Shown here: positions 1-64,000 of the stretch, piece after piece
Position numbering within the stretch: the first letter of the stretch is position 1
Layout: each line of letters opens with the position of its first letter
NCBI RefSeq assembly: GCF_001746415.1
Contig: NZ_MEHJ01000001.1
Span: 3,183,001 to 3,247,000, forward strand
Direction: 5' to 3'
Source: Streptomyces agglomeratus
GTDB taxonomy: Bacteria > Actinomycetota > Actinomycetes > Streptomycetales > Streptomycetaceae
DNA: 64,000 nucleotides
Notes under the pieces: generated by a model
Databases searched by the model: none
Told to the model about the DNA's origin: nothing
The model's input: only the letters and a program-made list of their open reading frames with translations
Made by a program: the position numbers and the translations under genes

Positions 1-1315
1 CCTGGGCCAGGCCGGTGATGCCCACGGGCATCCGGTGGCGGGCCTGGTAGCCGGGGTAGGTGTGGCTGAACTTCGTGACGAAGTACGGGCGTTCCGGGCG
101 GGGGCCCACCAGGCTCATGTCGCCGCGCAGGACGTTCCAGAGCTGCGGGAGTTCGTCGAGTGACGTGCGGCGGAGGATGTTGCCCGTCGCGCTCATGCGG
201 CGGTCCATGGCCACGCTCCAGCGGGTGGCCGACTCGTGTTCGTCGGCCGGGCGGAGCGTACGGAACTTCAGGAGCGTGAACGGGCGCCCGTCGCGGCCGA
301 CGCGCTCCTGACGGAAGATCACGCCGGGGCCGTCGGAGAGACGTACGGCCAGGGCGCACACGGCCATGACCGGTGCGGCCACGAGGAGGGCCACGGCGGC
401 GACGAGGGCGTCCATCGCCCGTTTGGCCGCGCGGGACAGTGGTCTGCCGGGGGTTGTGGGCAGGGGGCGTACGGCGAATCCCCAGAGGTGGTCCGGGTCC
501 CGGGCTTCCTGCGGGGTGCCGGCGGGGGTGCGGCCGTCCACCTGCCACAGGCGGCAGTCGTGCTGGGAGAGCAGAGCGACGAGTTCGGCCGTGCCGGGGG
601 TCTGTTCGGACGGGTGGGTGAAGACGGCGTGGCGTACGGAGTTCTGGATGACCGCCCGGCTCACGTCCTCGCGGGTCGCCAGTACCGGCAGCTTGTCCTG
701 GCCGTCCGTGGGTGAGGTGTGGGTCTCGTCGACCCTGCCGACCGGGCGCAGTCCGTACTCCGCTCTGGCTTGCAGCGCCGCCGTCACCTGGTGGGCGACC
801 GGGCCGCGGCCCACGATCAGGGCCGACTGCGGGCGGCGGACGGCCGTGCGGCGGCGGGTCCGGTAGACGAGGGCGCGGCCGGTGCAGCCGAGGAGTGTCT
901 GCGCGGCGACGGCGAGCGCCAGGACACTCCAGGTCACGGCGTGGCGCGGGGCGTACGCCGCGAGGGCCTCGGCCGTGGCGTACCACTGGACCAGGGCGAG
1001 GAGGAGGAGCGTGGGGAGCTCCGAGAGCGCGGAGGGGGACAGGCGCGGGCGGTAGAGGCCGTGGTGGGTGTGCAGCGCGAGCGTGAGTGCCAGGAGGGGG
1101 GCGAGGACCGTGGCCGGCCACGGCATCAGGGCCAGCGGGAGGGCCACCGCGAGTGTGTCGGCGGCGAGGAGTCCCGCGACGGGGCCGCGCCGGCGGATGC
1201 TCCGTGGGGCGAGGGGGACGGGGCGGCGGCCGGTGGCGCTGCGGGGTGGGTGAACCGTGAGCGGTACGGCCGTGGCCTGGGCGGTGTGGGGCGCGAATGC
1301 ACTCTCCGTTGTCAT
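1..1315 (-). CDS. Undecaprenyl-phosphate sugar phosphotransferase (3' end outside window)
   Basis: Initiates a cell-surface polysaccharide by moving a sugar-1-phosphate from a nucleotide sugar to the lipid carrier undecaprenyl phosphate at the membrane. The N-terminal part holds several hydrophobic segments, followed by a Rossmann-like middle (SALIVGRGPVAHQV) and the bacterial sugar transferase domain with its diagnostic stretches RQERVGRDGRPFTLLKFRT, LRRTSLDELPQLWNVLRGD and SLVGPRPERP, then GITGLAQ at the window edge. About 438 codons are visible; only the last part of the catalytic domain is missing. The ATG overlaps the stop of the upstream glycosyltransferase gene (ATGA), so the two are translationally coupled. 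Family assignment is firm; the sugar used cannot be told. Confidence 0.93.
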   Translation of the reverse strand, partial: MTTESAFAPHTAQATAVPLTVHPPRSATGRRPVPLAPRSIRRRGPVAGLLAADTLAVALPLALMPWPATVLAPLLALTLALHTHHGLYRPRLSPSALSELPTLLLLALVQWYATAEALAAYAPRHAVTWSVLALAVAAQTLLGCTGRALVYRTRRRTAVRRPQSALIVGRGPVAHQVTAALQARAEYGLRPVGRVDETHTSPTDGQDKLPVLATREDVSRAVIQNSVRHAVFTHPSEQTPGTAELVALLSQHDCRLWQVDGRTPAGTPQEARDPDHLWGFAVRPLPTTPGRPLSRAAKRAMDALVAAVALLVAAPVMAVCALAVRLSDGPGVIFRQERVGRDGRPFTLLKFRTLRPADEHESATRWSVAMDRRMSATGNILRRTSLDELPQLWNVLRGDMSLVGPRPERPYFVTKFSHTYPGYQARHRMPVGITGLAQ

Positions 1316-2487
1316 CGCTCGGTGCGCTTCCTCGTCAGGGGTCGGTGCGTGCTGAGAAGTTCCCGATAGAGACCGGAGACGGCCGCGGCGGTCTTCCGTA
1401 CGTCGCGGGCCGCCCTGGTGTGGGTCTGGGCCGCGCGGCCGAGCAAGTCGCGCAGTGCGGGGTCGCCCAGCAGCGTCGTGAGCGCCGCGCCGAGCGCCGC
1501 CGGGTCCTCCGGCGGGACGAGGCAGTGCGCTTCCTGGCCCGGTGGCAGGCTTTCTGCGGCGCCGCTGACGTCGGTCAGCACCACGGGTCTACCGGAGGCC
1601 ATGGCCTCCAGGGGGGCGAGGGCCATCCCCTCCCAGCGGGAGGGCAGTACGACGACGTCGGCCGCGTGGAGCCACGGGCGGACGTCCCGGCCGGCGCCCG
1701 CGAACAGCACGCCCCGAGGGGCCTGGGCCGTCAGCCGGTCGCGGTCCGGGCCGTCGCCCACCAGGACCAGCCGGGCGCCGGGCACGGCCACCCGGGGCCA
1801 GGCCCGCAGCAGTACGTCCTGGCCCTTCTGGCGGCACAGGCGGCCCACGCAGACCGCCAGAGGGGTGCCGGCGGGCAGCCCGGAGAGCAGGGGGAGGGCG
1901 GCGCGGGCGGCGGCGCGGCTCTCGCCCCCGCCGGGTCGGAAGTGGCGCAGGTCGACACCGTTGCGGATCACCGACCAGCGGGCGGCGATGCCGGCCGCCT
2001 CGCCCGTTCTGCGCTCGCTCTCGCTGACGCACAGCGTCCTGGCCGTCCAACGGCTCCCGTACCGCTCCCAGGTGAGGGCCAGCGCGGCTTCCCGGCCCCG
2101 TACGGCTTCGAACGACCACGCGTGGGGCTGGAAGACCGTCGGCACCCGGCCGCGTACCGCGAGCCGGCCCGCCAGCCCGGCCTTCGCACTGTGGGCGTGT
2201 ACGACGTGCGGGCGGCTCTGCCGGATCAGCCCGGCGGCGCTCATGACCTCACCGGGCAATGTGGCACCGGGAGCCCGTACGGCCCGCCAGGTGTGGACGC
2301 GCGCTCCGGCGGCGGCGGCCTCCGCGGCCAGCGTGCCGCCCGGTGGGCAGGCCACAACGGTGCGCAGACCTTCGTTCGTCTGCGCTCTGACGAGATCCGT
2401 GACAACGCGTGCGACTCCCCCGTCCACCGGCTGAACCAGGTGAAAAACCGTCAGTTGTCCCTGCTCCGTCCAACTTCGTTGCAGCAA
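1312..2487 (-). CDS. GT4-family glycosyltransferase
   Basis: Retaining GT-B glycosyltransferase, likely acting at the cytoplasmic face of the membrane in exopolysaccharide assembly with the sugar transferase it overlaps. Visible features are an N-terminal acceptor half (HLVQPVDGGVARVV, VHAHSAKAGLAGR) and a donor half with the GT4 signatures CVGRLCRQKGQDVLLRAW, LVLVGDGPDRDRL and the E-x7-E region SRWEGMALAPLEAMASGRP. The reading frame is open up to 2670, but the DNA beyond about 2500 is AT-richer and gives an unlikely peptide, so I chose the TTG at 2487, about 13 codons before the first strand; the start is uncertain. The 270 bases between this gene and the STAS gene hold nothing I recognise beyond promoter-like AT-rich DNA. 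Confidence 0.9.
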   Translation of the reverse strand: MLQRSWTEQGQLTVFHLVQPVDGGVARVVTDLVRAQTNEGLRTVVACPPGGTLAAEAAAAGARVHTWRAVRAPGATLPGEVMSAAGLIRQSRPHVVHAHSAKAGLAGRLAVRGRVPTVFQPHAWSFEAVRGREAALALTWERYGSRWTARTLCVSESERRTGEAAGIAARWSVIRNGVDLRHFRPGGGESRAAARAALPLLSGLPAGTPLAVCVGRLCRQKGQDVLLRAWPRVAVPGARLVLVGDGPDRDRLTAQAPRGVLFAGAGRDVRPWLHAADVVVLPSRWEGMALAPLEAMASGRPVVLTDVSGAAESLPPGQEAHCLVPPEDPAALGAALTTLLGDPALRDLLGRAAQTHTRAARDVRKTAAAVSGLYRELLSTHRPLTRKRTER

Positions 2488-2761
2488 GTGCGGCTCTCTT
2501 CGTCCGTGGGCTAGAACTGACCGAGAAAGCAACGCGGATTCCGGCCTTGAAACAAAGCGACAAAAGCAGGAGTGAACTTTGTCAAATGCCGGTGAGAAAA
2601 TCGCGCTTGAACTCGCCTGTTCCGCCATTTGGAGCCCTGGAGCGGTACCGCATTCACCCGTTGATGACATGCGTCAATGAGGGTTGTCCGCCTTTGCGGA
2701 AACAGCCCATCGGGTGATCGCGTCGAAAGGAGTAAACGGCCGGCGCAAACGCCCGCTGCCG

Positions 2762-3076
2762 TCAGGCGACGTCGGTGAGCCCGACCAGACGCAGCAGTGC
2801 CAGCAGGTCGTGGCGGGCGCCGTGCAGCCGCATGCGGCAGCCGGCCCGGCGGGCGGTGAGCCGCAGGCGGGCGAGCGCGTCGACGGCGGTGAGGTCCGGA
2901 TCGGTCAGCCCGGCGACGTCACAGATCACTTCGGTGACGAAGGTGCCCTCCAGCCGGCCGGCCAGTTCGGCGCACAGGCGGGTGACATCGGCCGGGGTCA
3001 CCCGGCCGACGACGACGAGAACGGTCGGCATAGCGGCATCCACGTGAGGGAGACCCGCGCCACGGCCGTAACTCAT
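2762..3076 (-). CDS. STAS-domain protein (anti-sigma factor antagonist-like)
   Basis: Small STAS fold protein of about 104 residues, the type that binds anti-sigma kinases and releases sigma factors. The hydrophobic strand VLVVVGRVTPADVTRL, the loop VICDVAGLTDPDLTAVDALARL (here split only by naming: the conserved D-x-(S/T) phosphorylation region reads DPDLTAVD) and the closing RLHGARHDLLALLRLVGL fit MlaB/SpoIIAA-like proteins. ATG at 3076 or 3031 and GTG at 3043 are all possible starts; the domain begins just after 3031. No partner kinase is adjacent, so it may act in trans or be left over from a larger locus in this decayed patch. Confidence 0.65.
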   Translation of the reverse strand: MSYGRGAGLPHVDAAMPTVLVVVGRVTPADVTRLCAELAGRLEGTFVTEVICDVAGLTDPDLTAVDALARLRLTARRAGCRMRLHGARHDLLALLRLVGLTDVA

Positions 3077-3098
3077 CGGTGGCCGCGTCTTCAGGACG

Positions 3099-3249
3099 GT
3101 GCCACGGAAGGCGGTGGAGACCTTGCCCGACGGGACCGAGACCAAACTCGGCATCTGGTACAGCAACACCAAGACCGGGCGAGACCGGCTCACGGTGGAG
3201 CAGCTCGGGCGTGCTGCGGGAGCTAGGCATGGCCCGCGAGAGCGCCTGA
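3099..3249 (+). pseudogene. Helicase-associated domain remnant
   Basis: A short plus-strand frame reads LPDGTETKLGIWYSNTKT then RDRLTVEQL, which is the end of the helicase-associated repeat found in long Streptomyces helicase-like proteins. After VEQL the frame slips: the family ending (LRELGMxxA, stop) appears one frame over as LRELGMARESA and stops at 3247-3249. No 5' part of the gene is present. Seen: two frames giving one family motif. Inferred: a truncated, frameshifted remnant. Confidence 0.6.
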
Positions 3250-3280
3250 AGGACGGGGTGCAAGGCTTGAAGCGCACTGG

Positions 3281-3684
3281 ATGACGGAAGATCCCTCGAC
3301 CGCGATCGCCGCCTACTGCGAGCGCATCGGCACAGCCGAGGAGACCCTCCGGTCATATCTGCAGACCAGGCAGCAGCACAGCCGGGCGAGCGGACCCAGT
3401 GAATCGGATCGGCAGGAGCTCGCCGGCATCCTGGGCGATCCACTTCCCACTCCGACGACCTTGAGGCGCAGCTGCGCTTCTCGTGGGGTCAGGTATATGC
3501 CGACGAGGCCCTGAAGCCCGAGGACGAACCGCAGACGCTGTTCACCGAGGCGTGCCTGCACGGGCTGCGGGCCAAGCTGTGCGACGACGTCGACTCCCTG
3601 GACAGCTACCTCTCGCCGCCCATGGCGGCGATGGCGCGCAGGGTCGCCGAGGCCCTCGAGGTGCCCCAGCCGGCCACGACCTGA
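3281..3684 (+). pseudogene. Frameshifted hypothetical protein
   Basis: The frame starting MTEDPSTAIAAYCERIGT runs as convincing coding sequence to about GDPLPT (near 3455), then turns into unlikely peptide. A shift of one frame gives a natural continuation, DDLEAQLRFSWGQVYADEAL, followed by TLFTEACLHGLRAKLCDDVD, ending at a TGA at 3682-3684. Together they would make a roughly 130-residue acidic, helical protein. I do not recognise the family. The start overlaps the end of the preceding remnant. A single-base indel by mutation or sequencing error are both possible. Confidence 0.5.
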
Positions 3685-4357
3685 CGTCACGGCTCACGGC
3701 GTTGTGGGCGGCGCGGCTCCAACCGTCGTGCTCCTGAGGGTGCGGACTGACAGACGCAGTGACCACCGCCCACGGCCGGCTGGGCACCGGCCACGGGCAG
3801 CCGGGGGAGCAGTCGCCAATTGGCGACCATCGCGGGTGGAGCCGGATTGCTGCGCAGCGGCCGACCGCCGAACCCCCACCTGTCCGTTGAAGCCGAGGTG
3901 GTGGGGTCGCGGCCGCCGGGCCGGCGTCCGTTGGGACCGGGAAGGCCCGCTTCCAGTTTTGCCTTCTCATGTGGGGTGGGCGGGTCGGCGCCCCCAGCCC
4001 GGTCCGGCGTGCCGGAACACGCCTGGGGGCCGACCGCCAACCACTGCGGCCGGCCCCCAGTGGCCTGTTCTGCTCCACTCCCCCGCGTGTGCCCGCATAT
4101 AGCGGTCCCTAACGGCGGCGGGCAGGCTGGCTCATCGGGTCGCCTCGCCACTGAGAAGATACGGGCTGCTGCCCGAGGTGCCGGTATGAGGCAGGCGCAG
4201 AGCACGAGGATGTCCCGGCCCCTCTTCTCACCCTGTCACCGCAGGTGCGACCGAGATTCTTATTTGGCGGACGAGCGCAGTAGTTGGCGGATCTTGCTTC
4301 CGTAACGCTGGTTGTGGTCAGTTCCGCAGATCGGGCCCTGTCGCCACGCAGGTGGTG
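3685..4357. other. Non-coding or decayed stretch
   Basis: About 670 bases without a supportable gene. Open frames on both strands (for example a 172-codon minus-strand frame ending at 3687) give proline/arginine-rich shadow peptides without motifs. Short AT-rich islands occur near 4250-4320. I see no RNA gene or repeat here. Confidence 0.5.
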
Positions 4358-4572
4358 ATGCACCGTACGATCCGGCAGCGGCGGCATCTGAAACTGACCG
4401 ACGACTAGATCCATCTCGAGCGCGCGGCGTGGGAGGCGATCCAGGCCGGCGCTCTGACCGTGAAAACCGCGCTCGCGGTCCACACCACGGTCGTCGAGCA
4501 CGCCCAGGCCACGGGGCAGACATCGATGTCGAACTGGCCCTCAAGCACTTCGTACGGCACCCGGAACCCTGA
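4358..4572 (+). pseudogene. Remnant of an unrecognised conserved gene (amber stop and frameshift)
   Basis: One frame reads HRTIRQRRHLKLTDD, a TAG stop, then IHLERAAWEAIQAGALTVKT and ALAVHTTVVEHAQATG, clear coding character with an alternating charged/hydrophobic pattern. After GQ the sense moves into a second frame, DIDVELALKHFVRHPEP and a stop at 4570-4572. It therefore carries one nonsense codon and one frameshift within about 70 codons. I do not recognise the parent protein; it could be a short DNA-binding or mobile-element accessory protein. Confidence 0.45.
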
Positions 4573-4619
4573 TCACCATGCCTGCTCGCGGCACGTGCAC
4601 GTGAACCGGCGCGAGAGGG

Positions 4620-4656
4620 CCGTGTCCCCCCGCTGGCTGGATAGCGGGGGACACGG
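4620..4656. terminator. Stem-loop terminator after the lectin/pore-former gene
   Basis: The arms CCGTGTCCCCCCGCT and AGCGGGGGACACGG are near-perfect inverted repeats around an 8-base loop, about 20 bases past the stop codon of the minus-strand gene that ends at 4678. Confidence 0.7.
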
Positions 4657-4677
4657 TCGTTTATTTGGCGAGGCAGG

Positions 4678-6246
4678 CTACTTCTTCGGGCAGGTCACCG
4701 TTCCTATGACGATGCCGCTGAAGGCGCCGGTCATCATCCCTACAGCAACCCCGGGGGGACCGCCAAGGAGGCCCGAGATGCCTCCGCTGACGATGCTGGT
4801 GCCGATCTTCGCGGCCATGCACTTGTCGTACGCGTCGCTGTCCTGGGAGGCGCTGAAGGTCGCCGCTGCCATCGTCCGGGTGCTCTTCTTGGCGGAGGTA
4901 TAACCGGCGGGAGTGCCGTCGCCCAGGGAGAAGGTCGGGGGCGACATGGTTCCAGTGATGGTGTCGCCGGGTACGCCTTCGATGGTCTGAGTGACGGTGG
5001 TGCCTTCCACCGCGAGAGCGGCCTTGTGGATGACGCCGTTGGTGTCGGTGACGGCGCCGGGCATGACCGTCGCAATGGTCGCACCGTCCGCGTCACTGAC
5101 CCTGACGCCGCCCTGTACGGCGGTCAGCTTGCCGCCTGCGGGCACGTCCATGACGGCGGACGCGGTCTTCGCGATGACGGTGGGCTTGACGTCGTCGCTG
5201 GTGGAGCCACTGCCGGGAGGGTTCGCGTTCGTACGGGCGACGTACATCGTCGTGCCGGCCGTGGACTTGATGACCGGGACCGTGACGGTCGCGTCGGTCG
5301 TCCATGGCTGGTTGTCGGTGTTGAACGTCCAGGTGCCGGTGACCTTCTTGCCGACGGCGGCGAAGTCGACCCAGGCGTAACTCTTGGGAGGGACGGTCAC
5401 GGAGATGCCGTTGATCGTCGACTCGTCCGAGGTGTACGTCTGCGTCGCGGTCAGCTGGTTGCTGATCATGGCCTGGACAGGGGTGGAGACTCCGACTGAG
5501 GTCGACAGGCCAGCTGAGAACGACTGGGCCCAGCCGGAGTGATAGATCGTGGTGAAGATCTGGGTCATCGTGGTACTGGTGTCGTTGAACCAGACCGAAG
5601 AAGCGGGACGCCTGGGCAGTACCTCGGGCTGGCCTTCGGAGCTCTGCTTCCACGAGCAGGTGGAGATCTTCTTGGAACACAGGTCGCTGTAGTAGTCCAG
5701 GGCGAGGCTTCTGGCTTCGGCTGCCTTGTACTCGGGCAGCGTCCACTGCTGGCTCGCGCTGCCGTTGCAGACGTTGGGCTGGGCCAGGATGCCCCACAGG
5801 TGGAGGCCGCCACGGTTGTCCATGCAAGACTCAGTGCCCGTTTCCGCACGGCGGATGATGCCGAAGGTGTTCGGCTTGCCGTCGACGGGGCGGAAGTGCC
5901 ACTGCTGACCGTCCTGGCCGCACGACCTCTGAGTGGCGGGCTGGGTCGCGTAGATGCACTTCCCGGAGGACGTGCTGGCGATGTTGAACTGGCCGGGACT
6001 GCTGAGCTTTATGAGCCGCCACTGCTTGTAGTTCATCCCGTCGGGGGTGACAGAGATCTGATTGCCGTCGTTGTTTCCAGTGGAGTTGAGGGTGCCGTGG
6101 GGGTTGGTGAAGGTGTACGCCTCGTCCGCCGCCGCGCCGGCCGGGGCAGCGGCGGCCGGGGCAGCGGCGAGGACCGGCGCGAACAGCCCCAGAGCAACAG
6201 CGGGCGCGAGGAGAAGTCTCGCGGTTTTTCTTCTGATTGTTTTCAT
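4678..6246 (-). CDS. Secreted ricin-B lectin protein with aerolysin/MTX2-like middle and glycine-zipper tail
   Basis: 522 residues. Residues 1-38 are a Sec signal peptide (RRK, long hydrophobic core, AAAAP cleavage region). Residues about 45-172 look like a ricin-type beta-trefoil: QW pairs at KQW, QQWHF and QQWTL, and paired cysteines (SGKCIY...RSCGQ, ESCMDN...NVCNG). Residues about 220-330 have the alternating Ser/Thr-hydrophobic pattern and the ISVTVPPKSYAWV / VTGTWTF strands typical of ETX/MTX2-aerolysin beta-pore formers. The last 42 residues are a glycine-rich hydrophobic stretch (SIVSGGISGLLGG, GVAVGMMTGAFSGIVIG) ending in CPKK. Inference: a carbohydrate-binding, membrane-active exoprotein. 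It is the only intact long gene in a patch of remnants. The lectin call is strong; the pore-former call rests on pattern only. Confidence 0.72.
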   Translation of the reverse strand: MKTIRRKTARLLLAPAVALGLFAPVLAAAPAAAAPAGAAADEAYTFTNPHGTLNSTGNNDGNQISVTPDGMNYKQWRLIKLSSPGQFNIASTSSGKCIYATQPATQRSCGQDGQQWHFRPVDGKPNTFGIIRRAETGTESCMDNRGGLHLWGILAQPNVCNGSASQQWTLPEYKAAEARSLALDYYSDLCSKKISTCSWKQSSEGQPEVLPRRPASSVWFNDTSTTMTQIFTTIYHSGWAQSFSAGLSTSVGVSTPVQAMISNQLTATQTYTSDESTINGISVTVPPKSYAWVDFAAVGKKVTGTWTFNTDNQPWTTDATVTVPVIKSTAGTTMYVARTNANPPGSGSTSDDVKPTVIAKTASAVMDVPAGGKLTAVQGGVRVSDADGATIATVMPGAVTDTNGVIHKAALAVEGTTVTQTIEGVPGDTITGTMSPPTFSLGDGTPAGYTSAKKSTRTMAAATFSASQDSDAYDKCMAAKIGTSIVSGGISGLLGGPPGVAVGMMTGAFSGIVIGTVTCPKK

Positions 6247-6852
6247 CGTCGCTCCTTGAGCTTCGGCTGTGCCGCTTCATGGGCCCGCAGCGGTGTGTGC
6301 TGCGGGCCGGACATCTGGAAGCTAGGCGCTCAAGGTGCAGGTCAGACAGGTCAAGCAACCGGCCATTACTGGCCGGTCACCAGCGCGCAGCCAAATTGCC
6401 AGGTTGTGACCGGCGGGAGACCAAGGTCTCCGATGCGTCAGCGCCTGCGGGAACCCTTCAGTGCGGTCCGGAGGCAGCACCGCAGCCCTGGGGAGAAAGG
6501 GCGGCACCTCACCGTGCGGGCCCGGACGCTCTACGAGCCGGACCCTCCACGGCTTTTCGCCGGGGGTCCCGCTCGGGTGAGATCAGCGGCAATGGCACCA
6601 CTCCCCAGCGTCAACGGGGCTCTGCAAGGCCCTCGAAGACCTCGCCAGACACGTGGTCGCCACCATTGATCACACACCGTGACTACGACGGATATGGGCC
6701 CGTCAACTATCGCCCTCAAGATCCGCCAATCAGCTCCCTCCGCCAGCAAACGACGTGCACCGAAGGGGGCAACACCCGCCAACTAGGATCCTCGGTCGCA
6801 GCAGGTCCGGGGCAGCAGGGCTCGGTGTTGCAGCGGGTGCTGGGGCGGCCGG
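6247..6852. other. Long intergenic stretch upstream of the secreted lectin gene
   Basis: About 600 bases with no supportable gene. The first 120 bases carry the promoter and leader of the minus-strand lectin gene (GGAGCG just before its ATG). Short frames further on have no recognisable motifs. Confidence 0.5.
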
Positions 6853-7028
6853 CTACCGGCGGCGCGGGCTGGTGACCCGGGCCTCCGCCAGGACGGTGCC
6901 GGTCGCCGGGTCGCGGGAACGTACAGGCCCCAGTCGGCGTCACCGGCCGTGAGCCACTGGCCGACCCAGGCGTCGGTGGTCTCCAGCTCGATCCCGGCGA
7001 GCGGGCCACCCAGGAGTCGGACGATCAC
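6853..7028 (-). pseudogene. Small conserved protein with one-base frameshift
   Basis: From a GTG at 7028 the minus strand reads MIVRLLGGPLAGIELETTDA and continues to GDADWGLYVP, like short Streptomyces proteins that begin M-I-V-x-L-L-G-G-P and fold as tiny beta sheets. After LYVP the original frame becomes arginine/proline-rich, but one frame over reads RDPATGTVLAEARVTSPRRR and stops at 6853-6855. Adding one C to the CCC run would restore a protein of about 58 residues. Mutation or sequencing error cannot be told apart here. Function unknown. Confidence 0.5.
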
Positions 7029-7364
7029 AGGGGTACCTCCATCCAGCGGGACTCTCCCGCCTCACCCCTTGGTGGGACTCAGCACCGAAGGACAGCACCG
7101 GGGCGCCGGCGGCTTCCGTCCCGGCTCCGCCGCCGGGCTGACGGCGGCGAGGTGCGGCGGCCCCGGCCGACGCGCAACCGGCTGAGCACGCCCCGGCCCC
7201 CGGCCGCGGCCGTGCCGCCCATCCCGCCCGTCCCTTTCTCCTTCACTCCAGCCAGGGGACATGGGCGAAAGCGGCCGTAACGGGGATGTCAGCGGTCCGG
7301 CCACGGCGAAACCGCGTGGTGACCTGCGTGGACACGGGGACAGCGCTCCGGGTCGCGCAACAGC

Positions 7365-7410
7365 AGGCGCAACCCCAGTCGCAACAGGTAGGCGCAACCC
7401 CAGTCGCAAC
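7365..7410. repeat. Two 21-bp direct repeats
   Basis: The 21-base unit that begins AGGCGCAACCCC and ends CAGTCGCAAC occurs at 7365-7385 and again, unchanged, at 7390-7410, a spacing of 25 bases. It lies in non-coding DNA between a broken small gene and a transposase remnant. The rest of 7029-7530 shows no gene I can support. Confidence 0.6.
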
Positions 7411-7530
7411 CCCGTGCTCCTGGTCGAGCCCACCCGCGCAGCAGCGCCCTGTCGGACGAAGTCGCCGCCGGGGCCAAGGCCGTCGTCCCGCACTTCGCCC
7501 AAGCCGCACGGCCCCCGTACAGCGGTCCGC

Positions 7531-7632
7531 ATGCGGCACGACCAACGGACCCGGGACTACGTCGCCAGACGCACCACCGAGGGCATGTCCACCAAGGACA
7601 TCATGCGGTGCCTCAAGAGGTTCGTCGCCCGC
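7531..7632 (+). pseudogene. IS110-family transposase C-terminal remnant
   Basis: The frame reads MRHDQRTRDYVARRTTEGMS then TKDIMRCLKRFVAR, which matches the conserved C-terminal end of IS110-type (DEDD) transposases, where R-T-x-x-Y-x-x-R-R-T-x-E-G-x-S/T-x-x-(D/E)-I-x-R-C-L-K-R is followed by the stop. Only about 34 codons remain; the catalytic N-terminal domain and the serine domain are absent, and the frame runs on into unrelated sequence. Confidence 0.6.
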
Positions 7633-7672
7633 GCCGCTGCCCGGACGACGCCGCCGCGTGGGCGAACGAGAA

Positions 7673-7699
7673 CGGGGCCGGTGGAATCCACCGGCCCCG
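7673..7699. terminator. Stem-loop terminator of the nucleoside operon
   Basis: A 13-base arm CGGGGCCGGTGGA is followed after one base by its exact reverse complement, giving a strong hairpin 18 bases past the stop of the thymidine phosphorylase gene. Confidence 0.75.
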
Positions 7700-7716
7700 C
7701 CCACTCGCGCCCGTCG

Positions 7717-8994
7717 TTACGCGATGCGGCCCAGCACGATCGGGTTCGGGGTGAACTCGGTGCCCTCGGGGGACGTGAAGACCCCGCCGTTCAGCGCTTC
7801 CAGGGCGTACTCGAACTTCTCCGGGGTGTCCGTGTGCAGGGTCATCAGACGCTGCCCGGCGGTGACCCTGTCCCCCGGCTTGGCGTGGAGCTCGATGCCC
7901 GCGCCCGCCTGGACCTGGTCCTCCTTGCGCGCGCGGCCGGCGCCGAGGCGCCAGGCGGCGACGCCCACGGCGTACGCGTCCAGGGTGGTGAGGACGCCGG
8001 ACTCCGACGCGTGGACGACGTGCTGCTCCCGGGCGACCGGCAGGGCCGCGTCCGGGTCGCCGCCCTGGGCCGCGATCATGCGGCGCCAGACGTCCATCGC
8101 GGAGCCGTCGGCGAGGGCCTTGGCCGGGTCGGCGTCCTTCAGGCCCGCTGCGTCGAGCATCTCGCGGGCGAGCGCGAGGGTGAGTTCGACGACGTCGGAC
8201 GGGCCGCCGCCCGCCAGGACCTCGACCGACTCGCGGACCTCCAGGGCGTTGCCCGCAGTCAGGCCGAGAGGGGTCGACATGTCGGTGAGCAGCGCGACCG
8301 TGCGCACGCCGTGGTCGGTGCCGAGGCCCACCATGGTCGAGGCCAGTTCGCGGGCGTCCTCGATGTTCTTCATGAAGGCGCCAGAGCCGACCTTCACGTC
8401 CAGGACGAGCGAGCCCGTACCCTCGGCGATCTTCTTGGACATGATGGAGGAGGCGATCAGCGGGATCGCCTCGACCGTGCCGGTGACGTCGCGCAGCGCG
8501 TACAGCTTCTTGTCCGCCGGGGCCAGCCCGTCGCCCGCCGCGCAGATGACGGCGCCGGTGGAGTCGAGGACGTCGAGCATCTCCTCGTTGGAGAGCAGGG
8601 CACGCCAGCCGGGGATGGACTCCAGCTTGTCGAGCGTGCCGCCGGTGTGGCCGAGGCCCCGGCCGGAGAGCTGGGGCACGGCCGCGCCGCAGGCGGCGAC
8701 GATCGGCGCGAGCGGCAACGTGATCTTGTCGCCGACGCCGCCGGTGGAGTGCTTGTCGGCGGTGGGGCGGGAGAGCTGGGCGAAGTTCATCCGCTCGCCC
8801 GAGTTAATCATCGCGGCGGTCCAGCGGGCGATCTCGACCCGGTTCATGCCGTTGAGCAGGATCGCCATCGCGAGGGCGGACATCTGCTCGTCGGCGACCT
8901 CACCGCGCGTGTAGGCGTCGATGACCCAGTCGATCTGCTCGGGGCTCAGTTCGCCCTTGTCGCGCTTGGTCCGGATGACGGAGATGACGTCCAT
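7717..8994 (-). CDS. deoA: Thymidine phosphorylase
   Basis: Cytosolic enzyme that splits thymidine or deoxyuridine with phosphate to base and 2-deoxyribose-1-phosphate, for salvage and carbon use. 425 residues, normal length. N-terminal helices VISVIRTKRDKGELSPEQID and AMAILLNGMN, the pyrimidine-nucleoside phosphorylase signature around STGGVGDKITLPLAPIVAAC (phosphate-binding KHSTGG) and SGRGLGHTGGTLDKLESIPG, then the C-terminal alpha/beta domain with LHAKPGDRV. Last gene of the operon; its start lies 6 bases after the cytidine deaminase stop. The ATG at 8994 fits the family start. Confidence 0.97.
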   Translation of the reverse strand: MDVISVIRTKRDKGELSPEQIDWVIDAYTRGEVADEQMSALAMAILLNGMNRVEIARWTAAMINSGERMNFAQLSRPTADKHSTGGVGDKITLPLAPIVAACGAAVPQLSGRGLGHTGGTLDKLESIPGWRALLSNEEMLDVLDSTGAVICAAGDGLAPADKKLYALRDVTGTVEAIPLIASSIMSKKIAEGTGSLVLDVKVGSGAFMKNIEDARELASTMVGLGTDHGVRTVALLTDMSTPLGLTAGNALEVRESVEVLAGGGPSDVVELTLALAREMLDAAGLKDADPAKALADGSAMDVWRRMIAAQGGDPDAALPVAREQHVVHASESGVLTTLDAYAVGVAAWRLGAGRARKEDQVQAGAGIELHAKPGDRVTAGQRLMTLHTDTPEKFEYALEALNGGVFTSPEGTEFTPNPIVLGRIA

Positions 8995-9000
8995 GCAGTT

Positions 9001-9423
9001 TCAGGTTCCTTCCGGGGTGCCTGGCGCCAGGTGCTGGGGGCCGAAGGCGTCGGGGAGCATGTCGGCGAGGGTACGGATACCCGCCGACGTGTCGAGCAGC
9101 AGCGCGGGGCCGCCGAATTCGTACAGCAGCTGCCGGCAGCGGCCGCAGGGCATGAGGATGTCGCCCCGGCCGTCGACGCAGGTGAAGTGCGTCAGGCGGC
9201 CGCCGCCGGTGGCGTTGAGCTGCGAGACGAGGCCGCACTCGGCGCACAGGGAGAGGCCGTACGAGGCGTTCTCCACGTTGCAGCCGGTGACCGTGCGGCC
9301 GTCGTCGACGAGGGCCGCGGCGCCGACCGGGAAGCCCGAGTAGGGGGCGTACGCGTGGGACATCGCCTCGCGCGCCGCCTTGCGCAGGGCTTCCCAGTCG
9401 GCCGGTGCCGCGGCGTCCGTCAC
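9001..9423 (-). CDS. cdd: Cytidine deaminase
   Basis: Zinc enzyme converting cytidine and deoxycytidine to uridine forms. 140 residues, typical of the homotetrameric class. Substrate-binding SHAYAPYSGFPVGAAAL, NVENASYGLSLCAE (catalytic C-A-E with the zinc Cys and proton-shuttle Glu) and PCGRCRQLLYEFGG (the two further zinc cysteines). Overlaps the upstream permease stop by four bases and precedes deoA by six, so uptake, deamination and phosphorolysis are made from one transcript. Confidence 0.97.
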   Translation of the reverse strand: MTDAAAPADWEALRKAAREAMSHAYAPYSGFPVGAAALVDDGRTVTGCNVENASYGLSLCAECGLVSQLNATGGGRLTHFTCVDGRGDILMPCGRCRQLLYEFGGPALLLDTSAGIRTLADMLPDAFGPQHLAPGTPEGT

Positions 9424-10682
9424 TTGCCCTGGCCCTTCCGGTACGGCATGCCGTTCGCCTTCGGCATGCGCAGCCGTTGCGCGGAGAGCGCCAGGACGAG
9501 CAGCGTGGTGACGTACGGCGCCGCGTCCACGAACTGGCTCGGGACCTCGTCGGTGAACGAGTACCAGACGAAGAGCAGCACCGCGGCCACGGCGGAGATC
9601 GCCGCGGGCAGGTACTTCTTCTTGTACAGCTGCCAGAAGACGACGAGCATCAGCAGGATCGCCAGCAGGAGCAGCATCGCGTGGACGTTCTCGGCGCCGC
9701 CGCGCAGCTTGAGGCTGTCGGTGAAGCCGAAGAGGCCCGCGCCGAGCGCCATTCCGCCCGGCATCCAGTTGCCGAAGATCATCGCTGCGAGACCGATGTA
9801 GCCGCGGCCGCCGGTCTGGCCCTCCTGGTAGATGCCGGTCGCGACGATGGCCAGGAAGGCGCCCGCGAGGCCGGCGAGGCCGCCGGAGACGACCACGGCG
9901 ATGTACTTGTACTTGTAGACGTTGACACCGAGGGACTCGGCCGCCACCGGGTTCTCACCGCAGGACCGCAGCCGCAGGCCGAACGCCGTGTGCCACAGGA
10001 CCCAGATGGTGGCCGGGATCAGCAGCAGCGCGACGATCGTCAGCAGCGAGAGGTTGGTGACCAGACCGCCGAGGACTCCGGCGAGGTCGGAGACGAAGAA
10101 CCAGTGTTTGCCCTGGATGTCGCGCAACCAGTCGGAGAGCCCCGGAATGGTGATCTTGGTGATCTCGTCGATGCGCGGTGACTGCTTCGAGGAGCCGCCC
10201 GGGGCCTCGTCGAACGTGAAGTTCGACAGGTAGCGGGTGACGCCGACGGCGAGGATGTTGATGGCCACACCGGAGACGATGTGGTTCACGCCGAAGGTGA
10301 CCGTGATGATCGCGTGCAGCAGACCGCCGAGCGCGCCGCCGAGGATGCCGAGGGCGACACCGGACCACGGGCCCCACTGGTAACCGGCGTACGCGCCGAA
10401 CCAGGTGCCCAGGATCATCATGCCTTCGAGGCCGATGTTGACGACGCCCGCGCGCTCGGCCCACAGGCCGCCGAGACCGGCGAGGCCGATCGGGATGGCG
10501 AGCTGGAGCGCGCCGGATACCTGGCCGACGGAGGTCAAGTCGTCGGCGCCGCTGATGAGGCGGACCAGCGAGACCAGCGCCAGCGCGCCCGCGATGATCA
10601 GCAGGATGACGGGTACGGACAGCTTGCGGCGGGCGCTCTTCTTGGGCGCCGCGCTCACGGCGGAGACAGTGCTGGTACTCAT
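9420..10682 (-). CDS. Nucleoside ABC transporter permease (second subunit)
   Basis: Integral membrane subunit of a BMP-type nucleoside importer, 420 residues with about ten hydrophobic segments. The branched-chain-type permease signature appears as IPIGLAGLGGLWAERAGVVN / IGLEGMMILGTWFGAY and later GGLAGLAGAFLAIVATG, GYIGLAAMIFGNWMPGG. A cytoplasmic N-terminus (KKSARRKLSVPV) precedes the first segment. A long loop of about 70 residues in the middle (PGGSSKQSPRIDEIT, LRDIQGKHWFFV) is larger than in many relatives. Shares one base with the upstream permease gene and four with cdd. Confidence 0.92.
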   Translation of the reverse strand: MSTSTVSAVSAAPKKSARRKLSVPVILLIIAGALALVSLVRLISGADDLTSVGQVSGALQLAIPIGLAGLGGLWAERAGVVNIGLEGMMILGTWFGAYAGYQWGPWSGVALGILGGALGGLLHAIITVTFGVNHIVSGVAINILAVGVTRYLSNFTFDEAPGGSSKQSPRIDEITKITIPGLSDWLRDIQGKHWFFVSDLAGVLGGLVTNLSLLTIVALLLIPATIWVLWHTAFGLRLRSCGENPVAAESLGVNVYKYKYIAVVVSGGLAGLAGAFLAIVATGIYQEGQTGGRGYIGLAAMIFGNWMPGGMALGAGLFGFTDSLKLRGGAENVHAMLLLLAILLMLVVFWQLYKKKYLPAAISAVAAVLLFVWYSFTDEVPSQFVDAAPYVTTLLVLALSAQRLRMPKANGMPYRKGQGK

Positions 10683-11794
10683 TACGCCGCCACCTCCTCA
10701 CGGTTCTTGCGGGCGGCTGCGGCGAGCTCCTCGCCCACCTTCTGCTGCTGGCGGCGGAGCCCGTAGCGGCGGACGAGTTCGTAACTGACGACGACCGCGA
10801 TCACGATGAGCCCCTGCATGATCGTGGCGATCTCCTTCTCGTACCCGTACTGGTCGAGAGAGGCGGACGCCTTGTCCAGGAACGCGATCAGCAGCGCGCT
10901 GAAGAAGATGCCGACCGGGTTGTTGCGGCCGAGCAGGGCGATGGTGATGCCCGTGAAGCCGATTCCGGTCGGGAAGCTGAGGCTGTACGTGTGGGTGTCG
11001 CCGAGCAGCGTCGGCATACCGGCCAGGCCGGCCACACCGCCGGAGATCAGCATCGCGGTGAGGATCATCTTCTTGGCGTCGACACCGGAGGCCGCGGCGG
11101 CGCTCTCGCTGGCGCCGGTGGCGCGCAGGTCGAAGCCGAAGCGGGTGCGGTTGAGGACGAACCAATAGACGATGCCGAGCGCGAAGGCGACGAAGGTGAA
11201 GCCGTAGATCTCGCCGCCGTCGCCCATGTCGACGCTCGGGAACCAGCCGGACTCCGCGATCTCACCCGTGGTGAGGTCGTTGGAGCCCTCCAGCTGGACA
11301 CCGAAGTTGTCGGTGAGGATCAGCCAGGCGATCAGGCTGGTGGCGATGGCGTTGAGCATGATCGTCGAGACGACCTCGCTCACCCCGCGCAGGGTCTTGA
11401 GGACACCGGCGATACCGGCCCAGAAGGCGCCGGTCAGCATGGCGACGAGCACGATCAGCGCGATGTGCAGCGGGCCGGGCAGCTCGACGGCCGCGCCGAC
11501 GAGCGCCGCCATCATCGCTGCGAGCCGGTACTGGCCGTCGACGCCGATGTTGAACAGGTTCATGCGGAAGCCGACGGCGACGGCGAGCGCCGCCAGGTAG
11601 TACGTGCCGGCCTGGTTCAGGATGAGCACCTGGATGTCGGCGTACTGCGCGCTCTCGACCATCAGCTTGTACGGCTCGAACGGGTCGCGGCCCGAGGCGA
11701 GCAGCACCACCGAGGTGAGTGCGACGGCGACGACCAGCGCGAGCACCGGGCCGGCGAGGCCCAGGATCAGCCGGTCCTTGTCGAATTTCTTCAT
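10682..11794 (-). CDS. Nucleoside ABC transporter permease (first subunit)
   Basis: 370-residue partner permease. From the ATG at 11794 (overlapping the ATPase stop as TGATG) it reads MKKFDKDRLILGLAGPVLAL, a single clear start; the frame is open further upstream only as a shadow inside the ATPase gene. Membrane segments alternate with NIGVDGQYRLAAMMAALVGA, GAFWAGIAGVLKTLRGVSEV (the coupling-helix region) and GGVAGLAGMPTLLGDT. The C-terminus is basic and coiled (RRQQQKVGEELAAAARKNRE). Pairs with the other permease to form the pore. Confidence 0.93.
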   Translation of the reverse strand: MKKFDKDRLILGLAGPVLALVVAVALTSVVLLASGRDPFEPYKLMVESAQYADIQVLILNQAGTYYLAALAVAVGFRMNLFNIGVDGQYRLAAMMAALVGAAVELPGPLHIALIVLVAMLTGAFWAGIAGVLKTLRGVSEVVSTIMLNAIATSLIAWLILTDNFGVQLEGSNDLTTGEIAESGWFPSVDMGDGGEIYGFTFVAFALGIVYWFVLNRTRFGFDLRATGASESAAAASGVDAKKMILTAMLISGGVAGLAGMPTLLGDTHTYSLSFPTGIGFTGITIALLGRNNPVGIFFSALLIAFLDKASASLDQYGYEKEIATIMQGLIVIAVVVSYELVRRYGLRRQQQKVGEELAAAARKNREEVAA

Positions 11795-13353
11795 CAGGCC
11801 TCGTCCTCCGGGGCGTGCTCCAGATGACCGCTGGCGGCGCCGGTCATGGCCGAGCCCAGCTCCTCCGGGGTGATGGTGGCCGGGTCGGCGTCCGCGACCA
11901 GGCGGCCGCGGTACATGACCCGCAGGGTGTCGGAGAGCCCGATGAGCTCGTCCAGGTCGGCGGAGATCAGCAGTACGGCCAGTCCCTCGCGGCGCGCCTC
12001 GCGGATCTGGTCCCAGATCTGCGCCTGCGCGCCGACGTCCACACCGCGCGTGGGGTGCGCGGCGATGAGCAGCTTGGGAGCGTGGCTCATCTCGCGGCCG
12101 ACGATCAGCTTCTGCTGGTTGCCGCCGGACAGGGAGGCCGCCGTGACCTCGATGCCGGGCGTACGGACGTCGTACTCGCGCACGATCCGCTCGGTGTCGG
12201 TCCGGGCCGCCTTCAGGTCGAGCAGCCCGCGCTTGGAGTTGGGCTCCTCGGTGACGTGGCCGAGGATGCGGTTCTCCCACAGCGGCGCTTCGAGCAGCAG
12301 GCCGTGGCGGTGGCGGTCCTCGGGGATGTAACCGATGCCGCTCTCGCGGCGCTTGCGGGTCGGCGCGTGCGAGATGTCGGTGTCGTCGAGGGTGACGACG
12401 CCGCCGTCAGGATTGCGCAGGCCCATGATCGCCTCGACCAGTTCCGCCTGGCCGTTGCCCTCGACACCCGCGATGCCGAGGACCTCGCCCTTGTGGATGG
12501 TCAGGGTGATACCGGCGAGCACCTCGCGTACGGCGCCGTCGGGGTCCGTGGCGTTCAGCTGGAGGTTCTCGATGCGGAGCATCGGCACGTCGGTGACCGT
12601 CGACTCGCGGGTCTCGGGCGACGGCAGTTCGCTGCCGACCATCAGCTCGGCGAGCTGCTTGGGGGTGGTGTTCGCCGGGTCGGCGGTGCCCACGGTCGTG
12701 CCGCGCCTGATGACGGTGATGTCGTCGGCGACCGACAGGACCTCGCCCAGCTTGTGCGAGATGAAGATGACCGTCAGGCCCTCGGACTTGAGCTCGCGGA
12801 GGTTGGCGAAGAGCGCGTCGACCTCCTGCGGGACGAGCACGGCGGTCGGCTCGTCGAGGATGAGGATGCGGGCGCCGCGGTAGAGGACCTTGATGATCTC
12901 CACGCGCTGGCGGTCGGCGACACCGAGGTTCTCGACCAGGGCGTCGGGGCGCACGTTCAGTCCGTACGCCTCCGAGATCTCCTTGATCTTGTTACGGGCC
13001 TTGCTGCCGATGCCGTACAGCTTCTCGCCGCCGAGAACCACGTTCTCCAGGACGGTGAGGTTGTCGGCGAGCATGAAGTGCTGGTGCACCATGCCGATGC
13101 CGCGGGCGATGGCGTCGGCGGGGCTGTGGAAAGTGGCCTGCTCGCCGTCGATGGTGATGGTGCCCTCGTCCGGCTTCTGCATGCCGTAGAGGATCTTCAT
13201 CAGGGTCGACTTGCCGGCACCGTTCTCACCGACGAGGGCGTGCACGGTGCCCTTGCGGATGGTGATGTCGATGTCGTGGTTGGCGACGACGCCGGGGAAG
13301 CGCTTGGTGATGCCGTGCAGTTCTACGGCGGGGGGCGGGCTGGACGCGTTGAT
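11794..13353 (-). CDS. Nucleoside ABC transporter double ATPase, probable ATC start codon
   Basis: Cytoplasmic ATPase with two fused ABC domains, as in sugar/nucleoside importers. N-terminal domain: ELHGITKRFPGVVANHDIDI, Walker A GENGAGKST, Walker B RILILDEPTAVL followed by VPQEVDALF. Its signature is the degenerate LGVADRQRVEI. C-terminal domain: degenerate Walker A GVEGNGQAE, canonical signature LSGGNQQK, and LLIAAHPTRGVDVG in place of LILDEPT, as usual in this family. No ATG, GTG or TTG is in frame between the ABC domain and a GTG at 13545 that lies in a terminator. An AAGGAGAG Shine-Dalgarno (13360-13367) sits 8 bases before an in-frame ATC at 13353, which I take as the start (INASSPPPAVELHG). 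Confidence 0.93.
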   Translation of the reverse strand: MNASSPPPAVELHGITKRFPGVVANHDIDITIRKGTVHALVGENGAGKSTLMKILYGMQKPDEGTITIDGEQATFHSPADAIARGIGMVHQHFMLADNLTVLENVVLGGEKLYGIGSKARNKIKEISEAYGLNVRPDALVENLGVADRQRVEIIKVLYRGARILILDEPTAVLVPQEVDALFANLRELKSEGLTVIFISHKLGEVLSVADDITVIRRGTTVGTADPANTTPKQLAELMVGSELPSPETRESTVTDVPMLRIENLQLNATDPDGAVREVLAGITLTIHKGEVLGIAGVEGNGQAELVEAIMGLRNPDGGVVTLDDTDISHAPTRKRRESGIGYIPEDRHRHGLLLEAPLWENRILGHVTEEPNSKRGLLDLKAARTDTERIVREYDVRTPGIEVTAASLSGGNQQKLIVGREMSHAPKLLIAAHPTRGVDVGAQAQIWDQIREARREGLAVLLISADLDELIGLSDTLRVMYRGRLVADADPATITPEELGSAMTGAASGHLEHAPEDEA

Positions 13354-13444
13354 GACGCACTCTCCTTGGCGGAAAGGAGCGGGAGGGCGGGCGGGCAGGG
13401 GAAGGAGGGCAGGGCGCGGCGAAACTATCGTGCCGCCGGAGCGT

Positions 13445-13456
13445 CTACGCGCGTAG
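13445..13456. promoter_or_regulatory. Palindrome CTACGCGCGTAG, candidate operator
   Basis: A perfect 12-base palindrome about 90 bases before the ATPase start. The core ACGCGCGTAG recurs at 14669-14678, about 60 bases before the start of the BMP lipoprotein gene, so both leader regions of this nucleoside operon carry it. Candidate binding site for a local regulator; no regulator gene is adjacent. Confidence 0.4.
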
Positions 13457-13493
13457 CGCTGCCGAATGACGAAAAGAGCTGGCCCGGACGTGG

Positions 13494-13540
13494 CCCGGGG
13501 GCCGGGGAGGCGACGTACAGCGCCTCCCCGGTCCCCCGGG
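13494..13540. terminator. Strong hairpin between lipoprotein and ATPase genes
   Basis: A 19-base arm (CCCGGGGGCCGGGGAGGCG) pairs with CGCCTCCCCGG-T-CCCCCGGG through one bulged base around an 8-base loop, 24 bases past the BMP gene stop. Probably a partial terminator or mRNA-stabilising hairpin that raises binding protein over transporter. Confidence 0.7.
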
Positions 13541-13563
13541 GTCACACGTCGTGGCCGGAGGCC

Positions 13564-14607
13564 CTACGGCGCGGTCTTGACCTTGATCTTGCCCGCGATG
13601 ATGTCGGCCTTCGCCTTTTCGACGGCGGCGATGAGGTCCGTCATCTTCTGGTACTCGGGGTTGGAGTCGGAGAGGCCGACGCCGTCCTTGTCGAGGCCGT
13701 AGCGGACCTCACCGCTCTGCGGCTTGCCGTCCTTGACCGACTTGATCAGGTTGTAGACCGCGTCGGAGACGTCCTTGGTGACGGACGTCAGGATCTTGGC
13801 CTTGTACTTGGCCAGACCCTCCTGGTTGTACTGGTCCGAGTCGACGCCGATGGCCCACTTGCCGTCCGTGGCGGCCGCCTCGATCGAGCCGGAGCCCGCG
13901 AGACCCGCGGCGTGGTAGATCACGTCGGCGCCCTTGTCGAGCTGGCCCTGGGCGGCGGCCTTGCCGAGGTCGGGCTTGGAGAAGCCGTCGAAGTTCGGCG
14001 GCTGCGTCAGGTACTGCGTGCGCACCTGGACCTTGGGGTTGGTGTCCTTGACGCCCTGGGCGAAGCCCGCCTCGAACTTCTTGATCAGCGGGACCTCGAC
14101 ACCACCGATGAAGCCGACCTTGTTGGTCTTGGTGGCCTTGGCGGCGGCGACGCCGGCGAGGTAGGAGCCCTGCTCCTCGTTGAACACCATGTTGGCGATG
14201 TTCTTACCGGTCACCGAGGTGTCGTCGATGATGCCGAAGGTGGTCTTCGGGAACTTCGGCGCGACCTTCTTTATGGCCGGGGCGTAGGCGAAGCCGACAC
14301 CGATCACCGGGTTGTTGCCGGCGCGGGCCAGTCCGGTGAGGCGCTGGACCTTGTCGGCGTCCGACTCGCCCTCGTTGGGCTCCTGGTCGTTGCCCTTGAT
14401 GTCCAGGTCCTTCTCGGCCTTCGCCAGACCGGCGTACGCCGCGTCGTTGAAGGACTGGTCGCCACGGCCGCCGATGTCGTACGCGATGGCGGCGCTGGCT
14501 TCCTTGGAGTCGGAACCGGAGTCCGACGTCTTGCCACACGCGGTGGCGGAGAGTGCGAGAGCTGTGGACGCGATTGCCACAGTGGCAAGCCTGGTTACGC
14601 GGCGCAA
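13564..14607 (-). CDS. BMP-family nucleoside-binding lipoprotein
   Basis: Extracytoplasmic substrate-binding component, anchored by a lipobox: RRVTRLATVAIASTALALSA then TACGK with Cys at about residue 24. The mature part has the BMP family features: AYDIGGRGDQSFNDAAYAGL, the hinge region GVGFAYAPAIKKVAPKFPKT, NMVFNEEQGSYLAGVAAA, GFIGGVEVPLIKKFEAGFAQ and HAAGLAGSGSIEAA. 347 residues, normal length. First gene of the operon; a single ATG with an AGGGAGGG-like Shine-Dalgarno. Relatives bind purine or pyrimidine nucleosides, which fits the downstream cdd and deoA. Confidence 0.95.
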   Translation of the reverse strand: MRRVTRLATVAIASTALALSATACGKTSDSGSDSKEASAAIAYDIGGRGDQSFNDAAYAGLAKAEKDLDIKGNDQEPNEGESDADKVQRLTGLARAGNNPVIGVGFAYAPAIKKVAPKFPKTTFGIIDDTSVTGKNIANMVFNEEQGSYLAGVAAAKATKTNKVGFIGGVEVPLIKKFEAGFAQGVKDTNPKVQVRTQYLTQPPNFDGFSKPDLGKAAAQGQLDKGADVIYHAAGLAGSGSIEAAATDGKWAIGVDSDQYNQEGLAKYKAKILTSVTKDVSDAVYNLIKSVKDGKPQSGEVRYGLDKDGVGLSDSNPEYQKMTDLIAAVEKAKADIIAGKIKVKTAP

Positions 14608-14744
14608 GGGAGGGCTCCTTCGACCTGACCGAAGCGCCTCTGCCGGCGCTGGTTTCGCGGCGATCGTAACGCGCGTAGATGCCGGATAAGCGACCGTACG
14701 ACAGCTGTTATCGGATCGTCGTGAACGGAAGGCGGCGTGGCTGA

Positions 14745-15992
14745 TTACGAACGGTGTCCGTCGAGGAGCGCGGCGGCTGTGAAGAGTTCGACTCCGGCCT
14801 CGATCGCGGCCTCGTCCACGTCGAAATCACCACGATGCAGGTCCCGCCGGGCCGTGTCGCCAGGCGTGCGCACACCGAGACGGGCCATCGCGCCGGGAAC
14901 CTGCTCCAGGTACCAGGAGAAGTCCTCGCCGCCCAGGCTCTGCTCGGTGTCCTCGATCGCGTGCAGTCCGCGCCTGGCGGCCATGGCGTCGGTGAGCAGC
15001 TCGGTGACGGCGTGCTCGTTCACGACGGGCGGGACGCCGCGGACGTAGTTGATCTCCGACTTGGCGCCGTGCAGCGTCGCGATCTCGTCGATCGCGGCGT
15101 GGATCAGATCCGGTGCCTCGTGCCAGGCGTCGAGGTCCAGGCAGCGGACGGTGCCGGCCAGTTCGGCGCGCTGCGGGATGACGTTGCAGGCGTGCCCGGA
15201 CTCGATGCGGCCCCAGGTGACGGCCAGCCCGGCGCGCGCGTCGACGCGGCGGGCGACCAGCGCGGGGACGTCGGTGGCGACCCTGGCGACGGCCGTGACC
15301 AGGTCGGTGGTGAGGTGCGGGCGGGCGGTGTGGCCGCCGGGGCCGTCCAGCGAGACCTCCAGCCGGTCGCAGGCCGAGGTGATCGGGCCCGTACGCAGGC
15401 CGATGCGGCCGGCGTCGACCTTGGGGTCGCAGTGGACGGCGATGATCTTGCCCACGCCGTTGAGGCCGCCTGCCTCGATCACGCCGAGCGCGCCGCCGGG
15501 CATCATCTCCTCGGCGGGCTGGAAGATCAGCCGCACCGGCTGCGGCAGCAGGCCCTGGCGGTCCAGCTCGGCGAGGACCAGACCGGCGCCGAGCACCACC
15601 GTGGTGTGCACGTCGTGGCCGCAGGCGTGCGCGCGGTCCGGGACGGTGGAGCGGTACGGAACGCCCGTCTTGGTGTCCGGGATGGGCAGCGCGTCGATGT
15701 CGGCGCGGAGGGCCAGGATCGGTCGTACGGCGTCCCGGCCCGCCGGGGCCGTCCCGATGTCGCAGATGAGTCCGGTGCCGGTGGGCAGCACGCGCGGCGC
15801 GAGGCCGGCCTTCTCCAGGCGGGCCTTGATCGCGGCGGTGGTGCGGAATTCCTGGTTCCCGAGCTCCGGGTGCATGTGCAGGTCACGCCGGAAGGCGATC
15901 AGCTCGAGACGCAGGGTCTCGGGCAGCGTGCCGGGGAGCTGGACCATACCCGGCAGCGCTGCTTCTTCGGACTCGCAGATCAGCTGGCTCAT
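14745..15992 (-). CDS. M20-family amidohydrolase
   Basis: Zinc-dependent hydrolase of N-acyl amino acid/aminobenzoyl type (M20D group), cytosolic. 415 residues from the ATG at 15992. Motifs: ELIAFRRDLHMHPELGNQEF near the N-terminus, LRADIDALPI, the metal site HACGHDVHTTVVLG, IFQPAEEMMPGGALGVIEAG and C-terminal QSLGGEDFSWYLEQVPGAM. The reading frame is open upstream, but the AT-rich DNA before 15992 looks like a promoter. Lies downstream of nothing co-directional within 240 bases, so probably its own unit. Natural substrate unknown. Confidence 0.93.
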   Translation of the reverse strand: MSQLICESEEAALPGMVQLPGTLPETLRLELIAFRRDLHMHPELGNQEFRTTAAIKARLEKAGLAPRVLPTGTGLICDIGTAPAGRDAVRPILALRADIDALPIPDTKTGVPYRSTVPDRAHACGHDVHTTVVLGAGLVLAELDRQGLLPQPVRLIFQPAEEMMPGGALGVIEAGGLNGVGKIIAVHCDPKVDAGRIGLRTGPITSACDRLEVSLDGPGGHTARPHLTTDLVTAVARVATDVPALVARRVDARAGLAVTWGRIESGHACNVIPQRAELAGTVRCLDLDAWHEAPDLIHAAIDEIATLHGAKSEINYVRGVPPVVNEHAVTELLTDAMAARRGLHAIEDTEQSLGGEDFSWYLEQVPGAMARLGVRTPGDTARRDLHRGDFDVDEAAIEAGVELFTAAALLDGHRS

Positions 15993-16237
15993 CTCTGAAA
16001 GAGTAGGCGCCTTTGGGGGGTAACTAACCAGCGATCTACAAAACTTCAGCCGCATAGGGGAAAGAAATGCCGCTGAGCGATGTGTGGACCGACTGCCGGG
16101 CGGGTAAGCTCCGCCGCTCCCGTGCCCGCGCCGACCAGGCGTTTTTCCCGTCCGGCGGGTCCGGCTCCGGCCCCCTCCTTCCGCGATGGGGGCCTTTGAT
16201 CGCGTGGGCAAGGTCACATATGTGGCGAACTAGACAT

Positions 16238-17362
16238 TCAGCCCAGCGCGGGCAGTCGCTGGACGTCCCGCGCCGTGGTCGTGACGCCCGCCAGGAAACC
16301 CTGGGCCCGGGGTGAGGCCGTGTCCCTCAGCCACAGCGGGTCCACGTCGCAAACGGCGACCCGCACGCCCGTACCGGCCAGGGCGAGCGGGAGCGTGTGG
16401 ACCACCGTCGACGGGAAGCTCAGGATCAGCCGGCCGATGGGCCCGCGCCGGGCGATGAGCTCCAGCGGCAGGTCGGGGCGGACGATCTCCAGACCCGTCT
16501 CGACGGCCAGCCGGTGCAGCTTGTCGGCGCTCTCGCGGCGGTGGGCGAAGTAGCGGGTGGCCCCGTGGGCGCGGGCCAGCGCGGTGACCGCCTCGACGTA
16601 CCGGTCGGGGTCCACGACGCCGGTCTCCACCAGCGACGTACCGACGAGGTCGGCGCCGCGCGATACGCGGGGCGGGCCGAAGCGGGCCCGCGTCCAGCCG
16701 AAGTCGTTGGCCGTGACGGTGACCCCGGGGGCCTCCTCCACGGGCATCGAGGTGAAGACCTCGACCGTGCGGGCGCGGGACGGGGTGAGGCGGCGGCGCG
16801 CGACCGCCGAGACCGGCCCGAAGACGAGGTCGCGCGGCCCCCGGCGGCCGCCGCGCCGGTGCCAGCGCACCAGCCGCTCGCCGCCGGTGAGCTGGGCGAT
16901 GAACTCCATGGTGGCCGTGCCGTCGTCGACGACGACCAGCTCACGGGCGCGGGTGATCGTCAGCAGCAGCTGTACGTACCGCGAGAACGGGTCGCCGATC
17001 ACCACCCGCCGCGCCCGGCGCAGGGCGGACGCCAGCCCGCCGATGGTCTGGAACGGCGCCCCCGCCCCGCCCCGGGCCTCCTCCCACCGCACCCGCATGC
17101 CTTCGTGGCGCGCGAGTTCCGCCATGCGCCGCAGCTGGCCGCGGGTCATGGGATCGGTGGGCGACAGGACGACGACCGTGAGGTCGTGCGGCCGGTTCCG
17201 GGCCTCGGAGCCCGCCTCGGTGCCTGCCGTCGCGTGGGCCCACTCCAGGACGTTCAGGAGCTGGACCGGGCTCTCGACGAAGGCGAGAGTGGAGGCGTCG
17301 GTGGCGGGGGTGCCGTTCACGGCGATGTGGACCGTTCGTCCGTCAGACCGCGACGGGCTCAC
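16238..17362 (-). CDS. Polysialyltransferase-like glycosyltransferase
   Basis: 374 residues. The N-terminal strand TLAFVESPVQLLNVLEWAHA, the middle VVIGDPFSRYVQLLLT and VVVDDGTATMEF, and the His-Arg-Glu motif in RYFAHRRESADKLHRLAVET with SFPSTVVHTLPLAL are the pattern of the GT52/alpha-2,8-polysialyltransferase group (GT-B fold, CMP-sialic acid donors). Begins at a GTG inside the end of neuB (20-base overlap), so it is the last gene of the neuA-neuB run and likely adds or polymerises the CMP-activated nonulosonic acid made by those enzymes. Acceptor and linkage cannot be told. Confidence 0.75.
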   Translation of the reverse strand: MSPSRSDGRTVHIAVNGTPATDASTLAFVESPVQLLNVLEWAHATAGTEAGSEARNRPHDLTVVVLSPTDPMTRGQLRRMAELARHEGMRVRWEEARGGAGAPFQTIGGLASALRRARRVVIGDPFSRYVQLLLTITRARELVVVDDGTATMEFIAQLTGGERLVRWHRRGGRRGPRDLVFGPVSAVARRRLTPSRARTVEVFTSMPVEEAPGVTVTANDFGWTRARFGPPRVSRGADLVGTSLVETGVVDPDRYVEAVTALARAHGATRYFAHRRESADKLHRLAVETGLEIVRPDLPLELIARRGPIGRLILSFPSTVVHTLPLALAGTGVRVAVCDVDPLWLRDTASPRAQGFLAGVTTTARDVQRLPALG

Positions 17363-18269
17363 GGTCGGCGCCCTCGGCGACGACGCCCGCGACGCGGCGC
17401 AGCTTCTTCATCGGGCCGAGCTCGGACTCGTACACCTTCTTGACGCCGTCACCGAGGGACGCCTCGATGGTGCGGATGTCGCGGACGAGGCGGGTCAGGC
17501 CGCCGGGCTCGACGGAAGCGGCCTGGTCGGAGCCCCACATGGCGCGGTCGAGGGTGATGTGGCGCTCGACGAACGCGGCGCCGAGGGCGACGGCGGCGAG
17601 CGTCGTCTGGAGGCCGGTCTCGTGGCCGCTGTAGCCGATCGGGACGTTCGGGTACTCGGCCTGGAGGGTGTTGATCACCCGCAGGTTGAGCTCCTCGGCC
17701 TTCGCCGGGTACGTCGACGTGGCGTGGCAGAGCAGGATGTTGTCGCTGCCCAGCACCTCCACGGCGTGGCGGATCTGGCGCGGCGTCGACATGCCGGTGG
17801 AGAGGATGACGGTGCGGCCGGTGGCGCGCAGCGAGCGCAGCAGCTCGTCGTCCGTGAGTGACGCGGAGGCGACCTTGTGGGCCGGGACGTCGAACTTCTC
17901 CAGGAAGGCGACGGCCTCGGTGTCCCACGGGGAGGCGAACCAGTCGATGCCGCGCTTCTTGCAGTACTCGTCGATGGCGCGGTACTCGTCCTCGCCGAAC
18001 TCCACGCGGTGGCGGTAGTCGATGTACGTCATCCGGCCCCACGGGGTGTCGCGCTCGATGTCCCACTGGTCGCGCGGGGTGCAGATCTCCGGGGTGCGCT
18101 TCTGGAACTTGACCGCGTCGCAGCCGGCGTCGGCGGCGGCGTCGATGAGCGCGAAGGCGTTCTCGATGTCGCCGTTGTGGTTGATCCCGATCTCGCCGGT
18201 CACGTAGACGGGGTGGCCGGGGCCCGCGGTCTTGGAACCGAGGGTACGGAGGCGCGAGTTGGTGCTCAT
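17343..18269 (-). CDS. neuB: N-acetylneuraminate/Kdn synthase family protein without SAF domain
   Basis: Condenses phosphoenolpyruvate with a mannose-type sugar to a nine-carbon nonulosonic acid. TIM-barrel features: VYVTGEIGINHNGDIENAFA, AVKFQKRTPE, FASPWDTEAVAFLEKF, KVASASL, ILSTGMSTPRQIRHAVEVL, the metal-ligand His residues in LLCHATSTYP and FVERHITLDRAM, and IGYSGHETGL. At 308 residues it stops right after the barrel: the C-terminal SAF (antifreeze-like) domain of ordinary NeuB, which lends an arginine to the partner's active site, is absent. Start at 18269 is supported by GGAAAAG upstream. The absence of a NeuC epimerase here favours a Kdn-type product (inference). Confidence 0.92.
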   Translation of the reverse strand: MSTNSRLRTLGSKTAGPGHPVYVTGEIGINHNGDIENAFALIDAAADAGCDAVKFQKRTPEICTPRDQWDIERDTPWGRMTYIDYRHRVEFGEDEYRAIDEYCKKRGIDWFASPWDTEAVAFLEKFDVPAHKVASASLTDDELLRSLRATGRTVILSTGMSTPRQIRHAVEVLGSDNILLCHATSTYPAKAEELNLRVINTLQAEYPNVPIGYSGHETGLQTTLAAVALGAAFVERHITLDRAMWGSDQAASVEPGGLTRLVRDIRTIEASLGDGVKKVYESELGPMKKLRRVAGVVAEGADREPVAV

Positions 18270-18298
18270 GTGGTTCTTTTCCTTACGGGGGAGGTGAG

Positions 18299-19588
18299 TT
18301 ACGGGGCGGGGGTGAGGGTGGGGATGTGGCTCGGGGTGGAGTCGGGCGTGGAACTCGGCGCGGAGCTCGTGGTGTGGGTGAGGGACGGGCCGAGGATCCA
18401 GGTGGCGATCTCGCGGATCGCGCCCTCCCCGCCCGGGACGGCCGTGACGGCACGCGCGGCGCCACGGACGGTGTCGTGGGCGTTGGCGACCGCCACCGGC
18501 CAGCCCACGAGGGCCAGGCAGGACAGGTCGTTGACGTCGTTGCCGGCGTAGAGCACCCGCTCGGGCGCGACGCCCTGCTCCTCGCACCACTGCTTGAGGG
18601 CGAGGTCCTTGCGGTCGACGCCGTGGAGCACGGGGATGCGCAGCTTGCGGGCCCGTGCGGCGACGACCGCGTTCTGTTCCGTGGACAGGATCAGCAGCTT
18701 GAGCCCCGCCCTGCGCAGGGCCGCGATGCCGAGCCCGTCACCGCGGTGCACGGCGACGAGTTCGCGTCCTTCGGAGTCGATCAGCACCCGGTCGTCGGTC
18801 TGGGTGCCGTCGAAGTCGATGACGACCGCGTCGACGTCGTCGCGGGTCGGAAGGGCGCCCGCCGCCTCCCTGGAGTCCAGGAGGGGCGCCAGCGCGCGGG
18901 CGCGGGCGAGCTCGTGGTGGTCGTCGATCTCCAGGACACGGGCCGGGTCCGTGACGACGAGCGCCGTGCGCCCGAAGAAGCGGTGTCCGGCCCCGCGGAA
19001 CCCCGCGGCGTCCATGGCGTACGCCGCGCCCGTCTCCAGGAAATCCTGCGGACGGTCCTGGCGGCGGGGGCGGAAGCTCTTGTCGTGGTTGACCCCGGCG
19101 GCGGCCCCCGCGGCGTCCTCGCGCCAGACGAAGCCGTGGAACGGGGCCACCGTGTGGGCCGTGTCCGCGCCGTCCTCGACGACCGCCGCGCAGACGCCGT
19201 CGACGTCCTCGCTGGTCAGGAACGGGCTCGTGCACTGCACCAGCAGCACCACGTCCACCGGCGCGCCGTGCGTCGCCTCGTGGGCGTCCATGGCGTGCAG
19301 TACGGCCGCCTCGCTGGTCGCCGTGTCGCCCGCGATACCGGCCGGGCGCTGCACCACTTCGGCGCCCGCGCCCCGCGCCGCCGCCGCGATGGCGGGGTCG
19401 TCCGTCGAGACCACGACGTGCGTGACACGGCCGGCCCCCAGGCACGCCCGGACGGCGCGTGCCACAAGCGGCACACCCGCGACGGGGGCGAGGTTCTTCG
19501 CCGGTACGCCCTTGGACCCGCCGCGGGCGGGGATCACGGCGAGGACGCGCCGTCGTACACCATCGGTCTGCTGCGGCCGGCTGCTCAT
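18299..19588 (-). CDS. neuA: CMP-nonulosonic acid cytidylyltransferase fused to KdsC-like HAD phosphatase
   Basis: 429 residues, two domains. Residues about 12-240: NeuA, with the nucleotide-binding VLAVIPARGGSKGVPAKNLA, VVVSTDDPAIAAAA and LLVQCTSPFLTSEDVDGV, activating the sugar acid with CTP. Residues about 250-410: HAD domain with the nucleophile motif DFDGTQTDD, the Ser/Thr motif LLILSTEQN and the acid motif GNDVNDLSCLALVG, like Kdo-8-P or Kdn-9-P phosphatases; catalytic residues are intact, so it may dephosphorylate the synthase product before activation. The C-terminal 20-odd residues are a Pro/Thr/Ser tail. Start overlaps the upstream gene (ATGA); neuB follows after 29 bases. Confidence 0.92.
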   Translation of the reverse strand: MSSRPQQTDGVRRRVLAVIPARGGSKGVPAKNLAPVAGVPLVARAVRACLGAGRVTHVVVSTDDPAIAAAARGAGAEVVQRPAGIAGDTATSEAAVLHAMDAHEATHGAPVDVVLLVQCTSPFLTSEDVDGVCAAVVEDGADTAHTVAPFHGFVWREDAAGAAAGVNHDKSFRPRRQDRPQDFLETGAAYAMDAAGFRGAGHRFFGRTALVVTDPARVLEIDDHHELARARALAPLLDSREAAGALPTRDDVDAVVIDFDGTQTDDRVLIDSEGRELVAVHRGDGLGIAALRRAGLKLLILSTEQNAVVAARARKLRIPVLHGVDRKDLALKQWCEEQGVAPERVLYAGNDVNDLSCLALVGWPVAVANAHDTVRGAARAVTAVPGGEGAIREIATWILGPSLTHTTSSAPSSTPDSTPSHIPTLTPAP

Positions 19589-20877
19589 AGTTCTCCCATG
19601 CGGCGGATGACGGGTGCCACGCGCTGCACCCCGTGGCGGTAGGCCCCGCGCGCCGCCTCCCGTACGGCGTCGCGCAGGACGCGGCGTACGCCGGTGACGT
19701 CGGTGGTTGTCCGCGTGCCGTCGAGGCGGTGGCGGGCGAGGATGCCGGGGAGGTAGCCCGGCGCGGTGGCGGAGGTGTAGTAGGGGGCGACCGGCGGGAG
19801 GCCGGGGCGCCCCAGGAGTGCGGTGACGCGCTTGCGCACGGCGTCGAAGGCGGTGTCGTACGAGCCGTCGGCCGCCACTCCCTGACGCGCCAGCCACTCC
19901 TCGTCGGCCGGCGGCCGGTGCCCCGCGTCGAGCTGGTCCCAGGAGGCGAGGCAGCCGGAGCCGAGGAAGTGGTGGTTGCCGAGGACCTCGCGCACGCCCA
20001 GGTCGGTGAGGACGGCGGTCGGGATGCGGCGGTGCAGGGACTCCAGGGCGGCGGTCGAACTGACCGTCACGAGGAGGTCGGTACGGTCCAGGACCTCGCC
20101 CATGTGCCCGTACACGAGCCGGAAGTTGGGCGGCGGGCCGCCCTCGATGCGGGCCGCGAGCTTCTGGTAGGGCAGTTCCTCGATGTGCGTGGTGTGCTCG
20201 CCCGGCTTGCTGCGGAGCTTGAGCAGCACCTCGCGGCCGGGGTGCAGCCGGGCGTGCTGGACGAGGCGGCGCAGCAGGTAGGCGCGGTCGGCGCGGGACT
20301 GCGGGACGGAGGGCTGGGCGGCGAACACGACGGTACGGGTGTCCGTGCCGGTGTAGCCGTCGCCGCCGAGGAACGGCAGCGCGGCCTCCGTCACGGCCGA
20401 GGCGTCGGCGCCCACCCCCTCGTACACCGCGCGGAAGCGTTCCGCGTCGTGGCGGGAGTTGGCGATGACGATGTCGGCGCCGTGGCGCAGCAGCAGCCCG
20501 TCGGCCAGCTTCTCGTAGACGACGCCGACGTAACCGGTGCCGATGACGGGCCGGCGCTCGGTGGTGCGCCACAGCGGCGCGAGGCCGTGCAGCATCGCCT
20601 GTACGGCGCCGCCCACGAGGGCGAGCAGGACGACGTCGTACGGCTCGTGCTCGATCTCCCCGATGAACTCGGCGGCGGTCACCTCGCGCACACCGTCCAC
20701 CGGCACGCCGACCTCGGCGAGCTGGCGGGGTGTGGGGGTGGCCCGGCCGCGCAGCAGGAAACCGTCGATCCGGGCTTCCGGCGCGATACGGCGGGCAGTG
20801 AGGGCGCCCCATTTCCATCGCGTATCGGAATCGGCGATCACGGCGATCCGCAGGGTTTTGCTGGTACTTGCTGGCAC
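19585..20877 (-). CDS. DUF6716-type putative glycosyltransferase
   Basis: About 430 residues, GT-B-like: an N-terminal Rossmann strand RIAVIADSDTRWKWGALTAR, YDVVLLALVGGAVQAMLHGL, RPVIGTGYVGVVYEKLADGL, and a C-terminal half with REVLLKLRSKPGEHTTH, DLLVTVSSTAALESLHRRIP and TAVLTDLGVREVLGNHHFLG, the pattern of CDP-glycerol/poly-sialyl type transferases. I recall this architecture under the name DUF6716 in streptomycete nonulosonic acid clusters. Overlaps neuA by four bases. I chose GTG at 20877 just before the first strand; an ATG-type start at 20916 is possible. The 163 bases up to 21041 form a divergent promoter region. Confidence 0.75.
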   Translation of the reverse strand: MPASTSKTLRIAVIADSDTRWKWGALTARRIAPEARIDGFLLRGRATPTPRQLAEVGVPVDGVREVTAAEFIGEIEHEPYDVVLLALVGGAVQAMLHGLAPLWRTTERRPVIGTGYVGVVYEKLADGLLLRHGADIVIANSRHDAERFRAVYEGVGADASAVTEAALPFLGGDGYTGTDTRTVVFAAQPSVPQSRADRAYLLRRLVQHARLHPGREVLLKLRSKPGEHTTHIEELPYQKLAARIEGGPPPNFRLVYGHMGEVLDRTDLLVTVSSTAALESLHRRIPTAVLTDLGVREVLGNHHFLGSGCLASWDQLDAGHRPPADEEWLARQGVAADGSYDTAFDAVRKRVTALLGRPGLPPVAPYYTSATAPGYLPGILARHRLDGTRTTTDVTGVRRVLRDAVREAARGAYRHGVQRVAPVIRRMGEL

Positions 20878-21040
20878 ATCGACGAAACTAGGGAGCCATT
20901 CCGATTGACGGCCCAACTCAGCCGCAACAAACGGTTAACAGCACATCGACGATCGGCGTCGGCGCCCGGAAAGCAGGCAGGTTAACCATTCCGCCATTCT
21001 TCGTTCACCCGGCATCTTTCCGGGGGTCGCAACGAATGCC

Positions 21041-22054
21041 GTGGCACGCCCTAGCGTCGCGGAGGTGGTCAAGCTCTCTGTCGTCGTGCCGTTCTTCAAC
21101 GTGCAGACATACGCCCCAGACACCCTTCGAAGTCTCCGCGCGAACGCGCGGGACGACTTCGAATTCATCCTCGTCGACGACTGTTCGACGGACGGAACGC
21201 CGGAGATCCTCCAGCGCGCCGAGCACGACCTTCCGGGGGCGGCCCTGGTCAGACACGAGACCAACGGCGGCCTGGCCACCGCCCGCAACACCGGTATCGA
21301 CGCGGCGCGCGGCGAGTACCTGACCTTCCTGGACGGCGACGACTGGCTGGCCCCCGGTCACTACGCGCGCCTGCTCGCCGCCATGGAGGACCTGGGCTGC
21401 GACTTCGTGCGTACGGACCATGTGCAGTGCACCGGGCGTACGCGGACGGTGCACCGCGTCCCGCACGGAAGGCGCGGCGTCGTCATGTCGCCGCGCGACG
21501 CGATCCTGCCGGCCAGCCGCTCCACCTCCGTCGACTACGCGTTCGCGTGGGCCGGCATGTACCACCGCAGGCTCGTCGACCGGGGGCTGCTGCACTTCAC
21601 CGACGGACTGCGCACGGCCGAGGACCGGCCCTGGATCTGGCGGCTGCACCGGGAGGCCGAGAGCTTCGCGGCGCTCGGCACGCTGGGCGTCTTCTACCGG
21701 CGGGGCGTCTCGTCCTCGCTGACGCAGATCGGTGACGTACGGCAGCTCGATTTCATCCGCGCTTTCGACCAGGTCGTCGAAGAAACGGCGAAGGACCCGG
21801 ACGCGGACCGGCTGCTGCCGAAAGCGGTGCGCACGTACTGCGCCATCATTTCCCATCACCTGGGAAGCATCGAAAGGTTCGAACCGGCCGTGGCCCGGAA
21901 ATTGCGGACGATGAGTACGGCGGCGCTCAGGCGGATGCCGCAGGACTTTCTCCGGGACGCGCTGGATTCCATGGACACGGAGCGTGCGGTACGGCTGCGG
22001 CGGCTGCGCCGCCGGCCCGCCGCCGCGTCCGCCGCGCCGGGGGTCGCTGCCTGA
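21041..22054 (+). CDS. GT2-family glycosyltransferase
   Basis: Inverting GT-A glycosyltransferase of 337 residues, cytoplasmic. The first strand KLSVVVPFFNVQTYAPDTL, EFILVDDCSTDGTPEIL, ETNGGLATARNTGIDAARGE and the DxD motif FLDGDDWLAPGHY define the GT2 domain. The C-terminal helical part resembles TagF-associated or capsule GT2 enzymes (AEDRPWIWRLHREAESF, VFYRRGVSSSLTQIGD). Start uncertain: GTG at 21041 or at 21065. Divergent from the neuA run and coupled (TGATG) to the following polysialyltransferase-like gene, so it likely builds the sugar chain to which nonulosonic acid is added. Confidence 0.9.
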   Translation: MARPSVAEVVKLSVVVPFFNVQTYAPDTLRSLRANARDDFEFILVDDCSTDGTPEILQRAEHDLPGAALVRHETNGGLATARNTGIDAARGEYLTFLDGDDWLAPGHYARLLAAMEDLGCDFVRTDHVQCTGRTRTVHRVPHGRRGVVMSPRDAILPASRSTSVDYAFAWAGMYHRRLVDRGLLHFTDGLRTAEDRPWIWRLHREAESFAALGTLGVFYRRGVSSSLTQIGDVRQLDFIRAFDQVVEETAKDPDADRLLPKAVRTYCAIISHHLGSIERFEPAVARKLRTMSTAALRRMPQDFLRDALDSMDTERAVRLRRLRRRPAAASAAPGVAA

Positions 22055-23388
22055 TGCCCACCACGCAGATCTTCTTCGCCTCCACGCTGTACGGCGCGGC
22101 CACGCTCGCCGCCGCGATCGACAGCGACTGCTTCGCGCCGGCCGGCCGCCGCCTGCTCCTCGTCAGCAACAACGCGACGACGCCCGAGACGACGCCCGCC
22201 CTGGACGAGATGCCGGGCTTCGAGCGGCTGCGGGACCGTTTCGACGGCGTACTGTCCTGGAACGAGACCGTCGCGCCCTTCCACCCGGGCGCCTGGGCAC
22301 CGCGCGTGGACGACATCCCGCTGTGGGAACGCCACCTGCGGCTGCTGTGGGGCCTCGGTGACGACACGGTGGAACTGGTCGTCGAATCCATCCAGGTCAA
22401 TCCCGCGCTGGCGCTCACCCAGCTGTTCACGGACGCGCCCGTCGAGGTGTACGCCGACGGGCTGATGAGCTACGGCCCGACCCGCAACAAGCTCGACCCG
22501 CTGGTCGGTACGCGCGTACGGCGTCTGCTGCACCTGGACCTCGTGCCGGGGCTGACGCCGCTGCTGCTCGGGGAGTTCGACGTACCGCCGGAGCTCGTAC
22601 CGAACGAGGCGTTCCTGAAGGTCCTGACCGAACTCGCCGACGCAGAGACGGAGTTGACACTCCCGGCCGACTCGGCGCTCCTCCTCGGCCAGTACCTGTC
22701 GGCGCTGGGCATCCTCACCGCCGAGGAGGAGGAGAATCTGCACGTCGCAATGGTGCGCGGCGCCGTCGAGCGCGGCCACCGGCGGATCATCTTCAAGCCC
22801 CACCCCACCGCCCCGGCCCGCTGGTCGCGCGTGCTGGAGCGCGAGGCGCGGGAGCTGGGCGTCGAACTGACCGTCCTGGACAGCCCCGTGCTGGCCGAAG
22901 TGCTGTACCAGCGGTTCCGTCCCGCGCTGGTGGTCGGGTGCTTCTCGACGGCGCTGATGACGGCGAGCACGTTCTACGGCATCCCGGTGGCCCGCACCGG
23001 GACCGACGTGCTGCTGGAACGCCTCTCGCCGTACCAGAACAGCAACCGCGTACCCGTCACGATCGTCGACGCGCTGGTCCCGGACCTGGCGCGGGACGGC
23101 ACGGCGGCGGAACCGGACGACCTCGCGGGCCTCCTCCAGGCGGTCGGCTTCGCCATGCAGCCGCAGATCCGCTCCGACCTGCGCCCAGCGGCCGAACGCT
23201 TCCTGACGCGGCATCTGAACGGCCGCACCTGGCGTTACTTCAAGCGCCGCCGGCTGACCACGCTCGCCCTGCCGGGCGCGATCCCGCAGCAGTTCGCCTT
23301 CATCCCGCGCAACGCGACGCTGCGGCGCGTGGTCCGCAGGGCCCGGTCCCTCAAGAGGACCGCGCTCAAGAAGGCCGCGCCGAGGTGA
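22054..23388 (+). CDS. Alpha-2,8-polysialyltransferase-family protein
   Basis: 444 residues. TTQIFFASTLYGAATLAAAI and LLLVSNNATTPETTP at the N-terminus, TVELVVESIQVNPALALTQL and VEVYADGLMSYGPTRNKLDP in the middle, then HRRIIFKPHPTAPARWSRVL and LVVGCFSTALMTASTFYGIP, the H-P and S-T motifs of the polysialyltransferase family (PF07388-type). Ends in a basic segment (RRVVRRARSLKRTALKKAAP), suited to membrane association. Translationally coupled to the GT2 gene. With the protein at 16238 it is the second such enzyme in the cluster, so one may start and the other extend the polymer. Confidence 0.85.
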   Translation: MPTTQIFFASTLYGAATLAAAIDSDCFAPAGRRLLLVSNNATTPETTPALDEMPGFERLRDRFDGVLSWNETVAPFHPGAWAPRVDDIPLWERHLRLLWGLGDDTVELVVESIQVNPALALTQLFTDAPVEVYADGLMSYGPTRNKLDPLVGTRVRRLLHLDLVPGLTPLLLGEFDVPPELVPNEAFLKVLTELADAETELTLPADSALLLGQYLSALGILTAEEEENLHVAMVRGAVERGHRRIIFKPHPTAPARWSRVLEREARELGVELTVLDSPVLAEVLYQRFRPALVVGCFSTALMTASTFYGIPVARTGTDVLLERLSPYQNSNRVPVTIVDALVPDLARDGTAAEPDDLAGLLQAVGFAMQPQIRSDLRPAAERFLTRHLNGRTWRYFKRRRLTTLALPGAIPQQFAFIPRNATLRRVVRRARSLKRTALKKAAPR

Positions 23389-23409
23389 CGGCGGGTCTCG
23401 TACGACGGT

Positions 23410-23444
23410 GAGGGCGGGCCACCGCTGATCAGTGGCCCGCCCTC
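23410..23444. terminator. Bidirectional terminator between convergent glycan genes
   Basis: Perfect 13-base inverted repeat GAGGGCGGGCCAC / GTGGCCCGCCCTC with a 9-base loop, between the plus-strand polysialyltransferase gene and the minus-strand fusion gene. Confidence 0.85.
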
Positions 23445-23492
23445 CTCTCGTACGTACGGGTCCGGACGTACAGGTGTCCGGGTTGTCCGGGG

Positions 23493-25823
23493 TCAGCCGG
23501 CCGGGCGGCCCAGGATCACCCGCAGGTCGGCCGCGTTCGCCTCGGTGACCTTCCACAGCTCCTGCTGACGGCCGTGCACGTCAGCCACCGACGCCGCGTG
23601 GTCGTCCAGCAGCCCCAGCGCGCGCTCGGTGAGCACCGCCCCGAGGTTCTTGTCGTGGACCGAGATACCCCACTCGGGCCGGTCGATGTCGGCCAGGAAG
23701 TACGCCATCTTCGGGTGCGAGATCAGGCTGATGATCGGCGTGCCGCAGCCGAACGGGATCATCCCCGCGTGGCCGCGCATCCCGATCACCAGCTTGGTGC
23801 GGGCGTACGTGTCCCTGATCGCGTCGTTGTCGAAGTCGTACATCGGGATGACCGGCAGCGACACCCCGTGCTCGCGCCGCAGATCGAACGCGATCTTCTC
23901 GTCGTCCAGCGAGTGCGCCACGCACTTCACCTCGGCGTGCGCGCCGAGCGCCCGCACGGCCTTCGCCATCTCGGCGAGGAAGTGACCGTAGTCGTGCCCG
24001 AAGCGCAGACCCGCCCGGTCGTACGCCGCGTTGACCAGCACGGTGTTCTCACGGTGCCGCGGGTCGGTCCAGCCGTCCACCAGCCGGCGGGTGACGGTCG
24101 TCGGGCAGGGCTGGAAGCGCACCTTGTCGTGCAGCTCGGCGGGGAGCAGCGACCGTACCTTCTCGATCGAGCCGTGGTTGCGGAGCCCGAAGAAGGACGC
24201 GCGCTCGACGAGGGCGCGCAGGGCGGTGTTGAAGCGCCCGGCCCGGTAGGACTGGCCGTCGAAGGCGTTGAACCCGACGGCGTACACCATGACGGGTACG
24301 TCGACGCGGTTCAGCAGCGCGTCGGGGACGTTCCACTGCCAGGCGCTGTTGCCGTTCGGCGCGGTGTCCGGGATGAACAGTCCGCCGCCGCCGATGACCA
24401 GGCCCCGCCGGGCGTTGACGCGCTCCAGGGCCGCCTCGTCGAAGAGCCGGTGCGCGTGGACGGAGTGCCACTTCCGGGGACCGGTGTCGGCGTCGAAGGT
24501 CAGCCGCACGGTCTCCGGCAGCAGCTTGTCCCCCGCGTTGCCCTGCCGCTCCATGTAGAAGGCGACGTGCGCGAGCTGCTCTTCGGCGACGCCCTCCTCC
24601 TGGGCCGGCGGGTTCTCCGTACGCAGGCGCATCAGCCGGTTCGCCCGGTGGGTCGGGTCGACCCGCAGCCCGTCCAGCGCGTACCGCTGCGCCGCCTCGT
24701 CGTCGCCGTGGACCCAGGCGATCTGGGCGAGCCTGCCGAAGGCGGTGGCGGCCCGGTTCGGGGCGGCCGTCGCGAGCAGCAGCTGCGCCCTGGCCTCGTC
24801 GTAGCGCGACACGCTCATCAGCGCGTGGCCCAGGACCTCGTGCGGCCAGGCGGAGTCCAGCGGGATGCGTACGCTCCCGAGCAGGTCCACCGCTTCCTGG
24901 TACTCCCCCGCCGCGATGTGGGCCGCGGCGACCTTGCGGGCGCTCTCCACGTCCCCGGTGCGCCGGACGTGCGGGGTGCCGAAGTGCACGAGCAGGTCGT
25001 GGTGCGCGCCCTTGGACTGCGCCAGGAAGGCGGCGTGGAACTGCGCGTCGGACAACTCGAACTCGCGCCAGCGCTCCTCCGCCTTCCCGTACCCCGCCTC
25101 ACCGCCCTGCCAGGGCTTGTGCCGCCCCGTGAAGTGCAGGATCGCCGTGTCGTCCGGTACGGGCAGGTCGCCGGACAGCCGCCGCTTGACGAAGTTGTAG
25201 CGGGCGTCGAGCTGGACGAAGTCCCCGTCGAGCACGGCGTTGAGGATGCCCTGGTCGTGCTTGTCGAGTTCGTACGCGCCGCTGCGTCCGGTGGCGTCGA
25301 TCCGCGCGCAGAACTCGTCGCTCAGGTATTCGCGCTGGATGACGAGCAGACCACTGTTGAGCTTGTGCTGCCCGTAGAAGAACTGCGGTACGGCCGCGAG
25401 CCCCTCGCGCAGTTTCAGCAGCTCGCCGAGGTCGCCGAGGACCACCATGTCGGTGTCCAGGGTGATCACGGTGTCGTAGTCGCGGATGCGGAAGACGTCG
25501 AGGATGAAGTACGCCTTGCGGACCAGGTAGTTGTCCTGGTCGCCCTTCGCGTACGCGTCGTAGCGCGCGGCGTCGACGCGCCGCAGCTCGACGCGCGGGT
25601 GCAGCGCCCGGATGCGGGCCACGGAGGAGGGCTTCAGGTCGTCGTGCAGGACGATGAAGTCCTCGCACACGCCCGGATTGGACAGGGCGAGACTGCGCAG
25701 CAGGGCGAGGAAGCCGGGCAGGTAGTTCTCGTCGACGAAGCTGGCGAAGGCGATGCGGCGCTTGCCGGTGAGCGCGTTGGCGGGGCCGGCGGCCGGGGCC
25801 GTCGCCGTGGTGGTGGATGTCAT
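23493..25823 (-). CDS. GT8 glycosyltransferase - TPR-like - polysaccharide pyruvyltransferase fusion
   Basis: 776 residues, three parts. About 20-270: GT8 domain with RIAFASFVDENYLPGFLALL, the donor/metal motif TLDTDMVVLGDL, GQHKLNSGLLVIQ and HFTGRHKPWQ. About 300-415: helical repeats resembling TPRs (AGEYQEAVDLLGS, SRYDEARAQLLLA, GDDEAAQRYALDGLRVDPTH). About 425-770: polysaccharide pyruvyltransferase fold with NAGDKLLPETVRLTF, LVIGGGGLFIPDT, FFGLRNHGSIEKVRSLLP, CPTTVTRRLV and GMRGHAGMIPFGCGTPIISL. It could place a sugar and then a ketal pyruvate on the wall polymer. The start ATG overlaps the stop of the GT29 gene by four bases. Confidence 0.88.
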   Translation of the reverse strand: MTSTTTATAPAAGPANALTGKRRIAFASFVDENYLPGFLALLRSLALSNPGVCEDFIVLHDDLKPSSVARIRALHPRVELRRVDAARYDAYAKGDQDNYLVRKAYFILDVFRIRDYDTVITLDTDMVVLGDLGELLKLREGLAAVPQFFYGQHKLNSGLLVIQREYLSDEFCARIDATGRSGAYELDKHDQGILNAVLDGDFVQLDARYNFVKRRLSGDLPVPDDTAILHFTGRHKPWQGGEAGYGKAEERWREFELSDAQFHAAFLAQSKGAHHDLLVHFGTPHVRRTGDVESARKVAAAHIAAGEYQEAVDLLGSVRIPLDSAWPHEVLGHALMSVSRYDEARAQLLLATAAPNRAATAFGRLAQIAWVHGDDEAAQRYALDGLRVDPTHRANRLMRLRTENPPAQEEGVAEEQLAHVAFYMERQGNAGDKLLPETVRLTFDADTGPRKWHSVHAHRLFDEAALERVNARRGLVIGGGGLFIPDTAPNGNSAWQWNVPDALLNRVDVPVMVYAVGFNAFDGQSYRAGRFNTALRALVERASFFGLRNHGSIEKVRSLLPAELHDKVRFQPCPTTVTRRLVDGWTDPRHRENTVLVNAAYDRAGLRFGHDYGHFLAEMAKAVRALGAHAEVKCVAHSLDDEKIAFDLRREHGVSLPVIPMYDFDNDAIRDTYARTKLVIGMRGHAGMIPFGCGTPIISLISHPKMAYFLADIDRPEWGISVHDKNLGAVLTERALGLLDDHAASVADVHGRQQELWKVTEANAADLRVILGRPAG

Positions 25824-27337
25824 CGCAGGGAGATCCTCATGTCACTGACGCTCTGGGCGCGTTCCATGACCCACGCCTTTTCGCTGGTGTATTCGTGCAC
25901 GGAGGTGATGGGCATCCGCATCGCCTCCTGGAGGCGGTAGGCGCCGCTCTCGTAGAAGTCGAAGCCGATGAGGTCGAGCGTCGGGCTGACGTCGAGGAAG
26001 TCCAGCAGCCAGAGCATGTTGAAGCCGCTGGTGGGGATGGACGACCACACCTCCGTGCCGACCCTGCCGATGTTGCGCAGCGGCCAGCGCAGCGACTCGT
26101 CGCCGAGGTACTTCTGGGCGCCCGGCACGAGCCGGTTGCGCAGCGAGTGCTTCCAGTCGCCGGAGACACCGCCGAAGACGAGGCGGGTCATGACCGGCCG
26201 GTCCCAGTTGAAGCCGTGCTTGTGGATGGTGGCGTGGATGTCGGTGCGGCTGCCGGTGGCGACCGCGTCGATCTTGTACGAGTTGAAGCGGACGACGAGG
26301 TCGTACGCGTCGATCTCCGCTCCCAGCGTGCCGCGCCCGACGCGCTGGGAGTTGGCTATCAGGCAGATGGACTTGCCCGCGATCTGGTTGCGGAACTCGC
26401 CGAGGGTGATCCAGTCGACGCCGCCGAAGGTGGGGTCGGCGACCGGTCCGCGCATCCGGTTCCTGCGCTGCTCGGCGTAGAGCGTGATCAGCTCGCGCAG
26501 CTCCGCGGCCTCGCCGCCGTTCGCCGCGACCCGCAGTTCGAGGTACTGGCTCACCGCCGCCTGGATGTCCTGCACCGGGCTGCCGCCGCGCTCCATCGCG
26601 AGCAGCGCGCCGATCAGGCGCGGTTCTGCCTGCTCCCGGCTGCCGCGCGCGTGCAGTGCGAGGCCCTCGGCCCAGATGTCGGTGGGGTGTCCGGCGGTGT
26701 ACGCCGCTGCCCCCGGGCACTGGCGCTCCAGCAGCCGCAGCAGCTCGTGCTGCCGCCGCCCGCCCTCCCGCATCCCGGCGATCCTGGGCGCCACTCCGAA
26801 GCCGTCGTCGTCGGTCAGCGCGAGGTAGCGCTCGTACGCCTCGACGGTGGCGGCCTCGTCGCCGATGGCCTCCAGTGTGCGGGCGCGCAGCCGCCAGCCG
26901 GCCCGGGAGTTCCTGCGCCCGGTCAGCACGGTGTCGCTGATGAGCAGGGCCAGCCTCAGCTCGTCGTCGTAATCGCACTCCAGGGCCTTGCTGCCGACCG
27001 CCAGCAGTGCGTCGAGCAGCTCTCCGCCCAGCGCGTCGGCGGCGCCCGCCGGGGCTTTGGCGGCCCGCCGGATCAGGGCCGTGGCACCGGAGGCGGCCGG
27101 CGCGGGGGCCGGTTCCACCGCCATGGCCTGCGTGACGAGCAACTGCCGCAGCGTCTCGGCGAGTTCGTTGCGACGGCGGTCGAGTCCGGCGACGAGCTTG
27201 CCGCTGTGCACGGCGCACGCGCGCAGGCACTCGTCCAGTCCGGTGGGGCTGATCCCGTTGATCCCGTTGCCGTCCGGCGCCCCGGTGGGGTTCTCACCGT
27301 CGCGTGGTCTCGGCCATCGGTTGCGGGCCTTCGTCAT
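25820..27337 (-). CDS. GT29-like sialyltransferase with helical N-terminal region
   Basis: 505 residues. The N-terminal 320 or so are helical, poorly conserved and carry repeats like those of the neighbouring fusion protein (ATVEAYERYLALTDDD, REQAEPRLIGALLAMERGGS). The C-terminal 190 read as GT29: the large sialylmotif SICLIANSQRVGRGTLGAEI DAYDLVVRFNSYKI with TGSRTDIHATIH, the small motif SIPTSGFNMLWLLDFLDV plus LDLIGFDF, and the H-x4-E of motif VS in HEYTSEKAW. GT29 enzymes use CMP-sialic acid; here the likely donor is the CMP-nonulosonate made by neuA. First gene of the minus-strand run; followed by the fusion gene with an ATGA overlap. Cytoplasmic (no signal). Confidence 0.8.
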   Translation of the reverse strand: MTKARNRWPRPRDGENPTGAPDGNGINGISPTGLDECLRACAVHSGKLVAGLDRRRNELAETLRQLLVTQAMAVEPAPAPAASGATALIRRAAKAPAGAADALGGELLDALLAVGSKALECDYDDELRLALLISDTVLTGRRNSRAGWRLRARTLEAIGDEAATVEAYERYLALTDDDGFGVAPRIAGMREGGRRQHELLRLLERQCPGAAAYTAGHPTDIWAEGLALHARGSREQAEPRLIGALLAMERGGSPVQDIQAAVSQYLELRVAANGGEAAELRELITLYAEQRRNRMRGPVADPTFGGVDWITLGEFRNQIAGKSICLIANSQRVGRGTLGAEIDAYDLVVRFNSYKIDAVATGSRTDIHATIHKHGFNWDRPVMTRLVFGGVSGDWKHSLRNRLVPGAQKYLGDESLRWPLRNIGRVGTEVWSSIPTSGFNMLWLLDFLDVSPTLDLIGFDFYESGAYRLQEAMRMPITSVHEYTSEKAWVMERAQSVSDMRISLR

Positions 27338-27496
27338 GATGCTCCAAGGTCTTTCCGCCCCGCTGACAGGTTGCGGGTCCGCGACACGTTAGGAACCCAG
27401 CACGACCCCCGGGTGAACTCCCCTCGTCCGCCCGGAGAACTACCTGCCGCGCACCGCGACGCCTGCCCGTACGGACGGCCCGGAGCGGTCGGACGC

Positions 27497-27635
27497 TCAG
27501 ACGCCGCTGAGCGACAGCTTCGCCGCGAACCCCAGGAACAGCACTCCCGCCGCCGAGGTCGCGCCTGCCGACAGCCGCCTGCGGCGGCGGAAGGCGGCGG
27601 CCAGGTGCGTGCCGCCGAAGATCAGGGCGGTGGTA
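27497..27635 (-). pseudogene. Displaced 3' end of a leuE/lysE exporter gene
   Basis: The minus strand encodes ALIFGGTHLAAAFRRRRRLS then AGATSAAGVLFLGFAAKLSL and a stop at 27497-27499, nearly identical in protein to the end of the intact exporter at 32914-33564 (ALIFGGSRLAAAFRRRR..., GFAVKLSLASA) but with normal high-GC codon use. It has no start and no upstream part: beyond 27635 the sequence is unrelated. This is best explained as the original chromosomal 3' end cut off by an insertion. Confidence 0.8.
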
Positions 27636-27735
27636 GTGCTGCGCCCGAGAGCGCGGCTTCCTGGTCCATGGGTCAATCCATGCCCTGTCCTGCCAGGAAG
27701 TCGCGCTCTTCTTTGAGCGCTCCGAGGGATAACTG

Positions 27736-27912
27736 ATGAAACCCGTAACTCTTACTTGCTACGTCTGCGAGCGCACTTAGGAACGGCCGTACGGCCCCGG
27801 TAGACCGCTGCTGTATTGCGACGCGTCCTGTCGACGTTTGGCCCGACAGGGCCGCACGCAGGCTGCTTATGTCACCCGTGCTGAAGCTCGGCGGCTCAAC
27901 GCCGCAGCATAG
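27736..27912 (+). pseudogene. Small Cys-rich protein interrupted by an amber codon
   Basis: After a good Shine-Dalgarno (GAGGGATAACTG) the frame reads MKPVTLTCYVCERT, then TAG, then ERPYGPGRPLLYCDASC followed by RRLARQGRTQAAYVTRAEAR and a stop at 27910-27912. The CxxC ... CxxxC spacing suggests a zinc-binding knuckle, as in small phage or actinomycete DNA-associated proteins. Without the TAG it would be 58 residues. Read-through cannot be excluded, but decay matches the state of the capsid gene that follows. Confidence 0.5.
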
Positions 27913-27931
27913 CCACCCAATCAACCAATCG

Positions 27932-27969
27932 AGTCGCCCTCCGACTTAGCCGAGGTGGGCGACTTTTTT
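27932..27969 (+). terminator. Rho-independent terminator before the capsid gene
   Basis: AGTCGCCC and GGGCGACT (27932-27939 and 27957-27964) form a stem followed by a run of six T, a classical intrinsic terminator that is rare in this genome type. It lies only 25 bases before the capsid GTG, so it may attenuate capsid expression. Confidence 0.8.
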
Positions 27970-27993
27970 GTGCCCATGCTCAGAGGAGAAAAA

Positions 27994-29399
27994 GTGAAGC
28001 CCGAACTGTGCAAGGTGTTTGATGCTGCCGAGAGCCGCACTGACGGACTGGCGGCCAATGAGGTTGCATTCATCATCAAGAATGCTGGCGATAAGCGAGA
28101 GAGTGTCCTGTCGGTTATTAACCAGGCTAAGGCAAGCACGCCCGAAGGGCGCGATGCGCTTCGGACTGTATTTGAGGGAGATCGGTCGAACGTTGGCGGT
28201 GAACTTCGCGCACAGGTAGATCGCATATCTGCGAATCACGAGGTCCGCAATCTTGAGAAGAGTCTTCGCGAAAAGACTGGCTCTTACCGCTTTGACTCCG
28301 CTCGTGGCCTGCTCGCGCAGCGTGCCGAGCTTGTTAATGAGCTGCGAGATCTCGCCGGTAATGTGAGCCTTTCCATCCCGGAACGGCGGCAGCGATTCCA
28401 GATTATCGAGTCGCAGATTCACGCGCTGGTACAAGACGCGCGGGATGAGATGGCCGACGGTGACCGCGAGACTGAAGTTCGCTCTATCACCTCGAAGCAG
28501 AAGGGGTTGTTTACTGTCCGGCAGCAGGACAGCCGAGAAGATGATTCGTGGCGCAGTCTTCTTCCCTCCGGTGAGGAATATCGAACTCTGGTTGCGGAAA
28601 ACGCTCCGGGCACCGGTGGTTACGCCGTCCCCGATAAGGTCGCCAGTGAATACGTTGACCACCTGCGCGCGGCGTCCGTTCTTCTGCGAGCCTCGATCAA
28701 TGTGCATCCATTCGACGGCGGCAGCTTCATGCTGCCGAACCTGACGGGTTCTGGTTCCTCCACCGTTGTTGCGGAGGGTGCGGCGATTCCAGAGAACTCG
28801 GCCACCTTCGGCCCTCTCGCTTTTGAGCCGATCAAGTATGCCGACCTTTACAAGGCGAGCGGCCTTCCCCATGAGGGAGTTGATCGGGTCCGTCATGGTG
28901 AAGAACGTTGCCTCAAGGTGGACTTCGATGCATTCCAGGGCACGGGAACAGGGTCTTCAAGGGGCTTATCAGCCTTGGCGCGACCACGAACCTTCCCGCT
29001 GGGGCTACCGCAAACCGCTGGGACGACGTGCACGATGCCTACGCCGCTATTGAGGCGGCGGGTGCGACTCCGGGTGTTATCTTCGCTTCCCCGGATCAGG
29101 CCAAGGCGTTGCGAAAGGCCCGCGAGAACGGAACTTCGGGGGCGTACCTTGCCGGCACGGTGACCGATCCTGCGGCAGTGCGTGGCCTCGGCCTGCCTAT
29201 CCACGTGAGTGCGAATATTCCGGCTCGCCACGTGATTGTGGCCGATCCCTCGCGAATTCACATGGGCGCGCGCTCGGAAGTCCGGGTTGCCATGTCGGAG
29301 CACATGGAATTCGATAAGGATGTGTCGGTCTACCGGATCGCGGGACTGGCAATCGCCGAGACTGCTTCAGTGCAGATCCTCAAGGCAGCCGCCAGCTAG
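27994..29399 (+). pseudogene. HK97-type phage major capsid protein, frameshifted
   Basis: From a GTG with AGGAG seven to ten bases upstream, the frame encodes a helical scaffold-like region (residues 1-170) and the HK97 N-arm/P-domain TGGYAVPDKVASEYVDHLRA ... INVHPFDGGSFMLP ... KYADLYKAS. Near 28870 the sense moves to another frame (MRELIGSVMVKNVAS), returns for KVDFDAFQGTGTG, and from about 28955 continues in the third frame as FKGLISLGATTNLPAG, TPGVIFASPDQAKALRKARE, IPARHVIVADPSRIHMG and a stop at 29397-29399. At least three shifts in about 100 bases; both ends are otherwise well preserved. No portal, protease or terminase gene lies nearby. Confidence 0.8.
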
Positions 29400-29421
29400 C
29401 AGAGAACCAACCAGAATTTCA

Positions 29422-29457
29422 GGGCACCCAGCCGGCGGCTGGGTGCCCCTCATTTTT
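29422..29457 (+). terminator. Rho-independent terminator after the capsid gene
   Basis: A perfect 12-base stem GGGCACCCAGCC / GGCTGGGTGCCC with a 3-base loop, then CTCATTTTTT. Lies 22 bases after the capsid stop and separates it from the convergent regulatory genes. Confidence 0.9.
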
Positions 29458-29555
29458 TACGCCCGGAAACTGGCAACCGCTCGGAGCCAGACAGGGAAGC
29501 CCCTGCCATCCACCACGGGGGCAGTGAACGACAGGGGCGGTACTGGGCTTGCCGT

Positions 29556-29726
29556 TCAGTGTTCTCGCCGTAGGACCGGTGCTCGGGTCGAAGCGTTGCG
29601 CCACCACCACAAGCCCCGGCACGCTGGCAGAGAGAGGCCGAAGAACGCCCCGCACCGCGCGCACCATGGCAACCCGTTCTCGGGGTCTGTAGGGCACTCA
29701 GCAGCGCAGCGCGGGCACGTCTTCAC
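29556..29726 (-). CDS. Small double-CxxC zinc-ribbon protein
   Basis: A 56-residue product from GTG 29726 preceded by AGAGAGG. It reads VKTCPRCAAECPTDPENG then LPWCARCGAFFGLSL, ending in a Trp/Arg-rich tail (GLWWWRNAS). Two CxxC pairs 16 residues apart are a zinc-ribbon pattern. It starts 10 bases after the DUF397 stop, so the two are likely co-transcribed. Function unknown; too short to classify with certainty. Confidence 0.55.
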   Translation of the reverse strand: MKTCPRCAAECPTDPENGLPWCARCGAFFGLSLPACRGLWWWRNASTRAPVLRREH

Positions 29727-29736
29727 GGGACCTCTC

Positions 29737-29946
29737 TTAGGCGATTACGTCGAACTCTCCGGCCTTCACGCCGTCCGTGAGCCTCGCCCACTGTGCGGAC
29801 GTCATGGTGACGATGGTGTCGGGTCGCTCGCTGTCCCGCAACGCCACCACTCCCGGCACGTTCAGTGCCACCTCAGGGCAGTTGTCCACACGGGCGTCAC
29901 GGCATGCCGCCGCCGTGACGAACTCGAATTCGGGCCGTTGGGTCAT
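29737..29946 (-). CDS. DUF397 protein
   Basis: 69 residues from ATG 29946 (AAGGGA upstream). The core NCPEVALNVPGVVALRDSERPD and SAQWARLTDGVKAGEFDV match DUF397, the small partner of XRE/DUF5753 regulators in Streptomyces (the BldB/WhiJ/AbaA-type sets), where the pair is thought to work as a regulator and its modulator. A long open extension upstream of 29946 is not convincing. Its likely partner is the XRE protein at 30944-31798, about 1 kb upstream on the same strand. Confidence 0.85.
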   Translation of the reverse strand: MTQRPEFEFVTAAACRDARVDNCPEVALNVPGVVALRDSERPDTIVTMTSAQWARLTDGVKAGEFDVIA

Positions 29947-30071
29947 GGTGTCAATTCCCTTCGCCGTGCTGCGGGGAAACGGTCTCCGCGCCGTCGTGCA
30001 ACCCGCCCCGGCCGCTCGACCTGTCCAGGGTTTCCACCACCGGGGCGGGAGCTGATCCCAAACGTCCACCC

Positions 30072-30308
30072 CTAGATCAACCTGGGGGCGTCTTTGGGAA
30101 GATCAGAAGGGAGCGGCCGTGTCTCTTCCGGGTGGCCGTAGTTCTTGTGCGCTCGCATCGCTTCCGTGGTTCTCATGGCCTCGGTGCGATTTCCGGAACG
30201 GGTGGCCCTCCGCACCTGCTTACGCAGTGATGCGCATTGAACGCATGAAGCAGGGTCCACTTGACCGCTTCGCGGTGCAACCAAGTTCAGTAACTCCTGA
30301 ACAGACAT
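30072..30308 (-). CDS. Small protein with CxxC, companion of the XRE/DUF397 set
   Basis: 78 residues from ATG 30308 with AAGGGAG upstream. Contains VDPASCVQCASLRKQVRRAT and a charged helix EAMRTTEAMRAHKNYGHPEE. The CxxC followed by a helix of alternating charge and a terminal His also appears in the 30663-30878 product (GCRVCAAL ... TDANVELAAH), so the two are probably divergent paralogues of one small family that travels with DUF397 genes. Role unknown. Confidence 0.6.
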   Translation of the reverse strand: MSVQELLNLVAPRSGQVDPASCVQCASLRKQVRRATRSGNRTEAMRTTEAMRAHKNYGHPEETRPLPSDLPKDAPRLI

Positions 30309-30322
30309 GGCTACTTACTCCC

Positions 30323-30427
30323 TTAAAGCTTGCCGGTCGCGGCAAGGGTGATGATCGCGCCGCAGGATGCGGCGACCAAGAGAATGAAGGACAGCCAAGC
30401 CATATGGCCGAAAAAGCGCCTCACCAT
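30323..30427 (-). CDS. 34-residue single-pass membrane peptide
   Basis: Starts at an ATG embedded in the end of the preceding gene (ATGGTGA overlap), so its translation is coupled. Sequence features: basic MVRRFFGH, then one hydrophobic span MAWLSFILLVAASCGAIITL and a short AATGKL tail. The frame is open far upstream but without coding character. Plausible small membrane protein; expression is not proven. Confidence 0.5.
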   Translation of the reverse strand: MVRRFFGHMAWLSFILLVAASCGAIITLAATGKL

Positions 30428-30663
30428 GCTTCGCGGGATTCGTCGCGCACGACGAAGGCGAACGACGTACAGACTCGGCGGAATGACCGGTGATTGCTCC
30501 GGGCTGTGTGGCTCATACATTCCACGTCGACCGCCGCCGTGTCCGCGGAGGGCGACGCTTCCCAAGCACAGTTCAGGCACTGCGCTTCGTAGGTGACATC
30601 CGTGTCCGGGTGTTGAGTGATGCGGTGCAAGACGTGCCGGTACGCGGCTCGAATGGCACCCAT
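30421..30663 (-). CDS. DUF7848-type small protein
   Basis: 80 residues from ATG 30663, overlapping the previous stop (TGATG). YRHVLHRITQHPDTDVTYEA, QCLNCAWEASPSADTAAVDV ECMSHTARSNHRSFRRV and a terminal FAFVVRDE are typical of the small Streptomyces family with C-x2-C, a helix containing Cys, and paired His (zinc-knuckle-like). Such genes accompany XRE/DUF397 loci. Function unknown. Confidence 0.6.
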   Translation of the reverse strand: MGAIRAAYRHVLHRITQHPDTDVTYEAQCLNCAWEASPSADTAAVDVECMSHTARSNHRSFRRVCTSFAFVVRDESREAW

Positions 30664-30878
30664 CACTTCCGCCCCGTGCGGCGGTGGCTTCCCGTTTTCG
30701 GGTGAGCGGCCAGTTCCACGTTCGCATCCGTCGCCGCCGAGAAATCCCCACGTTCTAGTGCCTCTGCGCGCTGTGTATCCAGCGCGGCGCAGACGCGGCA
30801 CCCCTTGAACGGCCGAGGCGGATCGGCAGGGAGCGGCAGGTACACGGCTTCTGCCATTGTCGTGCTCGTCTCGCTCAT
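30663..30878 (-). CDS. Small CxxC/His protein
   Basis: 71 residues from ATG 30878. SETSTTMAEAVYLPLPADPP then FKGCRVCAALDTQRAEALER and DFSAATDANVELAAHPKTGS: a CxxC, a charged helix and a trailing His, a short family often next to XRE/DUF5753 regulators. It follows the XRE gene after 65 bases and overlaps the DUF7848-type gene, so XRE, this gene and the next two form one unit. Confidence 0.6.
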   Translation of the reverse strand: MSETSTTMAEAVYLPLPADPPRPFKGCRVCAALDTQRAEALERGDFSAATDANVELAAHPKTGSHRRTGRK

Positions 30879-30943
30879 TGCTGAGTGCCTCCCTGAAGCG
30901 GGTCCCTGTGGCAAGCAATGGTTCCGTGGCGAGTGGACTCCGC

Positions 30944-31798
30944 CTAGCCTGTTTCCTGTTCCCGCAAGAATCCGTCACGGATGCTGGCCAGGGTGGCGCG
31001 CATATCCTCGCCCGCGAGCGCCGTTGCGGCAAAGCGCTCGAACTTACGGACGTACAGGGATACGTCTTGGGGGTCGGTGACGACAATCTCTGCGTGGATG
31101 GTCTCAACAGTGACTGTTCTGTCGTCCCGGATAACAAAGGCGTGGTTGGCTATGTCTTGTTGCTGTGCAGCCAGGGGAACGACGCGGATATCAATGTTGG
31201 GCAGCCGTGACAGAGACGCGAGTCGGTCTATCTGTTCCGCCATCCTGGTAGCTGATACGATTCGCCAGCGCAGTACGGACTCCGTGATAACGAAGCAGAG
31301 TTCCTTGGTCGAGTCGTAGAGGGCCTGTTGTCGCTCTATTCTCGCGCTGATGGTGCGCGTGAGAACGTCCTCGCCAAGGTCATGCCGGGAAAGGATTGCC
31401 CGGATGTATTCGGGTGTCTGGAGAAGGCCAGGAACCAAGGCCGGCTGAAAAAGCCGCAGACTCCTCATCTGCGCCTCTAGCGCCCTCGTCTGCTGCTGAG
31501 CCTTGTGCACCCCGATTCGTCGGACGAGACGCCAAGCCGTTGCCTCTGTTGCTGCCGCTCTGGCCGCTTCCAGGTACTCAGCTTTGACCTCATTCGAAAC
31601 ACCGATGGCTGTAAGAATGCCCTCAGCGTCTACGACGGACGGGGCGAGCTTGCCCGTTTCAATCTTGCTTAGCTTGCTTGCGGACATGACAGCACTGCGG
31701 GCGACGGATTTAGCTTCCTTCCCGGATGCCAGTCGAAGCGCCCGCAGTGCGGCCCCTAGTTCTGCTCTGTTCACTCGCCCCCGTGCTTTGCCCACCAT
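30944..31798 (-). CDS. XRE-family regulator with DUF5753
   Basis: 284 residues. N-terminal helix-turn-helix (AELGAALRALRLASGKEAKS, SAVMSASKLSKIETGKLAPS) then the DUF5753 sensor-like domain: ALEAQMRSLRLFQPALVPGL, LQTPEYIRAILSRH, RIERQQALYDSTKELCFVIT, ESVLRWRIVSATRMAEQIDR and FVIRDDRTVTVETIHAEIVV. This class pairs with DUF397 proteins and controls development or antibiotic genes in streptomycetes. Overlaps the end of the DUF6879 gene by 28 bases. Its codons are lower in GC than flanking core genes, as expected for the imported element. Confidence 0.92.
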   Translation of the reverse strand: MVGKARGRVNRAELGAALRALRLASGKEAKSVARSAVMSASKLSKIETGKLAPSVVDAEGILTAIGVSNEVKAEYLEAARAAATEATAWRLVRRIGVHKAQQQTRALEAQMRSLRLFQPALVPGLLQTPEYIRAILSRHDLGEDVLTRTISARIERQQALYDSTKELCFVITESVLRWRIVSATRMAEQIDRLASLSRLPNIDIRVVPLAAQQQDIANHAFVIRDDRTVTVETIHAEIVVTDPQDVSLYVRKFERFAATALAGEDMRATLASIRDGFLREQETG

Positions 31799-32289
31799 TT
31801 CGGGAACGGCACGGAGTGAGCCATGGCCGTATCTCGGTACGCGACGAACTCGCCTGCCCGGTCTTCGCTCAGAACTTCCTGATCCGCGAAGGCTCCCGAT
31901 TCGTCGTAGTGCATGACGACTGGAGTCTCATCCATCAGCCAAAAGTCAGGAACCCCTTCTAGGGGGTTCGGTTGTTCGGTGGTGTCGAGAATGAAGAACT
32001 CCTCGCCGCCCATCATGTTCTTCTGATAGCCCCAGCCCAACTCGAACCGCAGGTAGGGAGTGAGAGGCCGCGAGAGAACATGAACGCGATAGACGCGCTT
32101 GCCCTTGCTTGTGTGGGAACGGAGTTCTGACACCCAGCCTTCGTTGTAGTCGGCCGGCTGAGACTCCCTGGCGAGGAACGTTCGATAGGCGTCGACGTTC
32201 CCCGATTTGCTGTAGTCATCCAAGGTCTCTAGCCGGAACGCCTCTCGCTCGAAGGTGTCGAACAATTCGCCGAGAGACTTAGTTGCCAC
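31771..32289 (-). CDS. DUF6879 protein
   Basis: About 172 residues from GTG 32289 (GGAAGGG upstream). ELFDTFEREAFRLETLDDYS, KGKRVYRVHVLSRPLTPYLR, FELGWGYQKNMMGGEEFFIL, DFWLMDETPVVMHYDESGAF and a C-terminal DTAMAHSVPFPKWWAKH are hallmarks of the DUF6879 family, which sits next to XRE/DUF5753 genes and is predicted to be a ligand- or protein-binding partner. Overlaps genes on both sides, so the set is tightly coupled. Confidence 0.85.
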   Translation of the reverse strand: MATKSLGELFDTFEREAFRLETLDDYSKSGNVDAYRTFLARESQPADYNEGWVSELRSHTSKGKRVYRVHVLSRPLTPYLRFELGWGYQKNMMGGEEFFILDTTEQPNPLEGVPDFWLMDETPVVMHYDESGAFADQEVLSEDRAGEFVAYRDTAMAHSVPFPKWWAKHGGE

Positions 32290-32476
32290 GAAGACCCTTC
32301 CGGATAAGATCAATTACAAGCTGTTCCGGGATTTCTACAATGGTTTCGTGTGCTGGAATTTCTAGGCCGTGGTCGTTCGGAGTCTCCCCCTGCACTAGCA
32401 GCGTGCCCCTGTCGGTCGCGTAGATCGTCGGGCAATCCTTGAGGTCGCAGGTGCTCACAAGCTTGGTGACCTTCAC
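32279..32476 (-). CDS. Small conserved protein upstream of the DUF6879 gene
   Basis: 65 residues from GTG 32476, preceded by GGGAGGG. KVTKLVSTCDLKDCPTIYAT, DRGTLLVQGETPNDHGLEIP and HETIVEIPEQLVIDLIRKGL. The CxxxxC hairpin, beta strands and P-x-x-E-x-x-V/I end are common to short proteins opening Streptomyces DUF6879/XRE operons. Probable first gene of the operon running to 30323. The 210 bases upstream hold no gene I can see. Confidence 0.65.
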   Translation of the reverse strand: MKVTKLVSTCDLKDCPTIYATDRGTLLVQGETPNDHGLEIPAHETIVEIPEQLVIDLIRKGLRGN

Positions 32477-32688
32477 GGGGTTCCCTCCCTGGCCTGCTCC
32501 GTCATGTCCCGGTCGATGCTTCCGACCAACCGCCCTGAGGCGCAAGGGGTGAGAGTTTCCAAGACAGGAAACCGGGTCGGCCACGCCCCGATGCGGTGGT
32601 CTGCCCGGGACCGCGCAACGCTCAACACAGGGGATAGCGGGGGCGCATGGAGGCGGGACCTAGAGGGTTGGCAAAGTCCCTGAATCTC

Positions 32689-32904
32689 TCAGGACGTCTC
32701 AGGGGTACTCACGGCCTTCACGGTGAGTAGCCGCCGCTTCCGCCTGCTGGGCGTACTGACCAAAGCAGAGAACGGGGTGACCTTGGGGGGCTCCTGGGAC
32801 TCCTTCGGGGACCTCTTAGGCAGGCCGAGAGCTCCTAGTGCCTCACGCTGCTCCTGGAGGCTCATGCGGGCGAACAGGGCCGCAGCATCGTCAAGGTGAG
32901 ACAC
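32689..32904 (-). CDS. Small hypothetical protein at the element edge
   Basis: 71 residues from GTG 32904: SHLDDAAALFARMSLQEQRE then ALGALGLPKRSPKESQEPPK and a basic SRRKRRLLTVKAV tail. N-terminal helix with acidic face, C-terminal basic linker. It starts 9 bases after the exporter stop, inside the element. Not recognised; coding character is fair. Confidence 0.5.
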   Translation of the reverse strand: MSHLDDAAALFARMSLQEQREALGALGLPKRSPKESQEPPKVTPFSALVSTPSRRKRRLLTVKAVSTPETS

Positions 32905-32913
32905 GCCAGCCCC

Positions 32914-33564
32914 CTACGCGCTTGCCAGAGACAGCTTGACGGCGAACCCCAGGAAGAGCGCCCCGGCCGCCGAGGTGGCTCCTGCGCTGAGCGTCCTCCG
33001 ACGACGGAACGCAGCAGCAAGACGGGACCCGCCAAAGATGAGCGCAGACAGGTACAACACGCTTGCCACCTGGGCGAGTACGCCTAGAGTCACGAACCCC
33101 ACGACCGGGTTGGACTCTGACACGAACTGCACGAAGAAGGAGATGAAGAAGAGGATCGCCTTGGGGTTCAGCAGGCTGATCACGAAGGCACGGCGGAACG
33201 GGCGCTCGGCGGCCGGCGCCGCGTCGGCCTCCGGGGCGCCGGCGTCCGTCAGTTCGTGGCGGCTGCGCCACATCGACCACGCCGCCCGCATCATCCCGAT
33301 CGCCAGCCAGGTCAGGTAACCGGCGCCGGCGTACTTGACGATCCCGAAGAGCAGCGCGTTCGCCTGGAGCAGCGAGGCGACGCCCGCCGCGGACAGCACC
33401 ATCAGGACCGCGTCGCCGCACCACACGCCCGCGGCGGCCGTGTAGCCCGTGCGTATGCCGCGTCGCGCGGCGACGGACAGGACGTAGAGGGAGTTCGGAC
33501 CCGGCAGAAGAATGATCAGGACGAGCCCGACGAGGTAGGTCGGCAGATCGGTTACACCCAGCAT
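32914..33564 (-). CDS. LysE/LeuE-family amino acid exporter with element-derived 3' end
   Basis: 216 residues, six hydrophobic segments. The family signature is LVLIILLPGPNSLYVLSVAA with GYTAAAGVWCGDAVLMVLSA, then RRAFVISLLNPKAILFFISF and a terminal ATSAAGALFLGFAVKLSL. Exports an amino acid such as leucine. The last 45 or so codons are lower in GC than the rest and duplicate, with many silent changes, the fragment at 27497-27635. The gene is thus a chimera that was kept intact by the insertion. ATG 33564 is the natural start. Confidence 0.93.
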   Translation of the reverse strand: MLGVTDLPTYLVGLVLIILLPGPNSLYVLSVAARRGIRTGYTAAAGVWCGDAVLMVLSAAGVASLLQANALLFGIVKYAGAGYLTWLAIGMMRAAWSMWRSRHELTDAGAPEADAAPAAERPFRRAFVISLLNPKAILFFISFFVQFVSESNPVVGFVTLGVLAQVASVLYLSALIFGGSRLAAAFRRRRTLSAGATSAAGALFLGFAVKLSLASA

Positions 33565-33651
33565 GGGCGGAGTGTCGCATGTACGTACGACACTCCGCCT
33601 CCGCGTTTCACATGCCAGGCGCGCGGGTCACGTGTGAGTGACGCACCCGCC

Positions 33652-35232
<1,581 letters not shown>

Positions 35233-35436
35233 CTGCTGTGCCTCCCGCTGAACGTACTGGCTGGTAATGAACCGACCCTCGCGACGGACTGTAGCGGCGG
35301 GCGTGCGGCGGGTGGAGAGCCGCAGCCTGGGACCTTGCTCACAACAACGTAGCTCTTCCCGTCATGCGGTGCTTTCGCAACCGGGCGGAGCGGGAAACAG
35401 TCTTCACAGACATACGAGATACCGGGGCGGGGCGGG

Positions 35437-36394
35437 ATGGACGAGAAGCAGCGGTACCGGGGGCCCATACGCGGACGAAGGGCGGCGGCAGCGGCCGCCA
35501 CCGCCGCCGTGGTGGCCCTGACGGCGGGGTGTACGGCGCAGGCGAGCGGAGCCGGAGCGCCGGGCGGCACGCGACCGGGGCAGCGGTTTCCGCCCGCCGG
35601 ACGGGGCGGCGGCCGGACCGGCGGACAAACCGGTGAGCGCCCCCACAGCGGCGCCCACCGGGTCCGCGGAGCAGTCGCCCGGCGCCGCCGCGAACGCCTC
35701 CCCGGCGGCCACGCGGCCGGCGTCGCCGTCCGGGGCCGGGCCCACCACCCGGCCGCCGGCGCCCAGGGTGTTCCTGGCGCGCGGGGCCGAGGGCGACCCC
35801 GTACGCGAACTCCAGGCCCGGCTCCGCCAGATCGGCCACTTCACCCGCACCCCCACCGGCCACTACGGCTCCGTCACGGCGGCCGCCGTCACGTCCTTCC
35901 AGGGCAAGCGCGCCCTGCCCCGCACCGGAACGACCGACACGGTCACCTGGGACAGGCTGCTCGGGATGACCAGGAAGCCGACCCGCGCCGAACTGCACCC
36001 CACGACCGCCGACCCGGTGGCCGCCCCCGACCCGCGCTGCCTGACGGGCCGGGTCCTGTGCGTCAGCAAAACCAGCCGCACGCTGTCCTGGATGATCGAC
36101 GGGCGGGTCGTCTCGGCGATGGACGTGCGATTCGGGTCGCAGTACACGCCCACCCGCGAGGGGACGTTCGAGGTGTACTGGAAATCCCGGCACCACGTCT
36201 CGACGCTGTACGACAGCCCCATGCCGTACGCCCTGTTCTTCAGCGGCGGGCAGGCCGTCCACTACTCGTCGGACTTCGCGGCGCGCGGCTACGGCGGTGC
36301 GTCGCACGGCTGCGTCAACGTGCGGGACGAGGGGAAGATCGCGAGCCTCTTCGGGCAGGTGCGCAACGGCGACAAGGTCGTCATCCACTGGTAG
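35437..36394 (+). CDS. L,D-transpeptidase with peptidoglycan-binding domain, apparent frameshift
   Basis: Cross-links wall peptides (3-3 links). The C-terminal catalytic domain shows LCVSKTSRTLSWMIDGRVVS, FEVYWKSRHHVSTLYDSPMP and the catalytic Cys motif YGGASHGCVNVRDE; a PG_binding_1 domain precedes it (GAEGDPVRELQARLRQIGHF, ALPRTGTTDTVTWDRLLGM). The lipoprotein-type leader (RRAAAAAATAAVVALTAGC) is in frame 1 from 35437, but the domains are in frame 2 (in-frame GTG at 35633). A one-base shift in the GC-rich linker between about 35540 and 35625 separates them. Without it the product is an exported lipoprotein of about 318 residues; as read, only a leaderless form from 35633 could be made. Sequencing error is possible. 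Confidence 0.8.
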
Positions 36395-36442
36395 CCGGGC
36401 GGGCCGGCGGCGGAGAGGCCTCGGAAGAGGAAGAGGAGAAGT

Positions 36443-36481
36443 GGCGCGGGCGGGACCGGGGGAACGTGTCCCGCCCGCGCC
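36443..36481. terminator. Terminator after the L,D-transpeptidase gene
   Basis: Perfect 14-base inverted repeat GGCGCGGGCGGGAC / GTCCCGCCCGCGCC with an 11-base loop. The remaining bases to 36705 hold no gene. Confidence 0.8.
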
Positions 36482-36704
36482 TGTTGCGCGGAGCCGAAGG
36501 TACGGGGGGAACCCCGGCTCGTCGCGCTGCCGATGACCAGTCGGCTCACTCTGTACTGCGTCACTGGCTCAAAAAACGTCACACCCCGCTGTGCGGTGGG
36601 GGAAAAGCGCAGGTCAGCGCGGTGTGTGGCGAGTGGGCCGGGGCGGCGCGGGCGCTTGCCGGCGGGCCGGGTCGGCGCGGTGGGGCCCCGGTGCGGCGGG
36701 CCGG

Positions 36705-37790
36705 TCAGCCCTGCTGGGACGAGGCGCCGACGGGCGCGGCGGACGGCTCGACCGTCGTCGGCGTGGACGGCGGGGTGTACGCGATCGACGGCATCCGGCG
36801 GTGCACACCTTCCGGGGCGCCCTGGCTCCCGTCGGTCCCGTCGCTCCCGCCGTTCTTGTCGGCGTCGCCCCGGCCGTCGTCGCGGCCCTCGCCGCCCGCG
36901 TCGCCGCCGGTGCGGCCTGCTCCGGGATCGCCCGCGCCGTCGTCGCTGCCGCCGGACCCGTCCCCGGAGCCGTCCCCGTCCAGGAGGCGGTCGCAGAAGC
37001 GCTCCACCCGGTCGGCGCCCTTGGCGGCCGCCTCCAGGCGTCGTTCGCGGTCGGGTGCGAGATCGCCGGAGCGGTAGTCCTGGCAGGCTTTGGCGGTCTT
37101 GCGATACCAGTCGCGGGAGTCCGCAGCCTCGCCGGCGCCGTCATCCGTTCCCGGTACGTCGTCGCCCGTCCGGCCGGGGAGCGTGGGAAGCACTCCGGTG
37201 CCGGACCCGGGTGAGGACTCGTGCGTACCGGCGCCCGCGCCTTCCCCGGAGCCGTCCCCGCTGCCCGGACCGCGGTGATCGCCGTCGGGGGTGCCGGTGG
37301 TTTCCGGGGTGGGCCCGCCGGGCTCGCCGGGTGCGGCGGTGGTGGTCCCGGGGTTGACGGGCGGCGGCGTGGCGGCGGCGGACACGGTGGACGCGGGCGC
37401 CGGGCCGCTGTCGCGGCCGAAGGGGCTGGGCAGTACGCCCGTGCCCGCCGCCACCGCGACGCCGCCGAGCGCGACACCTGCGAGTGCCCCGGCCAGTCCG
37501 ATCCGTACGGGGCGGGCCCAGCGCACCGGCACGGCCGCCCTGCGTCCGATACGTATCGTGGAGAAGCCTTCGGGGGACGCGGCCCTCGCCGTGCGGAACG
37601 CCGCCAGCGCGGCCGCCTCGCCGGGGAGTTCCCGCGCCTCGTGGCCGCCGGCCCGGGCGACGCCGTCCAGTGCCGCCGTCAGGCGCTCGGCCTCGGCGCG
37701 TGCGTGTTCGCCGAGCGGCCCGACCGGCTCTCCGCGGAGCAGTCGCTCCGCCGCGTCCTTGTCGAGCCACTCGTAACGCTCGTCGGCCAT
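36705..37790 (-). CDS. Membrane protein of sigma module 1 (putative anti-sigma factor)
   Basis: About 361 residues from ATG 37790, overlapping the sigma gene's stop by one base. N-terminal cytoplasmic region ADERYEWLDKDAAERLLRGE and a helical bundle with AFRTARAASPEGFSTIRIG; one membrane span around IGLAGALAGVALGGVAVAAG TGVLPSPFG; then a long Ser/Thr/Pro/Gly/Asp-rich outer part with a conserved island WYRKTAKACQDYRSGDL ... RVERFCDRLL. The gene order sigma then single-pass membrane protein suggests an anti-sigma factor, but no ZAS zinc motif is present. Close parallel at 38829-39821. Confidence 0.7.
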   Translation of the reverse strand: MADERYEWLDKDAAERLLRGEPVGPLGEHARAEAERLTAALDGVARAGGHEARELPGEAAALAAFRTARAASPEGFSTIRIGRRAAVPVRWARPVRIGLAGALAGVALGGVAVAAGTGVLPSPFGRDSGPAPASTVSAAATPPPVNPGTTTAAPGEPGGPTPETTGTPDGDHRGPGSGDGSGEGAGAGTHESSPGSGTGVLPTLPGRTGDDVPGTDDGAGEAADSRDWYRKTAKACQDYRSGDLAPDRERRLEAAAKGADRVERFCDRLLDGDGSGDGSGGSDDGAGDPGAGRTGGDAGGEGRDDGRGDADKNGGSDGTDGSQGAPEGVHRRMPSIAYTPPSTPTTVEPSAAPVGASSQQG

Positions 37791-38581
37791 CACATGTCCT
37801 TCTGCGTCCGCGCGCATGAATGCGTCACACCGGCGGAAGTCACCTGCCCCGGTCGCGGACGTCGCTGGGGCGGTACGGCGCCGAGCTCCGGCCTTCCGCC
37901 GGCCGGGCCCGCAACGGTACCGCTGACGGCCTCACCGCCTTCGCCGCCGATCCCCCCGCCGCCGCCCACGAGGGCGGCGTCCACGGCGGCGGCGTCCGCC
38001 GCGTTCAGCAGCTCCGCCAGCCGCTTCAGACCGCGGTGCGCGGCTGTCCGTACGGCGCCGGGGCGCTTGCCGAGGGTCTGGGCGGCGCTCTTCGCGTCGA
38101 GCCCGACGACGACGCGCAGGACGACGGCCTCGGCCTGGTCCTGCGGGAGCTGGGCGATGAGGGCGAGGGTGTCACCCGTGGCCAGGGCTTCCATCGCCTC
38201 GCCGGCGGTGTCGGAGGCGCCCGGCTTCGCGGCCAGTTCCGTCTCGTCACCGCCGACGACGGGTCGCCTGCCGCGCATCCGGATGTGGTCGAGAGCGCGG
38301 TTGCGCGCTATGCGCGCCGCCCAGCCCCGGAACCGGTCGGCGTCACCGCTGAACCGGTCGAGGTCGCGGGCTATCTGGAGCCACGCTTCGGAGGCGACGT
38401 CCTCTGCCTCCGGGTCGCCGACCAGCGTTCGTATGTAGCCCAACAGCCGCGGGTGCACGGCGCGGTACACAGTACGGAAGGCGTCTTCGTTCCCGTCCTG
38501 CGCCGCGAGCACCGCGGTGGTCAGCTCCGCGTCGTCCCCCCGCACTCCCTCAACCTGTTCCAAGTCGCAGCTGGTCACCAC
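37790..38581 (-). CDS. ECF-type RNA polymerase sigma factor of module 1
   Basis: About 263 residues. Region 2: AFRTVYRAVHPRLLGYIRTL, AEDVASEAWLQIARDLDRFS and WAARIARNRALDHIRMR; region 4: ALIAQLPQDQAEAVVLRVVV, GLDAKSAAQTLGKRPGAVRT AAHRGLKRLAELL. The C-terminus has an unusual Ala/Gly-rich extension (DAALVGGGGGIGGEGGEAVS) of about 55 residues. I chose GTG 38581 with GGAG upstream; the frame is open to 38941 but without coding character. Transcribed with the membrane protein downstream. The 250 bases upstream hold its promoter region. Confidence 0.88.
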   Translation of the reverse strand: MVTSCDLEQVEGVRGDDAELTTAVLAAQDGNEDAFRTVYRAVHPRLLGYIRTLVGDPEAEDVASEAWLQIARDLDRFSGDADRFRGWAARIARNRALDHIRMRGRRPVVGGDETELAAKPGASDTAGEAMEALATGDTLALIAQLPQDQAEAVVLRVVVGLDAKSAAQTLGKRPGAVRTAAHRGLKRLAELLNAADAAAVDAALVGGGGGIGGEGGEAVSGTVAGPAGGRPELGAVPPQRRPRPGQVTSAGVTHSCARTQKDM

Positions 38582-38828
38582 TGCCGCGCAGCTCCGCGCG
38601 AACCAGCACGCTACGGCGTTCCGAGGGGTCGCGTCCACGTCTTGTACAACGCGCAACTGCCTGCTGACAGAGAGCGCTGTGACAGAAAACGCATCCCCGG
38701 CGCTGAGAGTAGTACGGGCCGCCGCACGGTCCGCGGACGGCGACCGGGGCCTCTCCTGTGGGGGGTGGCGGCCCCGGTCGTCCTTCCTCGGCCGGCGGCG
38801 GCCCCATCTTGCGCCTTCGGGGCCCGCG

Positions 38829-39821
38829 TCACCGCGCGCGGGTTCCGCCCACGCCGTCGCCACGGGTGCCGCTGCCGCCCGGCCGGCCGCCGTCGCCGCT
38901 GTCGCCCTCGTCCTCGCCCGCACCCGCGGGCTTCGCGGCATCGTCGGGGTTCGCGGGATCCGCTGCCGTGCCGTCGTCCGGCTCGGCCTCGTCGTCCGGC
39001 TTGGCGTCGTCCGGCTTGGCGCCGTCGTCCTGCCCGGCCCGCGGCTGGTCAGGGATTCCGGACGAGGCGGCCGGCTTCGGGGTCTTCGAGCCCTTCGGTG
39101 CCTTGGTTGCGCCCTTGTCCCCCGCTCCCTGCCCCGGCGGCCGTTCCCCGCTCTCCAGCACGCCCTCGCAGTACTCCTCCACCGTCAGTCCGGCGTCGGC
39201 GGCGCCGGCCGCCAGCGGGGCGGGAGCCGCACCTGGGCCGGAGGCCGAGCGCCCGAGGGACACCAGGTACGCGACGCAGTGCGCCACGTCGTCCCCCGTC
39301 CGGGGCGGGCGCGCGGCGCCGGAGCGGGTGACGCCGGCCGACGGAAGGCGTGCCGCCCCCGCCCCGTCCTCGCCCGCCCGCTTCGCCCGGGGGGCGGCCG
39401 GGGCGCCGCTGCGGGTGGCGCCGGCCGCCGGAGCACCGGAGCCACCCGTACCGCCGTCGCCCATGCCGAACGGCGCCGGGATGATCCCGGTGCCGGCGGC
39501 CAGCGCCACCCCGCCCAGCGTCACCGTCGCCGCGATCGAGGCGAAGGCCGCGCCGACCGGCAGGGGGCCGCGCCGCCGCCGGGACGGCCGCCAGTCGTCA
39601 CGCCTGCGGGCCCGCCACCAGCGGCCCCGGAGGGCGTGTGCCCCGGAGTCGCGCGCCTGGCGGTACGCGGCGAGCGCCGCCCGCGCACCGGCCTCCGTGC
39701 CCGCGCCGCCGGAGCGGTCCGTGGACCGGCGTACGGCGGCCAGCAACGCCTCGACCTCCGGGGTGGCCGGATGCTCGGCCACCGCGTCCTGATCGGACGC
39801 CCGTTCCCATATCCGTCTCAT
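38829..39821 (-). CDS. Membrane protein of sigma module 2 (putative anti-sigma factor)
   Basis: 330 residues, overlapping the sigma gene by four bases (ATGA). Short cytoplasmic helical part (PEVEALLAAVRRSTDRSGGA, ARAALAAYRQARDS), a basic patch, one membrane span AAFASIAATVTLGGVALAAG TGIIPAPFG, then a long low-complexity Ala/Pro/Asp/Lys outer region with a Cys island DDVAHCVAYLVSLGRSAS ... LTVEEYCEGVLESGERPPG. The span ends in the same AAGTG(I/V)(I/L)P(A/S)PFG motif and the same pair of Cys-containing helices as the module 1 protein, showing common origin despite little other similarity. Confidence 0.7.
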   Translation of the reverse strand: MRRIWERASDQDAVAEHPATPEVEALLAAVRRSTDRSGGAGTEAGARAALAAYRQARDSGAHALRGRWWRARRRDDWRPSRRRRGPLPVGAAFASIAATVTLGGVALAAGTGIIPAPFGMGDGGTGGSGAPAAGATRSGAPAAPRAKRAGEDGAGAARLPSAGVTRSGAARPPRTGDDVAHCVAYLVSLGRSASGPGAAPAPLAAGAADAGLTVEEYCEGVLESGERPPGQGAGDKGATKAPKGSKTPKPAASSGIPDQPRAGQDDGAKPDDAKPDDEAEPDDGTAADPANPDDAAKPAGAGEDEGDSGDGGRPGGSGTRGDGVGGTRAR

Positions 39822-40447
39822 GTCTCATCCTTCAGCGTGCGCGGCGCCGCGGACGTCACAACGCCCGCCCGGCCGCCGTCCGCCAGCTGCTCGGCCAGCC
39901 GCTTGAGCCCGCGGTATGCCGACGTCCGCACCGATCCGCTGCGCTTGCCCAGCACGCGGGCCGCCGCGGGCCCGTCGAGCCCGACGACCACGCGCAGCAG
40001 CACCGCCTCGGCCTGCTCGCGCGGCAGCGTGGCGATCAGCTCCAGCGCCTGCCCGGTCGACAGCGCCTCGATCGCGTCGTCGGCGGTGTCCTGCCGTCCG
40101 GGAAGCTCCAGTACGTCCTGCTCGATCACCGAGGTACGGGGCCTGCGCTTCTGCTTGCGCAGGTGGTCCAGCGCGCGGTGGCGGGCGATGGTCGCCGTCC
40201 AGCCGCGGAACCCCGCCCCGTCACCGCGGAACCGCCCCAGGTCGCGCGCGATCTCCAGCCACGCCTCGGACGTCACGTCCTCGGCGTCCTCACCCGCCAG
40301 CCCCCGTACGTACCCGAGCAGCCCCGGATGCACGAGCCGGTACGCCGTCGCGAATCCGTCCTCGTCCCCCTGCTGGGCGCGCTCGACGGCAGCCCCCAGC
40401 TCCTCGTCGCACGCCTGTGTACGACGCCGCTCCCCGCCCTTGCCCAC
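39818..40447 (-). CDS. ECF-type RNA polymerase sigma factor of module 2
   Basis: About 209 residues. Region 2: AYRLVHPGLLGYVRGLAGED, AEDVTSEAWLEIARDLGRFR and TATIARHRALDHLRKQKRRP; region 4: LELIATLPREQAEAVLLRVV, VGLDGPAAARVLGKRSGSVR TSAYRGLKRLAEQL. Very similar in plan to the module 1 sigma factor but without its glycine-rich tail. GTG 40447 follows AGAGGGA; GTG 40474 is an alternative. Coupled to the membrane protein gene. Confidence 0.88.
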   Translation of the reverse strand: MGKGGERRRTQACDEELGAAVERAQQGDEDGFATAYRLVHPGLLGYVRGLAGEDAEDVTSEAWLEIARDLGRFRGDGAGFRGWTATIARHRALDHLRKQKRRPRTSVIEQDVLELPGRQDTADDAIEALSTGQALELIATLPREQAEAVLLRVVVGLDGPAAARVLGKRSGSVRTSAYRGLKRLAEQLADGGRAGVVTSAAPRTLKDET

Positions 40448-40639
40448 ACGTCCCTCTTCGTGCCGACTCGGCACTGGTCACCGTGCCCATGCCCCTCGGG
40501 AGCACGAGGCCCCCCATTGCTCTGCGCCCGCGGGCACGGAAACGTCACAGCCCTCCCCCGCACGGGCCCACGACGAGGCTCCGGCGCCGGACCCGGCGCC
40601 GGAGCACCGCGCGGCCTATGTCCTGCGGGTGTCCGGCCG

Positions 40640-41008
40640 TCAGCCGCCCATCTGCGCCTTGATGTGACCGACGACCTCGTTGAACTCCTCGGTCGGCGAG
40701 AAGTCGACGTACTCGCAGTCCTCCAGGGCCTCCGGCACGTGGCCGGGCGCCCAGTAGAACGCCTGGCCCGCCTCGTAGACCTCTTCGCCGTCCTTGGTCC
40801 GCATCTTCAGCCGCCCCTTGAGCAGGTATCCCCAGTGCGGGCACTGGCAGAGGTCGTCGGGCAGGCCCTTGGCCAGCGGCCCCATGTCCGTACCTCTGGG
40901 AAACCGTGCGAAGGCGACGGTCATGCCTCCGCCGACCTCCCGCATGCGCAGTTCCACTCCGCCGCCCTCGATCTCGACGGGAGCGTCGTTCCGGGTCGTT
41001 GCCTGCAT
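40640..41008 (-). CDS. Cupin-domain protein
   Basis: 122 residues from ATG 41008 after GGAGGAGCC. Beta-barrel pattern: GGMTVAFARFPRGTDMGPLA, CPHWGYLLKGRLKMRTKDGE and EVYEAGQAFYWAPGHVPEAL. The metal-binding His set is incomplete (HWG and GHVPEA are present, the second G-x5-H-x-H-x3-E motif is altered), so it may be a sensing or binding rather than catalytic cupin. Monocistronic by spacing. Substrate unknown. Confidence 0.8.
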   Translation of the reverse strand: MQATTRNDAPVEIEGGGVELRMREVGGGMTVAFARFPRGTDMGPLAKGLPDDLCQCPHWGYLLKGRLKMRTKDGEEVYEAGQAFYWAPGHVPEALEDCEYVDFSPTEEFNEVVGHIKAQMGG

Positions 41009-41140
41009 GGCTCCTCCACGGCGGGCTCTTGGGAGGCTCGGGATGTCCCGCCTCCTCCCAGTCTGTCCCCGGGCTCGCACCCGTGCGACACGGTGGAACC
41101 GCCCGGCGAACGGACGTCCGCCCGGCGGCCACCGGCCCGA

Positions 41141-41404
41141 TCACCGCAGGTGAAGCTTGAGCTGTTCATGGCCGTCCGTGTGGTCCACCACGACTCCGGT
41201 GACCGGGTCGCCCACTTCGGGCCACATCACCAGCGACCCGTCGGTGCCGCCGTGGTGCATCCCGGCGACATCCGCGAAGGCACTGCCCGGCCGGCCGCCG
41301 TCGATCGAGATGAAGATGCCGAAGGGAGCGACACGGTCCACCGTGCCCGTCACCTCGCTGCCGAACGGGAACTCCTGCTTCAGTGCGGTCCAGGCGTCAC
41401 GCAT
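41141..41404 (-). CDS. S1-like RNA-binding domain protein
   Basis: 87 residues from ATG 41404 (AAGGGA upstream; upstream in-frame ATGs at 41443 and 41458 are alternatives). GSEVTGTVDRVAPFGIFISI DGGRPGSAF and VGDPVTGVVVDHTDGHEQLK LHLR give the five-strand S1/OB fold with the aromatic G-x-F-I/V motif. Free-standing S1 proteins of this size occur widely in Streptomyces; targets unknown. Confidence 0.75.
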   Translation of the reverse strand: MRDAWTALKQEFPFGSEVTGTVDRVAPFGIFISIDGGRPGSAFADVAGMHHGGTDGSLVMWPEVGDPVTGVVVDHTDGHEQLKLHLR

Positions 41405-41522
41405 TCCGGGTCCCTTCCTCTGCGGCGGCCCCGGCTCGCTCATCGGGCCGTGACGCACGCCGTTCGGTGGCCTCGATGCGGACGGTGAGGTGCTCGGCCG
41501 TCGTGCGGTCGCTCACGGGCAT
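41397..41522 (-). CDS. Possible 41-residue protein
   Basis: A short frame between the hypothetical protein at 41527 and the S1 gene: PVSDRTTAEHLTVRIEATER then a charged Arg/Ala/Glu tail, ending inside the S1 start region. The ATG follows GAAGCG. Tight packing with both neighbours is its main support. Confidence 0.25.
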   Translation of the reverse strand: MPVSDRTTAEHLTVRIEATERRASRPDERAGAAAEEGTRNA

Positions 41523-41526
41523 CGCT

Positions 41527-42114
41527 TCAGGCACTGCCGCGGGCCCGGCGCGACGCCGCCGCACGCAGCACGCGCTTGCCCTCGTTCGAGAGCTGGAGGG
41601 CATGGTTGAGGCCGCCGCCCGAGTCCTCGGACAGCATGTCGAGGAGCTGGCACTGGCGGCGCAGCTCGCCGGCCGTGAGCGGGCTGATGCCGTCGGTGTC
41701 GCCGTCGCGGTACGCCTTCACCCGCGCCTCGTGGCCGCCCGGTTCGACGCCGTCGAGCCGCAGGTGGACCTCCAGCACCGCGGCCGAGCAGTCCTCGGCC
41801 CAGGCGCGCAGCGCGGGCCGGTCGTAGGCGGCGGGGACGGCGGCGGCCATCCGGATGGCGAAGCCGGCGAGTTCCCCGGGGGCGGCGCCCGCGACGCGCT
41901 CCACCACGGCGGCGACCCTGCGCAGCCGGCCGAGCCAGGCGTCGCCGCCCTCCACCGCGACCCACAGCGGTCTCAGCGCCTCGTCCGTGTCGAGACCTAT
42001 GCGCTCGGCGCCCTCGACGTACTCCAGCAGCGGCAGGCACCGGTCCAGGCAGGCCACCGCGCTCGCCGCCAGGGTCCGTTCGTCGGCGCGGCCGATCAGT
42101 TCCACCAGGGTCAC
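41527..42114 (-). CDS. Hypothetical helical protein
   Basis: 195 residues, no signal or membrane span. Mostly helix: TLVELIGRADERTLAASAVA CLDRCLPLLEYV, DEALRPLWVAVEGGDAWLGR, AAYDRPALRAWAEDCSAAVL and ELRRQCQLLDMLSEDSG with a basic end. Good coding character and family-like conservation pattern (two Cys and several Trp), but I do not recognise it. Possibly in one unit with the small frame and S1 gene downstream. Confidence 0.65.
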   Translation of the reverse strand: MTLVELIGRADERTLAASAVACLDRCLPLLEYVEGAERIGLDTDEALRPLWVAVEGGDAWLGRLRRVAAVVERVAGAAPGELAGFAIRMAAAVPAAYDRPALRAWAEDCSAAVLEVHLRLDGVEPGGHEARVKAYRDGDTDGISPLTAGELRRQCQLLDMLSEDSGGGLNHALQLSNEGKRVLRAAASRRARGSA

Positions 42115-42211
42115 GGTGCCTCCCTCGGCACAGCAGGGCCCGCCCGGTGCGGCCCTTCTCCTTCCGACTGCGTACCGGGCCGCGATTACGTCACAGTCCG
42201 CTCATCGCCGC

Positions 42212-42718
42212 TCACAGTCCCAGCCGGTCCAGGAAGCGGGCGAAGAGCTCCTCGGCCACGGGATCGGCCTCTTCGCGCAGTACGTCGAGCAGCGCGCCCG
42301 GGGCCACCGTCCGGCCGGTCGCGGCCGCCCATTCGACCGCTTTCGCCGCGGCTCGCTCCGGTGGCAGGAAGAGGTCCTCCAGCACCAGTCCGTCGGCGCC
42401 CAGGTGGCCCGCCATCGCCTCGCGTCCGAGGCAGCCGAACCAGGACCCGGCCGCCTCGGCGGAAGTGGCGGCCTCCACGACCACGCAGGCGCTGTCCATG
42501 ACGAACGCGAAGATCGCGGGTGTTCCCGTCTCCCCGCACACCCCCCGGGCGAGCGCCCCCATGTCACCGACCTGCGGCTCACTGGGCCGCGCCCACACCT
42601 GCCAGCCGTCGCCCCGCGTCTCGTGGAGCGACAGTCCCTCCCGTACCTCGGCGAGCGAGGCCAGCTCGGAGAGCGGCCGCGCGCTGCGGCCCACGACGAA
42701 GTAACCCCAGAAACCCAT
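42212..42718 (-). CDS. Conserved hypothetical protein
   Basis: 168 residues, soluble: MGFWGYFVVGRSARPLSELA, LHETRGDGWQVWARPSEPQV, IFAFVMDSACVVVEAATSAE and HLGADGLVLEDLFLPPERAA. Starts with the G-F/W-G-Y-F-V-V-G-R signature of a widespread Streptomyces family that I cannot link to a function; the GxDGWQ and FVMDSACV strands suggest a SUKH/SMI1-like alpha/beta fold, but this is a guess. Follows the DUF4328 gene after 32 bases. Confidence 0.65.
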   Translation of the reverse strand: MGFWGYFVVGRSARPLSELASLAEVREGLSLHETRGDGWQVWARPSEPQVGDMGALARGVCGETGTPAIFAFVMDSACVVVEAATSAEAAGSWFGCLGREAMAGHLGADGLVLEDLFLPPERAAAKAVEWAAATGRTVAPGALLDVLREEADPVAEELFARFLDRLGL

Positions 42719-42750
42719 GCCCCGCTCCCCCCATGGTTCCTACAGTGCTG

Positions 42751-43599
42751 TCACATTCTGCCTGCGCCGAGTGACTTCGCGGGCGGCTGGGTCGACGCGA
42801 AGGGCAGGGTGGCGGCCTTGTCGCTCTGCATGCGCGTCAGCGCGCGTACGAACAGGATCGCGAGCGCGGCGGCCGCGATGTCGAGGAGATCGGCGACGAT
42901 CATCTGGTCGAGGGCGCCGAGGAGCGCGCCCGGCTCCTCGGCCTTCGCGTAGCGCTTGACGGCGTGACGGCCCAGGAGCGCCGCCACGACCCATGCCGTC
43001 CACCACGCGGTCAGGACGGTGTGCGGCTCCTGCTCGCGGGCGTCCGGGCCGTGGGGGTCCCGCCTGCTGGCCGCCCAGACGTCCACGGCAACCCCTCGCG
43101 GGAGCCAGAAGTTGCCGATGGGGACGAACCAGGAGCCGATCGCCCAGCCGGGCCCCTTGCGCTGGAGGTCCGGGGCGAAGACGCCGGCGTTCTTCCGCAC
43201 CCGGGAGAACCAGGCAATGAACACGACGGCCGTCGCGAGGAAGACGGCCGAGTAGGCCGTGGACGAGACGGTCATCAGGGTGTCGGTGAGGTCCAGGTCC
43301 TCGACGGGCACGGCGGCGAAGCCCTCGGTCACCCGGTCGTCCCAGTGGCCCCGGGCCCGGAACGAGACGAACAGCGAGAACACGTCGGCCACGACGACGG
43401 CGCCGAGCAGGACCGTCACGGCGCGGGCGAGCCCGACCGGCGAGCGGGGCGCCGCGGGGGCGGCGGGCAGCGGCGCGGGCGGGCCCGGCGGCGGCGCGCC
43501 GTTCGCGGGGGCGGCCGCGCAGCCCTCGCAGGGCCCTGTGCCGGTGGTGGCCTTCTCGGTACCGCAATTGGCGCACAGCACGGCTGGGCGACCCCCCAA
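42751..43599 (-). CDS. DUF4328 membrane protein with N-terminal zinc ribbon
   Basis: 282 residues. A short Cys knuckle at the N-terminus (LCANCGTEKATTGTGPCEGC), a Pro/Ala linker, then four to five membrane segments. The DUF4328 core is AYSAVFLATAVVFIAWFSRV RKNAGVF and KGPGWAIGSWFVPIGNFWLP RGVAVDVWAAS. The family is common in actinobacteria; function unknown. Own promoter region of about 150 bases on the other side of 43599. Confidence 0.85.
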   Translation of the reverse strand: MGGRPAVLCANCGTEKATTGTGPCEGCAAAPANGAPPPGPPAPLPAAPAAPRSPVGLARAVTVLLGAVVVADVFSLFVSFRARGHWDDRVTEGFAAVPVEDLDLTDTLMTVSSTAYSAVFLATAVVFIAWFSRVRKNAGVFAPDLQRKGPGWAIGSWFVPIGNFWLPRGVAVDVWAASRRDPHGPDAREQEPHTVLTAWWTAWVVAALLGRHAVKRYAKAEEPGALLGALDQMIVADLLDIAAAALAILFVRALTRMQSDKAATLPFASTQPPAKSLGAGRM

Positions 43600-43757
43600 G
43601 GTGACGGGACGCCCCTCCCCCGAGGGGTGGCGACGGCGCGGGCGCCGACCGGCGCGCGCCCGCGGAACATACGCCGCCGCCGGCCGGGCCGTCCATCGCG
43701 TTCCCGGGCCCGGCGGGCCCGTCGGGCGGCCGGTCGGCCGCTCAGCCGGTCAGCCGG

Positions 43758-45392
43758 TCAGCCGGTCCGCTGCGACAGGGCCTTGAAGCCCTCCCAGTCC
43801 AGCGTCGGCGTGCCCGCGTCCCAGGTCTTCTGCGCCAGGGCGCGCATCGGGAGGTGGATGCCGCGCGCGACCTGCTCCTGCGTCTGGGCGTTCGCCAGGT
43901 CGCACCAGATGGCCAGGCGGCCGCCCAGGATCTGGTCGGCGTAGCGCGCGGGCACCGGGGTTGTGCCGCGCAGGACCAGCGGGGTCCAGGACTCGTAGAT
44001 GCGGCGGCCCGTCGGATAGGTGAACGTGTTGGGCTCGCCGAGTACGTAGTAGAGGTACTCGTCGTTGGCGTTGACCACCTTGCGGCCCTCGCTCAGGTAC
44101 TCCTGCGGCTGCCGGGCGCCGATCTCCTTGCCGGTCCAGTACTCGACCTCACGGTCCTGGTCGGACTTGACCACACCGCCCGCGTGCAGGCCGTCGTTCC
44201 ACGCCTTGAGGATCTTGCCGTGCGGGCGCAGGGCCGCCGCGCGGTCGTTGAGCCAGCCGGTGGCGAGGTCCTGGACCTTCGCGTTCGGGCCGTACTTGCG
44301 GACCGCCTCGCCGGCGAGGCCCGGGTACGAGAGCTCCGGGTTCCGCTTGAGCAGGGCGGCGTACTCGTCGCCGCCGAGGTGCACGTACCTGCCGGGGAAG
44401 ACGTCGGCGTACTCGCTCAGCAGGTCGTCCACGATCCGCGCCGACTTCGGGTTGGCGATGTCCACCGCGCCGGGCGTCGCCACACCGCGCGTGTCGCGCA
44501 GCTGGAGGTCCGGGTGCGCGTCCATGACCGCGCCGAGGTGGCCGGGCGAGTCGATCTCCGGGATGACGGTGATGTGGCGGCTCGCGGCCAGCTTCACGAT
44601 CCGGCGGACCTCGGCCTTGGTGAGGTGCTGCTCGGACACGATCTCGGGGTGGCTGTCCGACTCGATGCGGAAGCCCTGGTCGTCGGAGAAGTGCAGACCG
44701 AGCTGGTTGAGCTTGAGGTCGCCCATCTCGCGGACGGTGTCCTCGATCCAGTCGGCGGTGAAGTGCTTGCGCGCGGTGTCGAGCATCACTCCGCGCTGCG
44801 GCTTGGCGGGCTTGTCGTGCACGACGCCCTCGGACAGGCGGCCGTCGGCGGCCAGGGCCTGCTTGACGGTGCGGGTTCCGTAGAAGACACCGGCCTCGTC
44901 GGCGCCCGTGACGCGCACCCGGCCGTCGCGGACGGTGAGGGTGTACGACTCGGGCGCGCCGCCGGGCTTCAGCGCCAGCTCGATGTCGCCCGCGCGGCCC
45001 GCCCCCGCGGCCGAGAAGCCGCGCTTCAGCTCCTGGGCCAGGAGCCGGCCCTCGTCGCCGAGGGCACGGTTGTCGCCCGGCGCCACGACGACACGCGTGG
45101 AGCGCTGGGGCTGCCAGCCGGGGCCCTTGGCCGCGTCGTACTGCCGCACCGAGGGGACGGCGCTGGGCGCCTTGGTCGGTCCCGCCTTCACAGGCGGCGC
45201 GGCCTTCGCGGCGGGCGCCGACCGCTTCGGCGGTGCGGACGAGGCGGGTGGCGCCGCCGGCTTCGGCTGAGCCGCCGGTTCGGCGGGCGACGCCGGTGGC
45301 GCGGACGGCGCCGGCTTCGCGACGGTGGCGACGAGCGGGACGATCAGGGAGACCGCGGCTACGGCCAGCGGCCCCCGGAATTGCGACATCAT
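43758..45392 (-). CDS. Secreted beta-N-acetylhexosaminidase (GH20)
   Basis: About 544 residues. Signal peptide SQFRGPLAVAAVSLIVPLVA, a Pro/Ala-rich linker of about 60 residues, the GH20b N-terminal domain (RVVVAPGDNRALGDEGRLLA) and the catalytic barrel: DTARKHFTADWIEDTVREMG, LNQLGLHFSDDQGFRIESDS, EIDSPGHLGAVMDAHPDLQL and HLGGDEYAALLKRN with the catalytic Asp-Glu pair. Removes terminal GlcNAc/GalNAc from chitin or wall fragments outside the cell. ATG at 45392 or 45389; a TTG at 45410 extends it. The inverted repeat TTGGGC-N7-GCCCAA covers the start region. Confidence 0.93.
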   Translation of the reverse strand: MMSQFRGPLAVAAVSLIVPLVATVAKPAPSAPPASPAEPAAQPKPAAPPASSAPPKRSAPAAKAAPPVKAGPTKAPSAVPSVRQYDAAKGPGWQPQRSTRVVVAPGDNRALGDEGRLLAQELKRGFSAAGAGRAGDIELALKPGGAPESYTLTVRDGRVRVTGADEAGVFYGTRTVKQALAADGRLSEGVVHDKPAKPQRGVMLDTARKHFTADWIEDTVREMGDLKLNQLGLHFSDDQGFRIESDSHPEIVSEQHLTKAEVRRIVKLAASRHITVIPEIDSPGHLGAVMDAHPDLQLRDTRGVATPGAVDIANPKSARIVDDLLSEYADVFPGRYVHLGGDEYAALLKRNPELSYPGLAGEAVRKYGPNAKVQDLATGWLNDRAAALRPHGKILKAWNDGLHAGGVVKSDQDREVEYWTGKEIGARQPQEYLSEGRKVVNANDEYLYYVLGEPNTFTYPTGRRIYESWTPLVLRGTTPVPARYADQILGGRLAIWCDLANAQTQEQVARGIHLPMRALAQKTWDAGTPTLDWEGFKALSQRTG

Positions 45393-45594
45393 TGGGCGAA
45401 CGATGCCCAATCAGCCCCCCATACGTCCACCAATCGTCCAGTATGTGTGGCCAACCTCTCCCGTTCGGGTGAGGTTCGCGCATCCGTCGGACAGCCTTAC
45501 CGGAGCGTCGATAGCGTTGCGTCCCTTCCGTCCCAGCCTTCCCGGTCTCGTCCGCCCCACCCCTCCCCGCCGGCCCCCTTCCGAGGAGCTCCCG

Positions 45595-46200
45595 CTGTCC
45601 AGCGAATCGCCGGGACGCACGGCCGTACCCGCGCAGTGCCGGGGGCCCGTCGCCGCCGGTCTCGACCGGTTCAACGCCGCGCCCTGCGACGCCGCCGAGG
45701 CCGCACTGATCACCTGCTGCGCCAGCCTGCGCTGGGCGCGCCGGGTCGCCGCCCACCGCCCGTACCCGGATGTCGACGCGCTGCTGGCCGCGGCCGACGA
45801 GGCGGCGTACGACCTGTCACGGGACGAGATCGCCGACGCGCTGACCAGGGAGTCCTCCACCGGTCTCGGCGAGGGCGCTCCCCCCGCCGCGCTCACGGCG
45901 CTGCGCGCGGCCCACGCGGCGTACGAGAGCAGCTTCGGCCACGCCTTCGTGATCTGCCTGGACGGCTACCGGCCCGAGGAGCGGCTCGACCACGTCCTGG
46001 CGGGCATCCGGTCACGGCTGGGCAACGAGGCTGAGGAGGAACGGGTGGTCGCCGCCGACGAGCTGCGCCGGCTCGCACGGGGACGGCTCGCCCATCTTGT
46101 TTCGGATCCCGGGAAAGCGGATGTTTGTCCGACAAACACCGATCTCGCAGGCCACAGCGGTTGCGGGGACCGCCCCGATAGCCCGTCCGTGGCTGTTTGA
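45595..46200 (+). CDS. 2-oxo-4-hydroxy-4-carboxy-5-ureidoimidazoline decarboxylase
   Basis: Third step of urate breakdown to S-allantoin. About 201 residues: AGLDRFNAAPCDAAEAALIT, ASLRWARRVAAHRPYPDVDA with the catalytic His, LLAAADEAAYDLSRDEIADA and FGHAFVICLDGYRPEERLDH. No ATG or GTG fits the domain start. A CTG at 45595 lies six bases after GAGGAG and gives a normal N-terminus; TTG 45517 with weaker spacing is the alternative. The C-terminal 30 residues (KADVCPTNTDLAGHSGCGDR) run past the usual end. Other urate genes are not in the window. Confidence 0.85.
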   Translation: MSSESPGRTAVPAQCRGPVAAGLDRFNAAPCDAAEAALITCCASLRWARRVAAHRPYPDVDALLAAADEAAYDLSRDEIADALTRESSTGLGEGAPPAALTALRAAHAAYESSFGHAFVICLDGYRPEERLDHVLAGIRSRLGNEAEEERVVAADELRRLARGRLAHLVSDPGKADVCPTNTDLAGHSGCGDRPDSPSVAV

Positions 46201-46348
46201 TTGCCTCTTTGATCACACCAGTGGACCCCGCGCGAACGAACCGACAAGTCGTCGCTACGATGGCCGGGGCCGGTGGACCGTACCCGGCCGGGCCAGACCG
46301 ACACTGAAGCCGGCATGGCCCCTATCCCCGCTCCCGGAGGGTTTTTCC

Positions 46349-46729
46349 GTGCCGGCTGGAACGCTGTATCGCGGCCGGGAAGGTATGTGGTCCTGGGTGG
46401 CTCATCGAGTCACCGGCGTCCTCATTTTCTTCTTCCTGTTCGTGCATGTCCTCGACACCGCTCTCGTCCGCGTCTCTCCCGAGGCATACGACGATGTCGT
46501 GGCCACCTACAAGACCCCTCTCGTCGCCCTGCTCGAGTACGGACTTGTCGCCGCCATCCTCTTCCACGCGCTGAACGGCCTGCGGGTCGTCGCCGTGGAC
46601 TTCTGGTCCAAGGGCACCAGGTACCAGAAGCAGATGCTCTGGGCCGTCATGGGCATCTGGATCGTGCTGATGGCAGGCGCCCTCTACCCCGTGCTCGGCC
46701 ACGCCGTACGCGAAGTCTTCGGGAGCTGA
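46349..46729 (+). CDS. sdhC: Succinate dehydrogenase cytochrome b556 subunit
   Basis: 126 residues from GTG 46349 (GGAGG eight bases upstream). AGTLYRGREGMWSWVAHRVT GVLIFFFLFVHVLD, the quinone/heme region LFHALNGLRVVAVDF with the axial His, and three membrane spans. Anchors the complex in the membrane and passes electrons to menaquinone. First gene of sdhCDAB; the ~150 bases upstream contain its promoter. Confidence 0.95.
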   Translation: MPAGTLYRGREGMWSWVAHRVTGVLIFFFLFVHVLDTALVRVSPEAYDDVVATYKTPLVALLEYGLVAAILFHALNGLRVVAVDFWSKGTRYQKQMLWAVMGIWIVLMAGALYPVLGHAVREVFGS

Positions 46730-46734
46730 CGCAG

Positions 46735-47211
46735 ATGTCGATCGAGACCAATTCCGCGGTTGGCCCCGTCGAGGGTGAGAGCCTGTACGACGTCGACAAC
46801 CCGGCTCCCCTCATCGAGGCCCCCCGCGCTCGTACCAAGAAGACACCCAGGTCGACGCGCACGAACTTCGAGCTGTACGGCTGGCTGTTCATGCGGCTGT
46901 CCGGCATCGTGCTGGTCGTCCTCGTCCTCGGCCACCTGCTGATCCAGCTCGTGCTGGACGGCGGCGTGTCCAAGATCGGCTTCGCCTTCGTGGCCGGCCG
47001 CTGGGCCTCGCCGTTCTGGCAGACCTGGGACCTGCTCATGCTGTGGCTGGCGATGCTGCACGGCGCCAACGGCCTGCGTACCGTGATCAACGACTACGCG
47101 GAGCGGCCGAACACCCGCTTCTGGCTGAAGAACCTGCTGTACACCGCCACGGTGTTCACCGTCCTTCTGGGCACGCTGGTGATCTTCACCTTCGACCCGA
47201 ACATCCGCTAG
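46735..47211 (+). CDS. sdhD: Succinate dehydrogenase hydrophobic membrane anchor
   Basis: 158 residues, starting five bases after sdhC. A hydrophilic N-terminus of about 45 residues (EGESLYDVDNPAPLIEAPRA) precedes three spans: FELYGWLFMRLSGIVLVVLV, TWDLLMLWLAMLHGANGLRT (heme His) and LYTATVFTVLLGTLVIFTF. Forms the membrane domain with SdhC. Confidence 0.95.
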   Translation: MSIETNSAVGPVEGESLYDVDNPAPLIEAPRARTKKTPRSTRTNFELYGWLFMRLSGIVLVVLVLGHLLIQLVLDGGVSKIGFAFVAGRWASPFWQTWDLLMLWLAMLHGANGLRTVINDYAERPNTRFWLKNLLYTATVFTVLLGTLVIFTFDPNIR

Positions 47212-47235
47212 GCCCGGGGCTGAGGTAATCCACCC

Positions 47236-48990
47236 ATGAAGATTCACAAGTACGACACCGTCATCGTCGGCGCCGGTGGCGCGGGCATGCGCGCGGCCAT
47301 CGAGTCGACGAAGCGCAGCCGCACCGCCGTGCTGACGAAGCTCTACCCCACCCGGTCCCACACGGGCGCCGCGCAGGGCGGCATGGCCGCCGCGCTGGCG
47401 AACGTGGAGGAGGACAACTGGGAGTGGCACACCTTCGACACGATCAAGGGCGGCGACTACCTGGTCGACCAGGACGCCGCCGAGATCCTGGCGAAGGAGG
47501 CCATCGACTCGGTCCTCGACCTGGAGAAGATGGGCCTGCCGTTCAACCGCACCCCGGACGGCACCATCGACCAGCGCCGCTTCGGCGGTCACTCCCGCAA
47601 CCACGGCGAGGCCCCGGTCCGCCGGTCCTGCTACGCGTCGGACCGCACCGGCCACATGATCCTCCAGACGCTGTACCAGAACTGCGTCAAGGAGGGCGTG
47701 GAGTTCTTCAACGAGTTCTACGTCCTGGACCTGCTGATGCAGGAGGTCGACGGGGTCCGCAAGTCCGCGGGCGTCGTCGCCTACGAGCTGGCGACCGGCG
47801 AGATCCACGTCTTCCAGGCGAAGGCCGTCATCTTCGCCTCCGGCGGCACCGGCAAGTTCTTCAAGGTGACGTCGAACGCCCACACCCTGACCGGTGACGG
47901 CCAGGCCGCGGCGTACCGTCGCGGGCTGCCGCTGGAGGACATGGAGTTCTTCCAGTTCCACCCGACGGGCATCTGGCGCATGGGCATCCTGCTGACGGAG
48001 GGCGCCCGCGGTGAGGGCGGCATCCTCCGCAACAAGGACGGCGAGCGCTTCATGGAGAAGTACGCGCCGGTCATGAAGGACCTCGCGTCCCGTGACGTCG
48101 TCTCGCGCTCCATCTACACGGAGATCCGTGAGGGCCGCGGCTGCGGTCCCGAGGGCGACCACGTCTTCCTCGACCTCACGCACCTGCCGCCGGAGCAGCT
48201 CGACGCGAAGCTCCCCGACATCACCGAGTTCGCGCGTACGTACCTGGGCATCGAGCCGTACACGGACCCGATCCCGATCCAGCCGACCGCGCACTACGCC
48301 ATGGGCGGCATCCCGACGAACGTCAGGGGTGAGGTCCTCGCGGACAACACCACGGTCGTTCCCGGTCTGTACGCCGCCGGTGAGGTCGCCTGCGTCTCGG
48401 TGCACGGCGCGAACCGTCTGGGCACCAACTCGCTGCTCGACATCAACGTCTTCGGCAAGCGCGCCGGCATCGCCGCCGCCGAGTACTCGGCGGCGAACGA
48501 CTACGTCGAGCTTCCCGAGGACCCGGCGTCGCTCGTCGTCGCGCAGGTCGAGCGCCTGCGCAGCAACACCGGGGCCGAGCGGGTGCACGACATCCGCCGG
48601 GAGCTCCAGGAGACGATGGACGCCAACGTGATGGTGTTCCGTACCGAGCAGACGATCAAGACGGCCGTCGCCAAGATCGGCGAGCTGCGCGAGCGTTACC
48701 TCAACGTCTCGATCCAGGACAAGGGCAAGCGGTTCAACACCGACCTGCTGGAGGCCATCGAGCTGGGCAACCTGCTCGACCTGGCCGAGGTCATGGCCGT
48801 CTCCGCCCTGGCGCGCAAGGAGTCCCGCGGCGGTCACTACCGCGAGGACTTCCCGAACCGCGACGACGTCAACTTCATGCGCCACACCATGGCGTACCGC
48901 GAGGTCGGCGACGACGGCACCGAGTCGATCCGTCTCGACTACAAGCCGGTCGTCCAGACCCGCTACCAGCCGATGGAGCGTAAGTACTGA
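47236..48990 (+). CDS. sdhA: Succinate dehydrogenase flavoprotein subunit
   Basis: 584 residues. FAD-binding [20 protein letters not shown], covalent flavin His in [14 protein letters not shown], substrate/catalytic region [40 protein letters not shown] and [20 protein letters not shown]. Oxidises succinate to fumarate in the TCA cycle. AGGTAATCC leader after sdhD; overlaps sdhB by one base. Confidence 0.98.
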
Positions 48991-49757
48991 TGGCTACCCC
49001 GACTCTGGACAAGGTCGACGACGCGAAGCCCGCGGCCGTCCCCTCGCCGTACATCACGGTCACGTTCCGGATCCGCCGCTTCAACCCGGAGATCTCCGCC
49101 GAGGCCGAGTGGCAGGACTTCCCGATCGAGATCGACCCGAAGGAGCGTGTGCTCGACGGTCTCCACAAGATCAAGTGGGAGACCGACGGCACGCTGACCT
49201 TCCGCCGCTCGTGCGCGCACGGCATCTGCGGCTCCGACGCGATGCGGATCAACGGCAAGAACAGGCTCGCCTGCAAGACGCTGATCAAGGACATCAACCC
49301 GGAGAAGCCGATCACGATCGAGGCCATAAAGGGCCTCACGGTCCTCAAGGACCTCGTGGTCGACATGGACCCGTTCTTCCAGGCGTACCGCGACGTCATG
49401 CCCTTCCTCATCACGAAGGGCAACGAGCCGACGCGCGAGCGTCTCCAGTCCGCCGAGGACCGCGAGCGCTTCGACGACACCACCAAGTGCATCCTGTGCG
49501 CCGCGTGCACGTCCTCGTGCCCGGTGTTCTGGAACGACGGCCAGTACTTCGGCCCGGCGGCGATCGTCAACGCGCACCGCTTCATCTTCGACTCGCGTGA
49601 CGAGGGCGGCGAGCAGCGCCTGGAGATCCTGAACGACAAGGACGGCGTGTGGCGTTGCCGTACGACGTTCAACTGCACGGACGCCTGCCCTCGCGGTATC
49701 GAGGTCACGAAGGCGATCCAGGAAGTGAAGCGCGCGCTGATCACGCGTCGCTTCTGA
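48990..49757 (+). CDS. sdhB: Succinate dehydrogenase iron-sulfur subunit
   Basis: 255 residues. [2Fe-2S] ligands in RRSCAHGICGSDAMRINGKN RLAC, [4Fe-4S] in CILCAACTSSCP and [3Fe-4S] in FNCTDACPRGIEV. Carries electrons from the flavin to the membrane quinone site. Start codon shared with the sdhA stop (TGATG). A hairpin terminator follows. Confidence 0.98.
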   Translation: MATPTLDKVDDAKPAAVPSPYITVTFRIRRFNPEISAEAEWQDFPIEIDPKERVLDGLHKIKWETDGTLTFRRSCAHGICGSDAMRINGKNRLACKTLIKDINPEKPITIEAIKGLTVLKDLVVDMDPFFQAYRDVMPFLITKGNEPTRERLQSAEDRERFDDTTKCILCAACTSSCPVFWNDGQYFGPAAIVNAHRFIFDSRDEGGEQRLEILNDKDGVWRCRTTFNCTDACPRGIEVTKAIQEVKRALITRRF

Positions 49758-49805
49758 TCCTGGCCGTGTCCGGCTCCGGACGCTGCTGATCCGTACGCGC
49801 ACGAC

Positions 49806-49840
49806 GGCCCCGTTGCCCGGTTCTTCCGGGCGGCGGGGCC
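49806..49840 (+). terminator. Terminator of the sdhCDAB operon
   Basis: Arms GGCCCCGTTGCCCGG and CCGGGCGGCGGGGCC pair (two central mismatches) around TTCTT, 48 bases after sdhB. Confidence 0.8.
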
Positions 49841-49894
49841 GTTCTGTGCCAGGATCGGGGGGAATGCGCAGCAGGCCGAGGGGAGCACGGAACC

Positions 49895-50392
49895 ATGAGT
49901 GATCCGAACCCGTACGCGGCGGACGGCGACCCGAACGGCGCCTACCAGTGGGGCCCGGTCCCCGGCTACGGCTACCCCGACGCCGCCCCGGGCTACGGCT
50001 ACCCGCAGCATCCGGTGCCGTACGCCGGACCGCCGCCCGGTTTCGCCGCCGCGCCGCTCATGTCGGTCGGTGACATCACCGTCATGCCCGACTCGATCGT
50101 CACCCCGTCCGGCACGATGCCGCTCAAGGGCGCGGTGTGGACGGTCACCGACATGTCCCGCACGGAGGAGAGGATGCCGGCGGTCGCGATCGTGCTGGCC
50201 GTCGTCTTCTTCGTCTTCTGCCTGCTGGGGCTGCTCTTCCTGCTGATGAAGGAGAAGGTCACCACCGGCTACGTCCAGGTCACGGTGACCAGCGGCGGCC
50301 GGCACCACTCCACGGTCGTCCCGGCCCTCGGCCCCCATACGTTTCCCCTGGTCATGGGCCAGGTCAACTACGCCCGCTCGCTCTGCGCCTGA
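49895..50392 (+). CDS. Small membrane protein with Gly-Tyr-Pro-rich N-terminus
   Basis: 165 residues from ATG 49895 (GAGGGGAGC upstream). The N-terminal 50 residues are GYP/PY-rich (VPGYGYPDAAPGYGYPQHPV), then a folded part (GDITVMPDSIVTPSGTMPLK), one strong span VAIVLAVVFFVFCLLGLLFL and a C-terminal beta-rich tail (TTGYVQVTVTSGGRHHSTVV). A common actinobacterial layout; function unknown. Confidence 0.7.
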   Translation: MSDPNPYAADGDPNGAYQWGPVPGYGYPDAAPGYGYPQHPVPYAGPPPGFAAAPLMSVGDITVMPDSIVTPSGTMPLKGAVWTVTDMSRTEERMPAVAIVLAVVFFVFCLLGLLFLLMKEKVTTGYVQVTVTSGGRHHSTVVPALGPHTFPLVMGQVNYARSLCA

Positions 50393-50426
50393 GGCCGGCC
50401 CCGAATCAGGGGTACGCACTGCTTCC

Positions 50427-50867
50427 TCAGTCCTGGGAGGGGATGTCCAGGGCGGTCCCGTACAGGCGGGAGACCCGGATCAGGATCACCACGCGCCGGT
50501 CGGGCAGCGGCTGCTCGCCGGGGGCCGCCCCGTCGGCCGGGTCGACGATCTCCGCCTCGCCCTCCGCCACGGCGAACGACCAGACGTCCGGGCCGCTGAC
50601 GTGCAGTGAGGTGTGCGGGTCGCGGCGCAGCTGGCGGACCTTGAGGCGGTCGGCGGTGGAGGAGACCCGCAGGACGCGCTCCTCGGCGTTCCAGTCGTAG
50701 AGGACGGTCGACAGGTGCGGGTGGCCGGTGCTCCTGACGCTCGCGAGTACGCCGAACTGCTGCCGGCTCATCAGGAGGGAGAGCTCCTGGTCGGTGAGCA
50801 CCCGGGGGGCCGGGCCGTCGTTCTTCGTGGTGCCGGTGGTGGTCTCGGTGGCGGTGTTCTCGCTCAT
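50427..50867 (-). CDS. Pyridoxamine 5'-phosphate oxidase-fold (F420/flavin) protein
   Basis: 146 residues. Split-barrel features: LTDQELSLLMSRQQFGVLAS, STGHPHLSTVLYDWNAEERV, LRVSSTADRLKVRQLRRDPH and VWSFAVAEGEAEIVDPADG. Members bind FMN or F420 and reduce small molecules; the PPOX class F420-dependent group is the best fit. An S/T-rich N-terminus of 20 residues precedes the domain. Lies downstream of the MFS gene but 90 bases away. Confidence 0.85.
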   Translation of the reverse strand: MSENTATETTTGTTKNDGPAPRVLTDQELSLLMSRQQFGVLASVRSTGHPHLSTVLYDWNAEERVLRVSSTADRLKVRQLRRDPHTSLHVSGPDVWSFAVAEGEAEIVDPADGAAPGEQPLPDRRVVILIRVSRLYGTALDIPSQD

Positions 50868-50958
50868 GGGATGCAGCCTTTCGGTGGTCGGGGTGGCTTG
50901 CGGTTCGGTGCGGTGGGGTGGGGCCGGGTTGTCGGGTGGGGCGGGGTGAGAAGGCGGG

Positions 50959-52476
50959 TCAGACGGCCGCGGCGTGGGCGGGAGCGGGCGCGTCGGCGGC
51001 CGGCTCCGGGTCGGCCTGCCGCTCGGGCTCCTGCGCGGCCTGCCGCTCGGGGCGGCGCAACATCGTGAAGGCGACCGCGAAGGCGGTGACCAGGAGCCCG
51101 GCGCCGACCCCGAAGGCGAGGTGGTAGCCGCCGGTCAGGGCCTCGGCCGCAGTCCGGCCGTCCGCCGCGAGGCTCTCGGTCCGGGAGGCGGCCAGGGTGG
51201 ACAGGACGGCGACGCCCAGGGCCATGCCGATCTGCTGGGTCGTGTTGAACAGGCCGGACGCGAGACCGGCGTCCTCCTCGTTCGCGCCGGACATACCGAG
51301 TGTGGTCAGCGCCGGCAGCGCGAGACCGAAGCCGGCGGCGAGCAGCATGACCGGGAGGAGGTCGACGGCGTAACTGGCCTGTACGGGGACGCGGGTGAGG
51401 AGGGCGAGGACGCCGACGAGGAGCACGATGCCCGCCAGCAGGACGTTGCGCTCACCGAAGCGGGCGTTCAGGCGGGCGGAGACTCCCAGGGAGACGGCAC
51501 CGATGACGGCGGCTGCCGGGAGCATCGCGAGGCCGGTCTCGGCGGCGCCGTATCCGAGCACCTTCTGGAGGTAGAGGGCGACCAGGATCTGGAAGGAGAA
51601 GAGCGCGGCGACCATCAGGATCTGGACCAGGTTGGCGCCGGAGACGCTGCGCGAGCGGAAGATCCGCAGCGGCATCAGCGGGTTCTTCGCGGTGGCCTGA
51701 CGGACGAGGAACGCGGCGAGCAGTACGGCGGCGAGGGCGCCGAGGCCGAGGGTGCGCACCGAGGTCCAGCCGTACTCCTCGACCTTGACGACGGTGTAGA
51801 TGCCGAGCATCAGGCCGGCGGTGACCAGGGCGGCGCCGAGGACGTCCGCGCCCGCCCTCAGGCCGAGGCCGCGGTCACCGGGCAGGACGCGCACGGCGAT
51901 CGCGAGGACGGCGAGCCCGATCGGCAGGTTGATGAAGAAGATCCAGTGCCAGTTCAGCGCGTCGGTGAGTACGCCGCCGAGGACCTGGCCGATGGACGCT
52001 CCCGCCGCCCCGGTGAAGCTGAAGACGGCGATGGCCCTGGCGCGCTCCCTGGGCTCGGTGAACAGCGTCACGAGGATGCCCAGGCTGACGGCGGAGGCCA
52101 TCGCGCTGCCGATGCCCTGGAGGAAGCGGGCGGCGACCAGTACGGCGGGCGAGGTCGCCACTCCGGCCAGCAGCGAGGCGGCGGTGAAGACGGCGGTGCC
52201 GGCCAGGAACATGCGCCTGCGGCCGATCAGGTCGCCGAGCCGCCCGGCCAGCAGGAGCAGGCTGCCGAACGCGATGAGGTAGGCGTTGACCACCCAGCTG
52301 AGGCCGACGGGGGTGAAGCCCAGGTCGTTCTGGATGGCCGGCATCGCCACGGTCACGATGGAGCCGTCGAGGATGATCATCAGCGTCCCGGTGGCGATGA
52401 CCCCGAGGGCGAGCCGGCGCGAGCGCGGGGCGGCGGGAGAAGCGGGCGGCGGCGCGGAGTCGGATGCGGCAAACAT
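50959..52476 (-). CDS. MFS drug exporter, DHA2 (EmrB/QacA) type
   Basis: 505 residues with 14 predicted membrane spans. ALGVIATGTLMIILDGSIVT VAMPAIQNDL (motif D1), AGRLGDLIGRRRMFLAGTAV (motif A) and GSAMASAVSLGILVTLFTEP (motif C region). The C-terminus is a Pro/Ala/Glu tail. Exports drugs or own metabolites by proton antiport. Lies 100 bases downstream of a MarR gene on the same strand; the AT-rich gap around 52500-52560 probably carries its promoter and a regulator site. Confidence 0.93.
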   Translation of the reverse strand: MFAASDSAPPPASPAAPRSRRLALGVIATGTLMIILDGSIVTVAMPAIQNDLGFTPVGLSWVVNAYLIAFGSLLLLAGRLGDLIGRRRMFLAGTAVFTAASLLAGVATSPAVLVAARFLQGIGSAMASAVSLGILVTLFTEPRERARAIAVFSFTGAAGASIGQVLGGVLTDALNWHWIFFINLPIGLAVLAIAVRVLPGDRGLGLRAGADVLGAALVTAGLMLGIYTVVKVEEYGWTSVRTLGLGALAAVLLAAFLVRQATAKNPLMPLRIFRSRSVSGANLVQILMVAALFSFQILVALYLQKVLGYGAAETGLAMLPAAAVIGAVSLGVSARLNARFGERNVLLAGIVLLVGVLALLTRVPVQASYAVDLLPVMLLAAGFGLALPALTTLGMSGANEEDAGLASGLFNTTQQIGMALGVAVLSTLAASRTESLAADGRTAAEALTGGYHLAFGVGAGLLVTAFAVAFTMLRRPERQAAQEPERQADPEPAADAPAPAHAAAV

Positions 52477-52575
52477 GCGGTCTCTCCTGTCAGTTGGGGC
52501 GACAGGAGAGACCGTAGCAGATGGTTTTGTTGCAGACTATTTTTTTCGGTCTTACTTTTGGCTCCGCCTCGGGAC

Positions 52576-53061
52576 CTACCTGGACTGGCGCGCCCGGCGG
52601 GCGGTGCGCGGGGCCTCGACGGGCCTCGCCAGACCGTCGTCGACCAGGCGGTTCAGGGCGCGCAGGAGGGCTCCCCTGTCCGCCTCGGGGAGTGTGGCCA
52701 GGGCGTCGCGATGCACGCGGTCGACGATCTCCTGACTCTTCCCGGCGACGCGGGCACCCTCGTCGGTGACGGCGATGATCCGGGCCCGCCGGTCCGTACT
52801 GGAGGGGCGGCGCTCGGCCAGGCCCGCCTTCTCCAGGCCGTCCACCGTCACCACCATCGTGGTCTTGTCCATGTCGCCGATCTCGGCGAGCTGGATCTGG
52901 GTGCGCTCCCCCTCCAGGGCGTGGACGAGCACACAGTGCATGCGGGCGGTGAGGCCGATCTCCGCCAGGGCGGCGGACATCTTGCTCCGCAGGACGTGGC
53001 TGGTGTGGTCGAGGAGGAACGACAGGTCCGGTTCGGTGCGCGCGGGCGTCATGGCGGTCAT
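52576..53061 (-). CDS. MarR-family transcriptional regulator
   Basis: 161 residues. Winged helix: LRSKMSAALAEIGLTARMHC VLVHALEGERTQIQLAEIGD, recognition helix MDKTTMVVTVDGLEKAGLAE and wing RRPSSTDRRARIIAVTDEGA. Typical ligand-responsive repressor; probable control of the MFS exporter directly downstream and of itself. ATG at 53061 or 53052. Confidence 0.93.
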   Translation of the reverse strand: MTAMTPARTEPDLSFLLDHTSHVLRSKMSAALAEIGLTARMHCVLVHALEGERTQIQLAEIGDMDKTTMVVTVDGLEKAGLAERRPSSTDRRARIIAVTDEGARVAGKSQEIVDRVHRDALATLPEADRGALLRALNRLVDDGLARPVEAPRTARRARQSR

Positions 53062-53134
53062 ACCTGCCAGCGTAGAGCAATTCGATCCGAGGCGGATTAT
53101 CCAGAAGAGACCTTAATGAAGCGCGCCCACTGAC

Positions 53135-53193
53135 TTGAACATGTTCAAAAATCAGCCTAGATTCATTCCTGCCAGCCTTTTGAACACGTTCAA
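53135..53193. promoter_or_regulatory. Two palindromic operators upstream of the TetR operon
   Basis: TTGAACATGTTCAA (53135-53148, perfect palindrome) and TTGAACACGTTCAA (53180-53193, imperfect only in the centre) lie 45 bases apart, just ahead of the ATG at 53207 and 74 bases or more from the divergent marR start. Size and symmetry fit TetR-type operators; the TetR gene that ends this operon is the likely binder. Confidence 0.7.
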
Positions 53194-53206
53194 GAAGGGG
53201 TGGGGT

Positions 53207-53617
53207 ATGGACCTCACTGTTGTCGCCTACGTCGCGTACCTGCTGATCAGCGTCGCGCTCACCGTCTGGGTCGCACGCACCCTCAGCCGCAACGGGCGCA
53301 TTTTCATCGCCAGCGTCCTGCGCGGGGACGAGAAGCTCGCCGACGCGGTCAACCACCTCCTGGTGGTCGGCTTCTACCTCGTCAACCTCGGTTTCGTCGC
53401 CCTCTACCTGAAGGCGGCGGACGCCGTCGAGAACGCCCGCGGGCTCTTCGAGGCGCTCTCGGTGAAGCTCGGTGTCGTACTGCTGGTCCTCGGCGTCATG
53501 CACCTCGGAAACGTCTGGGTCCTCAACAAGATCCGCCGGCGCTCCCTCATGGAGCGTGAGCAGCTCCCCCCGGTCCCGCCGCAGGGCTGGACCACCACCG
53601 TGCCCGCCGGGGCGTGA
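53207..53617 (+). CDS. Small four-span membrane protein
   Basis: 136 residues from ATG 53207 (AAGGGGTGGGG upstream; the open frame before it crosses the operators). Hydrophobic segments VVAYVAYLLISVALTVWVAR, HLLVVGFYLVNLGFVALYLK and VKLGVVLLVLGVMHLGNVWV, ending in a cytosolic RRRSLMEREQLPPVPPQGW. Not recognised. First gene of a three-gene operon with a DCC thiol protein and a TetR regulator. Confidence 0.75.
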   Translation: MDLTVVAYVAYLLISVALTVWVARTLSRNGRIFIASVLRGDEKLADAVNHLLVVGFYLVNLGFVALYLKAADAVENARGLFEALSVKLGVVLLVLGVMHLGNVWVLNKIRRRSLMEREQLPPVPPQGWTTTVPAGA

Positions 53618-54057
53618 GCACGATGAGCCGACTGACCGTCAGCGGGCTGACGATCCTGTACGACGCCCAGTGCCCCCTCTGCGTCCACCTGCACAACTGG
53701 CTGCTGCGCCAGCGCCGGCTCGTGCCGCTGGACCTGGTGCCGGCGGGGTCGGTCGAAGCGCGGCGCAGGTTCCCCGTTCTCGACCACGACCGCACCCTGC
53801 GCGAAATCACCGTCATCGGCGACAAGGGCCAGGTCTACGGCGGCCTCGCCGCCTGGGTGGTCTGCCTCTGGGCGCTGGCCGACCACCGCGCCAAGGCCCA
53901 CTGGCTCGCCACCCCGGCCGGCGCCCCCTTCGTACGGGTGACGATGCTCGCGGCGGCCAAGTACCGCGACGCGAGGATGGCCGGGGCGGGCACGGGTGCG
54001 ACGGCCGGAGCAGGCGTCCCGGTGCCCTGCGACGACCGGTGCGCGGTATCCGGTTAG
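53614..54057 (+). CDS. DCC-family thiol-disulfide protein (DUF393)
   Basis: 147 residues from a GTG overlapping the previous stop (GTGA). The DCC signature is TILYDAQCPLCVHLHNWLLR with CxxC; the rest follows the family: RLVPLDLVPAGSVEARRRFP, TVIGDKGQVYGGLAAWVVCL. Thioredoxin-like fold, predicted oxidoreductase. The C-terminus adds a Gly/Ala stretch and two further Cys (VPCDDRCAVSG). Confidence 0.85.
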   Translation: MSTMSRLTVSGLTILYDAQCPLCVHLHNWLLRQRRLVPLDLVPAGSVEARRRFPVLDHDRTLREITVIGDKGQVYGGLAAWVVCLWALADHRAKAHWLATPAGAPFVRVTMLAAAKYRDARMAGAGTGATAGAGVPVPCDDRCAVSG

Positions 54058-54068
54058 GCTCGGACACC

Positions 54069-54773
54069 GTGACTGAAGACAAGGCCCCCAAGAGCGAGCA
54101 GACCCGCACGCTCATCCTCGAAACCGCCCTCCAGCTCTTCCAGGACCGCGGTTACGACAAGACGACCATGCGGGCGATCGCCAAGGAGGCGGGAGTCTCC
54201 ACAGGGAACGCGTACTACTACTTCGGCTCCAAGGAACACCTGGTCCAGGGCTTCTACGACCGGATCGCCGCCGAACACCAGGCGGCGGTCCGCCCCGTAC
54301 TGGACAAGGAGACCGACCTGGAGGCGCGGCTGGCCGGGGTGCTGAAGGCGTGGCTGGACATCGCCGCGCCGTACCACGAGTTCGCCGCCCAGTTCTTCAA
54401 GAACGCGGCCGACCCGGAGAGCCCGCTGAGCCCCTTCTCCCCGGAGTCGGAGCACGCCCGCGAGGCGGCCATCGCCGTACACCGGGAGGTGCTCGCGGGC
54501 TCCAAGGCCAAGGTCGCCGAGGAACTGCGGGACATCCTCCCCGAGTTGATGTGGCTCTCCCAGATGGGACTCGTCCTGTACTGGGTCTTCGACCGGTCCG
54601 AGGACCGGGAGCGCAGCTACCGCCTCGCCGAACGCGGCGCCCGCCTCACCACGCGCGGGGTCGCGCTCGCCCGCTTCCGGGTGCTGCGTCCGCTCGTACG
54701 CGAAGTGCACGAGCTGTTCACGGACTTCCTGCCGGGGATGGCCCAGGCGGCGGCAGCGCGCAAGACGGCCTGA
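54069..54773 (+). CDS. TetR-family transcriptional regulator
   Basis: 234 residues from GTG 54069, 11 bases after the DCC gene. Helix-turn-helix: TRTLILETALQLFQDRGYDK TTMRAIAKEAGVSTGNAYYY FGSKEHLVQGFYDR. The C-terminal ligand domain has HEFAAQFFKNAADPESPLSP and LPELMWLSQMGLVLYWVFDR SEDRERS, a group seen with small membrane-protein operons. Probably autoregulates through the paired TTGAAC palindromes. Confidence 0.94.
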   Translation: MTEDKAPKSEQTRTLILETALQLFQDRGYDKTTMRAIAKEAGVSTGNAYYYFGSKEHLVQGFYDRIAAEHQAAVRPVLDKETDLEARLAGVLKAWLDIAAPYHEFAAQFFKNAADPESPLSPFSPESEHAREAAIAVHREVLAGSKAKVAEELRDILPELMWLSQMGLVLYWVFDRSEDRERSYRLAERGARLTTRGVALARFRVLRPLVREVHELFTDFLPGMAQAAAARKTA

Positions 54774-54783
54774 GCCTCCGCCT

Positions 54784-56340
54784 CTACAGCCAGTCCAGCG
54801 CCCACAGGCGCCACACGCCCGTACCGTCCGACAAGTACTGCCCGCCGGAGACGTCCTTGCTGCTCAGTACGTAGTCCTTCTTCTGCCACAGCGGCACGAG
54901 CGGCACGTCCCGCGCCACGATCAGCTGGAGCTTCCTGAAGGATTCCGCCGTGCGGCCCCGCTCGCTCGACCGCTGGGTGTCCAGGATCAGCCGGTCGATC
55001 TCGCGGTTCGCATAGCCGTTGCCGAGGCTGTTCCCGCTGCCGACGAGCGGCTGGCTGAAGTTGTCGGGGTCGGGGAAGTCCATGACCCAGCCGACGGTGT
55101 ACGCGTCGAGCCGGCCCGCCATGTAGTCGGCCTGGAAGTCCTCCCAGTGGTCCTTCTCCACGAGCCGCACCGCGAACAGGCCGCCGCTTTCGAGCTGCCG
55201 TTTCAGCTCGGCCGCCTCCTGCCTGGCCGCACCGCCCAGCGCGTACCCGAGGTCGATCCGGACCGGGGTCTGCACGCCGGCGCCGAGCAGCAGTTGCCGG
55301 GCCGCCGCCGCGTCGTGCGTGGAGTTCCGGTCGAAGAAGGGCGTGCTGTGGCCGGTGACGCCCTGCGGGATCAGCGAGTAGAGCGGTTCCACGGTGCCGT
55401 GGTAGATCGACGAGGCGATGCCGGAGCGGTCGACGAGCGCGGCGGCGGCCTGCCGCACGGCGCGCTCGGCCAGCGGCGAGTCCTTGCGGACGTTGAAGAC
55501 CAGGTTGCGGATCTCCGAACCGCCCGCCTCGTTGATCCGCAGGTCCGGATCGCCCGGTGCGAGCCGGGCGATCACCGACGGCGGCATCTGCCGGTGCGTG
55601 ACGTCGACCTTCTTGGCCTTCCACGCCCTGTCCAGGTGCTCGGACTCCTTGAAGTACCGGACACTGATCGCGTTCTTGACCTGCTCGACCGCTCCCCGGT
55701 ACCTGGGATTGGGTTCCAGCCGGGCGCCGACGCCCTTCTCGTACGACTTGAGGACGTACGGTCCCGAGCCGTCCACCTCGTCACCCCTGCGCAGCTTGCG
55801 CGCCGGGTACGCGGCGCGGTCGACGATGGCCCCCGCGCCCGTGGCGACCTTGTACGGGAAGGTGGCGTCGCGGCTGGAGAGGTCGAAGGTGACCGTGAGG
55901 CCCTCGGCCCTGACGGACTTCAGCGACGCGAAGAGGGACTTGGGCCCGACGTCGGAGCTGATCGCGAGGACCCGGTCGAAGGAGTGCTTGACATCCTCGG
56001 CGGTGAGCGGGCGCCCGCTGGAGAAGGTCAGGTCGTCACGTAACTCGCACTCGTACGTCCGGAGCGTCTCGTCGACGAAGCCGCAGCGGCTCGCGGCGTC
56101 CGGAACCGGCGAGGCGGCGCCCGGGTCGAAGGTCATCAGCGACTGGTACAGGTTGCTGTAGAGCGCCCACGATCCGGCGTCGTACGCACCGGCGGGATCG
56201 AGTCCCGAGACGTCGTCGGTCGTACCGACCTTGATCGGGGCGTCGTTCCCGCCCCCCGGGGACAACAGCTGCCAGCCACCGACACCGGCGGCGAGCAGGA
56301 CCGTGACCATGGCGATAATCCGTAATCGGACCGACCTCAT
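54784..56340 (-). CDS. ABC transporter solute-binding protein, peptide family 5
   Basis: 518 residues from ATG 56340. One N-terminal hydrophobic segment (RLRIIAMVTVLLAAGVGGWQ) without a lipobox Cys, so anchored or cleaved. SBP_bac_5 fold: IKVGTTDDVSGLDPAGAYDA, WALYSNLYQSLMTFDPG, YECELRDDLTFSSGRPLTAE DVKHSFDRV, VDGSGPYVLKSYEKG and DAYTVGWVMDFPDPDNFSQP. Binds peptides or similar solutes outside the cell; no permease is adjacent, so it may serve a distant transporter. Convergent with the TetR gene. Confidence 0.9.
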   Translation of the reverse strand: MRSVRLRIIAMVTVLLAAGVGGWQLLSPGGGNDAPIKVGTTDDVSGLDPAGAYDAGSWALYSNLYQSLMTFDPGAASPVPDAASRCGFVDETLRTYECELRDDLTFSSGRPLTAEDVKHSFDRVLAISSDVGPKSLFASLKSVRAEGLTVTFDLSSRDATFPYKVATGAGAIVDRAAYPARKLRRGDEVDGSGPYVLKSYEKGVGARLEPNPRYRGAVEQVKNAISVRYFKESEHLDRAWKAKKVDVTHRQMPPSVIARLAPGDPDLRINEAGGSEIRNLVFNVRKDSPLAERAVRQAAAALVDRSGIASSIYHGTVEPLYSLIPQGVTGHSTPFFDRNSTHDAAAARQLLLGAGVQTPVRIDLGYALGGAARQEAAELKRQLESGGLFAVRLVEKDHWEDFQADYMAGRLDAYTVGWVMDFPDPDNFSQPLVGSGNSLGNGYANREIDRLILDTQRSSERGRTAESFRKLQLIVARDVPLVPLWQKKDYVLSSKDVSGGQYLSDGTGVWRLWALDWL

Positions 56341-56534
56341 GACTGCCGCGCTCTCCTCGTCGCCCACCTGCCGGCATGCGTAAGATCCGCACTCCCCCCG
56401 GAGATCCGCACCAGCCAACCACACGAACTGCGCCCGAGGAAAGGTCAGTTGCCCGTCCCGCTCACCCTTTCGGGGGACGAGTCGGCTCGCGGTCGCCGGG
56501 CGTCACGCAGGAGAGTGCGGTTCATGCCCGTGCG

Positions 56535-57908
56535 CTACGCCTGGCGGGATGCCAGTTCGACCACCGTGATGTCGGAGTCCGCGCCCACGCGCACCGGGGG
56601 GCCCCACGCGCCGGCGCCCCGCGAGACGTACAGCTGGGTGTCGCCGTACCGCTCCAGACCGGCCACCGTGGGGTTCGCCCGGGCGGCGATGTAGTTGCCC
56701 GGCCAGAGCTGGCCGCCGTGCGTGTGGCCGGACAGCTGGAGGTCCACTCCGTGGCGTACCGCGTCGTGGACGACCACCGGCTGGTGGGCGAGAAGGACCG
56801 ACGCGCGGGTACGGTCCCGGTCGCCCAGGGCCCGTACGAAGTCGGGGCCCTGGCCCTCGCTCTCCCCCGCGATGTCGTTCACACCGGCGAGGTCGAAGCC
56901 GGCGATCTCGACGCGGTCGTTCTCCAGGGGCCGCATGCCCAGCTCGCGCACGTGCTCGACCCACTGCTCGGCGCCGGAGAAGTACTCGTGGTTCCCGGTC
57001 ACGAAGAAGGTTCCGTGCCGGGACCTGATCCGCGCCAGCGGCTCGGCGGCGTGGCCCAGGTCGGCCACGCTGCCGTCGACCAGGTCGCCCACTACGGCGA
57101 CCAGGTCGGGCTGGGCGGAGTTGATCGTGTCGACGATCCGCTGCGTGTGGGCGCGCCCGAGGACCGGGCCGAGGTGTACGTCGCTGACGACGGCGATCCT
57201 GAACCCGTGCGCGGAACGCGGCAGTTTGGCCAGCGGCACCCGGACGCGCTTCAGCCGCGGGCCCCGCATCACGCCGTACGTCCCGTATCCCACCGTTCCC
57301 AGCGCCGCCGCGGCCGCGCCCGCCCCCACCACCCGCGAGACGAACAGCCGGCGCGAGAAGTCCCCGGAAGCCGTGGAGCCGCCGGGCCCGCCGGGCGCGA
57401 CCGGTGCCACGGGTACGGGCGGCGCGGGCTGCGTCACCGTGTCCGTGTCGCCCGGGCCCGGCGCGGGGGCGGCGGCCGCCCCGGCGGCGGCGCGCGGCGG
57501 GGCGGCCTGCCCCGCACCGGCGTCCGGGCCGCGACCCGTCGGGGGGGAACCGGCGGCCGGGGTCCCGTCGGCCGGGGCCGCGGGCTCCCGCCGCCGCAGC
57601 GCCCGCCGCAGCAGCGGCCGCACCGCCTCGCCGACCACGAGCGCCATCACGAGGTACAGCAGCACGGCCAGCCACAGGTACCCCGGCCAGGCCACCACCT
57701 GCTGCACCCAGAACGGTGCGCCGGCCCGCGCCCCGACCAGGGCCCCGACCGCCAGCACCGGCAGCAGCACCGCCGCCACGGTGCCGACCCGGCGCAGGAC
57801 GCTGCCCGGCGCGGTCGTGTCACGGACCAGACGCCGCCAGACGTACCAGTGCGCCCCGGCCAGCAGGGCGACGACCGACAGCGCGACGAGTACGAAGACG
57901 ACGACCAC
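56535..57908 (-). CDS. Membrane metallophosphoesterase
   Basis: 457 residues. Four N-terminal spans (VVVFVLVALSVVALLAGAHW, AAVLLPVLAVGALVGARAG, YLWLAVLLYLVMALVVGEAV), a Pro/Ala linker of about 80 residues, a further hydrophobic/Tat-like segment (SRRLFVSRVVGAGAAAAALG) and the catalytic domain with all metal motifs: AVVSDVHLGP, VGDLVDG, TGNHEYF, AHQPVVV and SGHTHGGQLW. YkuE-like phosphoesterase facing the outside. Coupled to the SCO4848-type gene two bases upstream. Confidence 0.93.
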   Translation of the reverse strand: MVVVFVLVALSVVALLAGAHWYVWRRLVRDTTAPGSVLRRVGTVAAVLLPVLAVGALVGARAGAPFWVQQVVAWPGYLWLAVLLYLVMALVVGEAVRPLLRRALRRREPAAPADGTPAAGSPPTGRGPDAGAGQAAPPRAAAGAAAAPAPGPGDTDTVTQPAPPVPVAPVAPGGPGGSTASGDFSRRLFVSRVVGAGAAAAALGTVGYGTYGVMRGPRLKRVRVPLAKLPRSAHGFRIAVVSDVHLGPVLGRAHTQRIVDTINSAQPDLVAVVGDLVDGSVADLGHAAEPLARIRSRHGTFFVTGNHEYFSGAEQWVEHVRELGMRPLENDRVEIAGFDLAGVNDIAGESEGQGPDFVRALGDRDRTRASVLLAHQPVVVHDAVRHGVDLQLSGHTHGGQLWPGNYIAARANPTVAGLERYGDTQLYVSRGAGAWGPPVRVGADSDITVVELASRQA

Positions 57909-57910
57909 AG

Positions 57911-58162
57911 TTATCCCTGGCTCCGCTCACGTCGCAGGGCCCGCACACCACGGAACCCGATCACCCCAACAGCCGTCCCCAGAAGAAAGGACGTGACGGC
58001 GAGCAGCAGATGGACCCAGAAGTACGTGGTCGGGTCACCCGCGTCGTCAAAGGCGAGCCCGCTGCTGTCCTTCGCCAGATTCTTGACGAAAGTGACCCAG
58101 ATGAACCAGCTCCACACCCCGAAGGCGAGCAGGAACCAGGAGACGGAACGGCTGAGCTTCAT
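57911..58162 (-). CDS. SCO4848-type small membrane protein
   Basis: 83 residues: KLSRSVSWFLLAFGVWSWFI WVTFVKNLAKD, a loop with SGLAFDDAGDPTTYFWVHLL and a second span LAVTSFLLGTAVGVIGFRGV. Matches the two-span family named after S. coelicolor SCO4848, always near the D-Ala-D-Ala carboxypeptidase gene. Divergent from that gene here. Function unknown, probably envelope-related. Confidence 0.85.
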   Translation of the reverse strand: MKLSRSVSWFLLAFGVWSWFIWVTFVKNLAKDSSGLAFDDAGDPTTYFWVHLLLAVTSFLLGTAVGVIGFRGVRALRRERSQG

Positions 58163-58259
58163 GGGCCCAGTATCGCCGCAGGTCCCGGACCCCCGCCGCC
58201 GGGGTGGGAACATCCTTGCTGCGCCCACCCGGCGCACGTCGCGGCGGGTCACCACCGCC

Positions 58260-59579
58260 ATGTCCACAACCACCCCGGTGCCCTGTACGTTCTCGTTCGT
58301 GTCCGTCGTAAAAAAGACCGCGTTGACGGTCCTCTCCGCCGCGCTGCTGCCCGCACTCACCGCACTGCCCGCGCACGCGGCGCCAACGGACGACAAGCCC
58401 GGCAAACGGCAGCCGCAGCCCCCCGCGATGATGTCGACGGTCGGCGGCGCGCAACTCGGCCTGCCGGGTACGCAGGTGAAGCTCGGCCGGGGGGCGCCCG
58501 TTCTCCCGAAGGAGCTGAGCGGCCGGTCGTGGATCGTCGCGGACGCCGAATCCGGCGACGTACTCGCCTCGCACAACTCCCACTGGCGGCTGCCGCCCGC
58601 GTCCACCTTGAAGATGCTCTTCGCCGACACGGTCCTGCCGCGGCTGTCCAAGTCGCAGGTCTACAAGGTGAAGGACACCGACCTGGCCGGCATCGGCGAG
58701 GGCAGCAGCCTCGTGGGCATCAAGGAGGACCACACGTACTCCGTCCACGACATGTGGCTGGGCGTGTTCCTGCGGTCGGGCAACGACGCCGTGCACGTCC
58801 TGTCGGAGATGAACGGGGGGTGGGACAAGACCGTCGTGGACATGCAGACGCACGCGGACGAGCTCCAGGCACTGGACACCACCGTCGTCTCGCCCGACGG
58901 TTACGACGCGAAGGGCCAGGTCAGCAGCGCGTACGACCTGACGCTCATCGCCCGCAGCGGCATGCAGAAGAAGGACTTCCGCGAGTACTGCTCGACGGCG
59001 AGCGCCACGTTCCCCGGCGAGAAGAAGAAGGGGAAGAAGCGCGAGAGCTTCCAGATCCAGAACACGAACCGTCTGCTGACGGGGGCTTGGGGTGTCGAGC
59101 CGTACAAGGGCATGGCGGGCGTCAAGAACGGCAACACCACTCACGCGGGGGCGACGTTCACGGGTGTCGCGCAGCGGGGTGACAAGGTGCTGCTCGTGAC
59201 GGTCATGAACCCGTCCGCGAGCGAGGGCAGCGCCGTCTACAAGGAGGCCGCCCGCCTGCTGGACTGGGGCTTCGAGGCCGCGGGCAAGGTCACGCCGGTC
59301 GGGGAGCTGGTGCCGCCGAAGTCCGCGGCGACGGGCGGGGGCGCGCCGACCGCGCCGGGCGGGGGCGGCAAGAGCGCCAAGGGGGGCGGCGCGAGTGACA
59401 GCGCTGCCGCCGCCGACGACGCGCGGACGCGGCTCGCGGCGAGCGACGACGCCGCCAGCGGCGTCGGTACCGCGCTGGCGGTGGCGGGCGGCGTGCTGGT
59501 GGTACTGGCCGCCGGGGTCTTCCTGGTCAACCGGCGCTGGCCGCTGCCCGCCCTGACGCGCCGCCGCCCGCGCCCCTAG
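58260..59579 (+). CDS. D-alanyl-D-alanine carboxypeptidase (S11)
   Basis: Trims the last D-Ala from wall pentapeptides. About 439 residues. Signal peptide VKKTALTVLSAALLPALTAL, penicillin-binding motifs PPASTLKMLF (S-x-x-K), RSGNDAVHVL (S-x-N) and VKNGNTTHAG (K-T/N-G, here KNG), then a Gly/Ala/Asp linker and a C-terminal membrane anchor ALAVAGGVLVVLAAGVFLVN with a basic stop. ATG 58260 or GTG 58299 could start it. Its 3' end overlaps the convergent BrkB gene by 53 bases. Confidence 0.93.
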   Translation: MSTTTPVPCTFSFVSVVKKTALTVLSAALLPALTALPAHAAPTDDKPGKRQPQPPAMMSTVGGAQLGLPGTQVKLGRGAPVLPKELSGRSWIVADAESGDVLASHNSHWRLPPASTLKMLFADTVLPRLSKSQVYKVKDTDLAGIGEGSSLVGIKEDHTYSVHDMWLGVFLRSGNDAVHVLSEMNGGWDKTVVDMQTHADELQALDTTVVSPDGYDAKGQVSSAYDLTLIARSGMQKKDFREYCSTASATFPGEKKKGKKRESFQIQNTNRLLTGAWGVEPYKGMAGVKNGNTTHAGATFTGVAQRGDKVLLVTVMNPSASEGSAVYKEAARLLDWGFEAAGKVTPVGELVPPKSAATGGGAPTAPGGGGKSAKGGGASDSAAAADDARTRLAASDDAASGVGTALAVAGGVLVVLAAGVFLVNRRWPLPALTRRRPRP

Positions 59580-60597
59580 GGGGCGGGGTGCCGGGCCGCT
59601 CCTGGGGGGTGTCGGTGGGTGGGGTGTCGGGCGACGTGCCGGTGGGTGCGGTGCCGGGCGACGGGGTGTCGGCGGGTGGGGTGCCGGTCGGTGTCTCCTC
59701 CGCCTTCTTCCCGCCCGCCGCCCGCTCCTCGTCCGCCGCCCGCTCACGGTCGTGCCGCGTCGCCGTCCAGGCCGCGCAGCACAGCAGCAGCTTCGCCGTG
59801 AGGTTGATCCACAGCAGCAGCGCCACGGGTACGCCGAACGCCCCGTACATGCTCTTCGCCGCGACGCCCTTCATATAGCTGCCCAGCAGCACCTTGAGCA
59901 GCTCGAAGCCGATCGCGCCGATCAGCGACGCGGTGATCAGCCGGTGCCTGACCGGCTGCACGCCCGGCAGCAGGGTCAGGACGTACAGCAGGATCAGGAA
60001 GTCCGCGCCGACCGCGAGGGCGAGTGCGGCGGTCTGCAACAGCACGCCGCCCGCGCCGCTGTCCGACACGCCGGTCCGCTCGGCGGTCCAGTCGACGGCC
60101 GTCGAGCCGATCGAGGAGGCGGCCCAGGAGGAGAGCCCGATGAGGCCGAGGCCGGCCAGTACCCCGCCGTCCTTGAGCTTGCGCAGGAAGATGTTGCCGT
60201 CGTCGGCGTCGTCCAGGTCCCAGACGGCCCGCAGGCACTCCCGCATCGAGCCGACCCACCCGATGCCGGTGAAGAGCAGCAGGGCACCGGCGACGACGCC
60301 GACGGTGCCCGCGTTCTCCACGAGGGACGCGAGGTCGAGCTGCCCGGAGATGCCCGGCACCTGCTCGGCGATCTTGCTCTCCAGACGGTGCAGCTGATCG
60401 TCGGAGAGCAGCGCCGCGCCGATCGCGGCGGCGACGGTGATCAGAGGGAAGAGCGCGAGGAAGCTGATGAAGGTGATCGCGGCGGCCAGCCGGGTCCAGT
60501 GGACGCGATCGAGCGTCTCGTACGTGCGCCATGCGTGCGTCGCCGACAGCCGCGTGACGTAGGGGCCGACGACGGGCAGGTTCTTCAGCCAGTCCAT
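59527..60597 (-). CDS. YihY/BrkB-family membrane protein
   Basis: 356 residues, six membrane spans: TRLAAAITFISFLALFPLIT, LVENAGTVGVVAGALLLFTG IGWVGSMRECL, FLILLYVLTLLPGVQPVRHR and VPVALLLWINLTAKLLLCCA. The C-terminal 80 residues are a low-complexity Pro/Thr/Gly tail (TPTGTPPADTPSPGTAPTGT) without known role; it reads through the end of the carboxypeptidase gene on the other strand. Overlaps the GtrA-type gene by 13 bases. Function of the family unsettled (not an RNase, despite older annotations). Confidence 0.92.
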   Translation of the reverse strand: MDWLKNLPVVGPYVTRLSATHAWRTYETLDRVHWTRLAAAITFISFLALFPLITVAAAIGAALLSDDQLHRLESKIAEQVPGISGQLDLASLVENAGTVGVVAGALLLFTGIGWVGSMRECLRAVWDLDDADDGNIFLRKLKDGGVLAGLGLIGLSSWAASSIGSTAVDWTAERTGVSDSGAGGVLLQTAALALAVGADFLILLYVLTLLPGVQPVRHRLITASLIGAIGFELLKVLLGSYMKGVAAKSMYGAFGVPVALLLWINLTAKLLLCCAAWTATRHDRERAADEERAAGGKKAEETPTGTPPADTPSPGTAPTGTSPDTPPTDTPQERPGTPPPRGAGGGASGRAAASAG

Positions 60598-61010
60598 GAC
60601 GTGCGCCTACCCTCCGGGACGAAAACCAGCGTCCGTGTCCCCCAGAAGCGCAGACAGGTAGCGAGCGCCATGCCGACGACCGCTCCCGAGACGGTGTCGG
60701 CCCGCGGCGAGGTCAGGCCGAGACCGTAGTGGGAGACGGCGAGGCAGAGGAGTTGTACGAGCGCTCCGGCGACGTTGACGGCGAAGAAGAGCGCGTACCG
60801 CCGGGCCCGGCCGCGGCCCGTCGCCCTGCGCCGGTAGGTGCCGAGCGCGTTCCCGGCGTACGCGACCGAGCACCCGGCGACGAAGGACACCGCCTTCGCT
60901 GCGAGCGGGTCCCACCCCAGCGGGCCGCGCAGCCCTACGAACAGGGCGAGGTCGACGGTGTACGCGCACCCGCCGGCCAGCACGAAGCCGCGCAGCTCGG
61001 ACAGGCTCAC
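60585..61010 (-). CDS. GtrA-family membrane protein
   Basis: 141 residues from GTG 61010, four spans: LRGFVLAGGCAYTVDLALFV, AKAVSFVAGCSVAYAGNALG TYRRRATG, YALFFAVNVAGALVQLLCLA and VVGMALATCLRFWGTRTLVF. GtrA proteins help move polyprenyl-linked sugars; the mycobacterial relative next to dprE1 works with decaprenyl-phospho-arabinose. The position beside UbiA-, PAP2- and DprE1-like genes suggests the same lipid carrier here. Confidence 0.9.
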   Translation of the reverse strand: MSLSELRGFVLAGGCAYTVDLALFVGLRGPLGWDPLAAKAVSFVAGCSVAYAGNALGTYRRRATGRGRARRYALFFAVNVAGALVQLLCLAVSHYGLGLTSPRADTVSGAVVGMALATCLRFWGTRTLVFVPEGRRTSWTG

Positions 61011-61030
61011 GCCCCTCGCGGCCGGCCCTC

Positions 61031-62074
61031 TCACAGATCGGCCACCGCGAGCCCGTACAACGCCACCCATACGAGGCCGATGACCGCGAGTCCCCGGTCG
61101 CGCAGCACGACGTCCTCGGGGGCCCCGGCCGTGCCCCGGTCGGCGAACACGGCGTACCGCAGCACCGAGAGGATGAACGCGACCATCGACAGCTGGCGCC
61201 ACGGCAGCAGACCGCCGTTCGCCGTGCCGCCGCTCTCCAGGGCCCACAGGCAGTACCCGAGCACGGCGACCCCGGCCGCGAGCTGCCAGACGAAGCGCAG
61301 GTAGCCGGTGGTGTACTCGTCGAGGAGGGCGCGGGTGGCGCCGCGCTTCTCCGGGCGTCCCGCCATCTGCACGGCCTCGGAGTAACGTTTCGCCGCGACC
61401 ATGAAGAGCGCTCCGAAGCCCGCGGTGATCAGGAACCAGCGGGAGAGCGGGATGTGCAGCGCCACGCCGCCGATCATGGTGCGCATCAGGAAGCCGGTGG
61501 TGACGACGGCGAGGTCCACGACGAGGACGTGTTTGAGCCACACGCAGTACGCGAGCTGCATGACGACGTACGCCGTGAGCAGGGCGGCCGTCATCGCGTC
61601 GCAGAGCAGAGCCGCCGCGACCGGCGCGAGAACGGCGAGCAGAGCCCCGGTCGCGTACGCCACGGGTACGGGGACCTGCCCGGCCGCGACGGGGCGGCGG
61701 CACTTGACGGGGTGCGCGCGGTCGGCCTCGGCGTCGCGCGCGTCGTTGATCAGGTAGACGGCGGCCGCGGCGGCGGTGAACAGGACGAAGACGACGGCCA
61801 GTCGCCCCACCGCGAGGTACGAGTCCAGCTCGCCCGCGGCGGCGGGTGCGGCGAGGACCAGGACGTTCTTGACCCACTGGCGGGGGCGTACGGTGCGCAG
61901 CAGGGCGGCGGGCAGGCTCAGCGGCCGTCGTCCCGGCGCCCGGCGGGGCGCGGTGCGGCGCGGCCGGCCGATGACGGCGGGGGCGGCGGCTGTTGTGGTG
62001 GTGCTCACGGTGTTCGTGGTGTTCGTGGTCGTCGTCTTGGTGGTGGTGCCGGTGGTGCTGCTGCGCTCAGACAT
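61031..62074 (-). CDS. UbiA-family decaprenyl-phosphate phosphoribosyltransferase-like protein
   Basis: 347 residues from ATG 62074. A Thr-rich N-terminal tail of 30 residues (TTGTTTKTTTTNTTNTVSTT), then the prenyltransferase core: RTVRPRQWVKNVLVLAAPAA, the first Asp-rich motif YLINDARDAEADRAHPVKCR RPVAAGQV, the second region VAAKRYSEAVQM and LDEYTTGYLRFVWQLAAGVA. Transfers 5-phosphoribose from PRPP to polyprenyl phosphate, the first step to polyprenyl-P-arabinose in mycobacteria. Overlaps the PAP2 gene by eight bases. Confidence 0.9.
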   Translation of the reverse strand: MSERSSTTGTTTKTTTTNTTNTVSTTTTAAAPAVIGRPRRTAPRRAPGRRPLSLPAALLRTVRPRQWVKNVLVLAAPAAAGELDSYLAVGRLAVVFVLFTAAAAAVYLINDARDAEADRAHPVKCRRPVAAGQVPVPVAYATGALLAVLAPVAAALLCDAMTAALLTAYVVMQLAYCVWLKHVLVVDLAVVTTGFLMRTMIGGVALHIPLSRWFLITAGFGALFMVAAKRYSEAVQMAGRPEKRGATRALLDEYTTGYLRFVWQLAAGVAVLGYCLWALESGGTANGGLLPWRQLSMVAFILSVLRYAVFADRGTAGAPEDVVLRDRGLAVIGLVWVALYGLAVADL

Positions 62075-62687
62075 GCGCGGCGCCCCTTTCGGCGACAGCC
62101 GCACCTACAGCGCCGGCGGCTGGAGTGAGGAGTGACGTCGGGCAGACAGGTGAGGCCGCGTGGGCGGTTGGGGGGGCGGCCACCGGACCGGTCATCCAGG
62201 CCGCGCCGAGGCCGGCGGTGATCCCGCCGAGCAGGACACCGGCCACCACATCCGTCGGGTAGTGGACGCCGGCCACCAGCCTGGACACGCACATCGCGGC
62301 GGCCAGCGGCGTCACCACGCGGTGGCCGGCCGGGCGCAGCACACCGAAGGCCACGGCCGCGGCGGCTGCCGACGCCGCGTGGGAGCTGGGGAAGGAGTGC
62401 CGTCCGGCCGTACTCACCAGGGGCTCCAGGACGGCGAGTTGAGGGCGGGCCCGGCGTACCGCCAGCTTGACGGCCATGCTCGCGAGGTGCGCCGCGCCGA
62501 TCAGCGCCGTCCCGCGCAGCCAGGCGTGCCGTCGCTGGTGGTCGGCCCCCGCGCCCAGCAGGCCGGCGGCGATCCAGACGGCGCCGTGCTCACCGCACCA
62601 GGAGAGCCCCCGGGCGGCGGCCGCCACGCGTGGGTCCGTACCGCAGTCCCGCATGGCCGACAGCAGACAGCGATCAACCTCTCGCAT
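62067..62687 (-). CDS. PAP2-family phosphatase
   Basis: 206 residues. Phosphatase motifs VKLAVRRARPQL (K-x6-R-P), HSFPSSHAASAAA (P-S-G/S-H) and CVSRLVAGVHYPTDVVAG (S-R-x5-H-x3-D) are all intact; several membrane spans. In mycobacteria a PAP2 protein beside the UbiA-type enzyme removes phosphate from polyprenyl-phospho-5-phosphoribose, and the same role is likely here. First gene of the minus-strand unit running to the BrkB gene. Confidence 0.92.
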   Translation of the reverse strand: MREVDRCLLSAMRDCGTDPRVAAAARGLSWCGEHGAVWIAAGLLGAGADHQRRHAWLRGTALIGAAHLASMAVKLAVRRARPQLAVLEPLVSTAGRHSFPSSHAASAAAAAVAFGVLRPAGHRVVTPLAAAMCVSRLVAGVHYPTDVVAGVLLGGITAGLGAAWMTGPVAAPPTAHAASPVCPTSLLTPAAGAVGAAVAERGAAHV

Positions 62688-62869
62688 CTGTCACCCCTCT
62701 TCCGTAGCGGCGACCCGGCCGGTCGGCCGGGCTCAGGCAAGGGGCGACTCTGCTCGGATTAAGCAGACTAGTCATGTTAATTGCCGACGACACACCACCA
62801 ATCACCCATTTGCGCAGCACACCAGGCGATTACTGAACTATGATGTTTAGGGGCGATACGGTCACTGTC

Positions 62870-64000
62870 ATGCCTGTCGACACCGCCCCTGTGGAAGTGA
62901 CCGGTTGGGGCCGCACCGCCCCGACCACCGCGGCCCGCCTCGTCCGGCCGCGTTCGTACGAGGAGGTGGCGGACGCGGTCCTCGACTGCGCGGCGGACGG
63001 GGCGCGCGGCGGCATCGCGCGCGGACTCGGCCGGGCGTACGGAGACGCGGCGCAGAACGCGGGCGGCTGCGTACTCGACATGACCGGCCTCGACCGAGTC
63101 CGTACGATCGACGCCCGGGCGGGCGTCGTGGTGTGCGACGCGGGCGTGAGCCTGCACCGGCTGATGGAAGTGCTGCTGCCGCTCGGCTGGTTCGTGCCGG
63201 TGACGCCCGGGACGCGGTACGTGACGGTCGGCGGCGCGATCGGCGCCGACATCCACGGCAAGAACCATCACGGCTCGGGGTCCTTCTCCCGCCACGTCGT
63301 CTCGCTCGATCTGCTCACTTCCGACGGCGAGGTACGGACCGCCCCCTCCGGAACGGACCTCTTCGACGCCACTGCGGGCGGCATGGGCCTGACCGGCGTC
63401 ATCCTCTCGGCGACCGTTCGACTGCTCCCCGTCGAGACGTCGCTGATGTCGGTGGACACCGAACGCGCCACCGACCTCGACGACCTGATGGCCCGTCTCA
63501 CCGCCACCGACCACCGCTACCGCTACTCGGTCGCCTGGATCGACCTGCTCGCGCGCGGCGCGGCCATGGGGCGCTCGGTGCTCACCCGGGGGGATCACGC
63601 CCCGCTGGACGCGCTCCCGGCGCGCGCCCGCCGGGAGCCGCTCGCGTTCCGGCCGGGCAGGCTCCCGGCCGCGCCCGGCTTCGTACCGGAAGGGCTGCTC
63701 GGCCGTGGGTCCGTGGGGCTGTTCAACGCGCTCTGGTACCACAGGGCGCCCCGCGCGCGCCGCACCGGCGAGATCCAGAAGCTGTCGACGTTCTTCCACC
63801 CGCTGGACGGCGTCCCGCACTGGAACCGCGTCTACGGGCGCGGCGGATTCGTCCAGTACCAGTTCGTCGTCGGGTACGGGCAGGAGGAGGCGCTGCGCCG
63901 GATCGTCGGGCGCATCTCGGGGCGGGGCTGCCCGTCGTTCCTCGCCGTACTGAAACGGTTCGGGGACGGCGATCCCGGCTGGCTCTCCTTCCCGGTGCCC
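62870..64000 (+). CDS. DprE1-like FAD-dependent oxidase (3' end outside window)
   Basis: 377 codons visible. FAD-binding PCMH-type domain: RPRSYEEVADAVLDCAADGA, IARGLGRAYGDAAQNAGG, PVTPGTRYVTVGGAIGADIH GKNHHGSGSF with the flavin-site His pair, and TAGGMGLTGVILSATVRLLP. The second half has RYSVAWIDLLARG, STFFHPLDGVPHWNRVYGRG, FVQYQFVVGYGQEEALRRIV and FLAVLKRFGDGDPG, the order seen in decaprenylphosphoryl-ribose 2'-oxidase. ATG 62870 is the best start; ATGs at 62840 and 62843 are possible. Divergent from the PAP2/UbiA/GtrA genes. Confidence 0.92.
   Translation, partial: MPVDTAPVEVTGWGRTAPTTAARLVRPRSYEEVADAVLDCAADGARGGIARGLGRAYGDAAQNAGGCVLDMTGLDRVRTIDARAGVVVCDAGVSLHRLMEVLLPLGWFVPVTPGTRYVTVGGAIGADIHGKNHHGSGSFSRHVVSLDLLTSDGEVRTAPSGTDLFDATAGGMGLTGVILSATVRLLPVETSLMSVDTERATDLDDLMARLTATDHRYRYSVAWIDLLARGAAMGRSVLTRGDHAPLDALPARARREPLAFRPGRLPAAPGFVPEGLLGRGSVGLFNALWYHRAPRARRTGEIQKLSTFFHPLDGVPHWNRVYGRGGFVQYQFVVGYGQEEALRRIVGRISGRGCPSFLAVLKRFGDGDPGWLSFPVP

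Follow-up and report, generated by a model that had tools for sequence, protein, structure and literature searches.

Kdn is a relative of the sialic acids of animal cells. A teichulosonic-acid cluster of Streptomyces coelicolor, SCO4873-SCO4882, was reportedly described by Ostash et al. (2014). The same gene range is given for it in the accessible parts of PMC13011467 and PMC8003754. Excerpts of PMC7831098 and PMC11481543 mention Gal, Kdn, GlcNAc or methyl in the polymer of S. coelicolor, and no pyruvate. A 7,9-pyruvylated Kdn is described in the wall polymer of Promicromonospora citrea (PMC6801904, in excerpt).

The window analyzed here is a stretch of 64,000 nucleotides from Streptomyces agglomeratus. 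It contains a cluster that is likely the counterpart, in this streptomycete, of the PhoP-controlled teichulosonic-acid cluster already known (SCO4873-SCO4882 type), with the Kdn route and the decoration module proposed below. Very probably, an acidic cell-wall polymer is made from Kdn and assembled by this cluster. Such a cluster type is already known, but it includes a transferase family that has no name and a putative sialyltransferase of the animal type.

The eight named genes are long open frames. Together with Pfam matches, this confirms the positions given in an earlier note, made from the letters of the window. Seven of the eight frames are listed as having a strong GC bias at third positions; the NeuA-HAD frame is missing from that list because its ORF extends far past the gene. 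The genes for NeuB, NeuA, GT2, polysialyltransferase-like and DUF6716 proteins form one conserved cluster, that of the streptomycete teichulosonic-acid type. Gene order is identical across 80 Streptomyces loci, and the cluster is therefore not due to chance. The GT2 glycosyltransferase (21041..22054, plus strand; PF00535, E 7.3e-35) would correspond to SCO4878. SCO positions were assigned here by gene names, as they appear in the available parts of PMC2267785 and PMC8269224. On the minus strand, 19585..20916 encodes a DUF6716 putative glycosyltransferase (PF20471, E 1.3e-109) whose true start may be slightly downstream of 20916. Both enzymes had been correctly named in the note.

The divergent promoter region upstream of the GT2 gene carries a PhoP-box-like array on the plus strand (20981..21013). 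It is composed of three 11-nt units, GTTAACCATTC, CGCCATTCTTC and GTTCACCCGGC, the middle one being degenerate. The unit GTTCA[CT]C is found in 65 of 66 divergent promoter regions, including that of the window. The three-unit pattern is present in 22 of these regions and missing in 44; it never occurred in 13200 mononucleotide shuffles, the pattern having been picked after the sequences were seen. A strict scan of the window with the two-unit PHO box consensus gave 3 hits for 5.6 expected, none of them at the cluster promoter. The degenerate three-unit array is visible only in the alignment-based scan.

The NeuB-type nonulosonate synthase is encoded at about 17343..18269 on the minus strand. 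Its PF03102 catalytic barrel is recognized (E 2.4e-81), as the note had proposed. The limits of this gene and of the NeuA-HAD gene were taken from domain matches and ATG positions; for NeuB the start was set at the ATG of residue 108, so that the ORF overstates the gene. No SAF domain match was found in NeuB with Pfam and NCBIfam models. The protein scores 250 bits against TIGR03569, below the cut-off of 399.65 for a canonical Neu5Ac synthase, and covers positions 1-277 of the 329 of that model. We predict that it is a Kdn-9-phosphate synthase. The adjacent gene (about 18299..19588, minus strand), whose start overlaps the stop of the DUF6716 gene, encodes a fusion of a CMP-nonulosonate synthetase (NeuA; CTP_transf_3, E 1.1e-20) with a HAD domain of the KdsC/Kdn-9-P-phosphatase type. 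The fusion had also been rightly noticed before, again with an ORF longer than the gene. Both the KdsC and KDN-9-PPhBT models match under their cut-offs; the HAD domain scores 75.8 bits against the Kdn-9-P phosphatase model NF058599 (curated cut-off 180). The DFDGTQTDD and GNDVND motifs are present in all 46 aligned NeuA-HAD sequences.

Since NeuB and the HAD domain are both under the curated NCBIfam cut-offs (NeuB_NnaB and Kdn-9-P phosphatase), their substrates are not set by sequence. The sugar might then be an N-acylated or otherwise modified nonulosonate of the Neu5Ac, legionaminic or pseudaminic type, with a precursor supplied by an unrecognised epimerase. NeuB and NeuA families are indeed common to nonulosonate pathways, and the models that score best with these proteins include TIGR03569 (NeuB_NnaB), PseI and PseF, all under cut-off. 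Moreover, the closest solved NeuB relative, 6ncs (290 residues, matched to residue 277), is apparently SAF-less and was named Neu5Ac synthetase by its depositors, which argues against SAF loss as a certain sign of Kdn. We nevertheless consider a modified nonulosonate improbable. The note had remarked that the cluster lacks NeuC; this extends to the whole genome, where the NeuC, NanE and GlcNAc 2-epimerase families, three families of ManNAc-making enzymes, have no match. According to the consulted part of PMC6200933, the non-phosphorylated bacterial Neu5Ac route needs no phosphatase, so that a NeuA-phosphatase fusion would be superfluous. Kdn in wall polymers is also described for the genus in the excerpts consulted. 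A genome in which no ManNAc source was found and a phosphatase with intact HAD residues are the combination expected for a Kdn-9-P route. The Kdn-type wall polymer suggested earlier is supported by the genome-wide absence of these three enzyme families and by the S. coelicolor cluster, as partially documented.

The association of SAF loss with the NeuA-HAD fusion was studied in a NeuB sample at phylum and class levels. It returned 58 loci, of which 43 were classed, 15 (L096-L110, E 8.8e-17 or weaker) having been dropped before the count; the many weak NeuB matches (E above 1e-20) and strong matches with no fetched locus lie outside this classing. SAF was called from tail length in 43 loci and from Pfam in 10. 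A tail of SAF length occurs in 17 loci; the fetched stretch shows no NeuA in 11 of them, and the remaining 6 all have a proven plain NeuA. Linked loci share ancestry, and Fisher values therefore overstate their independence. The listing of a literature search brought to light no paper that treats SAF loss together with Kdn synthesis.

Three putative transferases could use the resulting nucleotide sugar. The note had counted two families of sialyltransferase-like enzymes. This count should be restated: there are three families (PF07388, an unnamed GT-B family and GT29) of two folds. The protein encoded at 22054..23388 (plus strand, SCO4877 position) was rightly called polysialyltransferase-like. 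It matches PF07388 with an E value of 6.2e-33 (115 bits for a gathering score of 23.3), and the ADG, KPHP and CFST motifs, corresponding to the acidic-G, HP and S-T motifs, are found in 74 of 74 aligned sequences. It is a predicted CMP-Kdn transferase.

The second candidate CMP-Kdn transferase (P0001, 374 residues; 16238..17362, minus strand) is probably at the SCO4882 position. It had received the same polysialyltransferase-like label from its motifs. No family model supports this label: the matches in Pfam and NCBIfam are weak, none better than E 0.013, and belong to unrelated models. Its fold and conserved residues, those of a bacterial sialyltransferase-type GT-B enzyme, do agree with it. 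Compared with sialyltransferases of the GT38/GT52/GT80 type, the predicted structure has a GT-B fold that is closest to a sialyltransferase. In Foldseek, MurG and WaaC come before the first sialyltransferase, and this search by itself does not single out such enzymes; the assignment comes from the second structural comparison and from the residues. DDG is present in all 20 aligned family members, and all 20 also carry S-[FL]-P with two S/T residues after it. HRR or HRK stands where HP is expected, also in 20 of 20. Because the HP motif is absent, we describe the protein as working like GT38 enzymes and do not file it there. Profile comparison revealed no similarity with the PF07388 protein (probability 0.2), nor any relationship among the transferases of the cluster, and PDB sequence searches with these two proteins gave no useful relative. 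Rows of the profile comparison that name M20 are artefactual, there being no M20 alignment, and were left aside. If the 16238 protein were instead a GT-B-fold sugar epimerase resembling NeuC, it would supply ManNAc and overturn the argument for Kdn. This is very improbable: a polysialyltransferase lies four Z units higher, the conserved DDG, H, E and S/T residues suit the site of a CMP-donor sialyltransferase, and PF02350 is absent from the families matched by 75 aligned sequences at E 0.1.

The third candidate, P0008, belongs to an accessory module and is encoded at 25820..27337 (minus strand). It is a TPR protein with a GT29-type sialyltransferase-like part. The earlier GT29-like label holds for its relatives, of which 49 among 60 aligned reach PF00777 with an E value of at most 0.01 (best 1.4e-6), and for the conserved residues. 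P0008 itself remains under the cut-off (E 0.022; 14.6 bits for a gathering score of 23). Many of the 120 relatives listed are already named "glycosyltransferase family 29 protein". Of the residues typical of GT29 sialylmotifs, the histidine of H-x4-E is found in 78 of 80 sequences and the glutamate in all 80; N-S, R-F-N and T-G stretches are largely kept. Foldseek retrieved rat ST6GAL1 with probability 1.0 and an E value of 0.017, using a full-length model whose catalytic part is mostly below pLDDT 60. A second structural aligner listed TPR matches for the same weak model. Rat ST6GAL1 also appeared in the PDB sequence search, at E 1.5, with otherwise no useful relative. The neighboring gene (23493..25823, minus strand) encodes the GT8/pyruvyl enzyme of the note, a GT8 - TPR - PF04230 fusion (PF01501, E 2.5e-18; PF04230, polysaccharide pyruvyl transferase-like, E 8.9e-13). 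TPR matches between its two domains are weak. PF04230, the ketal-pyruvyl transferase family, is matched with 49.2 bits (gathering score 25.3) and the CsaB model under its cut-off. IGGGGLF is present in 79 of 79 aligned sequences, and this gene adjoins the GT29 gene, among the queried genes, in all of 80 loci.

The two genes might form a mobile decoration module unrelated to Kdn, using another donor such as CMP-Kdo or a UDP-sugar and often residing beside the cluster. Among 43 genomes of the genus that have a GT29 match, 12 show no NeuB on the same contig within 25 kb of it; in some of these 12, fragmented assembly puts NeuB on a different contig. In addition, GT29 and NeuB are 1.2 Mb apart in G458 and on separate contigs in G467. 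In the other 31 genomes, GT29 is beside NeuB, and 41 of the 43 have NeuB. The two without it are among the 12 unlinked cases, and each time the contig stops about 60 bases past the GT8-PF04230 match. At class level, all 7 genomes with a GT29 match have a strong NeuB, SAF-less in the 4 outside the genus (one of these 4 GT29 matches is weak, E 2.4e-8). CMP-Kdo genes were not seen at six outlying loci, queried with the proteins of this cluster only. On balance, a module serving another donor seems rather unlikely, and we retain a Kdn-related decoration. In the partially viewed results of a literature search, no paper linking GT29, TPR and Streptomyces was recognised.

The route that we infer, including the enzyme activities, the sugar and the order of the steps, would start with the SAF-less NeuB joining mannose-6-phosphate and PEP into Kdn-9-phosphate. 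The HAD domain would strip off the phosphate, and CMP-Kdn would be made by the NeuA domain to which it is fused. The PF07388 and 16238 proteins, both GT-B, would place Kdn into a growing, presumably lipid-linked chain, with hexose linkages made by the DUF6716 and GT2 enzymes. Transport of the polymer and its attachment to the wall would be encoded outside the cluster. The accessory module would add strain-specific decoration, probably one further CMP-Kdn-dependent transfer and a hexose, possibly a pyruvate ketal. The building of the chain by GT2/GT8 enzymes and the ketal pyruvate, both put forward in the note, stay conjectural; pyruvate has a precedent in the Kdn of P. citrea. Under phosphate shortage, such an acidic polymer, being free of phosphate, would take the place of phosphate-rich ones.

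Tentatively, and with more doubt than confidence, we propose that the 16238 protein founds a CMP-Kdn transferase family (GT-B, HRR for HP) dedicated to SAF-less, phosphatase-coupled actinobacterial Kdn synthesis and that the TPR-GT29 protein belongs, as a bacterial enzyme with CMP-Kdn as donor, to the animal sialyltransferase family. If so, bacterial GT29 enzymes would gain a substrate, SAF loss with NeuA-HAD fusion would mark Kdn synthases, and sialyltransferases of two unrelated folds would act on one wall polymer. Kdn producers may be recognizable in genomes by a simple marker, a SAF-less NeuB next to a NeuA-HAD fusion. In the accessible papers and listings, several streptomycete genes presumed to place Kdn in the wall carry no more informative name than hypothetical protein or putative transferase. 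Testable roles, chiefly for the 16238 family and the GT29 protein, would make polymer assembly, as well as bacterial members of the animal sialyltransferase family, accessible to direct assay.

The cluster resembles SCO4873-SCO4882 of S. coelicolor in gene names and order where tabulated in the available sources (hypothetical, GT2, hypothetical, transferase, polysaccharide biosynthesis, hypothetical) and, judging from the same partial record, may share its phosphate control. With the Kdn route of Bacteroides thetaiotaomicron and Prymnesium parvum, as excerpted from PMC6200933, it shares a predicted Kdn-9-P synthase, Kdn-9-P phosphatase and CMP-Kdn synthetase, but the last two are one protein in the window. 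From the accessible part of PMC5517516, GT38 polysialyltransferases (MhPST, 5wc6) resemble the 22054 protein in PF07388 match and motifs, and the 16238 protein in GT-B fold, acidic pair and G, H, E and S-T residues, whereas 16238 has HRR for HP. GT29-type motifs in a bacterial protein recall the bacterial GT29 sialyltransferases of Petit et al. 2018 (PMC5811610); the N-terminal TPR region and the linkage to CMP-Kdn genes seen here are not mentioned in the consulted part of that paper. Finally, P. citrea offers a parallel to the predicted polymer: according to the excerpt of PMC6801904, its wall contains a Kdn polymer bearing a pyruvate ketal, the decoration that would be expected from the PF04230 domain.

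The cluster genes form three units by strand, as drawn from open reading frames, coding bias, domain searches and translations in a host genome of 9.13 Mb that is 100% complete and has Streptomyces as its nearest relatives. The first unit runs on the minus strand from 20916 down to 16238 and encodes a DUF6716 protein, NeuA-HAD (a CMP-nonulosonate synthetase fused to a HAD domain), NeuB and a candidate CMP-Kdn transferase, hereafter the 16238 protein, with overlaps or short gaps between genes. The second unit, divergent from the first on the plus strand (21041-23388), carries GT2 and a PF07388 protein. The third, again on the minus strand, spans 27337 to 23493 and comprises the GT29 and GT8-TPR-PF04230 genes, which overlap by four bases. 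Downstream of the 16238 protein, a domain search found an M20 hydrolase gene; an operon encoding an ABC transporter, a cytidine deaminase and a pyrimidine phosphorylase also lies there, and both look unrelated to the cluster.

HK97-type phage capsid pieces (phrog_10), in two overlapping frames at 27955-29399 (+), adjoin the cluster. GC is lowered to about 0.61 in this region and its flank to about 32300, and DUF6879 and HTH/DUF5753 genes are also present. A small protein at 32914-33564 (-) matches phrog_16154, a phage family of unknown function (E 1.6e-36).

Scanning genomes with GT29 as the query confirmed 91 stretches, from which 80 loci, all titled Streptomyces, were kept. For the genes found, order and orientation are identical in 80/80 loci, and all of them contain both GT29 and GT8-PF04230. 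All eight genes are present in 46 loci; the other 34 are without at least one downstream gene in the fetched stretch, where contig end, 10-kb flank, insertion and loss are not told apart. Among 150 Streptomyces genomes, the window's own included, 139 have NeuB and 43 a GT29-like gene (one match only at E 4e-5). NeuB is therefore near-universal and the GT29 module accessory. One genome of the genus, G430 (C9:942177-943292 and C19:1704052-1705050), has two NeuB genes, each with its own 16238-type copy, the second scoring lower. In other genera (L140-L143, L145-L148, L150-L151), a distance of 4.7 to 17.6 kb separates the relative of the 16238 protein from NeuB in 9/10 genomes, so that the cluster layout differs there; in the tenth, G318, the two are on separate contigs.

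Many GT29 relatives already bear the name glycosyltransferase family 29. PF00777 is matched by 49 of the 60 aligned sequences, and one TPR model by up to 21 of them. The linkage to CMP-Kdn genes is a new clue to bacterial GT29: the gene lies within 25 kb of NeuB on one contig in 31 of the 43 genomes. Against linkage, GT29 is unlinked to NeuB in the other 12, the module is placed elsewhere in G458 and G467, and two GT29-bearing genomes are without NeuB, although both contigs end just past the module and a gap is possible. Class-wide, GT29 occurs in 7/296 genomes. The PF04230 domain may add a pyruvate ketal to the polymer; pyruvylated Kdn is known from Promicromonospora citrea (PMC6801904).

The window NeuB has no SAF (antifreeze-like) domain at its C-terminus. 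Among 43 loci compared, drawn from the samples at phylum and class level, the NeuB tail has at most 12 residues in 26 and at least 51 residues in 17. Short-tailed NeuB adjoins fused NeuA-HAD in 24/26 loci. The remaining two, L118 (genome G562) and L130 (G425), have no fusion in the locus; L118 ends there and L130 does not, and L130 may use a separate CMP-synthetase instead. With long tails the fusion is found in 0/17 loci, plain NeuA being nearby in 6 and no NeuA in the fetched stretch in 11. The association gives Fisher p = 4e-10 over the 43 loci and, outside the genus (13/15 versus 0/17), p = 3e-7, both too small because the loci are related. Pfam places SAF in 7/7 long-tailed and 0/3 short-tailed proteins tested. 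In Neisseria NeuB, the N-acetyl group of ManNAc is contacted by a SAF-domain arginine, so that SAF loss would suit a substrate without this group. SAF-less NeuB is a possible marker of the Kdn route. The closest solved relative, PDB 6ncs (290 residues), apparently also lacks SAF, yet its depositors named it Neu5Ac synthetase, which counts against a simple rule and makes it a test case.

In the genome, no match was found to NeuC-type UDP-GlcNAc 2-epimerase (PF02350), NanE (PF04131) or GlcNAc 2-epimerase (PF07221), families present in 11, 8 and 2 of 14 control genomes, respectively. Mannose-6-phosphate isomerase is encoded. The HAD half of NeuA-HAD keeps DFDGTQTDD and GNDVND in 46/46 aligned rows; its similarity to the models for KdsC and Kdn-9-P phosphatase scores under their cut-offs. 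A phosphorylated route starting from mannose-6-P is described for Bacteroides thetaiotaomicron and Prymnesium parvum (PMC6200933). The Kdn reading of the cluster is strengthened by this analysis.

A PhoP-box-like array is located at 20981-21013, upstream of GT2. One unit is kept in 65/66 orthologous regions, and the three-unit pattern, picked after inspection, occurs in 22 of these regions, which share ancestry, versus 0/13200 mononucleotide shuffles. In S. coelicolor, the teichulosonic-acid genes SCO4873-SCO4882 are PhoP-activated under phosphate limitation, as stated in excerpts of PMC13011467, PMC8003754, PMC2267785 and PMC8269224; SCO4878, a GT2 gene in the same literature, figures in a PhoP interaction in a section of PMC8857197. 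The S. coelicolor polymer is built of galactose and Kdn and also carries GlcNAc or methyl (PMC7831098 and PMC11481543). The cluster in the window is real, well conserved and of a known kind; new here are SAF loss as a possible marker, a candidate family of transferases and a genomic context for bacterial GT29.
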